Positions 1-39,983 of a DNA stretch of 39,983 bases are shown here, piece after piece (positions within the stretch are counted from its first letter, which is position 1; each line of letters starts with the position of its first letter). Made by a program: the position numbers and the translations under genes. The notes under the pieces are model-generated. The model worked only from the letters and a program-made list of their open reading frames with translations. It ran no database searches and was not told the DNA's origin. Origin of the DNA: Nitrospira sp. UW-LDO-01. Its GTDB lineage: Bacteria > Nitrospirota > Nitrospiria > Nitrospirales > Nitrospiraceae. Where the stretch lies: positions 1-39,983 of the forward strand of contig NIUT01000080.1 of the NCBI GenBank assembly GCA_002254365.1, read 5' to 3'.

Positions 1-368
1 AGACAGAGAGCCATACAACAAAGGAGGTTCCTGCTGCGTGCAGTGTCCGATCAGATTCCCCATTCCACTTGCTCCCCCTTCGATCGGGCACTGAGGTTGT
101 TTCCATTGCGCGCATCCAACGAGGGCCTTCTGAGGCCCCGTGTTGGGCGAGCACCGTGACAAGACAACAGGATCTGACGTCCTTCATTGAATGCTTACGG
201 AAGCCTCTTCCTTGCTCTTGCCATGGGTGTGTCTTCGACCAGCCTACAGCTGCACCGGACGACCTCCGGAAGGCGCTCGGAGTCGGAGTCGTAATGATGA
301 CTGACGGAAATCATCCGACGCTGTCGCGACTTGAAGACAAATCAACTCTGCCTGCGCGTTCCTCCCGA
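1..368. other. Left-edge stretch without a supported gene
   Basis: This stretch lies beyond the 3' end of the porin gene. A plus-strand open frame (69-395) crosses it, but it starts with TTG, has no clear ribosome-binding site, shows no recognisable motif and runs into the porin gene. An AAGGAGG-like string occurs at about 21-27 but no convincing start codon follows at a useful distance. I see no RNA gene or repeat. Confidence 0.4.
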
Positions 369-1652
369 TCAAAAGAGATACACGAGATCGAGTGAGAGGG
401 TCGGCTGGTAACTCGTCGCCCGATCACCAAGCTGAAAGACGTTATGATCGGACTTGTCATAGCGGTATTCAAGCCTCGTCCTCACCGACGAAAACGGCCG
501 ATACTCAAGTGTGGCGGTAACTTCCCATAGGGTCTGCGCGATGGCCGGCGACGGTGCTCCCGATGTAGCGCCGAAGCACACGTTGGTCCTCTGATGATAG
601 TCTGTCGTTCCCTGACAGGTCACCAAACCTCCCGCGTCTTCGAAAATCTCCCCGCGTAAACGGATGCCCCATTTGTTCGTGAAGTCATGAAACAGATAGG
701 CGGCCACCCCCTCCCAACGCGCATTTTTCCCTGAACTGATCGCGCTGCTGTTGGACTGATTGGCGTAGTACGCCTCAACAACCGCCCATGTCTGCTCGGC
801 AAACTGCCAGCTCACATACCCGCCGGTCAGCATGAGCATCCCTCCCGGCGTGCCGGGCGCACCAGTCCTCGGTCCGATCAACCCATAGAGCAAGGCTTTC
901 ACCTTTTCAGATGGAGAAACCATCAACATATACTCTACCAACGGATCGTGATGCATATCTCCTTGAATCGAGTTGATATAGGAGATTGCCCTCACTGACA
1001 GCGTGACCTGTTTATTGAACTCGTACGTAGCCGAGATACCGCGCGTCGTGAAGGGCTGGCCCAAATATAAATAGGACCGTGAGTAATTTGGACTGTACGG
1101 ATTCCCCACCTGCTCATAGCCGACCAAAGCGTTGAACTGGCCGACCTGCAGGTCAAGCCCACGACCGATTGGAACGATGTATTGACCATAGAATTCTTGA
1201 AAGTCCGCCCAGGGACCCAGATTCACCCCGCCGATGTCACTCGAATTGCGTCCCGCATTGAATTTAACGCGAAAGCCGAGCCGATCGAGAGCAGAACCAC
1301 CACCGTTCGCTGTCCGCTCCAGCACAAACTGGGCCACGTTCGGCCGAAACTTATTGGAGTTTACGTCAAAAATGCGGAGTTGATTGATACGGTTGGACGG
1401 GTTATTGAAATTCTGCGTATACGAGCCTTGAAGGTAGCCATTGAAGCGCAGCCTCAAAACTTCAGACAGCAGCCGCCGCACTGTCATCTTCTCCGCTTCT
1501 CTGGGAATAGGCTCGAACTGATGAACAACAGGACTCGGTTTTTCTTCAGCCCCGGCATCTGTGCCGAGAAGCGATCCAACCGTGAGAATCAGAGCAACAA
1601 GGGCTAGGCCTGAATAACGGAGCTCACGGTGATTCCTGGATCCAGGCAGCAT
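369..1652 (-). CDS. Outer-membrane beta-barrel porin-like protein (OmpL/BBP2-like)
   Basis: A 427-residue protein predicted to be an outer-membrane barrel. The N-terminus has a basic start, a hydrophobic stretch at about residues 14-34 and a small-residue cleavage region ending GAEE, which is a typical Sec signal peptide. The mature part has alternating aromatic/polar strands, an FNGYLQGSYTQNF segment near residue 70, and ends in LDLVYLF, with the C-terminal phenylalanine typical of BamA substrates. The overall pattern fits the putative beta-barrel porin-2 family (PF07642, OmpL-like), which allows small-solute passage. The substrate cannot be told from sequence. The gene stands alone, with a long gene-poor region upstream. 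The start is the first ATG before the signal peptide, preceded by a weak purine run (GAAGAG). Confidence 0.8.
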   Translation of the reverse strand: MLPGSRNHRELRYSGLALVALILTVGSLLGTDAGAEEKPSPVVHQFEPIPREAEKMTVRRLLSEVLRLRFNGYLQGSYTQNFNNPSNRINQLRIFDVNSNKFRPNVAQFVLERTANGGGSALDRLGFRVKFNAGRNSSDIGGVNLGPWADFQEFYGQYIVPIGRGLDLQVGQFNALVGYEQVGNPYSPNYSRSYLYLGQPFTTRGISATYEFNKQVTLSVRAISYINSIQGDMHHDPLVEYMLMVSPSEKVKALLYGLIGPRTGAPGTPGGMLMLTGGYVSWQFAEQTWAVVEAYYANQSNSSAISSGKNARWEGVAAYLFHDFTNKWGIRLRGEIFEDAGGLVTCQGTTDYHQRTNVCFGATSGAPSPAIAQTLWEVTATLEYRPFSSVRTRLEYRYDKSDHNVFQLGDRATSYQPTLSLDLVYLF

Positions 1653-1773
1653 AATTCTCTTCTACTCCCTACTAAGGAAACGATGCAACAATCTCACTCC
1701 AGTTCCTAGCTCTTTGCAGTGCGATCTGACTGGTAATGGATGACATTCTGTCGGTCGGCAATCTCTTATCTAC

Positions 1774-1983
1774 TCACAAGACAACTTGTGCACCGTTCGA
1801 AGTGGGGCCAGCAATGATCATTACCCGCACTCTCGAATCTCGTGCAACATAGCACGTGAGCAAGATACGTTCGGCTTTGGCGGCGACAATCTTGGTTGCA
1901 GATTCCTCTGCTTTCGCTTTTCGCGGGAGGGCCTCCACCGCCTTCCTGCTCTTTTCTACCTGCTCGCCATCCTCTACTTCCAA
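1774..1983 (-). CDS. Possible small Lys/Glu/Ala-rich protein or gene remnant
   Basis: An open frame of 69 codons beginning at a TTG (the frame stays open to about 2007). The translation has a charged helical first half (EDGEQVEKSRKAVEALPRK) and a hydrophobic second half with VRVMIIAGP. Its composition is more protein-like than the competing frames at 1766-2032 and 1856-2326, which are rich in Cys, Arg and Ser, as shadow frames often are. There is no ATG and no clear ribosome-binding site. It may be the 3' remnant of a decayed gene. I do not recognise a family. Confidence 0.2.
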   Translation of the reverse strand: MEVEDGEQVEKSRKAVEALPRKAKAEESATKIVAAKAERILLTCYVARDSRVRVMIIAGPTSNGAQVVL

Positions 1984-2452
1984 GATCCCCGCGAACCATC
2001 CCCCGGCTTATGCGAAGCAGCTCTTGCATCAACCCCGTATCGTCACAGAGGCACTATTCTTCCAATTCCCCATTCATCGGACTATGGAGACTGTTTCAAA
2101 TTTCAAGGGCGATAGAGGAAGGATGGCGCAGATGCCCATGGGCTTCCAGCGACGTCGCAAAGCCGAAACTTGTCCGTGGGCACTTGTTCAGCCGATAGTG
2201 TTCAACTCACGCGGAGTGGAACCGGACAGATCCGTCCCCTTGGACAAATACTGGCGCGGCAGGTCGTTGGCATTCTCCTTGGTTCTTCGTTGCCAGGGGC
2301 TGTGCGGATCGGCAAAGAACACCTAGATTGAGAGGCTATGTGCAAACCGCTCGTGTTCTGCCGTCTTTTGACTTCGATTGTCGCTCAGTGCTTTCCACTG
2401 CAAGGCGGGCGGCAATCGGCGCCATGGTGGGAAACTGATCTCATCGGTCCTT

Positions 2453-2464
2453 CTCTCGCGAGAG
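2453..2464. repeat. Perfect 12-base palindrome CTCTCGCGAGAG
   Basis: A self-complementary 6+6 palindrome in the gene-poor region between the porin and Slp genes. It has no following T-run, so it is not a classical terminator. It could be a protein-binding site or chance. Confidence 0.25.
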
Positions 2465-2847
2465 TGGTCAGCGTGGCTCGCGCGCCAGCCGCATAGATGG
2501 ATTGGGGGGTGTTACTCCATACCGTGATGGATACACACGCCGGAGGCGTTCGGCGATCTGCTCTGCGTCAGATGTGTTTTGATGGACTGCCACAGCCACA
2601 GGTCAAAGACTTTCCATGTGCAGCAGCGGTGATGAGCTCGGGTAGTCGCAATGGCGCTTCGCTGGACAGCACTCGAAACATGCCCCACCATTCACGCCAT
2701 TGTTCGGAGCGAGTGGCCATGGCACAGCCTAGACTCACGCCCTTACGTTCTTCAGCGCTCAGATGCCTGCATGATCTCGCTCGCATGGCAACACCGTAGC
2801 TCATCTGGACTTGCAATGGTTGCACTTGGATTGAGAACTCAAAGAGG

Positions 2848-3465
2848 CTACAACCCCGCAGACTGAGTTCCTTTTTCACCTTGGCTCTCACTCAGGGACA
2901 AAGATTCTCCGCTGTCATTCCCCACACAGAATGTTCGTTCTTCTGCAGGATGATGCCCCATAGCGCCGCCATAATACGAAAAGCCTGCCATTTCCAATTC
3001 TCGGGTATTCCAAATATGAAGACACTGCGCGAGAAGGTGCGGCACCACCCTCGGTGCTCCACCAAGCATTTCCGTGGTGGCGCTGTCGGTCGTTCCAACG
3101 ACGACGAGTTTGTTGCCTCTCTGCAACATGCTAGGCTCCGGAGAACCGTTGAAGGCGATGGCATACCAGAATGAGTCTCCTCGTTCGCCACTCTTAGAAG
3201 CGTATACCGAACGGCCCTCGACAGGTTGTTCCTCGACAAGAAGGACGATGCCTTTCGTCTTCCGAACAACTCCTATGATTTCCCCTCCTAATTCGACTTT
3301 GTGTGGAACAAAGCCGGCATTCGACGAACGATAGGTCTGTCGCTGCCAAGCCTCGACATCAAAGGTATTGGTTTCGACGTTTCTCATAACTTCTGGAGGG
3401 AACATCGGTGTAATTGTACAGGCCTCCAGCAATACCCAGATTGCAAACAGTCCGATCATAGGCAT
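2848..3465 (-). CDS. Slp-family outer-membrane lipoprotein
   Basis: A lipoprotein of about 205 residues of the Slp family (PF03843), known in enterobacteria as a starvation- or stress-inducible outer-membrane lipoprotein. The lipobox is LLEAC just after a short hydrophobic stretch. The typical Slp core follows: FPPEV, then KVELGGEIIGV, a LLVEEQPV segment, a FWYAIAF strand and a KLVVVGT strand. I chose the internal ATG at 3465 because AAGGAG lies 10 bases upstream and the lipobox then falls at a normal signal-peptide distance; the frame stays open to 3546. The tail after about residue 150 is polar and less family-like. It is monocistronic, with an inverted repeat about 140 bases upstream (3604-3617). 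Confidence 0.8.
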   Translation of the reverse strand: MPMIGLFAIWVLLEACTITPMFPPEVMRNVETNTFDVEAWQRQTYRSSNAGFVPHKVELGGEIIGVVRKTKGIVLLVEEQPVEGRSVYASKSGERGDSFWYAIAFNGSPEPSMLQRGNKLVVVGTTDSATTEMLGGAPRVVPHLLAQCLHIWNTRELEMAGFSYYGGAMGHHPAEERTFCVGNDSGESLSLSESQGEKGTQSAGL

Positions 3466-3603
3466 GGCGAATTTTCTCCTTATGCTGAGCGCTCCAAAAC
3501 AATGGCCGGAAAGAGCGCAGAGAATATCGTCATCATTGGTCTTCATCTTCTTTGATCCGTAAAAAACATATCACTCAAACATGAATGTTCCATGATGAGA
3601 GCA

Positions 3604-3617
3604 TGAAGAAATCTTCA
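3604..3617. promoter_or_regulatory. Inverted repeat TGAAGA-AA-TCTTCA upstream of the Slp gene
   Basis: A 6+2+6 inverted repeat in the AT-rich gap between the Slp gene and the glycine-zipper gene, about 140 bases before the chosen Slp start. A near-palindromic CATG-N7-CATG lies close by at about 3580-3595. Such symmetry in a promoter region suggests an operator, but no regulator can be named. Confidence 0.25.
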
Positions 3618-3694
3618 GCATAAATATGGGGTACCGTCATGGTCCTTCGCGCAGACAGCGAGCACGAGTGCCCACCTGTCCGGTCTGTGCCCCC

Positions 3695-4129
3695 TCACTG
3701 CCATCCCGTCACTTCATATCCTTTCTCTTGCAAACACCGATTAACGAAATTGGTGTAGGCGTGGTTGTGCTGGGAAGGACCGACCGCAGCGGAAAATAAT
3801 CCCATCAGGAGGCCCCAGACCGCTCCGCTGGCCGCCCCGATCATCGAGCCTCGCCCGACCGCTCCTGAAATCGCTCCCCCCAGGGCTCCGCTGGCAGCAC
3901 CGACTCCGGCTCCGACCGCAGTACCCGTCGCGACACGCCCTGCCGTGCCACCGCTTCTTTCGTCCGCACCGGCGGATTCCGCCGACTGTTTGCAAGCCTC
4001 GATATCTTGCTCGGCGGCTTCCTTCCCCACTGATTGCAACTGCGCGTTCGGATAGAGGACCGGACGCGCACTTGAACAGGCCGTAGTCATCAGCAATGCC
4101 ACCACCGCACCAATCCTGATCCCTTTCAT
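3695..4129 (-). CDS. Glycine-zipper lipoprotein
   Basis: A predicted lipoprotein of 144 residues. The signal peptide GIRIGAVVALLMTTAC ends in a lipobox-like TTAC followed by Ser-Ser. A polar segment with QDIEACKQSAESAG follows. The middle carries a long glycine-zipper run rich in GxxxG (AGVGAASGALGGAISGAVG and further repeats), which can insert in or pack against membranes. The C-terminus has FVNRCLQEKGYEVTGWQ, which matches the conserved tail of many Gly-zipper lipoproteins. The start used is the ATG at 4129, overlapping the stop of the DUF167 gene by four bases (ATGA), so translation is probably coupled. The frame stays open to 4180 but that extension would lie inside the upstream gene. Confidence 0.8.
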   Translation of the reverse strand: MKGIRIGAVVALLMTTACSSARPVLYPNAQLQSVGKEAAEQDIEACKQSAESAGADERSGGTAGRVATGTAVGAGVGAASGALGGAISGAVGRGSMIGAASGAVWGLLMGLFSAAVGPSQHNHAYTNFVNRCLQEKGYEVTGWQ

Positions 4130-4470
4130 GCCTTCACCGGTCCTTTCTCGCCTTGTGGCATTAGTCGAGCCCATAGCCACTCCGCAGTGACTCCTTTTAC
4201 ATGCAGACGTTTATGCCGAGCCCCCGCCCCAGCTTGAATTCGCACATGTGTGCGTGGAACGGCACAGCAGCCGGCGATAAAACGGATCAGTTCATTATTG
4301 GCATCGCCATCATGAGGAGGAGCCGCCACGCGAATCTTGAGCGCATCGCCGTGGATTCCGACACATTCAGTTCGAGCGGCCTTGGGTTGGACATGTACCA
4401 TGAGGACCGCCCCACCCTCACTGTCTCTCACGATGGCATGGTGGGGAGTCACGGGAACGGGGACTGTCAA
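4126..4470 (-). CDS. DUF167 (YggU-like) protein
   Basis: A 114-residue protein of the DUF167/YggU family (PF02594), small alpha/beta proteins of unknown function. The family core is visible: [11 protein letters not shown], then [26 protein letters not shown], and a final [18 protein letters not shown]. It starts with TTG whose last two bases plus the next A form the stop of the MoxR ATPase gene (TTGA overlap), and it ends overlapping the start of the glycine-zipper gene. The three genes thus form one coupled minus-strand unit. The reason for a DUF167-MoxR pairing is not known. Confidence 0.85.
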
Positions 4471-5282
4471 AAGATGGCTTTGACGAGTTCGAGTATCGCC
4501 CGCTGCATATCAGCATCATCGGTAATCGGACGGGCAACGGCCACGTCACAAGCTCTCGCCGGTGGGACCCCCTGCTTGATCAAGGTCCCGGCATAGATCA
4601 AGAGCCTGGTACTGACTCCTTCCTCAAGGCCGTGATTTCTGAGATTGCGGACTTTTTGCCCGAGCTTGACGAGATTGCCCGCCATCACGGCGTCCACTCC
4701 GGCTTCACGCTGGATCACCCGCGATTCAATGTCCGGAGCGGGGTAATCGAATTCGATCGCCATGAATCGCTGCTTCGTACTTTGCTTCAAATCTTTGAGG
4801 ACGCTTTGATACCCAGGATTGTAGGAGATTACCAGCATGAATTCGTCGGCAGCCTCCACAATCTGCCCCTTCTTTTCGATGGGGAGTACCCGACGGTCAT
4901 CACTGAGGGGGTGGATGATGACCGTCGTATCCTTCCTGGCTTCGACCACTTCGTCGAGATACACAATGGCCCCCTGTTTCACCCCGACCGTCAGCGGCCC
5001 GTCCATCCAAACCGTCTCCTGCCCCTTGAGGAGATACCGACCGACCAAGTCCGAGGCCGTCAGATCTTCATGACAGGCAACCGTGATCAGCGGTCGGCCG
5101 AGTTTGTACGCCATGTACTGCACAAACCTGCTCTTCCCGCAACCGGTCGGCCCCTTGAGCATCACAGGCAGTTTGCGCTCAGCCGCGATGGTAAACAGGC
5201 CCACCTCCCCGCAGACCTCCGCATAAAACGGCTCCTGTGCGATCCGATACTGCGCCACATCGATTTCGCGTACCTGTTGCAT
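4467..5282 (-). CDS. MoxR-type AAA+ ATPase of the CbbQ/NirQ/NorQ/GpvN group
   Basis: A 271-residue AAA+ ATPase. Walker A is [10 protein letters not shown] near residue 45, Walker B is [10 protein letters not shown], and sensor-type residues follow in [12 protein letters not shown] with an arginine-finger segment KQSTKQRF. The C-terminal helices ([16 protein letters not shown]) match CbbQ/NorQ proteins. Family members work with a von Willebrand-domain partner (CbbO or NorD) to remodel or metal-load enzymes such as Rubisco or nitric-oxide reductase. No such partner or client is present in this window. I chose the ATG at 5282 because a GGAG precedes it and the protein then begins at the usual family position; the frame is open to 5354, overlapping the neighbouring broken gene. 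Confidence 0.88.
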
Positions 5283-5347
5283 GACTCCACTGCCCTTGTA
5301 TGGCGAACGACCGGAAACCACCAGAATCACAGCCGGTGAAATACCCA

Positions 5348-5714
5348 TCACCATAAACGGAACAAAGTGCCAAGATCAAGCAAGGGGTGATCGGCGGGGG
5401 GAAACGAACCGGTGAAGTCCGTCACGGCATCGTAAGGATTATCGATTGCATCACCCCAATTCTGCATGTACGGATCCATGCCGTACTGCAGGGTAAACAC
5501 CTCTGTCCTTGACCAACTGCACGAATATCCCTGCGGGATGCACAAAAAGGCCGTCATACAAGAGAAGAGGCGAATCGCAAGCTGTTGTCATCCGCCCACC
5601 CATTGCCTGTACGAACAGGCGTTTGCCCAGGAGGATTGAAGATTCAAGATCCCAAGCAAAGGAGTTCCCTGTTGCAATGGAAGAGGGTATAAGGATGGAG
5701 AATGCGACAATCAC
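5348..5714 (-). pseudogene. Small secreted-protein gene with an apparent frameshift
   Basis: Two overlapping minus-strand frames read as halves of one protein. The first half, from a GTG near 5714, has a signal-peptide-like start (REVIVAFSILIPSSIATGNSFA), then WDLESSILLGKRLF and YDGLFVHPAGIFVQLVKD. That frame then degenerates. The second half continues in the next frame with EVFTLQYGMDPYMQNWGDA and ends DLGTLFRLW. The switch needs a +1 or -2 shift near 5501-5510. Rejoined, the product would be about 120 residues, periplasmic or outer-membrane. I do not recognise the family. It may be a real decayed gene or a sequencing/assembly indel. It lies directly upstream of the MoxR ATPase gene, possibly in the same unit. 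Confidence 0.5.
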
Positions 5715-6024
5715 TTCACGGGGGCGCCCGCACAGCAGTACATAGTGCGTCACGCAATACAGCAAAATCCGGAGAACCTACACCGCTGGTGAATCATCAA
5801 CCTACAAACGAAGGAGACCTGAGGAACGGTTCTGAGCAAAGTATAAGATGCTGTCTGCGTCGCGTTTCGCCGGAAGACGTTGCGTCTGCTGGATCGTCGA
5901 GCTCACGACCTACAGTGCTACCCAGCTGGCATAACCAGAAAACATTGGCTATGGTAGAGCCCGACTCAAGAACCGATGATACGGTTAGGATGAGAAGCGA
6001 AACCGGACGCACCAAGGCCCGTGC
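5715..6024. other. 310-base gap before aceE
   Basis: This gap lies between two divergent units and should hold promoters for both the pyruvate dehydrogenase cluster and the minus-strand ATPase group. A plus-strand frame (5702-6028) crosses it but is Arg/Ser-rich with no family-like sequence. No convincing -35/-10 pair or hairpin was found. Confidence 0.35.
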
Positions 6025-8706
6025 ATGAGCGAAGAAAATCAAACAACTCGACCACAAGGCGACTCTGATCCGCAGGAAACGCGCGAGTGGCTGGACTCGC
6101 TTGAGTACGTCCTGCAGCAACACGGCGTCGAGCGGTCGACCTATCTGTTCGAACGGCTTCGTGACCGGCTCGGCGAGCGTGGTGCGCCGGTCTCTGAACC
6201 GTTCAACACCCCTTACGTCAATACGATCCCCGCCTCTCGACAACCGCTTTATCCAGGCAACCTCGAAATCGAGCGGCGGATCCGCAGTATGATCCGCTGG
6301 AATGCAATGGCGATGGTCGTCAAGGCCAACAAGCAACATCCCGGTATCGGTGGACACATTTCCACCTTTGCGTCGGCGGCCACCCTGTACGAAGTGGCCA
6401 TACAGCATTTCCTCCACGGCAAAGATGCTCCTCAGAGGGGCGATCATGTCTACTTTCAAGGTCATTCCGCACCGGGTATCTACGCACGCAGCTTCGTCGA
6501 GGGCCGCCTCCCGGAGGACGCGCTGCATCGTTTCCGGGCCGAGCTGTCCACCGACGGACAGGGCTTGTCGTCCTATCCGCACCCCTGGCTACACCCCAAC
6601 TATTGGGAGTTTCCCACCGTCTCGATGGGCCTGGGACCGATCCTGTCGATCTACCAGGCACGCTTCAACCGCTACTTGCATGACCGTGGTCTGAAGGACA
6701 CGAGCCAGCAACGAGTGTGGGCGTTCGTCGGCGACGGCGAAACCGACGAGCCGGAAAGTCTCGGCGCACTCTCACTCGCCTCCCGGGAGCGACTCGACAA
6801 TCTCACCTGGGTCGTCAACTGCAATCTCCAGCGTCTTGACGGGCCCGTACGCGGCAACGGCAAGATCATCCAAGAATTGGAACGCGTCTTCCGCGGCGCC
6901 GGCTGGCACGTCATCAAGGTGATCTGGGGCAGTGACTGGGATCCGCTACTGGAGAAAGACAGCGAAGGCCTGCTCATCAAGCGGATGGGCGAGGTCGTAG
7001 ACGGCTGGTATCAAAAGTATGTCGTGGAAGGCGGCGCCTTCGCACGGCAGCATTTCTTCGGCGTCGATCCGCGGCTGCTCAAGCTGGTGGAGAGCTATTC
7101 CGACGAACAAATCCATAAGTTGCTGCGGGGCGGGCATGATCCACGAAAACTCTACGCTGCCTACAAAGCCGCCGTAGAGCACAAGGGGCAGCCGACCGTG
7201 ATCCTGGCGAAAACAATCAAGGGCTACGGCCTGGGTGAAGCGGGCGAGGGGCGAAACATCACTCATCAACAGAAAAAGATGAACGAACAGGAACTGCGTG
7301 AGTTCCGCACGAGGTTCAGCGTCCCGGTGCCGGACGACCAGCTGACCTCGACACCGTTCTACCGGCCGCCGGCCGACAGTCCCGAAGCGGCATACCTCGC
7401 AGACCGGATCAAGGCGATGGGCGGGGCCATTCCGGAGCGGCGCGTGAATGTCGAGCCGCTCGAAACACCGGCGCTCGTCCAGTTCAAGGAGTTTCTCGAA
7501 GGATCAGGCGATCGCCCGGTCTCAACCACGATGGGGTTCGCCCGTATGCTGAGCCGCCTGCTCGGCATCAAGGAATTCGGAAAGTATCTCGTGCCGATCG
7601 TTCCCGACGAAGCGCGCACGTTCGGACTTGAGGCGCTCTTCCGGCAATACGGCATCTACTCGCACGCCGGACAGCTGTATGAGCCGGTGGACAAAAGTTC
7701 CCTGCTGTACTACCTCGAAGCGAAAAACGGACAAATTCTTGAGGAAGGCATTACCGAGGCCGGCGCCATGTCCTCGTATATCGCGGCGGGCACCGCTTAC
7801 GCGACGCACGCCGTCAACATGATCCCATTCTATGTGTTCTACTCGATGTTCGGGTTTCAGCGGATCGGCGATTTGATGTGGGCTGCCTGCGACATGCGCA
7901 CGCGCGGCTTTCTGTTGGGGGCCACTGCGGGACGGACGACGTTGGAGGGAGAAGGCCTGCAGCATCAGGACGGACAGAGTCACCTCCTCGCGTCCACTTA
8001 CCCGACGATTGCGGCCTATGATCCGGCCTTCATGTTTGAACTGGCCGTCATTCTCCAGGACGGACTGAAGAAGATGTACCGTGATCAGCAGGACCTGTTC
8101 TATTACATTACGCTGTACAATGAATCCTACCCGATGCCGGCCATGCCGCCGGATGCGGAGGAAGGCATTCGCGAGGGCCTGTACCGTTTCAGAACCGCAC
8201 CGGAACAGGCCAGGCACCGGGCGCATCTCCTGGCGAGCGGTCCGCTGGTGAACGAAGCAGTGCGCGCACAGGATCTGTTGTTGCGCTATGGGGTTGCAGC
8301 CGATGTATGGAGTGTGACGAGCTATAAACAACTGAGAATGCGCACGCTCGAAGCCGAACGCTGGAATCTGCTTCACCCGGAAGCGGTACCGCGTGCGAGC
8401 TTCCTGCAGCAGACGATCAGGCAGTTCGACGGCCCCTGCGTAGCGGTAAGCGACTATGTCCGCCTGGTTCCGCAGCAAATTGCGCCCTGGATTCCCGGCG
8501 GCCTGCTCACCTTGGGAACGGACGGCTTTGGCCGGAGCGACAACCGCAACGCGTTGCGGCGTTTTTTCGAAGTCGATGCCGAACACCTGGTCGTGGCGGC
8601 GCTCTACGCCCTGTTTCAGCGGGGAGCCGTCGACGCAAACCTGGTCACGCAGGCTGTACGTGATCTTGGCGTCTCCACTGACGATGAAGCCCCGTGGCGC
8701 CGGTGA
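6025..8706 (+). CDS. aceE: Pyruvate dehydrogenase E1 component, homodimeric type
   Basis: The protein has 893 residues, close to the usual 885-890 of AceE. It catalyses thiamine-diphosphate-dependent decarboxylation of pyruvate and acetyl transfer to the lipoyl arm of E2. Visible family sequence includes NTIPASRQPLYPGN (67-80), GHISTFASAATLYEV (110-124), the thiamine-diphosphate motif starting GDGETDEPES (236) and ending near NCN (265-267), then QRLDGPVRGNGKI. The C-terminal half has EEGITEAGAMSSYIAAGTAYA and GLQHQDGQSHL, both characteristic of AceE. It is followed 35 bases later by aceF. The start is the ATG at 6025 with a weak AAGG upstream. A PDH in an autotroph of this type would serve acetyl-CoA formation from pyruvate; that role is inference. 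Confidence 0.97.
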   Translation: MSEENQTTRPQGDSDPQETREWLDSLEYVLQQHGVERSTYLFERLRDRLGERGAPVSEPFNTPYVNTIPASRQPLYPGNLEIERRIRSMIRWNAMAMVVKANKQHPGIGGHISTFASAATLYEVAIQHFLHGKDAPQRGDHVYFQGHSAPGIYARSFVEGRLPEDALHRFRAELSTDGQGLSSYPHPWLHPNYWEFPTVSMGLGPILSIYQARFNRYLHDRGLKDTSQQRVWAFVGDGETDEPESLGALSLASRERLDNLTWVVNCNLQRLDGPVRGNGKIIQELERVFRGAGWHVIKVIWGSDWDPLLEKDSEGLLIKRMGEVVDGWYQKYVVEGGAFARQHFFGVDPRLLKLVESYSDEQIHKLLRGGHDPRKLYAAYKAAVEHKGQPTVILAKTIKGYGLGEAGEGRNITHQQKKMNEQELREFRTRFSVPVPDDQLTSTPFYRPPADSPEAAYLADRIKAMGGAIPERRVNVEPLETPALVQFKEFLEGSGDRPVSTTMGFARMLSRLLGIKEFGKYLVPIVPDEARTFGLEALFRQYGIYSHAGQLYEPVDKSSLLYYLEAKNGQILEEGITEAGAMSSYIAAGTAYATHAVNMIPFYVFYSMFGFQRIGDLMWAACDMRTRGFLLGATAGRTTLEGEGLQHQDGQSHLLASTYPTIAAYDPAFMFELAVILQDGLKKMYRDQQDLFYYITLYNESYPMPAMPPDAEEGIREGLYRFRTAPEQARHRAHLLASGPLVNEAVRAQDLLLRYGVAADVWSVTSYKQLRMRTLEAERWNLLHPEAVPRASFLQQTIRQFDGPCVAVSDYVRLVPQQIAPWIPGGLLTLGTDGFGRSDNRNALRRFFEVDAEHLVVAALYALFQRGAVDANLVTQAVRDLGVSTDDEAPWRR

Positions 8707-8741
8707 CCGGGACCGGCATTGCCATAATCAAAGGATAGGCC

Positions 8742-10037
8742 ATGAAAGTCGAACTGCCGTTTCTTGCGGAAGGTGTCGAAGGCGGCGATGTCGTTCAAAT
8801 CTTGGTGCACGAGGGCGAGCAGGTGAGCGTAGGGCAATCGCTGATCGAGATCGAGACTGAAAAGGCCACTGTGCCTGTGCCGTCCCCAGCCGCCGGAACC
8901 GTCACGCGCCTGTTCGTACGGCAAGGCGATCACGTGACGGTCGGACAGGCGCTCATCGAGCTGGACGGATCCGCGGGTGAAACATTGAAGGCAGCACCCT
9001 TACCGCCTGAAAGACCGGCGAACAGACCAGTCCAGCAGCCGTCGCATACCGTGGCACCTAAACAGGCCGGACCAGCGGCGCCGCCTCCGGAACCGGCACA
9101 GCAGGCGCTGGAGCAGAACCCTGTCGCGGCACATCCGCCGTCCGCGGATGCCACGATCCCCGCGCCTCCGTCGGTCCGCCGGCTCGCGCGAGAATTGGGC
9201 GTACATCTTTCACAGGTCAAAGGTTCGGAAGCCGGCGGCCGGATCACCGCCGAAGACGTGAAAGCCTTTGTACGGGAACGGACCAGCCGCAGCGCTGCAC
9301 CGGATGCGGGCGGCCATCTCTTTTCCACGGTGTATGGAGCCGAACGGCGCGAGCCGCTTCCGTCGATCCGGCGGAAGATCGCCGCGAATATGACGCAAGC
9401 CTGGACAACCATTCCGCACGTTCATCAATTCCAGGATGCCGACATCACGGATCTCATGGCCCTGCATAAGCGCTATGCGCCGGAGTTTAAGAAGAAAGGC
9501 GCGACGCTGACGGTGACCAGTCTCTTCCTGAAAGCGGTAGTCCATGCGCTCAAGCTGTACCCGCAGCTGAACGCGACCATCGACCTCACCAACGGCGAAG
9601 TGATCTACAAGGACTATTACAATATCGGCGTGGCCGTCGACACCCCGGCTGGCCTGATCGTGCCGGTGGTTCACCAGGTGGACCAGAAAGACCTTCTGCA
9701 AATTTCTCTGGAGCTAGCTGATCTTGCCGAGCGAACCCGCAATCGAGAGATTAAACTGGAAGAGTTGCGTGGAGCGACGTTCACGCTCACCAATATGGGA
9801 GGGATCGGCGCCGGGCCGTTTCTGCCGATCATCAATCCGCCGCAAGTCGGCATTCTCGGCGTCGGCAAGGCGAAGATGACACCGGTGTACCGCGACGGCC
9901 AATTCGTGCCGCGCCGAGTACTGCGATTGTGCGTGGCCTATGACCATCGCCTGGTGGATGGAGCAATCGGTGCGCGCTTTACCAACGAGATCGTCAAAGT
10001 GCTGGAAGACTTTCAGGGAATGTTTTTAGGACTGTAG
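8742..10037 (+). CDS. aceF: Dihydrolipoamide acetyltransferase (PDH E2)
   Basis: The E2 core subunit has 431 residues. One lipoyl domain (about 1-75) carries the lipoylated lysine in IETEKATV (Lys41). A Pro/Ala-rich swinging linker (about 80-140) leads to a peripheral-subunit-binding domain (about 143-178: SVRRLARELGV, then GGRITAEDV). The catalytic acyltransferase domain (about 205-431) begins RKIAANMTQAWTTIPHV and ends with YDHRLVDGAIG, whose His402 and Asp406 are the active-site pair. AceF proteins of this homodimeric-E1 type may have one to three lipoyl domains; this one has a single domain. The ATG follows AAGGATAGG. It takes the acetyl group from AceE and passes it to CoA. Confidence 0.96.
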   Translation: MKVELPFLAEGVEGGDVVQILVHEGEQVSVGQSLIEIETEKATVPVPSPAAGTVTRLFVRQGDHVTVGQALIELDGSAGETLKAAPLPPERPANRPVQQPSHTVAPKQAGPAAPPPEPAQQALEQNPVAAHPPSADATIPAPPSVRRLARELGVHLSQVKGSEAGGRITAEDVKAFVRERTSRSAAPDAGGHLFSTVYGAERREPLPSIRRKIAANMTQAWTTIPHVHQFQDADITDLMALHKRYAPEFKKKGATLTVTSLFLKAVVHALKLYPQLNATIDLTNGEVIYKDYYNIGVAVDTPAGLIVPVVHQVDQKDLLQISLELADLAERTRNREIKLEELRGATFTLTNMGGIGAGPFLPIINPPQVGILGVGKAKMTPVYRDGQFVPRRVLRLCVAYDHRLVDGAIGARFTNEIVKVLEDFQGMFLGL

Positions 10038-10097
10038 GGTGACAGGACAGCGAGCCGCCCGGCGGTGCTTGCCCGGCATTCTCTAGATGAGGAATGG

Positions 10098-11513
10098 ATG
10101 GCTCCCTCTCAATATGACGTAGCGGTAATCGGCTCGGGGCCGGGCGGCTATGCCGCCGCGTTCCACGCGGCAGACCTGGGCTTGCACACCGCTCTGATCG
10201 ACGAAGATCCGCAACTGGGCGGGACATGTTTACTGCGCGGCTGCATTCCCTCCAAAGCCTTGCTGCACGCCGCCCGCTTGCTCACCGACGCGGAAGAGGC
10301 AACCGCCTGGGGTATTCATTTCGACAAGCCGCGCGTAGACCTGGAGGCATTTCGCAGCCGCGTGCAGACGATCATCGGGAAACTCACGAAAGGAGTACAG
10401 ACACTCGCAGGCAGCCGCAAGATCGATGTCATCCACGCGCGGGCATCGATCAAGGATGCGACGACCCTGCGGCTTACCGGCCCCGGCGCTCCGCCCGAAC
10501 TCTCGTTCGCTCACGCAATCCTCGCACCAGGCTCCAGACCTGTGGTTCCGGCTTCACTGCAGCTCAGTGATCCGCGCATGATGGATTCTACAAGCGCGCT
10601 CCAATTGGCGGATATTCCCGCGCGACTGCTGGTCATCGGCGGCGGATACGTCGGCCTTGAGTTAGGAACGGTCTACCAGGCCCTTGGCGCAGAGGTGACC
10701 GTGGCCGAGGCACTGCCACGCCTGTTGAATGCTGTCGATGCGGATCTCGTGCGGCCGCTCCACCAGCGCATGCAACGCCGGTTCAAAGCAATCCGATTGG
10801 ATACCATCGTCGAAAAGCTGGACGCCCAGAAAGAGGGTCTTGTTGCGACGTTCACGGATACCCAGGAGACCAGCACCGGCATCTTCGACCGCGTGCTGGT
10901 TGCCGTGGGGCGCAAACCCAATACTGAGCGGCTCGGGCTCGAACATACAAGGATCGCATTCACACCGAGCGGCTTCATTCACGTTGATCGGCAGATGCGC
11001 ACAGCCGAGCCGACGATCTTCGCCATCGGAGACGCAACGGGCGAGCCGATGCTCGCTCATAAGGCTACGCATGAAGGGTTGATCGCCGCCGAAGTCATCG
11101 CTGGACGGCAGACAGTCTTCGATGCGGCGGCGATCCCGGCCGTCGTCTTCACCGATCCTGAAATTGCCTGGTGCGGACTGACGGAAGAAGCCGCCAAGGC
11201 GTCGGGCCACGCCGTAAAGGTCGCGCGGTTCCCCTGGGCCGCCTCGGGACGCGCCATGACATTGGGCCGCACCGAAGGCCTCACCAAACTCGTGCTCGAT
11301 CCGGAATCCGGACGCATTCTCGGCGTGGGACTTTGCGGCGTGGGCGCAGGCGAGCTGATCGCCGAAGGAGTCCTTGCGGTCGAGATGGGCGCCGTCGCGG
11401 AAGACCTCGCGGCCTCGATTCATCCGCATCCGACGCTGAGCGAAACGGTCATGGAAGCGGCCGAAACGTTCCATGGATCACCGACACATCTCTTCCTGCC
11501 GAAGCGGGCATAA
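10098..11513 (+). CDS. lpdA: Dihydrolipoyl dehydrogenase (PDH E3)
   Basis: An FAD-dependent disulphide reductase of 471 residues that reoxidises the dihydrolipoyl arm of E2 with NAD+. The FAD-binding GSGPGGYAA lies at 12-20 and the redox-active pair is in GGTCLLRGCIPSK (Cys44, Cys49). The NAD-binding VIGGGYVGLELG and the FAD-contacting IFAIGDATG follow. The C-terminal HPHPTLSE provides the His-Glu dyad. The ATG at 10098, preceded by GAGGA, was preferred over an upstream TTG at 10065 because the family begins close to the FAD motif. It sits 60 bases after aceF and ends one base before the likely lplA start. Confidence 0.95.
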   Translation: MAPSQYDVAVIGSGPGGYAAAFHAADLGLHTALIDEDPQLGGTCLLRGCIPSKALLHAARLLTDAEEATAWGIHFDKPRVDLEAFRSRVQTIIGKLTKGVQTLAGSRKIDVIHARASIKDATTLRLTGPGAPPELSFAHAILAPGSRPVVPASLQLSDPRMMDSTSALQLADIPARLLVIGGGYVGLELGTVYQALGAEVTVAEALPRLLNAVDADLVRPLHQRMQRRFKAIRLDTIVEKLDAQKEGLVATFTDTQETSTGIFDRVLVAVGRKPNTERLGLEHTRIAFTPSGFIHVDRQMRTAEPTIFAIGDATGEPMLAHKATHEGLIAAEVIAGRQTVFDAAAIPAVVFTDPEIAWCGLTEEAAKASGHAVKVARFPWAASGRAMTLGRTEGLTKLVLDPESGRILGVGLCGVGAGELIAEGVLAVEMGAVAEDLAASIHPHPTLSETVMEAAETFHGSPTHLFLPKRA

Positions 11514-11514
11514 C

Positions 11515-12246
11515 GTGCCGGCGCTCCGCTTGATCGATCTCACCCTCCCCCTTCCTGAAGAGAATCTTGCGCTCGATGAGGCATTGCTGGAGGAAGTAGA
11601 TGATCAGGGCGGGCATCCTATCCTTCGGTTTTGGGAGAGCGACCGTCTCTTCGTCGTGTTGGGCCGCGCCTCACGAGCGGCAGAGGATGTCGATCTCGCT
11701 GCCTGTGACAAAGCCGGTGTGCGAATCCTTCGACGTGCCAGCGGCGGAGGAACCGTCTTGCAGGGACCAGGATGCCTCTCCTATGCCTTTGTGTTTCCGC
11801 TCGATTCACATCCTGACCTCGCGAACATTCGCACCACCAATCGTTTTATCCTGGAACGGATCGCCACAGCGCTCCACGCCTGGGAGCCGACCACGAGCTT
11901 CCAAGGGATCAGCGACCTCGCCATCGGCACCATGAAAATTTCCGGCAACGCGCAGCGACGTACCAGAAAATCGCTGCTCTTTCACGGAACCATCCTCCAC
12001 GGCATGGGAGCGGATCTCGTCGCGCAATACCTCCGGCACCCCTCGCGACAGCCGGACTACCGAATGGACCGACCTCACAGCACATTCCTGCGGACAATCA
12101 ACGTTCCTCCGCAAGCCATTAAACAAGCCATGGCTTCCGCATGGAATGCGAAGGCGACAGACTCCGGCTGGCCCGTAGCCCGCATGCCCCACGCCGTCGA
12201 GTCCGTTCTTGCGCGAAGCCGGGAAGAGCCGCCGAGCATCTCGTAA
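11515..12246 (+). CDS. lplA: Lipoate-protein ligase A family protein
   Basis: A BPL/LplA/LipB-fold ligase of about 243 residues that attaches lipoate or octanoate to E2-type lipoyl domains. Recognisable motifs are NLALDEALLEEV near the start, RRASGGGTVLQGPGCLSY (about 73-90, lipoyl-AMP binding loop), and DLAIGTMKISGNAQRR followed by SLLFHGTIL. The GTG at 11515 lies one base after the lpdA stop; an in-frame ATG at 11473 would overlap lpdA by 41 bases and add residues unlike the family. Placement directly behind aceE-aceF-lpdA suggests it modifies AceF. It lacks the long C-terminal accessory domain of E. coli LplA, so it resembles short LplA/octanoyl-transferase forms, and the exact substrate is uncertain. 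Confidence 0.88.
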   Translation: MPALRLIDLTLPLPEENLALDEALLEEVDDQGGHPILRFWESDRLFVVLGRASRAAEDVDLAACDKAGVRILRRASGGGTVLQGPGCLSYAFVFPLDSHPDLANIRTTNRFILERIATALHAWEPTTSFQGISDLAIGTMKISGNAQRRTRKSLLFHGTILHGMGADLVAQYLRHPSRQPDYRMDRPHSTFLRTINVPPQAIKQAMASAWNAKATDSGWPVARMPHAVESVLARSREEPPSIS

Positions 12247-12678
12247 ACACATCCAACCGCTGTCAGCGTCCTTGACCACTGGATTGATGGTTTGGGCACA
12301 TCCGTTCCACATTGGACGGGAGGCCGGCGATCAGGTTGAGCAACCAGATACACCTGGTTTTGACTCAACAACCGAAAGCCGGATCCGGAATCGACACCAG
12401 TGAAATGAGCTCTCTGAACCGCTCGCTTCCTCGATCCAGCTTTCGCGAAGAGAAGGGACTGAATCATAATCTCAGCACGATGCAAAGTTTGCACGCTTCT
12501 CCCGAATTGGAGTCTAGGACCTTGTAGTTTCGTGATCGCTATTCATCAAACCTCTGAATAATCGAGCCGATATCGTGTCGGTTTCGCAGGGCATACAAGT
12601 TGCGTGGGAAATCTCGTTAGAGCGTACGGGCTCGCCAATTTGGGGAAACCTTCTTACAACCGAACACGGGAAAACAAC
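12247..12678. other. 432-base gap after the PDH cluster
   Basis: No frame here has family-like sequence or a good ribosome-binding site. I looked for a terminator for the aceE-lplA unit and found no GC-rich hairpin followed by a T-run. Promoter signals for the small zinc-ribbon gene are expected in the last 100 bases but could not be defined. Confidence 0.35.
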
Positions 12679-12846
12679 GTGGACGTGGAACCTCCGGACA
12701 ATCTGTGTGAGTCTTGCGGTTGTCCGACACCTCGGCTTGTCTTCGACGAGGTACACAAGCTGCTTCTCTGTGGGCGATGCCTCGAAAAGCGACCATTTCG
12801 AGAAGACCGGAGCCAGCTGCTGAAATCAGAAACGTTCTGGATCTGA
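12679..12846 (+). CDS. Tiny zinc-ribbon protein 1
   Basis: A 55-residue protein, from a GTG at 12679. It holds CESC near residue 10, then 17 residues, then CGRC, a probable four-cysteine zinc ribbon, followed by a charged tail (EKRPFREDRSQLLK). The upstream part of this frame (from 12604) is not family-like, so the short form is preferred. The ribosome-binding site is only a weak GGGAAAA. The gene 270 bases downstream encodes a second ribbon with exactly the same CxxC-x17-CxxC spacing, which supports both being real. Function is unknown; small ribbons like this often bind nucleic acid or a protein partner. Confidence 0.5.
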   Translation: MDVEPPDNLCESCGCPTPRLVFDEVHKLLLCGRCLEKRPFREDRSQLLKSETFWI

Positions 12847-13117
12847 GATGGAAGACTTACGCAGGGCTGCGCTTCCCAGGCCACACTGGTCCGCTATCGA
12901 CAGAGAGCCCAGGAGGATGCAAGCTCCGACAGAGAACCCCGCACTCTCCCCGAGAGTCGATGGCCAGGTCGTGAATGGGACGTGCGGATCGTCATAAGTG
13001 GTCGTATCCCGATAAGAACTGGAAGGACACGTCTTGAGCACCCAAATCATCGCTCGGAAATCGATTACAACCAGATCGATGGTCAGTTATTGAATACAAC
13101 GTAGAGGAGGTCCAATC
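12847..13117. other. Gap between the two zinc-ribbon genes with a strong ribosome-binding site at its end
   Basis: No gene is supported. A minus-strand frame at 12826-13050 is open but has no good start and overlaps the first ribbon gene. At 13104-13110 GAGGAGG lies 7 bases before the GTG at 13118, a near-ideal Shine-Dalgarno that fixes the start of the second zinc-ribbon gene. Confidence 0.5.
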
Positions 13118-13306
13118 GTGGAACAGTCAATCGGTGAATTACATGTTGGCCAAAGCCCCATCGTCGGGTACTGTGATCGTTGCGCACGGCGGGCCTCGAA
13201 GCTCCTATGCGACGACCTGACGTGGCAGGAGCTCTGTCAGGAATGTTGGGAGCGGTTGAAACGAAAACGAGAATTGGCTTGTAGTTCTGCGGCACTGAAT
13301 CGGTAA
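13118..13306 (+). CDS. Tiny zinc-ribbon protein 2
   Basis: A 62-residue protein starting at GTG after a near-perfect GAGGAGG. CDRC near residue 19 and CQEC are separated by 17 residues, the same spacing as in the preceding small gene, giving a four-cysteine zinc site. A basic segment (ERLKRKREL) follows. The two proteins share little besides this framework and a DxL-type core, so they may be diverged duplicates. It lies 237 bases upstream of a two-component pair. Function cannot be assigned. Confidence 0.68.
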   Translation: MEQSIGELHVGQSPIVGYCDRCARRASKLLCDDLTWQELCQECWERLKRKRELACSSAALNR

Positions 13307-13543
13307 AAAAACCGTCCGGCGGCTGACAGAAATCTTCGAGGTTCTTGTGCCGGAGAGAATCGGGTGTGTGACAGGTGCTGTCCCGAATGCTCTGCTGCCC
13401 TGCTCGAACCATTGACTTCAACGGTTGTTCATCCGTTATTTTCCCATCGGTTGGTCGGATTTTATCTGCGCTTTGTAGGGCTCGGTGCAGCGGCCAGCTC
13501 GAGCATGGTAGCATAAAGGGCACACGCACCTTCTGACGTTTCA

Positions 13544-14941
13544 ATGTTCAGACCCATTCCAGAAACCACGCTCTTCCGACGGATTCCCTATCGGTTGATC
13601 GCGTCCGTGCTCCTACTCCTCGCCTTGGTCGTATCCGTCATGTTGCTCGTCAGCCTCGAACGAGAAAAACTCTTGCTCCGAGGATTTACCGAAGGGGCGA
13701 AGGCTCCGACAGAACTCTTCCAGGCCCTCTGGCAATCGCGCAACGATCTGATCATCGAGACTCTTCTCGGCTTCCTCGTCAGTGCGATCGGGATCGCGGC
13801 GGTCATGACGTTTCTTCACTATGACGCCACGCGAAGGACCCTGGAAGAAGTCAAGGAACTCGCGCGGAACATTCTCCAGGGCATCCCCACGGGTGTGCTC
13901 ACGGTGAATCAGGAAGGACTCGTCAGCGCGATGAATCCCGCAGCTGAGGTGGTATTGAATCGCGTCTCACCGAGCTTGCTGGGGAACAGCTATGACGCGA
14001 TATTCCTCGAAGCAGACCCGATCCGACAGGCTCTCGACGAGGCGTTGAGAGCGCACCGGCATGTCAGTCAGAAGGACGTCCTCTATGAGCGCAAGGACCT
14101 CCCCCCGAGGACCATTCGCGTGAGTACAGCGGAACTGACCGGGGATGATAAGAAGGCTGCGGGCGTGATTCTGCAGGTGCAGGACGTCACCGAATGGCTC
14201 GGCCTTGAACAGCGAGTCCGGGTCGCAGAAAAGTTAGCGGCGTTGCACACGCTGTCCGCAGGGGTGGCGCATGAGCTGCGCAATCCCTTAAGTGCCATCG
14301 ATCTAAATTTGCATCTCCTGGAGGAAGAACTCAAGGAGAAGGGAACGCCAGGACCACGGGGTTGGCAATACCTCCACGTCTTGAATGCGGAATGCCGCCG
14401 TCTGTCTGGAATTCTGGACAACTTTATGAGGTTCGCGCGCCCAGGCGCGGTAGGCCTGCACGATATCAACGTCCACGCACTGATCGAACACATCATGGCC
14501 TTGATGCAGTTTGAGGCAGAGGAACGTCATGTTCTGCTTGACCATACCGTGGGAAAGGATTTGCCGGCGGTGCTGGGTGACGAGACCCAAATCAGCCAAG
14601 TCTTGGTGAACATCATTGTGAATGCGTTTCATGCCATGCCGAACGGTGGGCGCTGTCATATCGCGGCGATACGACGGGAGGCGGACGGGAAATCGTGGGT
14701 GGAAATCGCGGTGGAGGACAGCGGCGTCGGAATTCCTCAGAAGGAGCTTCCCCGATTATTTGAACCTTTTTACACAACCAAGTCGAGCGGGACCGGACTC
14801 GGTCTTGCCATCGCGTACCGAATTATGCAGGATCATGGCGGCACGATTCAGGTATCGAGCGTACCCGGAAGTGGAACGATGGTGGTGACACGATTTCCCC
14901 TGACAAGTGATCACCCAGACCACGTGGGAGTGGGATCATGA
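13544..14941 (+). CDS. NtrB-like membrane sensor histidine kinase with PAS domain
   Basis: A sensor kinase of 465 residues. Two membrane helices (about 18-37 and 71-91) enclose a short periplasmic loop. A PAS domain follows (about 103-215: ILQGIPTGVLTVNQEG, NPAAEVVLNR), then the HisKA helix with the phosphorylated His243 in AGVAHELRNPLSAI. The ATPase part has an N box (VNIIVNAFHAMPNGG), DSGVGIP, a LFEPFYTTK F box and GTGLGLAIAYR. It overlaps the downstream regulator gene by four bases (ATGA), so the two are a cognate pair. The signal is unknown; with such a small external loop the PAS domain is the likely sensor. Confidence 0.93.
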   Translation: MFRPIPETTLFRRIPYRLIASVLLLLALVVSVMLLVSLEREKLLLRGFTEGAKAPTELFQALWQSRNDLIIETLLGFLVSAIGIAAVMTFLHYDATRRTLEEVKELARNILQGIPTGVLTVNQEGLVSAMNPAAEVVLNRVSPSLLGNSYDAIFLEADPIRQALDEALRAHRHVSQKDVLYERKDLPPRTIRVSTAELTGDDKKAAGVILQVQDVTEWLGLEQRVRVAEKLAALHTLSAGVAHELRNPLSAIDLNLHLLEEELKEKGTPGPRGWQYLHVLNAECRRLSGILDNFMRFARPGAVGLHDINVHALIEHIMALMQFEAEERHVLLDHTVGKDLPAVLGDETQISQVLVNIIVNAFHAMPNGGRCHIAAIRREADGKSWVEIAVEDSGVGIPQKELPRLFEPFYTTKSSGTGLGLAIAYRIMQDHGGTIQVSSVPGSGTMVVTRFPLTSDHPDHVGVGS

Positions 14942-16296
14942 CGCAAGCCGCGCATATTCTCATCGTGGACGATGAAGTGAATATTCGTAGTGCGCTGGTG
15001 ACGATGTTGGAGAAAAAAGGCTATCACGTTGCCGGAAGAGGGACAGGGGAAGAAGCGTTGCAGCTTCTCGAGGAAGTCCGGATGGATCTGGTGATCACCG
15101 ACCTGAGGATGCCCGGGATCGGCGGGATAGAATTCCTCCGTCGAGTCAAGGGTCAATGGCCCGACACGGTCGTCGTAATCATGACGGCGTACGGGTCGAT
15201 CGATACGGCGGTGGAAGCAATGCGGCTGGGAGCCTACGACTATCTGACCAAACCGGTCGACCGTGAGCGGCTTCCGGTCGTGGTAGCCAAAGCGCTCGAG
15301 CACCATGCCTTGGCCTTTGAGAACAAGCGCCTCCGCGACCGTCTCGACACACGGTCACGATTCGAGCAGATGAGCGGCGAGAGTCCGGCCATGCAACGAG
15401 TCTATAGCCTGGTGGAGATGGTGGCAGACCGCGATGTGACCGTCCTGCTCACAGGGGAAAGCGGAACCGGCAAGGAACTGGTCGCACGCGCGATCCACCA
15501 CAAGAGTCTGAGGGCCGATGGGCCGTTCATTACCGTCAATTGCGGGGCCTTACCGGAGAATCTTTTCGAGAGCGAGTTATTCGGGTATGAGAAGGGCGCG
15601 TTCACCGGCGCCATGACAACGAAGGTGGGGCGGTTCGAACTGGCAGACGGCGGCACCCTGCTGCTGGACGAAGTCGGCGAACTCTCCCTCAAGTCCCAAG
15701 TTGATTTCCTGCGTGTACTGGAAACGAAAGAATTCAGGCGCTTGGGGGGAACCAAGTTGATCAAAGTCGATGCGAGAATCATCGCCGCCACGAATCGCAA
15801 TTTGGCTGAAGCGGTGAAGCAGGGGGATTTTCGAGAAGATCTCTATTATCGGCTGAACGTCGTGCCTCTCCATCTTCCGCCGCTCCGTGAACGAGGGGAC
15901 GACATCCCGCTGCTCGTGACACGGTTTCTGGAAGAATGTTGCGCGCAACATCAACGAAAACCCAAGGAGATTTCTCGGGAGGCCATGCGACTACTTCGAT
16001 TGTATGCTTGGCCCGGTAACATTCGCCAGCTGAGAAACCTGATGGAGCGGTTGGTGGTCACCGTGCCGGACACAACGATTCAACCGATGCACCTTCCCGA
16101 AGAAATCCAGATCAGTAAGGAAGAGCACCGCACCATGATGGTGACGCTCGGAACGCCGATTGAGCAGATCGAGCGAGACGTGATCAGTCGAACCTTAAAG
16201 GAAGTCACCAACCATCGAGAACAGGCCGCAAAGCTGTTAGGGATCAGCTTGAGAACCCTCCAATATAAAATCAAAGAATACGGCATTCGCGACTGA
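14938..16296 (+). CDS. NtrC-family sigma-54-dependent response regulator
   Basis: A 452-residue enhancer-binding protein. The receiver domain (1-120) has the acidic pair Asp11-Asp12, phosphoacceptor Asp55 in VITDLRMPG and Lys105 in YLTKPVD. The AAA+ domain (about 142-375) has Walker A GESGTGKE (173-180), the sigma-54-contacting GAFTGA (220-225) and Walker B LLLDE (241-245). The C-terminus is a Fis-type helix-turn-helix (NHREQAAKLLGISLRTLQYK). It should activate sigma-54 promoters when phosphorylated by the overlapping kinase. I searched the window for TGGCAC-N5-TTGC sites and found none convincing, so its targets are unknown. The Hyf-like operon 2.2 kb downstream is one candidate. Confidence 0.95.
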   Translation: MTQAAHILIVDDEVNIRSALVTMLEKKGYHVAGRGTGEEALQLLEEVRMDLVITDLRMPGIGGIEFLRRVKGQWPDTVVVIMTAYGSIDTAVEAMRLGAYDYLTKPVDRERLPVVVAKALEHHALAFENKRLRDRLDTRSRFEQMSGESPAMQRVYSLVEMVADRDVTVLLTGESGTGKELVARAIHHKSLRADGPFITVNCGALPENLFESELFGYEKGAFTGAMTTKVGRFELADGGTLLLDEVGELSLKSQVDFLRVLETKEFRRLGGTKLIKVDARIIAATNRNLAEAVKQGDFREDLYYRLNVVPLHLPPLRERGDDIPLLVTRFLEECCAQHQRKPKEISREAMRLLRLYAWPGNIRQLRNLMERLVVTVPDTTIQPMHLPEEIQISKEEHRTMMVTLGTPIEQIERDVISRTLKEVTNHREQAAKLLGISLRTLQYKIKEYGIRD

Positions 16297-16492
16297 GGGT
16301 TCTCGCCCCTAGTCTCGTCTTACTGAACACCAACGCCCCAACTGAGTAGCGATTCATTCGTCCTGCATCGATATGACAGGCCTCAGAACTCATGCCACAG
16401 GCGCAAGAACTGCACCCATAATCGCCCCAGAACAGCTTAACTCTGCAATTCTTGCACGAAGGAGTTTTCGGCAAGAGAGATGATGTCCCCAC
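16271..16492 (-). CDS. Possible small cysteine-rich zinc-binding protein
   Basis: A minus-strand frame of 73 codons whose translation contains CKNC, 11 residues, then CSSCAC and a later Cys-His, a zinc-ribbon-like arrangement. The annotated start (GTG at 16492) lacks a ribosome-binding site. In another frame an ATG preceded by GAGGGG (near 16511) reads MVFVMKSGDIISLAENS and runs into the same place, so a frameshifted gene is possible. Its last 26 bases overlap the end of the NtrC-like gene tail to tail. It could also be a chance frame. Confidence 0.27.
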   Translation of the reverse strand: MGTSSLLPKTPSCKNCRVKLFWGDYGCSSCACGMSSEACHIDAGRMNRYSVGALVFSKTRLGARTLSRECRIL

Positions 16493-16627
16493 TCTTCATC
16501 ACGAAAACCATAACCCCTCGATAGATTACATTTTCGAGTAATAATCCTGTGCCTGTTCCACAGCGGCATTATCCCTGCAAGAGCTTGGATGTGTGGAGGT
16601 CATGTGGCGATAAGATATGGTTTCGTC
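16297..16627. other. 331-base gap after the NtrC-like gene
   Basis: Apart from the doubtful cysteine-rich minus-strand frame (16271-16492), nothing is supported. A weak hairpin candidate, GGGTTCTCGCCC, lies about 6 bases after the regulator stop but lacks a T-run. Confidence 0.3.
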
Positions 16628-17305
16628 ATGAAGTGGAGAGGCTTCCGTCAGCTTCCCATCACATTCGTGGCAACGGCCCTCATGGGGGCGCTCACCGGTT
16701 GTGCGCAACCGCCTATCGAACAACTTGCGGCCGCCAAGAAAGCGGTGGAGTCGGCGCAGGCCGCCGGGGCAGCAGAGTATGCAAGTGAGGGCCTTGCCAA
16801 ACTGGAACGAGAATTCGCCTTGGCGAAAGAGGAATTTACAGGACAAGAACACGTCTTCTCAATAGTTCAATCTTTTTCCGACGCAGAAGAATTGTTGATC
16901 AAGGTGCGGGAAGATGCCAGGCAGGTTGAGGCCACCGCGGTTCAAAACAAGGAAATGGCCAAAGCTGCAGCTCAGGCCATGGAGCAAGAGGCCAAGCAGA
17001 TCTTAGCCTCGGCAAAGAGATTCATGTCGCACAGACCGATTGGACCGGCACGGGCTTCAAGGACAATCATCGAGCAGGAACTCACCGGCTTAGAGAAGCG
17101 TCTTCGTGCGGTGGGTCAATTGATCGAACACGAGGATTATCTCGATGCGGAAATGCAAGCCAGGATATTGAAGGAGAACGGTCTGGCGGTTTCCGAGCAA
17201 ATCCAACAGCTCTCCCCAAAGACCACGGGTGTACTAAGCCGGGTGAGGCAGAGATCGCGACAAGGGAAAAGTGAAGGAGCCGGGAACCATGTCCCAAGTT
17301 CGTGA
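16628..17305 (+). CDS. DUF4398-like coiled-coil lipoprotein
   Basis: A predicted lipoprotein of about 225 residues. The signal peptide (FVATALMGALTGC) ends in an LTGC lipobox. The first mature segment, LAAAKKAVESAQAAGAAEYA, followed by LAKLEREFALAKEEF, matches the DUF4398 pattern of Ala-rich helices. The rest is helical with a long AAAQAMEQEAKQILASAKRF coil. Such proteins are thought to sit in the periplasm on the outer membrane, sometimes with OmpA-like partners; none is seen here. The ATG at 16628 is preferred over an upstream start at 16589 because it puts the lipobox at a normal distance. Its 3' end overlaps the next small gene by 17 bases. Confidence 0.8.
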   Translation: MKWRGFRQLPITFVATALMGALTGCAQPPIEQLAAAKKAVESAQAAGAAEYASEGLAKLEREFALAKEEFTGQEHVFSIVQSFSDAEELLIKVREDARQVEATAVQNKEMAKAAAQAMEQEAKQILASAKRFMSHRPIGPARASRTIIEQELTGLEKRLRAVGQLIEHEDYLDAEMQARILKENGLAVSEQIQQLSPKTTGVLSRVRQRSRQGKSEGAGNHVPSS

Positions 17306-17492
17306 GCAGCAGATCTGGTTGTTGAACGTGCTCGAGTCTCTGGCGGCGGTGCTTGTTGTAGTCGGAGCTATCGCGTGGGGCTGGTATCGGACTCTCCTGG
17401 TTGCCTTCATCCTGACGGTTTTGCCCTATGCCATGTGGCGCACAATACGAAACCTCGAACAAGAACACAATCCGTCTCGTCATCCTGATTAA
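17289..17492 (+). CDS. Small two-helix membrane protein
   Basis: A 67-residue protein. After a polar start (MSQVREQQIW) there is a first hydrophobic helix (about 10-29, LLNVLESLAAVLVVVGAIAW), a short WYR turn and a second helix (TLLVAFILTVLPYAMW), then a charged tail. The ATG at 17289 has AAGGAG about 11 bases upstream; an alternative GTG at 17271 lies in the same frame. It begins inside the end of the lipoprotein gene, so the two are probably co-translated. No family recognised; it may be a membrane partner of the lipoprotein or of the Hyf-like complex. Confidence 0.65.
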   Translation: MSQVREQQIWLLNVLESLAAVLVVVGAIAWGWYRTLLVAFILTVLPYAMWRTIRNLEQEHNPSRHPD

Positions 17493-17574
17493 GGCATAAG
17501 GGCAGGATCCGGCATGTGGTGCAAGATAGCCTGACGGTCGGTGACCACCAAGCAAAACTCAAGGGATTAGGGAT

Positions 17575-17865
17575 ATGACTATCAAGAATGGAGACGCACC
17601 CGACAGCAAGCTGGGCGCGGTCCGCCGATCCACTCACGACTGGCTGACACGACTCACACATTTGTCGGATACGCTTCTGCACTGTCCGGCTGATATTGCC
17701 ACGCGATGCGAACTAGCTATGTTGCTTGAAGACCTCGGTCAGCACGAAGAAGCGTTGGTCAATTGGAAAGCCGTGCTCACTTCCGAACCAAATAATCTAG
17801 TGGCGCGTGAAGGGGCAGCTCGCTGTCGGCGGTGGCTGGGCCGGTCGCTTCAATCACCTATTTAA
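17575..17865 (+). CDS. Small TPR-like protein
   Basis: A 96-residue protein. Residues about 40-80 (IATRCELAMLLEDLGQHEEA, then LVNWKAVLTSEPNNLVAREG) form one clear tetratricopeptide-type helix pair with a partial second repeat, as in proteins that act as protein-protein adaptors. There is no signal peptide, so it is predicted cytoplasmic. The ATG follows an AGGGATTAGGG stretch. It follows the small membrane protein by 82 bases, in the same direction as the Hyf-like operon. No specific function can be assigned. Confidence 0.6.
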   Translation: MTIKNGDAPDSKLGAVRRSTHDWLTRLTHLSDTLLHCPADIATRCELAMLLEDLGQHEEALVNWKAVLTSEPNNLVAREGAARCRRWLGRSLQSPI

Positions 17866-17962
17866 AGAGCTAAACAAACAGGATGGCTATCTCCGGGGAA
17901 GGAGAACAAATACATGTAGGCGCTGAGCGACATAGGCAGCAGTCGGTAAGGAGCATGATCGC

Positions 17963-18354
17963 GTGCCAGGACATGCCGATAGGGTAGTGGTGCAGTATGC
18001 CAGAGGATCCTTGGCACTGGTCCGGCTGGATCTCTCAACAGGAGCCGTCGCAACCAGTCGTGCGGGATTGCAGGAAACCTTGCACCGTGGGCTGTAAGAC
18101 TGGGCCATGTCGTACACCCGCGAGACAAACACGCGTTTCTCTCAGCTGGGGAGGATCATTATTTCCTCAACGGACATCGTGTGTATTGGCTCAGCGTCAC
18201 AAGATTGAACGGCATGCAGAGCACCTATCGCGTGGCGCACACTCGTATGGACACTCGGAGAGCAGGAGGCTGGTCGTGGGAGACAATGAAACGAGGGCAT
18301 GGCAAGCTTGGAAGATTACGTGCGGGACGGTGTTGGTCATTGCGCTGTTGTTAA
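17963..18354 (+). pseudogene. Probable frameshifted small gene upstream of the Hyf-like operon
   Basis: A GTG at 17963 preceded by AAGGAG with 9-base spacing opens a frame of 44 codons with natural-looking sequence (ADRVVVQYARGSLALVRLDL, then STGAVATSRAGLQETLHRG) that stops at 18095. Another frame, open from well upstream, continues the pattern from about 18090: LGHVVHPRDKHAFLSAGED, HYFLNGHRVYWLSVTRLNG and TYRVAHTRMD. It stops at 18354. The two parts read as one protein of about 110-130 residues broken near 18085-18100. Its 3' part overlaps the tiny membrane gene at 18276. Family unknown. Either a decayed gene or a sequence error. Confidence 0.42.
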
Positions 18355-18383
18355 CTGTCGTGCATCTCGTGATGGGACTTTGA
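18276..18383 (+). CDS. 35-residue single-span membrane peptide
   Basis: A very short gene: GTG at 18276 preceded by a perfect AGGAGG (18264-18269) with 6-base spacing. The product begins MGDNETRAWQAWKI, followed by a strongly hydrophobic helix (CGTVLVIALLLTVVHLVMGL) that ends the protein. Polar cytoplasmic start and one membrane span are typical of small accessory subunits of respiratory or ion-pumping complexes. It lies 151 bases upstream of hyfB. It overlaps the 3' frame of the broken gene described above, so one of the two calls may be wrong; the ribosome-binding site favours this one. Confidence 0.5.
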   Translation: MGDNETRAWQAWKITCGTVLVIALLLTVVHLVMGL

Positions 18384-18413
18384 AATAGAGAATGTGTGAT
18401 CCGGTGACCCGTG

Positions 18414-18425
18414 GTGTGCGCACAC
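18414..18425. promoter_or_regulatory. Perfect 12-base palindrome GTGTGCGCACAC upstream of hyfB
   Basis: A self-complementary site 110 bases before the hyfB start, in the only sizeable non-coding gap ahead of the operon. Its position suits an operator or activator site. A sigma-54 -24/-12 element was sought here: GG and GC elements occur across the palindrome but with 11 rather than 10 bases between them, so I do not call one. Confidence 0.3.
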
Positions 18426-18534
18426 GCAAGAGCAATGATTTCTCTATCTCATCTAATACTTTTCAAGGTTGAATCGCATTATCCTATAGACCCTGAGATA
18501 ATGTGACACGAAGCTGGGGGGCTCAAATGGTCGC

Positions 18535-20562
18535 ATGTTGAATCTGTTATGGATTCTTCTCGGTGGGTATGGAGCCGGGATACTACTTCCCATCTGCCTG
18601 CGGGAACGGCCAGAGTCTCAACGTCTCGCGACCAGTGTCGCCGCCATCCTAGCCACCAGTGCAGGCATCGTTTTGGGGCTCCTTGGCCTCATGTCTTCGG
18701 AACCCGTCACAGCCTCTTTCTCCTCCACCATCCCTCTGCTCACCGTGGCCATTCGACTCGACCCACTCTCTGCATTCTTCGTCTTGACGATCTCCCTGGT
18801 CGGTCTCGCCACGTCGATCTATGCCATCGGATATCTGCGGCATTTAGAGCGGCTTGCATCGACCGCCACGCTCGGAGCGCTCTTTAACGCCTATCTCCTC
18901 TGTATGACGTTCGTCGTCCTGGCGGACAACGGGTTCTTCTTTTTGCTCATCTGGGAACTGATGTCGCTGTTGTCCTATTTTCTCGTGGTCACTGAGCACG
19001 AGAAGGCGGAGGTGCGGTACGCGGGATTGTTCTATGTGATCATGACGCATATCGGAACTGCGTTCATTGTCGTGGCGTTCCTGATCTTCTTTCAGAGTGC
19101 CGGATCATTCTCCTTTGAAGCCTTCCGGCATCCGGAGCGCCCCTTACCCGAGGGCATGCGAACGCTCGTGTTTCTCTTGATGTTGATCGGGTTCGGCACG
19201 AAGGCCGGCATCGTGCCGCTCCATGTGTGGTTGCCCTATGCGCATCCGGTGGCACCGTCTCATGTCTCAGCCGTGATGTCCGGTGTCATGATTAAGACCG
19301 CGATCTATGGTCTGATCCGAGTGTATTTTGATTTCTTCGGTGGGCAGTTCCCGTGGTGGTGGGGGTTTGTTGTCCTGTTCCTCGGGGCGACATCTGCGTT
19401 ACTCGGCGTGATGTACGCGTTGATGGAACATGACCTCAAGAGGCTCCTCGCATTTCATAGTGTGGAAAACATCGGCATCATCCTGTTGGGTATCGGAGCC
19501 GGTATGATCTTTCAGTCCTACGGATTGAAATCACTGGCCGCGCTCGGAGTCCTGGCAGGGCTCTACCATACGATTAACCACGCCCTGTTCAAGGCTTTGC
19601 TGTTCTTAGGAGCCGGCTCACTGCTCTATGCCACCCATACGCGTAATATGGAAGAGTACGGCGGGTTACTTCGGCGAATGCCTTGGACGGGTGGCTTCTT
19701 CTTGATCGGGGCCGTGTCGATCTCGGCCCTGCCTCCCACGAATGGATTCGTGAGCGAATGGCTGGTATTCCAAAGTCTCTTTCTGAGCTTTCAAATTCCG
19801 ACGGTGTTTCTCAAGCTGATGCTGCCGATTGCGGCAACGATCTTGGCCCTCACCGGCGTCCTGGCCCTGGCCTGCTTTGCAAAGGCGTTCGGCATTGCGT
19901 TTCTTGCACAGCCACGAAGCACGCACGCCCGTCATGCTGAGGAAGTTCCAATTCCGATGCGCATTGGGATGGGCATCCTGGCCACCCTTTGCGTAGCGTT
20001 GGGCATTGCCCCGATGGTAGTGGTGCCGCTGTTGGATCGCGTTGTCGCACCTCTGACAGGGATATCGATCACAAGCAAGGTCTTGGCGATCGATGGATGG
20101 GCGCTGGCCCCGGTGAATGTCGAATTCTCAAGCCTGTCCACGCCGGCGCTTGCGTTGATGCTTGTCGTGCTGGCGATGTTGGGGCTAGGACTCGCCGTCG
20201 CACTCGGAGGTCGTCTGCAAAAACGGCATTCTAAGACGTGGGGCTGTGGGATCAACCTTACACCTCGGATGGAATATACCGCGACCGGTTTCGTCCAGCC
20301 GATCAAACGAGTATTCAGTACGATCTATCAGCCGACGGTGAAACTCGAAACGGAGTTTCTTGCCGAGTCACGATACTTCGCCAAACGGCGACACTTTGAA
20401 TTCCACATTGAACCGATCTTCGAGAAATATCTTTACGAACCATTAGTGGCATTCTTTGCGACGCTGGCCGACCGCCTGAAAGTCATCCAGGCCGGCGGTC
20501 TCCATCTCTACCTGACCTATATATTCGTCACCTTGATCGCCTTGCTGTTGCTCGCGGTGTAG
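18535..20562 (+). CDS. hyfB: HyfB-like antiporter/proton-channel subunit of an Ehr-type complex
   Basis: This polytopic membrane protein of 675 residues is homologous to HyfB/HycC and to NuoL/M/N of complex I. It should carry a proton (or sodium) path. The conserved glutamate of the fifth helix is Glu141 (LLIWELMSLLSYF) and the channel lysine is Lys223 in GFGTKAGIVPLHVWLPYAHP. A second lysine lies in MIKTAIYGLIR and a broken-helix His region in YHTINHALFKALLFLGAGS. The C-terminal extension (PTVKLETEFLAESRYF to the final helix) is typical of HyfB. It is the first gene of six packed genes; hyfC starts 3 bases after its stop. Confidence 0.93.
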   Translation: MLNLLWILLGGYGAGILLPICLRERPESQRLATSVAAILATSAGIVLGLLGLMSSEPVTASFSSTIPLLTVAIRLDPLSAFFVLTISLVGLATSIYAIGYLRHLERLASTATLGALFNAYLLCMTFVVLADNGFFFLLIWELMSLLSYFLVVTEHEKAEVRYAGLFYVIMTHIGTAFIVVAFLIFFQSAGSFSFEAFRHPERPLPEGMRTLVFLLMLIGFGTKAGIVPLHVWLPYAHPVAPSHVSAVMSGVMIKTAIYGLIRVYFDFFGGQFPWWWGFVVLFLGATSALLGVMYALMEHDLKRLLAFHSVENIGIILLGIGAGMIFQSYGLKSLAALGVLAGLYHTINHALFKALLFLGAGSLLYATHTRNMEEYGGLLRRMPWTGGFFLIGAVSISALPPTNGFVSEWLVFQSLFLSFQIPTVFLKLMLPIAATILALTGVLALACFAKAFGIAFLAQPRSTHARHAEEVPIPMRIGMGILATLCVALGIAPMVVVPLLDRVVAPLTGISITSKVLAIDGWALAPVNVEFSSLSTPALALMLVVLAMLGLGLAVALGGRLQKRHSKTWGCGINLTPRMEYTATGFVQPIKRVFSTIYQPTVKLETEFLAESRYFAKRRHFEFHIEPIFEKYLYEPLVAFFATLADRLKVIQAGGLHLYLTYIFVTLIALLLLAV

Positions 20563-20565
20563 CCG

Positions 20566-21516
20566 ATGCTTCAATTGATCATCCTCCTCGTGGCTCAAAC
20601 AACAGTCTTATTGGCCGTCTCCCCGTTTCTCGTGGGTCTCATTCGGAAGGTCAAAGCACGATTGCAATTGCGGCGGGGCGCCAGCCTCTTCCAGCCGTAC
20701 GCCGATTTGGCGAAGCTCTTCCACAAGCAGCCGGTGATCTCAACCACCACCTCATGGATCTTCACGGCGACGCCGTATATCGTATTTGCCTCTATTTTGA
20801 CTGCGGGTCTGCTGGTCCCAACATTCACCTCGCAGATGCCCATGAACTTTGCAGGAAACATCATTGCACTAGTGTATCTCTTGGCGGTGGGCACGTTTTT
20901 CTTGATTCTCGCGGGACTCGATGCGGGGTCGGTCTTTGGCGGGATGGGAAGCAGCCGGGAAGCGATCGTGGCATCGCTGACCGAGCCGGCCATGATGCTC
21001 GCGATCTTTGCCATTGCGCTGACGAATGGGTCCACAAATGTGAGTACCATCGTCCATAAAACCGCGCTGTTGGAGGGTATCGTCACGGACCCGTCACCGC
21101 ATCTCATGGCGTTGGCCGCCCTCTTCATCGTGGCGCTCGCCGAGACAGGACGGGTGCCGGTCGACAATCCCGCGACACACCTGGAACTCACCATGATTCA
21201 TGAGGCAATGCTCCTTGAATACTCAGGACGCTATCTCGCCCTACTCGAATGGGCAGCCGGCCTGAAACTGGCGGTGTTCCTTTCCTTGATCGCCAACGTC
21301 TTCGCGCCATGGGGCATCGCGACGACCGTCACCCCCGCCGCGATGGGAATCGGGCTCCTGGTGTACGTAATGAAAACCGCAACACTCGCGGTGGTCATCG
21401 GAATCATCGAATGTATGTTCGCCAAATTGCGGTTATTCAGGGTGACGGATCTGCTGGGCGTGGCGTTCATCCTCGCGCTACTCGGGTTGCTGTTTTTTTA
21501 CATTCTTCGGAGCTGA
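20566..21516 (+). CDS. hyfC: HyfC-like (NuoH/HycD family) membrane subunit
   Basis: The protein has 316 residues, equal to the usual HyfC length, and about eight membrane helices. NuoH-family hallmarks are visible: GSSREAIVASLTEPAMM (cytoplasmic loop) and ETGRVPVDNPATHLELTMIH followed by EAMLLEYSGR, the charged loops that contact the soluble arm. This subunit couples redox change at the large and small subunits to the membrane proton channels. Its retained acidic and basic loop residues suggest that coupling still works even though the NiFe site is gone. It starts 3 bases after hyfB and ends 4 bases before hyfE. Confidence 0.93.
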   Translation: MLQLIILLVAQTTVLLAVSPFLVGLIRKVKARLQLRRGASLFQPYADLAKLFHKQPVISTTTSWIFTATPYIVFASILTAGLLVPTFTSQMPMNFAGNIIALVYLLAVGTFFLILAGLDAGSVFGGMGSSREAIVASLTEPAMMLAIFAIALTNGSTNVSTIVHKTALLEGIVTDPSPHLMALAALFIVALAETGRVPVDNPATHLELTMIHEAMLLEYSGRYLALLEWAAGLKLAVFLSLIANVFAPWGIATTVTPAAMGIGLLVYVMKTATLAVVIGIIECMFAKLRLFRVTDLLGVAFILALLGLLFFYILRS

Positions 21517-21520
21517 ACGG

Positions 21521-22186
21521 ATGCAGGGGCTTTCGTCTATTGGGTTACAACTGGTCGACCTATGCTCGGCCTTACTCTTGCTGACCTGTTTCGCGATTGT
21601 GGCGCAACGGCGGCTCTCGGCCTGTGTCGATTTGTTCGCCCTGCAGTCGGCCTTTCTCGTCGTCACCGCAGCGCTGGTCGCCTATCTAACCGGGAACCAA
21701 CACATCTATATTGCGGCGGGGCTGACCGGCATCATTAAAGTGATCGTCATTCCTCGGGTCCTCAAGAAAGTCATTGATCGCCTCAACGTCAAACGGGAAC
21801 TGGTGATGCACGTGAACGTGCCGACCGGTCTATTGATTTGCGGTGGACTGGTCATGTTGGCATTTTTCATCGCGCAGCCGATCATTCCGCTGGGATCTCT
21901 CCTCACGAGAGATTCTTTAGCCATCGCTCTCGCGATCGTACTCATCGGATTGTTTACGATGATCGCGAGACAAAAGGCGGTCTCCCAACTGATCGGCTTC
22001 CTCGTCCTGGAAAACGGACTGTTTTTGGGTGCCACCGCCGCCACTCATGGCATGCCGTTGGTCGTCGAATTGGGCGTGTTCTTCGATGTGCTCATTGCGA
22101 CGTTGATCGCGGGAATCTATACGAATCGCTTACAAGATGCATTCGACAGTGTGGATACGGACCGACTCACCGTCCTGAAAGAATAG
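21521..22186 (+). CDS. hyfE: HyfE-like (NuoK-related) membrane subunit
   Basis: A 221-residue hydrophobic protein with about seven helices, close to the usual HyfE length (about 216). The NuoK-like part near the C-terminus contains LIGFLVLENGLFLGATAATH, with the conserved helix glutamate in VLENG, and ends in FDVLIATLIAGIYTNRLQDAF. In hydrogenase-4-type complexes HyfE joins HyfC to the antiporter-like subunits. The ATG at 21521 follows a GGAGCTGAACGG stretch. It lies 14 bases before the HyfF start. Confidence 0.9.
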   Translation: MQGLSSIGLQLVDLCSALLLLTCFAIVAQRRLSACVDLFALQSAFLVVTAALVAYLTGNQHIYIAAGLTGIIKVIVIPRVLKKVIDRLNVKRELVMHVNVPTGLLICGGLVMLAFFIAQPIIPLGSLLTRDSLAIALAIVLIGLFTMIARQKAVSQLIGFLVLENGLFLGATAATHGMPLVVELGVFFDVLIATLIAGIYTNRLQDAFDSVDTDRLTVLKE

Positions 22187-22200
22187 ACGAGGCTTCCTTG

Positions 22201-23736
22201 ATGATCGCAGTCGTGGTCTTGTTGATCGCTCCGCTTTTCGCGGGAGGACTAAGCCTGGTCGTCCATCGCTCTGCATGGCTTCATGGGATCAATCTCGCAA
22301 GTATGGGCGCGCTCGTCACGGCAGAAGTGGTGATCACCCAAACCGTGCTGAAGAACGGTCCCGTGACGGCATTGGGCCAGTTAGTCTATCTCGACGCATT
22401 GTCGACCTTCATTCTATTCATTATCGGAGTGGTCGGACTGGCCTGTTCGTTCTATATGCGTTCGTACATGGACGAACAAGTCGTGCGGGGCGTGATCGCG
22501 CCAGGACGCCTCAACCTGTTCTTTTTTCTCTTCCACATGTTTCTCCTTGCCATGGTGGTTGCGACCATTGCGAACAGCGTCGGGGTCCAATGGGTGGCCA
22601 TCGAGGCGACGACGCTCGCGACCACCTTTCTGATTGCGTTTTGGAGACGACGAGAGTCGCTGGAAGCCGGATGGAAATACCTCATTTTATGTTCGGTCGG
22701 CATTTCGCTCGCCTTGTTCGGCGTCGTGCTACTGTATTACTCATCACTCCATGTGCTGAGCGATGCGAGTCAAGGGTTGAACGTGACGGAGCTACTTCCT
22801 GTGGCTGATCGGCTCAATCCCCAGGTGCTCAAGTTGGCCTTCATCTTCATCCTGGTTGGATATGGCACCAAGGTGGGACTCGTCCCGATGCATAGTTGGC
22901 TGCCGGATGCCTACACAGAGGCCCCGGCGCCGGTCGTCGCCATGCTCGCCGGTGTTCTCGAAGTGGTTGCAGCCTATGCCATCCTACGGCTAAGAGTCAT
23001 CGTGGACCACGCCGTTCCGTTTGCCTTTGCTGGTGGATTGTTGGCATTGCTTGGCTTTGCTTCATTTGTGACAGCGGCGTTCTTCATCCTCATCCAGCAT
23101 AACTATAAGCGGCTGTTTGCCTATTCCAGCATCGAGCATATGGGTATCGCCATGATTGGGTTTGGGGTCGGAGGAGCGCTGGGAACCTTCGGAGGCCTGT
23201 TTCATCTCTTGAATCACGCCTTGGCGAAATCGATGGCTTTTTTTGCCGCGGGTAACATTCACCGTCGCTTTCACACCGTGGAAATCGCCGAGGTGCAGGG
23301 GTTGGCCATGGCACAACCTTGGACGGCCATGGCACTAATGATCTCGGGATTGGCCTTATCGGCGCTTCCACCGTTTGCGGCATTTGGCAGCGAAGTCCAG
23401 ATTCTCACGGCCTTGGCTTCGCAGGGGGTTCCGGGAACGGAGTTTGCCGGCACCACGGGCATGGTGACGGTGACCTTATCGGATCAATTCGTTCGGATCG
23501 CACTCGCTTCAGTCTTTCTGGTCTCTGCGGTTCTTTCGTTCGGCGGACTACTGTATCGTATCACCGGAATGGTGTGGGGGACACCGCCTGGAGGCCTTGT
23601 CCTAGGAGAAATCTGGACGCTCGGCCATCTACCGATCATTCTGCTTACCGGAGCGCTTATTGGATTCAGCGTGTTTCTGCCCCAGCCCATACAACAACTC
23701 TTGGAACAAGCGACCAGAATTCTGGTGATTCAATAG
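22201..23736 (+). CDS. hyfF: HyfF-like antiporter/proton-channel subunit
   Basis: A second antiporter-like subunit of 511 residues, related to HyfF and NuoL/N. The helix-5 glutamate is Glu135 (WVAIEATTLATTF) and the channel lysine Lys224 in GYGTKVGLVPMHSWLPDAYT, followed by EAPAPVVAMLAGVLE. A further His/Lys region is HLLNHALAKSMAFFAAG. The frame is open back to 21838, but this part overlaps hyfE and is basic and unlike the family; the ATG at 22201 begins a proper first helix. Together with HyfB it gives two proton channels; the third antiporter-like subunit HyfD of E. coli is absent from the cluster. Confidence 0.93.
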   Translation: MIAVVVLLIAPLFAGGLSLVVHRSAWLHGINLASMGALVTAEVVITQTVLKNGPVTALGQLVYLDALSTFILFIIGVVGLACSFYMRSYMDEQVVRGVIAPGRLNLFFFLFHMFLLAMVVATIANSVGVQWVAIEATTLATTFLIAFWRRRESLEAGWKYLILCSVGISLALFGVVLLYYSSLHVLSDASQGLNVTELLPVADRLNPQVLKLAFIFILVGYGTKVGLVPMHSWLPDAYTEAPAPVVAMLAGVLEVVAAYAILRLRVIVDHAVPFAFAGGLLALLGFASFVTAAFFILIQHNYKRLFAYSSIEHMGIAMIGFGVGGALGTFGGLFHLLNHALAKSMAFFAAGNIHRRFHTVEIAEVQGLAMAQPWTAMALMISGLALSALPPFAAFGSEVQILTALASQGVPGTEFAGTTGMVTVTLSDQFVRIALASVFLVSAVLSFGGLLYRITGMVWGTPPGGLVLGEIWTLGHLPIILLTGALIGFSVFLPQPIQQLLEQATRILVIQ

Positions 23737-23748
23737 GAGAGGTTGAGC

Positions 23749-25341
23749 ATGACCAAGACCGAGTTCTCTGACGATCTGCTCACAACTGCGTTCCCAGGTA
23801 TTCTGAAGAATCATCCGATCTGTACACAGTCTTCACATTTCGTGGTCCCCAAGGACCTTGTGCCGGCGATCACCCACTACATTCATACCCAACCAAGCTT
23901 GCGTGGCCGTTTGACGCTCCTATGGGCCTGTGATTATCGTCCCGTTCGTGAGACCTATGGGCTCTACTACTTGTTCACGCTAGAGCGCTCTCACCACTGG
24001 GTGGTATTGTCCACCGAAACGGCAGGCACCGATCGACTGTTTCCGTCTATTACTCCCCACCTTCATGCCGCGCAGTGGTACGAGCGCGAGATCCGCGACA
24101 TGTTCGGGTTGATTCCCCAAGGGCATCCTGATCTGCGGCGTCTGGTGCGTCATGAACATTGGCGAAAAGGGACACACCCGCTCAGAAAAGACTTCTCCTG
24201 GGACGCCACGCTGGGTCGACAGCAGGGTGAACATCACTTCCGCCATATTGAAGGAGAAGGGGTATTTGAAGTGCCGGTGGGACCTATCCATGCCGGGATC
24301 ATTGAGTCGGGACATTTTCGGTTTTCCGTGGCCGGTGAACCGATCATGCAACTCGAGCTACGTCATTTTTGGAAACACCGTGGTGTGGAGAAACTTTTTG
24401 AGCAACAGCTGCTGATTGAGGCGGTGCCGCTGGCAGAACGCGTGTCCGGAGATACGACAGTCGGGCACGCACTCACCTATTGCCAGGCCGTAGAAGCACT
24501 CCTACACCTTGAAGTACCTCGGCGCGCCAAGTACCTCCGCGCTCTCTTTTTAGAACTCGAACGACTGTACAATCATCTCGGCGATATTGGGGCCATGTGC
24601 AATGACACGGCCTATGCGCTCGCTCACGCCCATTGTGGCCGTATGAAGGAACAGATTATGCAACTCAACGACCGGTTCACAGGGTCACGGTTCCTTCGAG
24701 GTGTCATCCAAGTGGGAGGAGTGACCCGGGACATAGAGAACACCCAACTCACCAAGATTGTCGAGGAGCTGAACCAAATCCAACAGGACTTCTCCGAAGT
24801 GGAAGCCATCATTCTTGGGAACGCCTCCCTCACCGATCGGTTGGAGACGACAGGGATTCTCAACGAGCAGACAGCATGGGATCATGCGGTGATCGGCATC
24901 GTAGGTCGGGCATCGGGCATGAATTATGATCTCAGGCGTGATCGGCCGTTCGCCGCATATGACGAACTACCCGTCAATGTGGCCCTCTATCGCTACGGTG
25001 ACGCGAGGGCCAGGTTACGCGTTCGCGGCGATGAGATCCATGAATCCATTCGGCTCATTCGCGAAATGCGCGATAAGATTCCGGGCGGTCCCATTGCCGA
25101 TCAACCCAGTTCTTCGCCGAATCCCGGCGACTGGACGCTGGCAGCGGTTGAAGGGTGGCGCGGCGAGATTCTGTATATGGTGATGGCAGGGGAAGACGGC
25201 CGGATTCATCGGTGCAAGGTCCGCGACCCATCCTTTGTGAACTGGCCTGCGATTCAATGGGCGGTACTGGGCAATATTATCCCGGACTTTCCACTCATCA
25301 ACAAGAGCTTCAACCTCTCATATGCCGGGAATGATCTGTAG
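23749..25341 (+). CDS. hyfG: HyfG-like fused NuoC/NuoD-type large subunit lacking NiFe ligands
   Basis: A 530-residue fusion. Residues about 1-150 are the 30-kDa NuoC-like domain (WYEREIRDMFGLIPQGHPDL at 110-129, HPLRKDF). Residues about 165-530 are the 49-kDa/hydrogenase large-subunit fold (GPIHAGIIESGHFRF, ELRHFWKHRGVEKLFE, LERLYNHLGDIGA). In true NiFe hydrogenases the first ligand motif reads RVCGxC; here it is RVSGDTTVGH (231-240), with Ser233 and Thr236 in place of both cysteines. The C-terminal DPCxxC is replaced by FNLSYAGNDL at the very end, so there is also no maturation-cleaved tail. It therefore cannot bind NiFe and falls with Ehr/complex-I-like proteins. The ATG at 23749 follows AGGAGAGG; quinone, ferredoxin or another partner is unknown. 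Confidence 0.92.
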   Translation: MTKTEFSDDLLTTAFPGILKNHPICTQSSHFVVPKDLVPAITHYIHTQPSLRGRLTLLWACDYRPVRETYGLYYLFTLERSHHWVVLSTETAGTDRLFPSITPHLHAAQWYEREIRDMFGLIPQGHPDLRRLVRHEHWRKGTHPLRKDFSWDATLGRQQGEHHFRHIEGEGVFEVPVGPIHAGIIESGHFRFSVAGEPIMQLELRHFWKHRGVEKLFEQQLLIEAVPLAERVSGDTTVGHALTYCQAVEALLHLEVPRRAKYLRALFLELERLYNHLGDIGAMCNDTAYALAHAHCGRMKEQIMQLNDRFTGSRFLRGVIQVGGVTRDIENTQLTKIVEELNQIQQDFSEVEAIILGNASLTDRLETTGILNEQTAWDHAVIGIVGRASGMNYDLRRDRPFAAYDELPVNVALYRYGDARARLRVRGDEIHESIRLIREMRDKIPGGPIADQPSSSPNPGDWTLAAVEGWRGEILYMVMAGEDGRIHRCKVRDPSFVNWPAIQWAVLGNIIPDFPLINKSFNLSYAGNDL

Positions 25342-25352
25342 GGAGACCGAAC

Positions 25353-25859
25353 ATGTTCCGTATCATCAAAAAGAGTCTGAAGATCGGAGTCGTGACGGGT
25401 CGTTATCAAAAAGCTGATAGGGCTGCTGTACCAGTGCCCACTGAAGCGAAGGACAAGACAAGACCCTTTAAACGATCCCTCGCAATCCGTGAAGTGGATA
25501 CCGGGTCCTGCAACGCCTGTGAAATGGAAATGAACGCGCTCTTGAACCCCGTGTACGATGCTGAACGGTTCGGTATTCACATCGCCGCGTCGCCACGTCA
25601 TGCAGATGCATTGGTCGTCACGGGACCCGTCACTGTCAACATGGAGCGGGCGTTGAAAGATGTGCACAGGCAAACGCCTGATCCGAAGATCGTCATTGCG
25701 CTCGGCGACTGTGCGATCAACTGCGGCCTATTCAAAGGCAGCTATGCGGTTACGGGTCCGGTCGATCGCCATATTCCCGTCGATGTCAGAATTGCTGGTT
25801 GCCCGCCGCGTCCAGCAGAAATTCTCGAGGCATTGTCGGAATTGCGAGGAAATGGCTAG
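25353..25859 (+). CDS. hyfI: HyfI-like (NuoB-type) iron-sulphur small subunit
   Basis: A 168-residue subunit holding an N2/proximal-type 4Fe-4S cluster. The four ligands are in place: Cys53 and Cys56 (TGSCNACEMEMNA, hydrogenase-type CxxC rather than the CC of NuoB), Cys120 in IALGDC and Cys150 in IAGCPPRP. Cys124 is an additional nearby cysteine. It is shorter than E. coli HyfI (about 250). Retention of this cluster beside a large subunit with no NiFe site implies that electrons still reach the large/small interface, as in complex I. It ends the operon; the converging kinase gene follows after 110 bases. Confidence 0.92.
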   Translation: MFRIIKKSLKIGVVTGRYQKADRAAVPVPTEAKDKTRPFKRSLAIREVDTGSCNACEMEMNALLNPVYDAERFGIHIAASPRHADALVVTGPVTVNMERALKDVHRQTPDPKIVIALGDCAINCGLFKGSYAVTGPVDRHIPVDVRIAGCPPRPAEILEALSELRGNG

Positions 25860-25969
25860 AGGGCGTAGCGGTGAAAAGTCTGGCATCGATCTGACTGGCG
25901 ACGGTCGGTATCGGACCTGCGACAGGGTCGAACGTTAAGGAATACAGGCATAGTTTTTTCAACAGCCCA
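25860..25969. other. Gap between the converging hyfI and hybrid-kinase genes
   Basis: Both flanking genes end here, so a terminator is expected. A short stem (GACC with GGTC around 25915-25930) and a run of six T near 25952-25957 are present but separated, so no convincing terminator can be drawn. Confidence 0.25.
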
Positions 25970-28282
25970 CTACGCCACCTTCTTGCCGTCAAGCACTTCT
26001 CGAACTTTTTGGGTGAGCACATTCGGCGTAAAGGGTTTATGGAGAAAGGCGGTATCCCGCTTGACTCCGCCCTGGTCGAACACCGGATGGTCGGGGTATC
26101 CCGACATGTACAATACCTTGAGTTCAGGCCGTACCACCGTCAACTTCTCCGCCACCTCCGGCCCGCTCATCTGTGGCATGGCCACATCGGTCAAGAGCAG
26201 ATGGATCTGCCCCAAATGCTTGGCGCCCGTCAGAAGCGCCTCAATGCCGTGGCGTGCGACCAATACCTCATACCCACTAAGGCGGAGGGTCTCTTGCACA
26301 AAGCCCCGAACCGACGGATCATCCTCGACCACCAGAATCGTCTCTCGTCCGGTCGCTCGACTGATCGATCCTCCGACGACCGGAGTCGTCTGAACGGCCT
26401 CGTTCACTTTTGGGAAAAAAATCTTGCAGACGGTGCCCTGCCCCATCTTGCTCTCGATCACGATCGTCCCCCCGCTTTGCTTCACGATCCCGTACACCGT
26501 CGACAGCCCAAGTCCCGTCCCCTTCCCCTTTTCTTTCGTCGTAAAAAACGGCTCAAAGAGATGTGCTTGCGTTTCTTCACTCATGCCCTGGCCGGTATCC
26601 CTCATTTCCAGCAGCACGTAGGCACCCGGCTCCAGCATCAGCATCTGACGCCGACTGCCCTTTCCGATGGTGACATTCTTGGTCTGAATCGTCAGTTTCC
26701 CGCCCGTCGGCATCGCATCCCGCGCATTCACGGCCAGATTCATGATCACCTGCTCGATCTGTCCGGGGTCGGCCTTGATGGCCCAGAGCTTCTGATCAAG
26801 ATCCGCAGAAAGCTCCACAACGTCCTCGCCCAGGAGGCGTCGCAGCATCCCGTTCATGTTCATGACAAGCGCATTCAAATCCAGGACCTTGGCCGCCACA
26901 AATTGTCGCCGACTGAAGGCCAAGAGTTGACTGGTCAAGCCTGCCGCCCGATCCGCGGCCTTCTTCACTTCGTCCATCTCCCGTCGTGCAGGATCCCCAG
27001 GTGCCAAGCGACTCAGAATCAACTCGCTATATCCGCGAATGACCGTCAGCAAATTGTTAAAATCATGGGCCACACCACCGGCAAGCCGCCCGACGGCCTC
27101 CATTTTTTGGGCTTGCCGGAGTTGCGCTTCAGTCTGGCGTAAGGCCTCCTCGGCTCTTGTCCGCTCCCCAAATTGCCCGATCTTCAACCCGACATCGGCG
27201 ATCATACTGAGTAACTCATTATCCGACTCACGCACCTGATGGCTGAAAAACTCAATCACCCCCTCGATGTCCCCACCGATACGGATCGGAAAACCGAAGG
27301 CGCTCCGCACACCCGTCTTAGCAGCCAGATCAGCCCGAATAAAGGACGGCTCCGTCGTCACATCTCTGACCCAGACAGGACTTCCGCTCTCGAGAATCCT
27401 ACCTGGTAATCCCACTCCCGGCTTGAAGACTTGAGACTGTACCCCGGTAATGAATGCATCGGTCACACCCGTCTCGACTTGCCAATGATTGAGACAGCGC
27501 AAGGTCCCCGACTGTTTTTCCAGTCTCCAAAAGACCCCCAGGTCCCATTCCAGACTCTCACCGACCGCTTGGATGATTTTCGGAACCGCTTGCTCCAGTG
27601 TGATCGATTCCGAAAGCACCCGCGTCACCGCATATTGGGAAGCCAGCCGTCGTTCAGCTTGACGGCGATCCGTGATATCGCGGACAAACGCACTGAAGAT
27701 ATAGGTTTCCCCGATCCGTGCCGGAGAGACGGCCAGCTCGACCGGAAACTCATGACCGTCCCGATGCCGTGCCGCAATCTCGATCCGCCGATTCAGCACC
27801 GGGCCGACACCGGTCTTGAGATACTCTCGGATCCCACCGGCATGGGCCTCCCGGTCACGTTCCGGAATAATGGTCTCGGACAGCAGTCTCCCCATGGCCT
27901 CTTCTCTCGCCCATCCAAAAATGGCCGTGGCCTGCGCATTCCACTCCGTCACGATACCAGCCGCATCGATCGTAATCACCCCATCAAGAGCCGTATCGAC
28001 GATGGCCCGATTCCGTTCCTGGCTCTGCAGCAACGCCGCTTCCGCGGCACGAGCCCACGCGCTTTCTTGCTGGGCTTGCCGATATTCTGCCCGCAATCGA
28101 CTGGTCGACCAGAGTAACAACACCAGGAGGGGAAGCCAGACGGCGGCAACGATGCCCCGCTCCACACGGGCGAGCATGAACGTCCCCACCCCAAGCGTGG
28201 TCAGCGTGAGGAGCACCATCACAAAGGTGATCCATTCATAGCGCCGAGTCGTTGAGGCTGTTCGCTCTTCCGAATGCGTCAT
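25970..28282 (-). CDS. Hybrid sensor histidine kinase (2 TM, PAS, GAF, HisKA, HATPase, REC)
   Basis: The protein has 770 residues. Two membrane helices (about 18-38 and 43-60) with almost no external loop, a PAS domain (about 88-205: DTALDGVITIDAAG, EWNAQATAIFGW), a GAF domain (about 228-372), HisKA with His406 in AGGVAHDFNNLL, an ATPase domain (NLAVNARDAMPTGG, DTGQGM, LFEPFFTTK, GTGLGLSTVYG), and a C-terminal receiver (about 650-768) with Asp699 in LLTDVAMPQ. The HDFNNLL kinase core followed by a receiver is a common architecture with phosphotransfer to an unlinked partner. Its ATG overlaps the stop of the upstream YkgJ-fusion gene by four bases, so the two are co-translated. Signal and output are unknown. 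Confidence 0.93.
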   Translation of the reverse strand: MTHSEERTASTTRRYEWITFVMVLLTLTTLGVGTFMLARVERGIVAAVWLPLLVLLLWSTSRLRAEYRQAQQESAWARAAEAALLQSQERNRAIVDTALDGVITIDAAGIVTEWNAQATAIFGWAREEAMGRLLSETIIPERDREAHAGGIREYLKTGVGPVLNRRIEIAARHRDGHEFPVELAVSPARIGETYIFSAFVRDITDRRQAERRLASQYAVTRVLSESITLEQAVPKIIQAVGESLEWDLGVFWRLEKQSGTLRCLNHWQVETGVTDAFITGVQSQVFKPGVGLPGRILESGSPVWVRDVTTEPSFIRADLAAKTGVRSAFGFPIRIGGDIEGVIEFFSHQVRESDNELLSMIADVGLKIGQFGERTRAEEALRQTEAQLRQAQKMEAVGRLAGGVAHDFNNLLTVIRGYSELILSRLAPGDPARREMDEVKKAADRAAGLTSQLLAFSRRQFVAAKVLDLNALVMNMNGMLRRLLGEDVVELSADLDQKLWAIKADPGQIEQVIMNLAVNARDAMPTGGKLTIQTKNVTIGKGSRRQMLMLEPGAYVLLEMRDTGQGMSEETQAHLFEPFFTTKEKGKGTGLGLSTVYGIVKQSGGTIVIESKMGQGTVCKIFFPKVNEAVQTTPVVGGSISRATGRETILVVEDDPSVRGFVQETLRLSGYEVLVARHGIEALLTGAKHLGQIHLLLTDVAMPQMSGPEVAEKLTVVRPELKVLYMSGYPDHPVFDQGGVKRDTAFLHKPFTPNVLTQKVREVLDGKKVA

Positions 28283-29769
28283 GCGGCCTCCCTTGTTACG
28301 ATCCAGGTCGCCAAGACCGAGGTTGGGTGATAGGCTGACTTTGCCGCACGCAGCCCTGGAAGCCCGGCATCATCCATGGCATTGATCCACACCGCTCCTT
28401 GCGCCGACGCCATGCGACAGGTTTCTCGGAAGACCCATTGGGCGAGACCGGGGATGGTGCGGTCCGCCACTTCAAAAAGAATACACCAGGTGTGTGGCGT
28501 CAACCAGTACCCAAACGTGTACGCCGCGAGATCGTTGTTGACCTTGCCCACGGTGCCCGACAGACCGATCTGGTCATATTCTTGAAAGACACGAGCATGG
28601 GCGGATTCCGCATCCTCCAAAAGCAACATCCCCATCTGATCGAGCTGCCCTCGGCGCTTCTGGTCAGCCCACCGTCGATGCAAGGCCATGCAGGCCTCAC
28701 GATGTTCACTCCGGTATGGCTCGATCGTGATCGTCTGTTCCCGCGCTGCTCGATTGCAGAGCGCTCGCTGAGATTTATAGGAATCGCCCGCCAGAGCGGC
28801 CAGCGTCGATGCAGAATACAGGTAGTCACCGTCTTTCTTGTAGAATTGACATCCCTCGATACTCAATAGCTGTCGTTGCGCATCCGTCACATTTTCAATC
28901 CGACTCACCGGTGACGGTCCGTTCCATCGACGCATCAGCCCGAAGCCTTCATCCACGGCTTGATCCAAGGGCCCTGGCCCGATCGGCGGCAGCGGCATGA
29001 ACCATCCATCAGGGGACTGGGCAAAGAGAAACAAGGTGTCAGCCTTGTCCAACCACCAACAGGGCAGCAACGAGGTCCAGATGTAATGATAGGGAAAGGC
29101 AAAAGCCGCCGGCGTGTCGTCCCGAAGCACCTGCGCTCGTTCAAGCGCCTTTGCCATACGCGATGCATTGAACAGAGTAAGTGGCTGGAGCCGCGGATCG
29201 ACTTGTGCCGCACGAATGCGTACCGTCACTTTCGGCAGCGGCATCAGCACCACCACGTCGTCCTGGAATCGGCCGATCAGTCGAGAATTCGCAGCCAGCT
29301 GTTCGATCATCGCGTCGCTCCGCAATACCTTCTCAACCTGTTCGGCATAGGCCTGAATCGAACGAGAAGGCTCGTCCCGCATGAACGGGCATTTCGTGTC
29401 CCAACCAAGGAGCACCTCTTGGCCGGATGCATCCCACATCAAGGCCAGTGGATACAGCTGACAGTCCAAGGGCCGGGCGTTGTAGATTCCACACTGACCA
29501 GACGCCGCATCAAAAGCCGGACAGAGATACCCTTCGCCATGTGGGTGCTTGACGAGATTGATTTGTGAACCGGACTTGTCCGGGAAGAGCGAATGCGATA
29601 CGCCGTGCGCCACGGCTTCAGTGATTTCTTGTCTCGTAAAGTAGGGACGAAGAAAACTATCGGCTTCCGGAAAACGGCAACAGACATCACAGCGAAAACA
29701 GGTCGAGCCAGGTACGAGTTGCGGTAGAGCTTTTGTCAATTGTTTGGAATCCACTGCGATGAGATCCAT
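28279..29769 (-). CDS. YkgJ-type cysteine-cluster domain fused to a DUF2156/GNAT-like domain
   Basis: A 496-residue fusion. The N-terminal part (about 20-150) has the YkgJ/PF03692 metal-binding cysteines: CFRCDVCC (Cys24, 27, 30, 31), then CPAF (83), GQCGIYNARPLDC (93 and 103), which chelate zinc or an iron-sulphur cluster. The C-terminal part (about 190-490) resembles DUF2156, the catalytic GNAT-like domain of phosphatidylglycerol lysyltransferases: PYHYIWTSL, then DYLYSASTLAALAGDSYKSQ followed by NRAAREQTITIEPY, and a late NDLAAYTFGYWL. No membrane helices are seen, unlike full MprF proteins. The start ATG lies in a very short divergent gap. The likely role is aminoacyl or acyl transfer controlled by a metal site, but this is inference. 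Confidence 0.72.
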   Translation of the reverse strand: MDLIAVDSKQLTKALPQLVPGSTCFRCDVCCRFPEADSFLRPYFTRQEITEAVAHGVSHSLFPDKSGSQINLVKHPHGEGYLCPAFDAASGQCGIYNARPLDCQLYPLALMWDASGQEVLLGWDTKCPFMRDEPSRSIQAYAEQVEKVLRSDAMIEQLAANSRLIGRFQDDVVVLMPLPKVTVRIRAAQVDPRLQPLTLFNASRMAKALERAQVLRDDTPAAFAFPYHYIWTSLLPCWWLDKADTLFLFAQSPDGWFMPLPPIGPGPLDQAVDEGFGLMRRWNGPSPVSRIENVTDAQRQLLSIEGCQFYKKDGDYLYSASTLAALAGDSYKSQRALCNRAAREQTITIEPYRSEHREACMALHRRWADQKRRGQLDQMGMLLLEDAESAHARVFQEYDQIGLSGTVGKVNNDLAAYTFGYWLTPHTWCILFEVADRTIPGLAQWVFRETCRMASAQGAVWINAMDDAGLPGLRAAKSAYHPTSVLATWIVTREAA

Positions 29770-29874
29770 CGGAGCCCAATCATACGACGCATGCCCAAAG
29801 GTAGCAAGGAAGGGGTGCTTCCGAATCTATGGAGGCCGCTCTTCTCTTGTTGCCCTACGAACCTCTTGTCGGGC

Positions 29875-31389
29875 ATGGCACTGCGTGTTAGCATCTGGCT
29901 TCTCGGGGGGCTAACACAGTGTGTCCTGTATCTCGGACAAGAGGAAAGGATCCGTTCATTGGTACAAGCTGAGACCGTCTGTCCCGGGCTTTCGACTGAA
30001 ACGGCACTCAGCCGCTGCGAAGCCATTCGGACACAACTCCAGAGCGCCAATCTGTTCGGCTCAGCTCCGTCATGGCGAGTCAGCCCCTGCCCGTTTTACC
30101 TGTCTACCGATCAATTGCAGTTCTTCACCGAGCTGGGGCCACATCTGCTCTCGTTCTATCGGGGGATGAATCGGCTCTACCAGGAGAGTGTCAAAGGGGC
30201 TCAACCGACATGGGTCGCCAAATACCTCGACCAAGGGAAACCGGAAGCGCTCATACAGTATAGCCGCATGAAGCGGTTTCGCGATGTGCTGCCCGCCGTC
30301 ATCAGGCCGGACATCATTCCGACGCAGGATGGTATGGTGATCACCGAGCTCGATTCGGTGCCGGGAGGCATCGGACTCACAGCCTGCCTGACTCAGCTCT
30401 ATCACGACCTTGAGCCCAATCAATCCAGCCTCGTTGGAGGACGGAATGGGATGGCCCATGGGTTTGCCCGGATGCTGAAAACCATTCAACAGCAACGCGA
30501 AGGGTGCATTGCGATCCTCGTTTCAGAAGAATCCAAGGACTATCGTCCGGAAATGTCTTGGCTGGCTGCTCAGCTCCGAAACGAAGGAGTTCCTACCTGG
30601 TGCATCGAACCTCGTGAGGTGATCTTTACAGAAGAAGGTCTTCGGTGTCGTACCGACGGCAAGGAGCACACGATTGCTGTCCTCTATCGGTTTTATGAGC
30701 TATTCGACTTGTTGAATATTCCCAAGGCCGAGCTCATCCAATACGCCGGGAAAAAAGATCGAGTCTCTATTACCCCTCCCTATAAACCGGCCCTTGAGGA
30801 GAAATCCGCTTTTGCACTTCTCCATCACCCTATCCTGAGATCGTTCTGGGAACACGCACTGAGCTCCGACTGTTTGCGACATCTGCAAACGACTATGCCC
30901 AAGACTTGGCTGCTCGACCCAACTCCCCTCCCGGCCATCGCAACGATTCCAGACCTGTCCGTGGGAGGGCACTCGGTGGCACAATGGACAGCCCTCGAAG
31001 GGGCGACACAAAAAGAACGCCATTTTGTCATCAAACCGTCCGGATTTTCTGAGCTCGCGTGGGGAAGCCGAGGTGTCTCGATCGGACATGATCTTTCTCA
31101 GCCCGAATGGAACCAGGCGCTTCGTACCGCACTCGCCGCCTTCCCGACGACGCCTTACATCCTGCAGGAATTCCATAAGGGTCGATTGTTTGACATGGAT
31201 TTCATGGACGATGCCTCTCAGACCATGGTCCGTATGTCGGGTCGCGCGCGACTTTCCCCCTATTATTTTGTGTCCGATGGAACGGTTGAACTCGCCGGTA
31301 TTCTGGCTACCGTCTGTCCGTCCGACAAAAAGATTCTTCATGGGATGAAGGACGCCATTATGGTCCCCTGTGCCGTTCGACCGGAGTAA
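29875..31389 (+). CDS. ATP-grasp-like conserved hypothetical protein
   Basis: A protein of about 504 residues with ATP-grasp-like features: HFVIKPSGFSELAWGSRGVS (nucleotide-binding strand and Gly-rich loop), YILQEFHKGRLFDMDFMDD (late strand pair), and an earlier IIPTQDGMVITELDSVPGGI segment. The arrangement resembles circularly permuted or glutathionylspermidine-synthase-like ATP-grasp ligases, but I cannot name a substrate. The start is uncertain: the frame is open from 29740 with ATGs at 29791 and 29875. I chose 29875 because the earlier part is basic and Cys/Pro-rich and would leave no room for a promoter against the divergent YkgJ-fusion gene (start 29769). Confidence 0.6.
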   Translation: MALRVSIWLLGGLTQCVLYLGQEERIRSLVQAETVCPGLSTETALSRCEAIRTQLQSANLFGSAPSWRVSPCPFYLSTDQLQFFTELGPHLLSFYRGMNRLYQESVKGAQPTWVAKYLDQGKPEALIQYSRMKRFRDVLPAVIRPDIIPTQDGMVITELDSVPGGIGLTACLTQLYHDLEPNQSSLVGGRNGMAHGFARMLKTIQQQREGCIAILVSEESKDYRPEMSWLAAQLRNEGVPTWCIEPREVIFTEEGLRCRTDGKEHTIAVLYRFYELFDLLNIPKAELIQYAGKKDRVSITPPYKPALEEKSAFALLHHPILRSFWEHALSSDCLRHLQTTMPKTWLLDPTPLPAIATIPDLSVGGHSVAQWTALEGATQKERHFVIKPSGFSELAWGSRGVSIGHDLSQPEWNQALRTALAAFPTTPYILQEFHKGRLFDMDFMDDASQTMVRMSGRARLSPYYFVSDGTVELAGILATVCPSDKKILHGMKDAIMVPCAVRPE

Positions 31390-31459
31390 TACACGCCTTG
31401 TCTTCTCCCATAAATTGACCGTTTCACTTTCTCACTTTTCCTGGTAGCCTTATGCGAAC

Positions 31460-31798
31460 ATGGCCATGACGCTCTTTCATGTCGACTGGTGTCCGGACTG
31501 TCTTGTGGTTCGCCGCAAGCTGACCGACTTGGGAGTGACCTATGACGCCGTCGTTGTGCCGGACAGCAGACGCATGCGCACGCAGGTGTATGAGGTGTCC
31601 GGTCAATACTATGTGCCCGTCCTGAAGGACGGAGATCTCGTCCTGACGGAAACCGCCGATATTCTGACCTATCTCGACGAGCGAGCCAAAGCGGACAACA
31701 CAGGAATTCCGGCATCGACACAGTTTCAATCGCAAGCCCGGACAACACCCGACGAACCAAGCCCAGACGACGAGCATCCGTCTTGCCGGATCACCTGA
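31460..31798 (+). CDS. Glutaredoxin/GST-N-like protein
   Basis: A thioredoxin-fold protein of 112 residues. Strand 1 (TLFHVDW) leads into a CPDC redox motif (Cys11, Cys14), followed by VVRRKLTDLGVTYDAVVVPD, the cis-proline segment YVPVLKDGD and a LTETADILTYLDER helix, as in glutaredoxins and GST N-terminal domains. The polar tail after residue 85 is not part of the fold. It should reduce disulphides or bind glutathione-like thiols. It ends 17 bases before the kamA start, so the two genes are probably co-transcribed, and may protect or service a thiol-dependent partner. That link is only contextual. Confidence 0.82.
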   Translation: MAMTLFHVDWCPDCLVVRRKLTDLGVTYDAVVVPDSRRMRTQVYEVSGQYYVPVLKDGDLVLTETADILTYLDERAKADNTGIPASTQFQSQARTTPDEPSPDDEHPSCRIT

Positions 31799-31815
31799 TC
31801 ACCCAAGGACCTTTT

Positions 31816-33009
31816 ATGGAAGACTGGCAGAAAGTCCTGGCAAAGAGCATCGTGAAGCCCAAAGACCTGGCCAAGCGGTTCGGCCTGGATGAACAAGAGA
31901 TCGAAGCCATTGTCGGTCCCTACCCCATGCGCATTACGCCGACTGTCCTCGAGACAATCAAGTCCAAGGATGACGCGATCTGGAAACAGGTGGTTCCAGA
32001 TATCACGGAATTAGACGACATCGCGGCTGACGACGATCCGCTGGAAGAGGACCTCATGAGCCCGGTGCCCCACCTGGTGCATCGCTACCCGGACCGCGTG
32101 TTGCTTATGGTTACCAACCAATGTCCGATCTACTGTCGGTTCTGCACCAGAAAACGATTGGTCGGGAAACCCGGTTTTCTAAAAAAGGGTGAGCTGGACC
32201 GCGCGATTCAGTACCTGCGTGAACATAGCGAGGTCCGTGATGTCATCCTGTCAGGAGGGGACCCCCTCTTGCTGCCCGATCATCTCCTTGATCGAATCCT
32301 GAAAGCGCTTCGGACAATTCCGCACTTGGAGCTCATACGGATCGGCTCACGAGTCCCCGGCAGTTTACCTCAGCGCATCACGCCTCGCCTCTGTGAAATC
32401 GTCAAACAGTACCACCCGATCTACATGAATCTGCATTTCAACCATCCCGATGAGCTGACACCGGACGTGAAGGCTGCCTGTGGTCGTCTCGCTGATGCCG
32501 GCGTTCCACTCGGCGCCCAAACCGTCCTCCTCAAAGGCGTGAATGACGATCCGGAGATCATGAAGCAACTGGTCCATCAACTTCTTCTTGCGCGAGTGAA
32601 GCCCTATTATCTCTATCAGGCTGACTTGACCAAGGGAACGAACCATTTCCGCACGACGGTCGAAACGGGACTCAGGATCATCAAGGCGCTGCAAGGGCAT
32701 ACCAGCGGCATGGCCGTCCCTCACTTTGTGATTGATGCGCCGGGAGGAGGAGGCAAGATTCCTTTGTTGCCCGACAACTACCTGGTCCATCTGGATGAGG
32801 ACGGGGCCGTTCTCCGCAACTACGAGAACAAGACCTTCCACTACCCCCAACCAAAGACAGACGGTCGACGGGAACTCCCCATGGTTGGTGTAGGTTCCGC
32901 TGTCGACCAGGCCGAAGAAGCCTATGCGACTTGCGGGGACAGCTATCCCGATCGCGACGGCTACGCCATGTGGGGAAACAGCTGCGGCGGGGATGCGGAC
33001 GAGCTGTGA
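31816..33009 (+). CDS. kamA: Lysine 2,3-aminomutase (radical SAM, PLP)
   Basis: This 397-residue radical SAM enzyme interconverts L-lysine and L-beta-lysine. The 4Fe-4S ligands are in NQCPIYCRFCTRKR (Cys103, 107, 110). The SAM-contacting ILSGGDPLLL is present, the PLP lysine is Lys314 in APGGGGKIPLLP, and both lysine-side-chain-binding acids of the family are retained: Asp270 (YLYQADLTKG) and Asp307 (VIDAPGG). Their presence favours true lysine aminomutase over the EF-P-modifying EpmB. The ATG at 31816 has AAGGA at good spacing; an upstream in-frame start at 31783 would overlap the previous gene. The last 40 residues add an acidic, Cys/Gly-containing tail. No beta-lysine acetyltransferase gene lies nearby. 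The stop overlaps the next start (GTGA). Confidence 0.92.
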   Translation: MEDWQKVLAKSIVKPKDLAKRFGLDEQEIEAIVGPYPMRITPTVLETIKSKDDAIWKQVVPDITELDDIAADDDPLEEDLMSPVPHLVHRYPDRVLLMVTNQCPIYCRFCTRKRLVGKPGFLKKGELDRAIQYLREHSEVRDVILSGGDPLLLPDHLLDRILKALRTIPHLELIRIGSRVPGSLPQRITPRLCEIVKQYHPIYMNLHFNHPDELTPDVKAACGRLADAGVPLGAQTVLLKGVNDDPEIMKQLVHQLLLARVKPYYLYQADLTKGTNHFRTTVETGLRIIKALQGHTSGMAVPHFVIDAPGGGGKIPLLPDNYLVHLDEDGAVLRNYENKTFHYPQPKTDGRRELPMVGVGSAVDQAEEAYATCGDSYPDRDGYAMWGNSCGGDADEL

Positions 33010-34163
33010 CGACTCATTCACCCCGATCCGGGATTTTCCCCTATCAAGACATCAGGCGGTTGATCGCCAGCGGCGCCATCAGTGCCGCTCCAGCGATTGA
33101 AGACCGACAGATTCAACCAGCCAGTCTCGACCTCCGCCTCGGCCGCAAAGCCTACCGATTGATCAGCAGTTTCTTGCCGGAACTCTCGGCGATCTCCTCC
33201 CGCTTGAATGTCATGGATTTCTATCAGTCGGATCTCGTGATGTACGAAATGGATCTGGGCGACGGCGCCATTCTCGAAAAAGGCCACGTCTATCTTGTTC
33301 CATTACTGGAAGAATTGGCGCTCCCTAAAACGATCCGTGCACGGGCGAATCCAAAGAGCACAACCGGTCGCCTGGATGTGTTCACCCGCGTGGTGACGGA
33401 TCTCACTTCGGGATTCGATGAAATCCGAGCAGGCTATCAAGGGCAACTATTCCTCGAAGTAGTTCCCCGCTCATTTGCCATCAAAGTTCGTACCGGACAG
33501 TCGCTGAACCAAGTCCGCTTTGTGCGTGGCGAGGCGACGGTTTCAGACCGATCGCTTCATGCCCTCCACCGGACGACGCCGTTGCTGTATCACAACGTGG
33601 CGCCCACGAAGCGCATAGGCAATCAAGATGTTCGTGCTGAACGGGGTCTGTTCCTTCGCATTGATCTCACCGGAGGGGATCAGCGAGATTCCCGCGTGAT
33701 CGGATACCGGGCGAAGAAGAATAGTCATGTCATTGACCTCGCCAAAGTGGGACATTATGCTGCAGCTGACTTCTGGGAGCCGCTCTACCGGCATCGTCAC
33801 GACAGCTTGCTATTGGAGCCGGAAGAGTTTTATATCCTTGTGTCCAAAGAGCGCATCCGGGTGCCACCCGGCTATGCCGCGGAAATGGTGGCGTACGAAG
33901 CAGCCTGTGGTGAGCTCCGGACCCACTATGCAGGGTTTTTCGACCCGGGCTTTGGGTATGGGTCAAAAGGTGAGATCAAAGGCACACAGGTCGTCTTGGA
34001 GGTTCGTCCGCACGACGTGCCGTTTTTGATCCACGATGGACAAACGTTTTTTAAAGTTCTCTATGAAGCCATGATGACGAACCCGATACAGCTCTATGGA
34101 TCAGGCTTAGGCTCTTCCTATCAACGGCAAGCCCTCACGCTCAGCAAACATTTCAAGATCTAA
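33006..34163 (+). CDS. dcd: Two-domain dCTP deaminase family protein
   Basis: A 385-residue protein of the 2'-deoxycytidine 5'-triphosphate deaminase type with two tandem dUTPase-like barrels. It makes dUTP (or dUMP) for thymidylate synthesis. The first barrel has QIQPASLDLRLGRKAYRL, ARANPKSTTGRLDVFTRVV and GYQGQLFLEVVPRSFAIKV, the last carrying the catalytic-type glutamate. The second has ACGELRTHYAGFFDPGFGYG and a VVLEVRPHDVPFLI strand with DGQTFFKVLYE. The GTG at 33006 overlaps the kamA stop by four bases; the frame is open from 32931 but that part lies inside kamA. The double-barrel form is known from alphaproteobacteria and other lineages. Confidence 0.87.
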   Translation: MTTHSPRSGIFPYQDIRRLIASGAISAAPAIEDRQIQPASLDLRLGRKAYRLISSFLPELSAISSRLNVMDFYQSDLVMYEMDLGDGAILEKGHVYLVPLLEELALPKTIRARANPKSTTGRLDVFTRVVTDLTSGFDEIRAGYQGQLFLEVVPRSFAIKVRTGQSLNQVRFVRGEATVSDRSLHALHRTTPLLYHNVAPTKRIGNQDVRAERGLFLRIDLTGGDQRDSRVIGYRAKKNSHVIDLAKVGHYAAADFWEPLYRHRHDSLLLEPEEFYILVSKERIRVPPGYAAEMVAYEAACGELRTHYAGFFDPGFGYGSKGEIKGTQVVLEVRPHDVPFLIHDGQTFFKVLYEAMMTNPIQLYGSGLGSSYQRQALTLSKHFKI

Positions 34164-34166
34164 CCT

Positions 34167-34580
34167 ATGGCGCCATCCGATTTCCCTTCTCATCATGATG
34201 CCCCCGAACGTTCGTCGCCACCCACCGAACCGGAGGGGCCACCCGAAAGCTCCGAACACCAAGTCCACGTCATCGGGCTGATGGTCGGCACCGCACTGAT
34301 GTTTATCGGATTTCTCAATGTGTTTCTTTCCATCAGCGGCGGGTTTGAGATCAACATCGTGCCGTTTCTGATCTATTTTGGCGGCCTCGCGGTCTGGGCC
34401 AATGCAGCCGTTGAAACACCGGCCATTCGGTACGGTGTCATGGCGACGGCTGTCGCATTGGCCTTGGGACTCTTTCAGTACGGAGAAGTCCTCTTTTGGC
34501 ACAAGCAACTGCTGTTCTGGATTACCGTCATCATCGTCATGTATTTCATGTTCGTTGAGCCCAAGAAGCCGACCGCGTGA
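34167..34580 (+). CDS. Small three-helix membrane protein
   Basis: A 137-residue protein. A Pro/Ser/Glu-rich, probably cytoplasmic start (about 1-35) is followed by hydrophobic segments at about 38-58 (VIGLMVGTALMFIGFLNVFL), 63-85 (FEINIVPFLIYFGGLAVWAN), 90-108 (YGVMATAVALALGLFQ) and 115-131 (LLFWITVIIVMYFMF). It therefore has three or four spans. No family recognised. It starts 3 bases after the dCTP deaminase stop and precedes the glycosyltransferase by 19 bases, so it sits in the same plus-strand unit. Confidence 0.75.
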   Translation: MAPSDFPSHHDAPERSSPPTEPEGPPESSEHQVHVIGLMVGTALMFIGFLNVFLSISGGFEINIVPFLIYFGGLAVWANAAVETPAIRYGVMATAVALALGLFQYGEVLFWHKQLLFWITVIIVMYFMFVEPKKPTA

Positions 34581-34599
34581 GCATGATGAGCTCTAGAGG

Positions 34600-35295
34600 A
34601 TGACGACAATCTCCGTCGTCATTCCCACTCTGAATGAAGAACAGGCCCTTGGGCAGACACTGGCCAACCTTCCGTCATCTCTCGTCCTTGAAATCATCCT
34701 TGTTGACGGAGGCAGCACTGATCACACGCAGGCAGTGGCGAACGCCTTTTGCACCGCAACGCCCAATGCTCGTATCATAAGAGCGCCGACCGGACGAGCA
34801 CGGCAGATGAACGAGGGAGCGAAAGCCAGCCGCGGAGCAGTTCTACTTTTCTTGCATGCCGATACACAGGTGCCGAACGACGCTCCTCGGATCATTGAGT
34901 CGGCGCTCACGGACCCGGCAGTTGTGGGAGGGCGATTCGATGTCCGATTCGACACTTGTTCCGGCTGGGGACGCATCATCAGCACATTCATGAACTGGCG
35001 TTCTCGCACCAGCGGCATCTCCACAGGCGATCAGGGCATCTTTGTCCGTCGCCACACTTTCGAACAACTTGGTGGATTTGCTGACATCCCGTTGATGGAA
35101 GACATCGACTTCAGCCGAAGACTCAAACGAGCCGGATCGACTGTGGCACTCCGCCAAACAGTCAGGACCTCATTTCGCCGCTGGGAGCAGCAAGGCCCGC
35201 TGCGAACCATCCTCCTGATGTGGACCCTACGATTTCTCTATTGGGTTGGCGTCACCCCACATCAGCTCGCAAACTGGTATCAGACCGTGAGGTAA
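34600..35295 (+). CDS. TIGR04283-family GT2 glycosyltransferase
   Basis: A GT-A fold glycosyltransferase of 231 residues. It starts ISVVIPTLNEEQALGQTLAN, then IILVDGGSTD, GRARQMNEGAKASRG and the DxD-like FLHADTQVP, and later SRTSGISTGDQGIFVRR and PLMEDIDFSRRLKR. This is the TIGR04283 family, often annotated as arsenosugar-related but found widely next to TIGR04282 proteins in bacteria without known arsenosugars. The acceptor is unknown. The last helix (TILLMWTLRFLYWVGV) may attach it to the membrane. It is followed 3 bases later by its usual partner. Confidence 0.9.
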   Translation: MTTISVVIPTLNEEQALGQTLANLPSSLVLEIILVDGGSTDHTQAVANAFCTATPNARIIRAPTGRARQMNEGAKASRGAVLLFLHADTQVPNDAPRIIESALTDPAVVGGRFDVRFDTCSGWGRIISTFMNWRSRTSGISTGDQGIFVRRHTFEQLGGFADIPLMEDIDFSRRLKRAGSTVALRQTVRTSFRRWEQQGPLRTILLMWTLRFLYWVGVTPHQLANWYQTVR

Positions 35296-35298
35296 CAC

Positions 35299-36045
35299 GT
35301 GACAACTCCTCGCCCTCAACCCTCAACCCTCAACCCTGCATTAATTGTCTTCGCCAAAGCGCCTATCCCGGGCCAGGTGAAGACGCGCCTCTGCCCGCCT
35401 CTGACTCCAGACGAAGCCGCCACGCTCCATGGCAGTTTTGTCATCGATACGCTTGAACGAACAAAGCTCACTGCGACACAACTCAAATTACAGTTTGATC
35501 GTTACCTGGCCTGTGCACCGTCTTCCACACATGTATTTTTCAAAATTATGGAAGAGAGACATGGCGTGAAGGTCATCGATCAAATCGGCGACGACCTTGG
35601 TGCACGTATGAATCAGGCCTTCGACGTACTATTCAAAAAGGGATACCGACAAGTTCTGATCATTGGAACCGATGTGCCGACCCTTCCTCTTGATTACTTC
35701 AAACAAACGCTTACCCTGCTGGACAGCCATGATCTCGTGCTGGGCCCGGCCCTTGATGGTGGTTATTACCTGATTGGCCTCAAGCGGATGGCTCCGGAAC
35801 TCTTCGCCGACATTCCGTGGTCGACTGATCACGTCCTGAAACGCACACAAGAGAACGCTGTCACCCTGGGATTGAAAGCGGCGTTGCTTGAACCATGGCG
35901 TGATGTGGATAGGGTGGAAGATCTGCAGGCCCTCATTGAGGCCAATATTGCCGATAGCAAGAAGCCAAAGAACGACCGAACGTTTTCAAATCGTACCGCT
36001 GGAGTGCTGGAAACACTCGCCAAGCGGCTTCGTTCAAGAGCATAA
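35299..36045 (+). CDS. TIGR04282-family (DUF2064) glycosyltransferase
   Basis: A 248-residue nucleotide-diphospho-sugar transferase-like protein. The family pattern is ALIVFAKAPIPGQVKTRLCP near the start, QIGDDLGARMNQAF, IIGTDVPTLPLDYF and LVLGPALDGGYYLIGLK, with the late WSTDHVLKRT. The two neighbouring transferase families usually occur as a pair or fused. The only start in frame with the core is a GTG at 35299, and the first dozen codons are mostly three copies of a 7-base repeat (CCCTCAA), so the N-terminus is unusual. No ATG lies between the repeat and the conserved core. Confidence 0.88.
   Translation: MTTPRPQPSTLNPALIVFAKAPIPGQVKTRLCPPLTPDEAATLHGSFVIDTLERTKLTATQLKLQFDRYLACAPSSTHVFFKIMEERHGVKVIDQIGDDLGARMNQAFDVLFKKGYRQVLIIGTDVPTLPLDYFKQTLTLLDSHDLVLGPALDGGYYLIGLKRMAPELFADIPWSTDHVLKRTQENAVTLGLKAALLEPWRDVDRVEDLQALIEANIADSKKPKNDRTFSNRTAGVLETLAKRLRSRA
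35313..35333 (+). repeat. Three tandem copies of CCCTCAA inside the start of the TIGR04282 gene
   Basis: Seven-base units are repeated three times exactly, with a partial fourth (CCCT). They encode QPSTLN-type residues between the GTG start and the conserved core. Because seven is not a multiple of three, gain or loss of a unit would shift the frame, which is a layout known from phase-variable genes. Confidence 0.8.
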
Positions 36046-36072
36046 TGAAGCAGACACAACTGTAGAGGATAG

Positions 36073-36807
36073 ATGGATCAACAGGTCGCACTCATTACGG
36101 GCGGAGCAAAAGGCATCGGCAGGGGAATCGCGCTTGATTTAGCCGCCCGACATTGGAAGATCGCCCTTTGCTATCGAAACAGCGAAGCCGAAGCCAACGC
36201 GACTGCGCAGGACATCATGACACAAGGAGGACGATCACTGGCTATCCGTTGTGATGTCTCCGACCCAGTGGCCGCGAAAAGTCTGATTGCCAGGGTTGAA
36301 CAAGAATGGGGCCGAATCGATGTTCTGATCAATGGTGCTGGCCCCTATCACCGCATTAACTTGTTCGATGAAACGGTCGAAGGCTGGAACGAGATGTTCG
36401 ACGGCAACCTACACCCTATTTTTTACCTAGCACAGGCTGTTGCACCAGGCATGAAGGCCCGCAAAACCGGACGGATCATCAACTTCAGCATGGCCAACGC
36501 CGATCAAATGGAGGCCCAACCCGACGTGACCGGCCACTACATCGCCAAGGCCGGTGTCCTGATCCTGACCCGCACGCTGGCGAAGTTGCTGGCGCCCTAC
36601 GGCGTCACCGTCAACGCCATCTCTCCCGGGTTCATCGATTCGGGAAGTGCTCCCCCTCAAGAGCTTGCCGCCATGACCAAACGTATTCCTGCCGGATACA
36701 TTGGGACGGTGGATGACACTGTCGCAGCCGTCCGATATTTGCTCAGCGACGACGCGCGCTATGTGAACGGCGCCAACATTCAAATCAGCGGAGGCTGGGG
36801 CATTTAA
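36073..36807 (+). CDS. SDR-family oxidoreductase with atypical catalytic tyrosine spacing
   Basis: A short-chain dehydrogenase/reductase of 244 residues, FabG- or FolM-like. The nucleotide-binding TGGAKGIGRG is at 9-18, CDVSD at 60-64 and the NGAG motif at 87-90. Ser139 (IINFSMAN) is the likely catalytic serine. Where family members have YxxxK this one reads GHYIAKAG: Tyr156 is only three residues before Lys159, and the position four before the lysine is His155. NAISPGFIDSG and the C-terminal VNGANIQISGGWG are normal. GAGGA precedes the ATG. The substrate is unknown; the neighbouring genes do not define a pathway. Confidence 0.88.
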   Translation: MDQQVALITGGAKGIGRGIALDLAARHWKIALCYRNSEAEANATAQDIMTQGGRSLAIRCDVSDPVAAKSLIARVEQEWGRIDVLINGAGPYHRINLFDETVEGWNEMFDGNLHPIFYLAQAVAPGMKARKTGRIINFSMANADQMEAQPDVTGHYIAKAGVLILTRTLAKLLAPYGVTVNAISPGFIDSGSAPPQELAAMTKRIPAGYIGTVDDTVAAVRYLLSDDARYVNGANIQISGGWGI

Positions 36808-36827
36808 AACGAGAGGAGTCCCGCATC

Positions 36828-37232
36828 ATGCGATCAGCGCAGGAACGAGAGAGTCATCGGCGATTCGTCCAGGCCCTTCAGCATGAACATGTGACCTGCG
36901 TGCGACCTGGCTGCGGCGGAGCGATGGACCTGGCCGATCACACTCCGCATAGTGCTCGCATCAAAACCTACGAAGCCACCTGCGAACGTTGTCACACCGT
37001 TGAGAAGATCACCGGCAAGGAGGAACACCATCCTTCCTGGGACGTGGCCTCCATCACCCTAATGGCGGAAACACACCTCCTCCACGATCAACCGACCTGT
37101 CCGTACGACAACACACCCATCACCTTCATCTCGCTACCCAACCCTCGCCGTAAAGCTCGGTATCGCCTCCTATGTTACTATTGTGGCCGACACACGGAAA
37201 TGAACTGGCCACCACCGGAGGCGAAACGGTAA
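36828..37232 (+). CDS. Cysteine-rich probable zinc-ribbon protein
   Basis: A 134-residue cytoplasmic protein. Cysteines occur as C-x4-C (VTCVRPGCGGAM) with CERC about 28 residues on, and later as TCPYDN with CYYC, which together look like two four-ligand zinc ribbons in tandem, the second with an Asp/Asn-rich first half. The C-terminus is basic and Pro-rich. No family recognised. It follows the SDR gene by 20 bases with AGGAG before its ATG (GAGAGGAGTCCCGCATC), so it is probably the last gene of the unit. Confidence 0.75.
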   Translation: MRSAQERESHRRFVQALQHEHVTCVRPGCGGAMDLADHTPHSARIKTYEATCERCHTVEKITGKEEHHPSWDVASITLMAETHLLHDQPTCPYDNTPITFISLPNPRRKARYRLLCYYCGRHTEMNWPPPEAKR

Positions 37233-37710
37233 CACCGAGATACCAATGAGCCTGTCCGATACATACTCCCCGCGTTTGCCTCACGCATGGCACATCAGGT
37301 TTTCTGATTGCTGCCGCTTTCCTTAATAGCCCCTAACCGCTGCACGGCTCGATCGCCGGTAGAAATGTTTCGGCAAGACAGGAAGCCCCCTGATGGGATG
37401 GCTTGCGCCATTATGATAGTAGCTATTGTCAATCCGACAATACTCGATCTGATAACCAGGGCATCCCATCGTTCGTCCTTTATGATACGAACGCATCAGC
37501 CGACCCCTCCTGTGAACAAAATTAGGATTTCATATAACCATATCTCCAAGGCCCTTGACGAGCATAGCACTGCACGCTGGCCTGGGCTCCATCACGCGCT
37601 TATGAAGCTACCCCCATGATCATCGGTGGAGCATCATATCGTTCACCGGAGCCGATGACTTGCAATGCTGTGCATGATTCCCACAAACGATGGCTTGCAC
37701 CCGTATTGCC
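37233..37710. other. 478-base AT-richer gap between converging genes
   Basis: No gene is supported; the plus-strand frame 37308-37619 lacks a ribosome-binding site and family-like sequence. The gap holds a perfect 7+5+7 inverted repeat (37424-37442) and a second, imperfect pair (37392-37402 with 37460-37470, 10 of 11 bases) flanking it. This nested symmetry could fold into one large hairpin, but there is no T-run. Confidence 0.35.
37424..37442. repeat. Inverted repeat TATTGTC-N5-GACAATA
   Basis: A perfect 7-base stem with 5-base loop, flanked at about 20-25 bases on each side by a second, longer inverted pair (37392-37402 and 37460-37470). It lies between genes that end facing each other, so it may be a structured transcript end, an insertion-element remnant or a binding site. 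Confidence 0.35.
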
Positions 37711-38922
37711 CTAAAAAAACCGAATTAGCCGAACCTGAACATAATCATCCCTGCTCGGACCAATCAGGATGTCCGTCTGGGGTACATGAAAAAACGCGAG
37801 CGATTCCACCTCAATCTTCCAGTTGTCTCCGACCCTGCGACTACCTTTGAAACTTGCAACGGTCGCCCTAGTATCCACGTCAATCGTGACGCCGAATAGC
37901 ACTTGGGAATTTTGCTCATCATTCAGCGCAAAGCGGATCCCTGCAAAGATGTCATTGTTATTCGGAGTCGGCAACGTATTCGTCAGCATCGTTCTTGAGA
38001 GCTTCTCTCGACCATCATATTGATATTCAAGCAGGAGGCCCAGGTCAGCACTGCTCCCCAAAATACTGGACTCAGTATATTCAAAACCTGCGACCGCAGC
38101 CACGAAGCGTTTGCCTGGCACATCGCGCGTCATAGCTTCCAGCTTCAACAGCCATTTGCCCACCGCACCCTGGATATCCACACTGACCTGATTGATCAGC
38201 TCATACACGGGGATTAACGCTGTCGGTCTCAACAGGGAATTCGGGACAAGGCGAGGCTCCCTGGAGATGCCGCTAAAGTACGCAAGACCGACGTCCCACC
38301 GCCCAAAGGTGTGGCTCCAGCGTACCGCCCAATCCGGATGCCAATTGCTGGCATGCTGGATCTGGGCCTGATCCGTATCAACAGGTAATTCAAACCGAAG
38401 CCGGCCTTTTCCTGATGGGTACGTTCGCTCACGGAAGTACGGAAGATACAGGAGATTCAGATTTCCGTACCTTGTCGACACATTCAGATTCACCATCGGC
38501 TGCCCCAGCTTATCCTCACCTCGAATACTTTCGATTTCATCAGTTTGATTCACAATATCGATTAAATGTCGTGATTCCGTGACCCCCCAGAACACTTTCC
38601 CCACACCAGCTTGAATGTTCCACCCATTCCCCTTATAGAGCCAGTTGGCTTCACGCAGGTCCGCATGTGATCGACGGCTGTCCAGGCTGTCGTAGCGCCC
38701 AAAGGGAATCAATGTCGCTCGGTGCGAGCCGTTACTCCATTCCTGTCGAATCTCCGGTTGCATGAATACAGTAGGGTCTACCACACCAGGATTTTGACCT
38801 GGTAGCCCAGACTGTTCAGTAAATATTCGCAAGTCCATGGCTGCGAACCCAGAGAGATCAACCGCATACGCATTGCAGGCGACAACCAGTATCCCAACGA
38901 CAGCAACGAGACGTATATACAT
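37711..38922 (-). CDS. Outer-membrane beta-barrel protein linked to a LolA-like gene
   Basis: The protein has 403 residues. Residues 1-20 are a Sec signal peptide (LVAVVGILVVACNAYA). The mature chain has FAAMDLRIFTEQ, GKVFWGVTESRHLIDIVNQT, DWAVRWSHTFGRWDVGLAYF and many aromatic strands, ending DYVQVRLIRFF with a C-terminal Phe, so it is an outer-membrane barrel. GVTESRHLID-type segments occur in DUF1302-like barrels that are encoded next to LolA-like lipoproteins and RND/MMPL exporters. The LolA-like partner is indeed upstream on the same strand; the exporter would be beyond the window. The start ATG lacks a clear ribosome-binding site. Confidence 0.8.
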   Translation of the reverse strand: MYIRLVAVVGILVVACNAYAVDLSGFAAMDLRIFTEQSGLPGQNPGVVDPTVFMQPEIRQEWSNGSHRATLIPFGRYDSLDSRRSHADLREANWLYKGNGWNIQAGVGKVFWGVTESRHLIDIVNQTDEIESIRGEDKLGQPMVNLNVSTRYGNLNLLYLPYFRERTYPSGKGRLRFELPVDTDQAQIQHASNWHPDWAVRWSHTFGRWDVGLAYFSGISREPRLVPNSLLRPTALIPVYELINQVSVDIQGAVGKWLLKLEAMTRDVPGKRFVAAVAGFEYTESSILGSSADLGLLLEYQYDGREKLSRTMLTNTLPTPNNNDIFAGIRFALNDEQNSQVLFGVTIDVDTRATVASFKGSRRVGDNWKIEVESLAFFHVPQTDILIGPSRDDYVQVRLIRFF

Positions 38923-39294
38923 AACCGAACATCGCGCTTGATTGACTACACACGCTACCGCACATTGCTCACTCAGCGAGTGCCTACTTCAGCCGGTACC
39001 CAGCCAGCCTCTTGATCGCTCACGATGCGTCGCATCACGGACACGTACCTATCACGTCAGACCCTTCGTCTTTGAACCACGGGCCATCTCCGTTGACTTC
39101 ACCGGATGCAGTGCGGAAACCCAACGCTGGCAAGACTCGATCGAGGGACACACGTCCCTCCCGCCACACACGACTCAAAGCAACGCACACTCCAGAACCG
39201 GTTGCGAAGAGCACGGAGTACCGTCACTTACACAGGCGATCGGAACGCTGGGCTCTCGCGCAGGCTGACCCGCTTCCGCATCAGGCACACTCAC
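38923..39294. other. 372-base gap between the LolA-like and barrel genes
   Basis: No gene is supported. Two perfect inverted repeats occur: GATGCG-T-CGCATC at 39024-39036 and GAGGGAC-ACAC-GTCCCTC at 39143-39160. The gap is unusually long if the two flanking genes form one unit, and the hairpins may shape the transcript between them. Confidence 0.4.
39143..39160. repeat. Perfect hairpin GAGGGAC-ACAC-GTCCCTC
   Basis: A 7-base GC-rich stem with a 4-base loop, about 135 bases past the stop of the LolA-like gene. No T-run follows on either strand, so intrinsic termination is doubtful; processing or attenuation between the two minus-strand genes is possible. Confidence 0.4.
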
Positions 39295-39983
39295 CTACTG
39301 GACGGATTTCAATGCACTCTCAGAAAAGTCGCTCTCCTTGAATCCATTCTGGAATTTATAGTTTCGACGCGCCAGAGTCGTGCTTTTCCCATTCTGATGG
39401 TTCACCATTTCCAATCTACTCGCTCGCCAATACTGGCCGAGATATTGTTGATATTCATAAAATGTGAGCGTTTTAAGTAAGGTATTTTTCCGGTCATAGA
39501 ACTCGATCTTTCTGGGCTGGTAGATGGTTTTGTCAACCCATTCTACTTGCTTGGAGTAAGCCGAATATTCGTAGGCGGGAATATTTTCCACCACAAAACA
39601 GTCATTTCCTTCCAGCACCTCGTCTCGAAGGTACCGGTATTTGTATTTATCCATTTCCCAAGAAGCGATATCTTCGAAAGCGAATTCGCTGCCCAAAAAT
39701 GGCCCGGATTTATTTACTGATGAAATCCTTTTAATGCGCTTCAATTCAGGCAAAAATAACCACTGATCGTCCTGCCTAAGACCATGTGAAAACGTCAACA
39801 CCGCGGTCCCCTTTACATCGGCGGGCCTATGAAAGATACCGAGATCCTTATCCCCGTCTCCAGGAACCTCCAAGGTCTTGATGGTAAATTCGCGAATACT
39901 CTCCTCGCCTTGCGCGTTGCGCACCGGCAGCAGGGCCTCGGTCTGGCGCGCGAGCAGGAACTTCATGCCCTTGGCCTCGAGCG
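39295..39983 (-). CDS. LolA-like outer-membrane lipoprotein-sorting protein, 5' end beyond the window
   Basis: The C-terminal 229 codons of a protein of the TP0789-type LolA-like family (PF17131). Typical sequence is IREFTIKTLEVPGDGDKDLG, FHRPADVKGTAVLTFSH, DDQWLFLPELKRIKRISSVN, GSEFAFEDIASWEMDKYKY and a late RASRLEMVNHQNGKSTTL. These proteins are periplasmic, adopt a LolA/LolB-like half-barrel and are usually encoded with an MMPL/RND exporter, where they are thought to carry lipid-like cargo. The frame is open to the right edge (reading LEAKG before the first Met at 39966), so the signal peptide lies outside. Codon use is more AT-rich than in neighbouring genes. Confidence 0.88.
   Translation of the reverse strand, partial: LEAKGMKFLLARQTEALLPVRNAQGEESIREFTIKTLEVPGDGDKDLGIFHRPADVKGTAVLTFSHGLRQDDQWLFLPELKRIKRISSVNKSGPFLGSEFAFEDIASWEMDKYKYRYLRDEVLEGNDCFVVENIPAYEYSAYSKQVEWVDKTIYQPRKIEFYDRKNTLLKTLTFYEYQQYLGQYWRASRLEMVNHQNGKSTTLARRNYKFQNGFKESDFSESALKSVQ

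Follow-up and report, generated by a model that had tools for sequence, protein, structure and literature searches.

The complex closest to the locus analysed here is one already described from the Nitrospirales. Passages of PMC5596200 report the genes hyfBCEFGI in Nitrospira, the loss of the CxxC motifs is noted in passages of PMC7305129, and the name Ehr is used in parts of PMC10284858 and PMC12342949, the last of which states that the function is unknown. Camejo et al. linked the complex to formate hydrogenlyase.

Three further systems are relevant. Among them are the formate hydrogenlyase and hydrogenase-4 of E. coli (Hyc and Hyf): the B, C, E, F, G and I subunits of Ehr are homologous to those of Hyf, and the structure 7z0s is the closest solved one by sequence and by fold, with identical spacing of the proximal cluster ligands. 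Its HycE chain (7z0s_E) is the best PDB relative of HyfG on both counts. The MBS (Mbx) sulfane-sulfur reductase of Pyrococcus furiosus (6u8y; PMC7684303) has, like Ehr, lost the NiFe site and kept the proximal [4Fe-4S] cluster and the ion-pumping arm. Unlike Ehr, it has lost only two of the four NiFe cysteines; it also possesses the ferredoxin-like subunit MbsN and a Na+ module, and carries a three-cysteine cluster that results from a loop three residues shorter (PMC7684303). Complex I (NuoB/CD/H/L/M/N) resembles Ehr in the loss of all four NiFe cysteines, in the place where the large subunit ends, and in its antiporter-like pumps.

The hyf locus and its conserved subunits

The window is the whole stretch of DNA that was analysed, 39,983 nucleotides from a Nitrospira genome. 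Comparison with homologues shows that what the locus encodes is, in a machine of the formate-hydrogenlyase/complex-I type, the membrane arm together with the hydrogenase module. A preliminary description of the window had recognised six genes, hyfB-C-E-F-G-I, had called the complex Ehr, and had reported that equivalents of HyfA, HyfD, HyfH and HyfJ are absent. The analysis agrees on all three points: the six genes lie on one strand from 18535 to 25859 (Table 1), the literature uses the same name, and none of the four equivalents was found near the hyf genes of the window. Every gene except hyfE has a strong Pfam or NCBIfam identification. Chance is excluded as the source of the locus by the 46 loci related to it, of which 45 belong to Nitrospira or to other Nitrospirota. 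The locus is one more copy of the Ehr already known from Nitrospirales, with the same genes, the same genus and the same loss of both CxxC motifs, and no difference in kind from the complexes in the available passages of PMC5596200, PMC7305129, PMC10284858 and PMC12342949. Relative to the statements in those passages, the comparisons of the pocket, the C-terminus, HypD and electron entry are new.

Table 1. Positions of the hyf genes, the HyfG motifs and related features. Positions refer to the window unless a contig is given.
Feature	Position	Strand	Remarks
35-residue ORF	18276..18383	+	single TM; GTG start; tentative candidate for a small membrane subunit
hyfB	18535..20562	+	antiporter-like subunit; Glu141, Lys223; NCBIfam hydrogenase 4 subunit B, 742 bits
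hyfC	20566..21516	+	NuoH-like membrane anchor; PF00146, E 4e-46
hyfE	21521..22186	+	membrane subunit; NCBIfam hydrogenase 4 membrane subunit E, 9e-29, the score of 101 bits being below the curated cut-off of 136
hyfF	22201..23736	+	antiporter-like subunit; Glu135, Lys224; PF00361, E 3e-56; hydrogenase 4 subunit F
hyfG	23743..25341	+	NuoCD-like large subunit without NiFe ligands and without C-terminal assembly peptide; nearest PDB relative HycE 7z0s_E
First ligand motif of HyfG	24439..24468	+	RVSGDTTVGH replaces RVCGICGFAH, from alignment; Ser235 in 89/89, Thr/Ser238 in 88/89
C-terminal motif of HyfG	25300..25338	+	NKSFNLSYAGNDL instead of IGSLDPCYSCTDR; ends at the processed position
hyfI	25353..25859	+	small subunit; proximal [4Fe-4S] ligands Cys53, 56, 120, 150; PF01058
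HypD	C221:21919-22968		on a contig of the same genome

The channel residues of the antiporter-like subunits are where the preliminary description had placed them: Glu141 and Lys223 of HyfB are invariant in 35 aligned orthologues, and Glu135 and Lys224 of HyfF in 42. That Ehr pumps protons is inferred from these conserved residues. The four N2-type cluster cysteines of HyfI, also said to be intact, are all present (Cys53-x2-Cys56, Cys120 and Cys150). Their motif is of the hydrogenase type, CxxC and not the CC of complex I. The alignment to MbhJ and HycG is gapless, with the spacing seen in MBH and FHL, and HyfI does not have the shortened loop and three-cysteine cluster of MBS.

Conservation of the 35-residue ORF extends over 12 Nitrospira Ehr loci, in which it precedes hyfB by 146-191 nt. 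Nearly all copies have an AGGAGG ribosome-binding site, third codon positions are the most variable, and among 60 genomes of the family the ORF occurs at Ehr loci only. NtrC-type regulators are found upstream of hyf genes; a search for a sigma-54 promoter before hyfB gave none above expectation. A lysine 2,3-aminomutase is found near Ehr both in the window, where it lies outside the hyf operon, and in a distant family (f25), the two being 46% alike.

The former NiFe pocket of HyfG

The claim that both NiFe-ligand motifs of the large subunit are lost is borne out by alignment with HycE and by 89 large-subunit sequences of Ehr from the phylum. Cys241, Cys244, Cys531 and Cys534 of E. coli HycE align with Ser235, Thr238, Ser526 and Gly529 of HyfG, and none of these positions is ever Cys in the 89 sequences. 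They are occupied by Ser (89/89), by Thr or Ser (88/89), and by Ser and Gly (88/88 each, one row being gapped). The motif RVSGDTTVGH covers residues 233-242 when counted from the TTG at 23743, and 231-240 from the ATG at 23749, as in the preliminary description. That description had named cysteines realigning to the ligand positions as evidence that would count against it; they were looked for and not found. HyfG has six other cysteines (27, 63, 247, 286, 298 and 491), all off the ligand positions, and hidden cysteine ligands are rejected, the ligand positions being without cysteine in the alignments. HyfG ends in ...FNLSYAGNDL, and the C-terminus of every HyfG is where HycE ends after maturation cleavage.

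Other residues of the pocket are retained. The hydrogenase-type Glu188 (Glu193 in HycE) is kept in 89/89 Ehr sequences and the canopy Arg473 (Arg478 in HycE) in 88/89, and HyfG also has His191 and His242. The canopy Asp that is common to hydrogenases and complex I (Asp529 in HycE) has become Asn in 86 of 88 sequences, and aligns with Asn524 in the HyfG of the window. The geometry of the pocket could not be taken from a predicted model, whose pLDDT is below 50 in precisely those segments that form the pocket, 124-213 and 497-532. In the tree, the Ehr sequences of the phylum form one fully supported clade, which branches with the hydrogenases on the HycE/HyfG side and apart from NuoD.

The maturation genes were also compared. 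HypD is missing from 19 of the 29 Ehr-positive Nitrospirales genomes, and across the Nitrospirales there is no association between HypD and Ehr. In the genome of the window, contig C221 has HypA/HypF and a HybD-like protease next to a HydA-like large subunit whose CGIC motif is intact. These maturation genes belong to a different, group-3b-type hydrogenase and not to Ehr; a maturation protease or hyp operon tied to the hyf genes, the other counter-evidence named beforehand, was not found. Judged on its protein sequences, Ehr cannot be an NiFe hydrogenase.

Subunits and neighbours for electron entry

To our knowledge, one or more ferredoxin-like subunits stand between the donor and the proximal cluster in all other members of the superfamily. 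The comparisons show Ehr as a complex with one predicted [4Fe-4S] cluster, without a NiFe site and without an electron-entry subunit of its own. In 64 Ehr loci of the phylum, no homologues of HyfA, HyfH or NuoEFGI, and no HycF or HycB, were found beside the hyf genes, the 64 being made up of 63 loci and L125, which has one ferredoxin-like stretch of 27% identity about 3 kb from hyfB. The preliminary description, which had called the donor unclear for want of a ferredoxin-like subunit, thus stands: no dedicated subunit lies beside any Ehr operon examined. Compared with Hyc and Hyf, Ehr is without the NiFe ligands, the C-terminal assembly peptide, HycB/HycF and HyfA/HyfD/HyfH/HyfJ. Compared with complex I, it is without NuoEFG/I/A/J; NuoEFG does not accompany the operon at Ehr loci, and the Nuo operons of the window's genome lie elsewhere. 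As a control, the one true group-4 hydrogenase examined in the phylum (L134) keeps HycF, HyfD and CxxC.

Directly upstream of hyfB, some Nitrospira have genes derived from 2-oxoacid:ferredoxin oxidoreductase. These genes are incomplete, do not occur in the window, and give a weak hint at ferredoxin. A CO dehydrogenase partner (Camejo et al.) is not supported, because the 'CO_dh' (PF02552) protein adjacent to Ehr at loci L017, L021, L022 and L047/L075 is of the kind present in the genome's 2-oxoacid:ferredoxin oxidoreductase operons, and because ten Nitrospira genomes other than 'Ca. N. nitrosa', those of the window and of these loci among them, lack the Prismane/CODH catalytic family PF03063. 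An NDH-2-like flavoprotein follows hyfI in some loci; it is neither conserved nor present in the window, and was rejected as a partner.

Possible reactions of Ehr

We tentatively favour a redox-coupled ion pump, in which a soluble carrier, probably ferredoxin, would pass electrons through the HyfI cluster to an acceptor other than protons in the rebuilt pocket. The carrier, of low potential, would dock on HyfI/HyfG at the HycF/NuoI site and deliver its electrons directly onto the cluster. The acceptor would be neither a proton nor a quinone bound by the His/Tyr pair of complex I; it may be a small molecule, or else a quinone bound in another way, located in the hydroxyl-lined former NiFe pocket, where Glu188 and the canopy Arg473 would handle protons. 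The reaction would be relayed through HyfC to the antiporter-like HyfB and HyfF, and may run in reverse. Since the pocket is conserved across the phylum, Ehr should have a definite substrate. A bolder form of this proposal, possible but doubtful, is that a substrate novel to the superfamily is converted at a new catalytic site, the pocket (Ser-Gly-Asp-Thr ... Asn-x-Ser-Tyr-x-Gly-x-Asp), and that Ehr is a minimal ion pump whose single cluster receives electrons directly, with a 35-residue membrane subunit in part of the genus.

The best surviving alternative, though an unlikely one, would have Ehr resemble a stripped complex I and act as a ferredoxin (or other carrier):quinone oxidoreductase, with entry at HyfI and quinone at the HyfG-HyfI-HyfC interface, or working from quinol to ferredoxin for the reductive TCA cycle. 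All four NiFe cysteines are lost as in complex I, the membrane arm is intact, and the 2-oxoacid:ferredoxin oxidoreductases of Nitrospira need reduced ferredoxin, the source of which is unknown (PMC8407350, PMC6606698). However, the quinone-binding His and Tyr of complex I, which both NuoD copies in the genome of the window have, are replaced by Ile187 and Gly236 in 89/89 Ehr sequences. Moreover, Ehr occurs in 29 of the 88 Nitrospirales genomes sampled, and cannot be a general ferredoxin-reducing device because the other 59 are without it; the 2M complex I has been proposed as such a device (PMC6606698).

It is improbable that Ehr provides the energy coupling in a system that oxidises formate, receiving electrons from formate dehydrogenase (FDH) directly or through NADH or ferredoxin. 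This has been suggested for other bacteria (PMC6349859) and, in passages of PMC5596200, for NOB Nitrospira, and of the 16 genomes that have a canonical FDH alpha subunit 14 carry Ehr, as against 15 of the 72 others (Fisher P 1e-6). This enrichment, with the formate hydrogenlyase link of Camejo et al., means that the carrier need not be ferredoxin. Against formate, the association is weak within genera (permutation P 0.06), canonical FDH is absent from 15 Ehr-positive genomes including that of the window, and in G010 and G035, the genomes where FDH and Ehr share a contig and both have stated positions, tens of kilobases separate the two.

We give no better chance to a borrowed entry module, in which NuoI of complex I, with or without NuoEFG, docks on HyfG/HyfI to make an NADH- or ferredoxin-linked hybrid. 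Copies of NuoI occur in 88/88 Nitrospirales genomes, and the genome of the window has complex I modules elsewhere, including a separate NuoF that adjoins a 2Fe-2S ferredoxin. The genome-wide search for partners and their co-occurrence that the preliminary description had proposed did find an orphan NuoI in this genome, but it was rejected as the missing subunit: it is unrelated to Ehr across the 88 genomes, only 3 of its 9 carriers being Ehr-positive (Fisher P 1), and true group-4 hydrogenases keep their own HycF.

That the redox function is dead, leaving a plain ion transporter or antiporter with HyfG and HyfI purely structural, would fit the absent donor and acceptor subunits and the complete antiporter-like subunits, but has little to recommend it, because drift would not allow the four cluster cysteines and the whole pocket to be conserved across the phylum. 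That Ehr is still a hydrogenase, its metal site being an unusual one, would fit the retained Glu188, His191, His242 and canopy Arg, but is very improbable indeed given four ligand positions without cysteine, the absent assembly peptide, the Ehr carriers that lack HypD and, in passages of PMC12342949, a complex that H2 does not induce in N. moscoviensis.

Nitrospira are dominant nitrite oxidisers, converting nitrite to nitrate, and a third of the sampled Nitrospirales genomes carry Ehr. The question of its function is now narrowed to a predicted complex that is not an NiFe hydrogenase and has neither the quinone residues of complex I nor the cluster of MBS. The comparison yields precise residues to mutate, a true hydrogenase operon of the same phylum as a control, and a candidate extra subunit.

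Pocket and processing of the large subunit

The complex is known in kind, since published reports describe hyfBCEFGI in Nitrospira (PMC5596200), the loss of both CxxC motifs (PMC7305129) and the name Ehr (PMC10284858, PMC12342949). The sequence shows that the NiFe site is lost. On alignment with HycE, the large subunit of E. coli formate hydrogenlyase, Cys241, Cys244, Cys531 and Cys534 are opposite Ser235, Thr238, Ser526 and Gly529 of HyfG, confirming the loss of both ligand motifs described previously. The same is true of the phylum: among 89 Ehr large subunits from Nitrospirota, the four positions hold Ser (89/89), Thr or Ser (88/89), Ser (88/88) and Gly (88/88). Also retained are Asp237 (in 82), Glu188 (HycE Glu193; in all 89) and the canopy Arg473 (HycE Arg478; in 88). 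The canopy Asp (HycE Asp529), termed strictly conserved (PMC9474812), is replaced by Asn in 86/88. Drift after cofactor loss would not leave such conservation, and the rebuilt pocket is therefore probably used by the complex. The best PDB match to the AlphaFold model of HyfG is HycE (7z0s_E, TM 0.77); pLDDT is below 50 in the pocket segments, and so no claim is made on pocket geometry.

HycE is cleaved after Arg537 (PMC7654741). HyfG ends at the equivalent position, as does NuoD of complex I, and 0/89 Ehr sequences extend beyond it, so that the gene encodes the length already processed. The window's own genome has its hyp genes and HybD-like protease beside a group-3b-type hydrogenase, whose large subunit retains its CGIC motif. 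Of the 29 Nitrospirales genomes with Ehr, 19 have no HypD, and across Nitrospirales genomes the presence of HypD shows no association with that of Ehr (Fisher P 1).

Electron entry and acceptor

A single [4Fe-4S] cluster is predicted in HyfI, its cysteines spaced as in hydrogenases and the N2-type ligands intact as proposed. Queries with HyfA, HyfH, HycB, HycF, NuoE, NuoF, NuoG and NuoI against the fetched Ehr loci (L006-L050, L117-L136) matched only L134 and, weakly and about 3 kb from hyfB, L125. L134 encodes a genuine group-4 hydrogenase: it keeps CxxC and the assembly peptide, and has HycF, HyfD and a HycI-like protease as well. By this gene content, Ehr lacks a dedicated entry subunit, as first suspected from this operon, and the lack is a trait of the family in Nitrospirota rather than a gap of the assembly.

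A genome-wide search for separate partners found an orphan NuoI outside any nuo operon; it shares 78% identity with the copy in complex I and has close orthologues in 8 other genomes of 88. It does not co-occur with Ehr across these 88 and was ruled out as the entry subunit. Ehr is present in 14 of 16 genomes with a canonical formate dehydrogenase (P 1e-6); when the comparison is made inside genera, the excess falls short of significance (P 0.06), and this genome has no such enzyme.

In complex I the quinone ligands are His38 and Tyr87 of Nqo4. The pair is present in each of the genome's two NuoD copies, whereas all 89 Ehr sequences have Ile187 and Gly236. In MBS, the Pyrococcus furiosus sulfane-sulfur reductase, sulfane sulfur is reduced at a three-cysteine cluster formed by a shortened loop (PMC7684303), whereas the HyfI loop is not shortened. 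It is therefore unlikely that Ehr uses any known acceptor of the superfamily in its known form.

The operon, its descent and its neighbours

The six genes were borne out by gene and family identification, and the Glu/Lys pairs of the antiporter-like subunits do not vary: Glu141/Lys223 of HyfB across 35 aligned sequences, and Glu135/Lys224 of HyfF across 42. The genome (3.9 Mb, 230 contigs) is assigned to Nitrospira, since 45 of 46 related loci come from Nitrospira or other Nitrospirota. HyfG identity is 68-88% within Nitrospirales, and 46% for L049.

In the proposed alignment and tree, which covers 33 large subunits, all 28 Ehr rows fall into a single clade (support 100/100) on the HycE/HyfG side, apart from NuoD, with the root set on NuoD by choice and one long hydrogenase row (L134). 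The clade contains the Nitrospirales type (SGDT), the kin of that type from elsewhere in the phylum, and a second type (SG[TVC][SD]S and SYSG[CS]D). The contig of L049 carries two complete operons in tandem, one of each type.

Coordinates of features (window unless a locus or contig is named)
Feature	Position	Strand	Remarks
hyfB, hyfC, hyfE, hyfF, hyfG, hyfI	18535-25859	+	six genes, closely packed
Single-TM ORF, 35 aa	18276-18383	+	AGGAGG ahead of GTG start; strong ribosome-binding site
NtrB/NtrC-like pair	13544-16296		upstream of hyf operon
Lysine 2,3-aminomutase	31783-33009		near Ehr
2-oxoacid:acceptor oxidoreductase alpha/gamma-like (partial) + PF02552	L017:708-2778, L021:77-694, L022:188-1801, L075:7106-9375		directly upstream of hyfB
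Additional antiporter-like gene	L021:5874-7358, L027:4975-6456, L037:408-2243		between hyfE and hyfF
Tandem Ehr operons	L117:131-14922		contig of L049
Orphan NuoI	C104:23942-24313 (L079)		

The additional antiporter-like gene gives three such subunits in three loci, and is partial in L025. Synteny of the NtrB/NtrC-like pair extends to many Ehr loci of Nitrospira; in L130 and L133, too, sigma-54 regulators directly precede hyfB. Lysine 2,3-aminomutase genes occur near Ehr in two distant groups, in the window and in L130, L133 and L135; in family f25 they are followed by D-Ala-D-Ala-ligase-like ATP-grasp genes. Across twelve loci the 35-aa ORF is conserved, lying 146-191 nt ahead of hyfB (frameshifted in L013), and it is found in 3/60 family genomes, always at the Ehr locus.

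In four Nitrospira loci the partial oxidoreductase gene and a PF02552 gene, intact in frame in 3/4, lie just upstream of hyfB. The annotation of PF02552 is that of a CO dehydrogenase subunit; in the window's genome its members lie within two 2-oxoacid:ferredoxin oxidoreductase operons, and the catalytic CODH family PF03063 was found in 0/10 Nitrospira genomes tested. The 'CODH' adjoining the operon in 'Ca. N. nitrosa', according to PMC5596200, may be these same genes, as judged from the genomes examined, which are of other Nitrospira.

Implications for Ehr function

To earlier literature this analysis adds the evidence on pocket, processing, HypD, electron entry and quinone residues, and also the small ORF; it further rejects the orphan NuoI and reinterprets the 'CODH' upstream of hyfB. 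We infer donor, acceptor, direction and pumping, and tentatively suggest that Ehr could be a redox-coupled ion pump, in which a soluble low-potential carrier would pass electrons onto the HyfI cluster, a putative acceptor would be reduced in the rebuilt HyfG pocket, and this redox reaction would be coupled to ion pumping.
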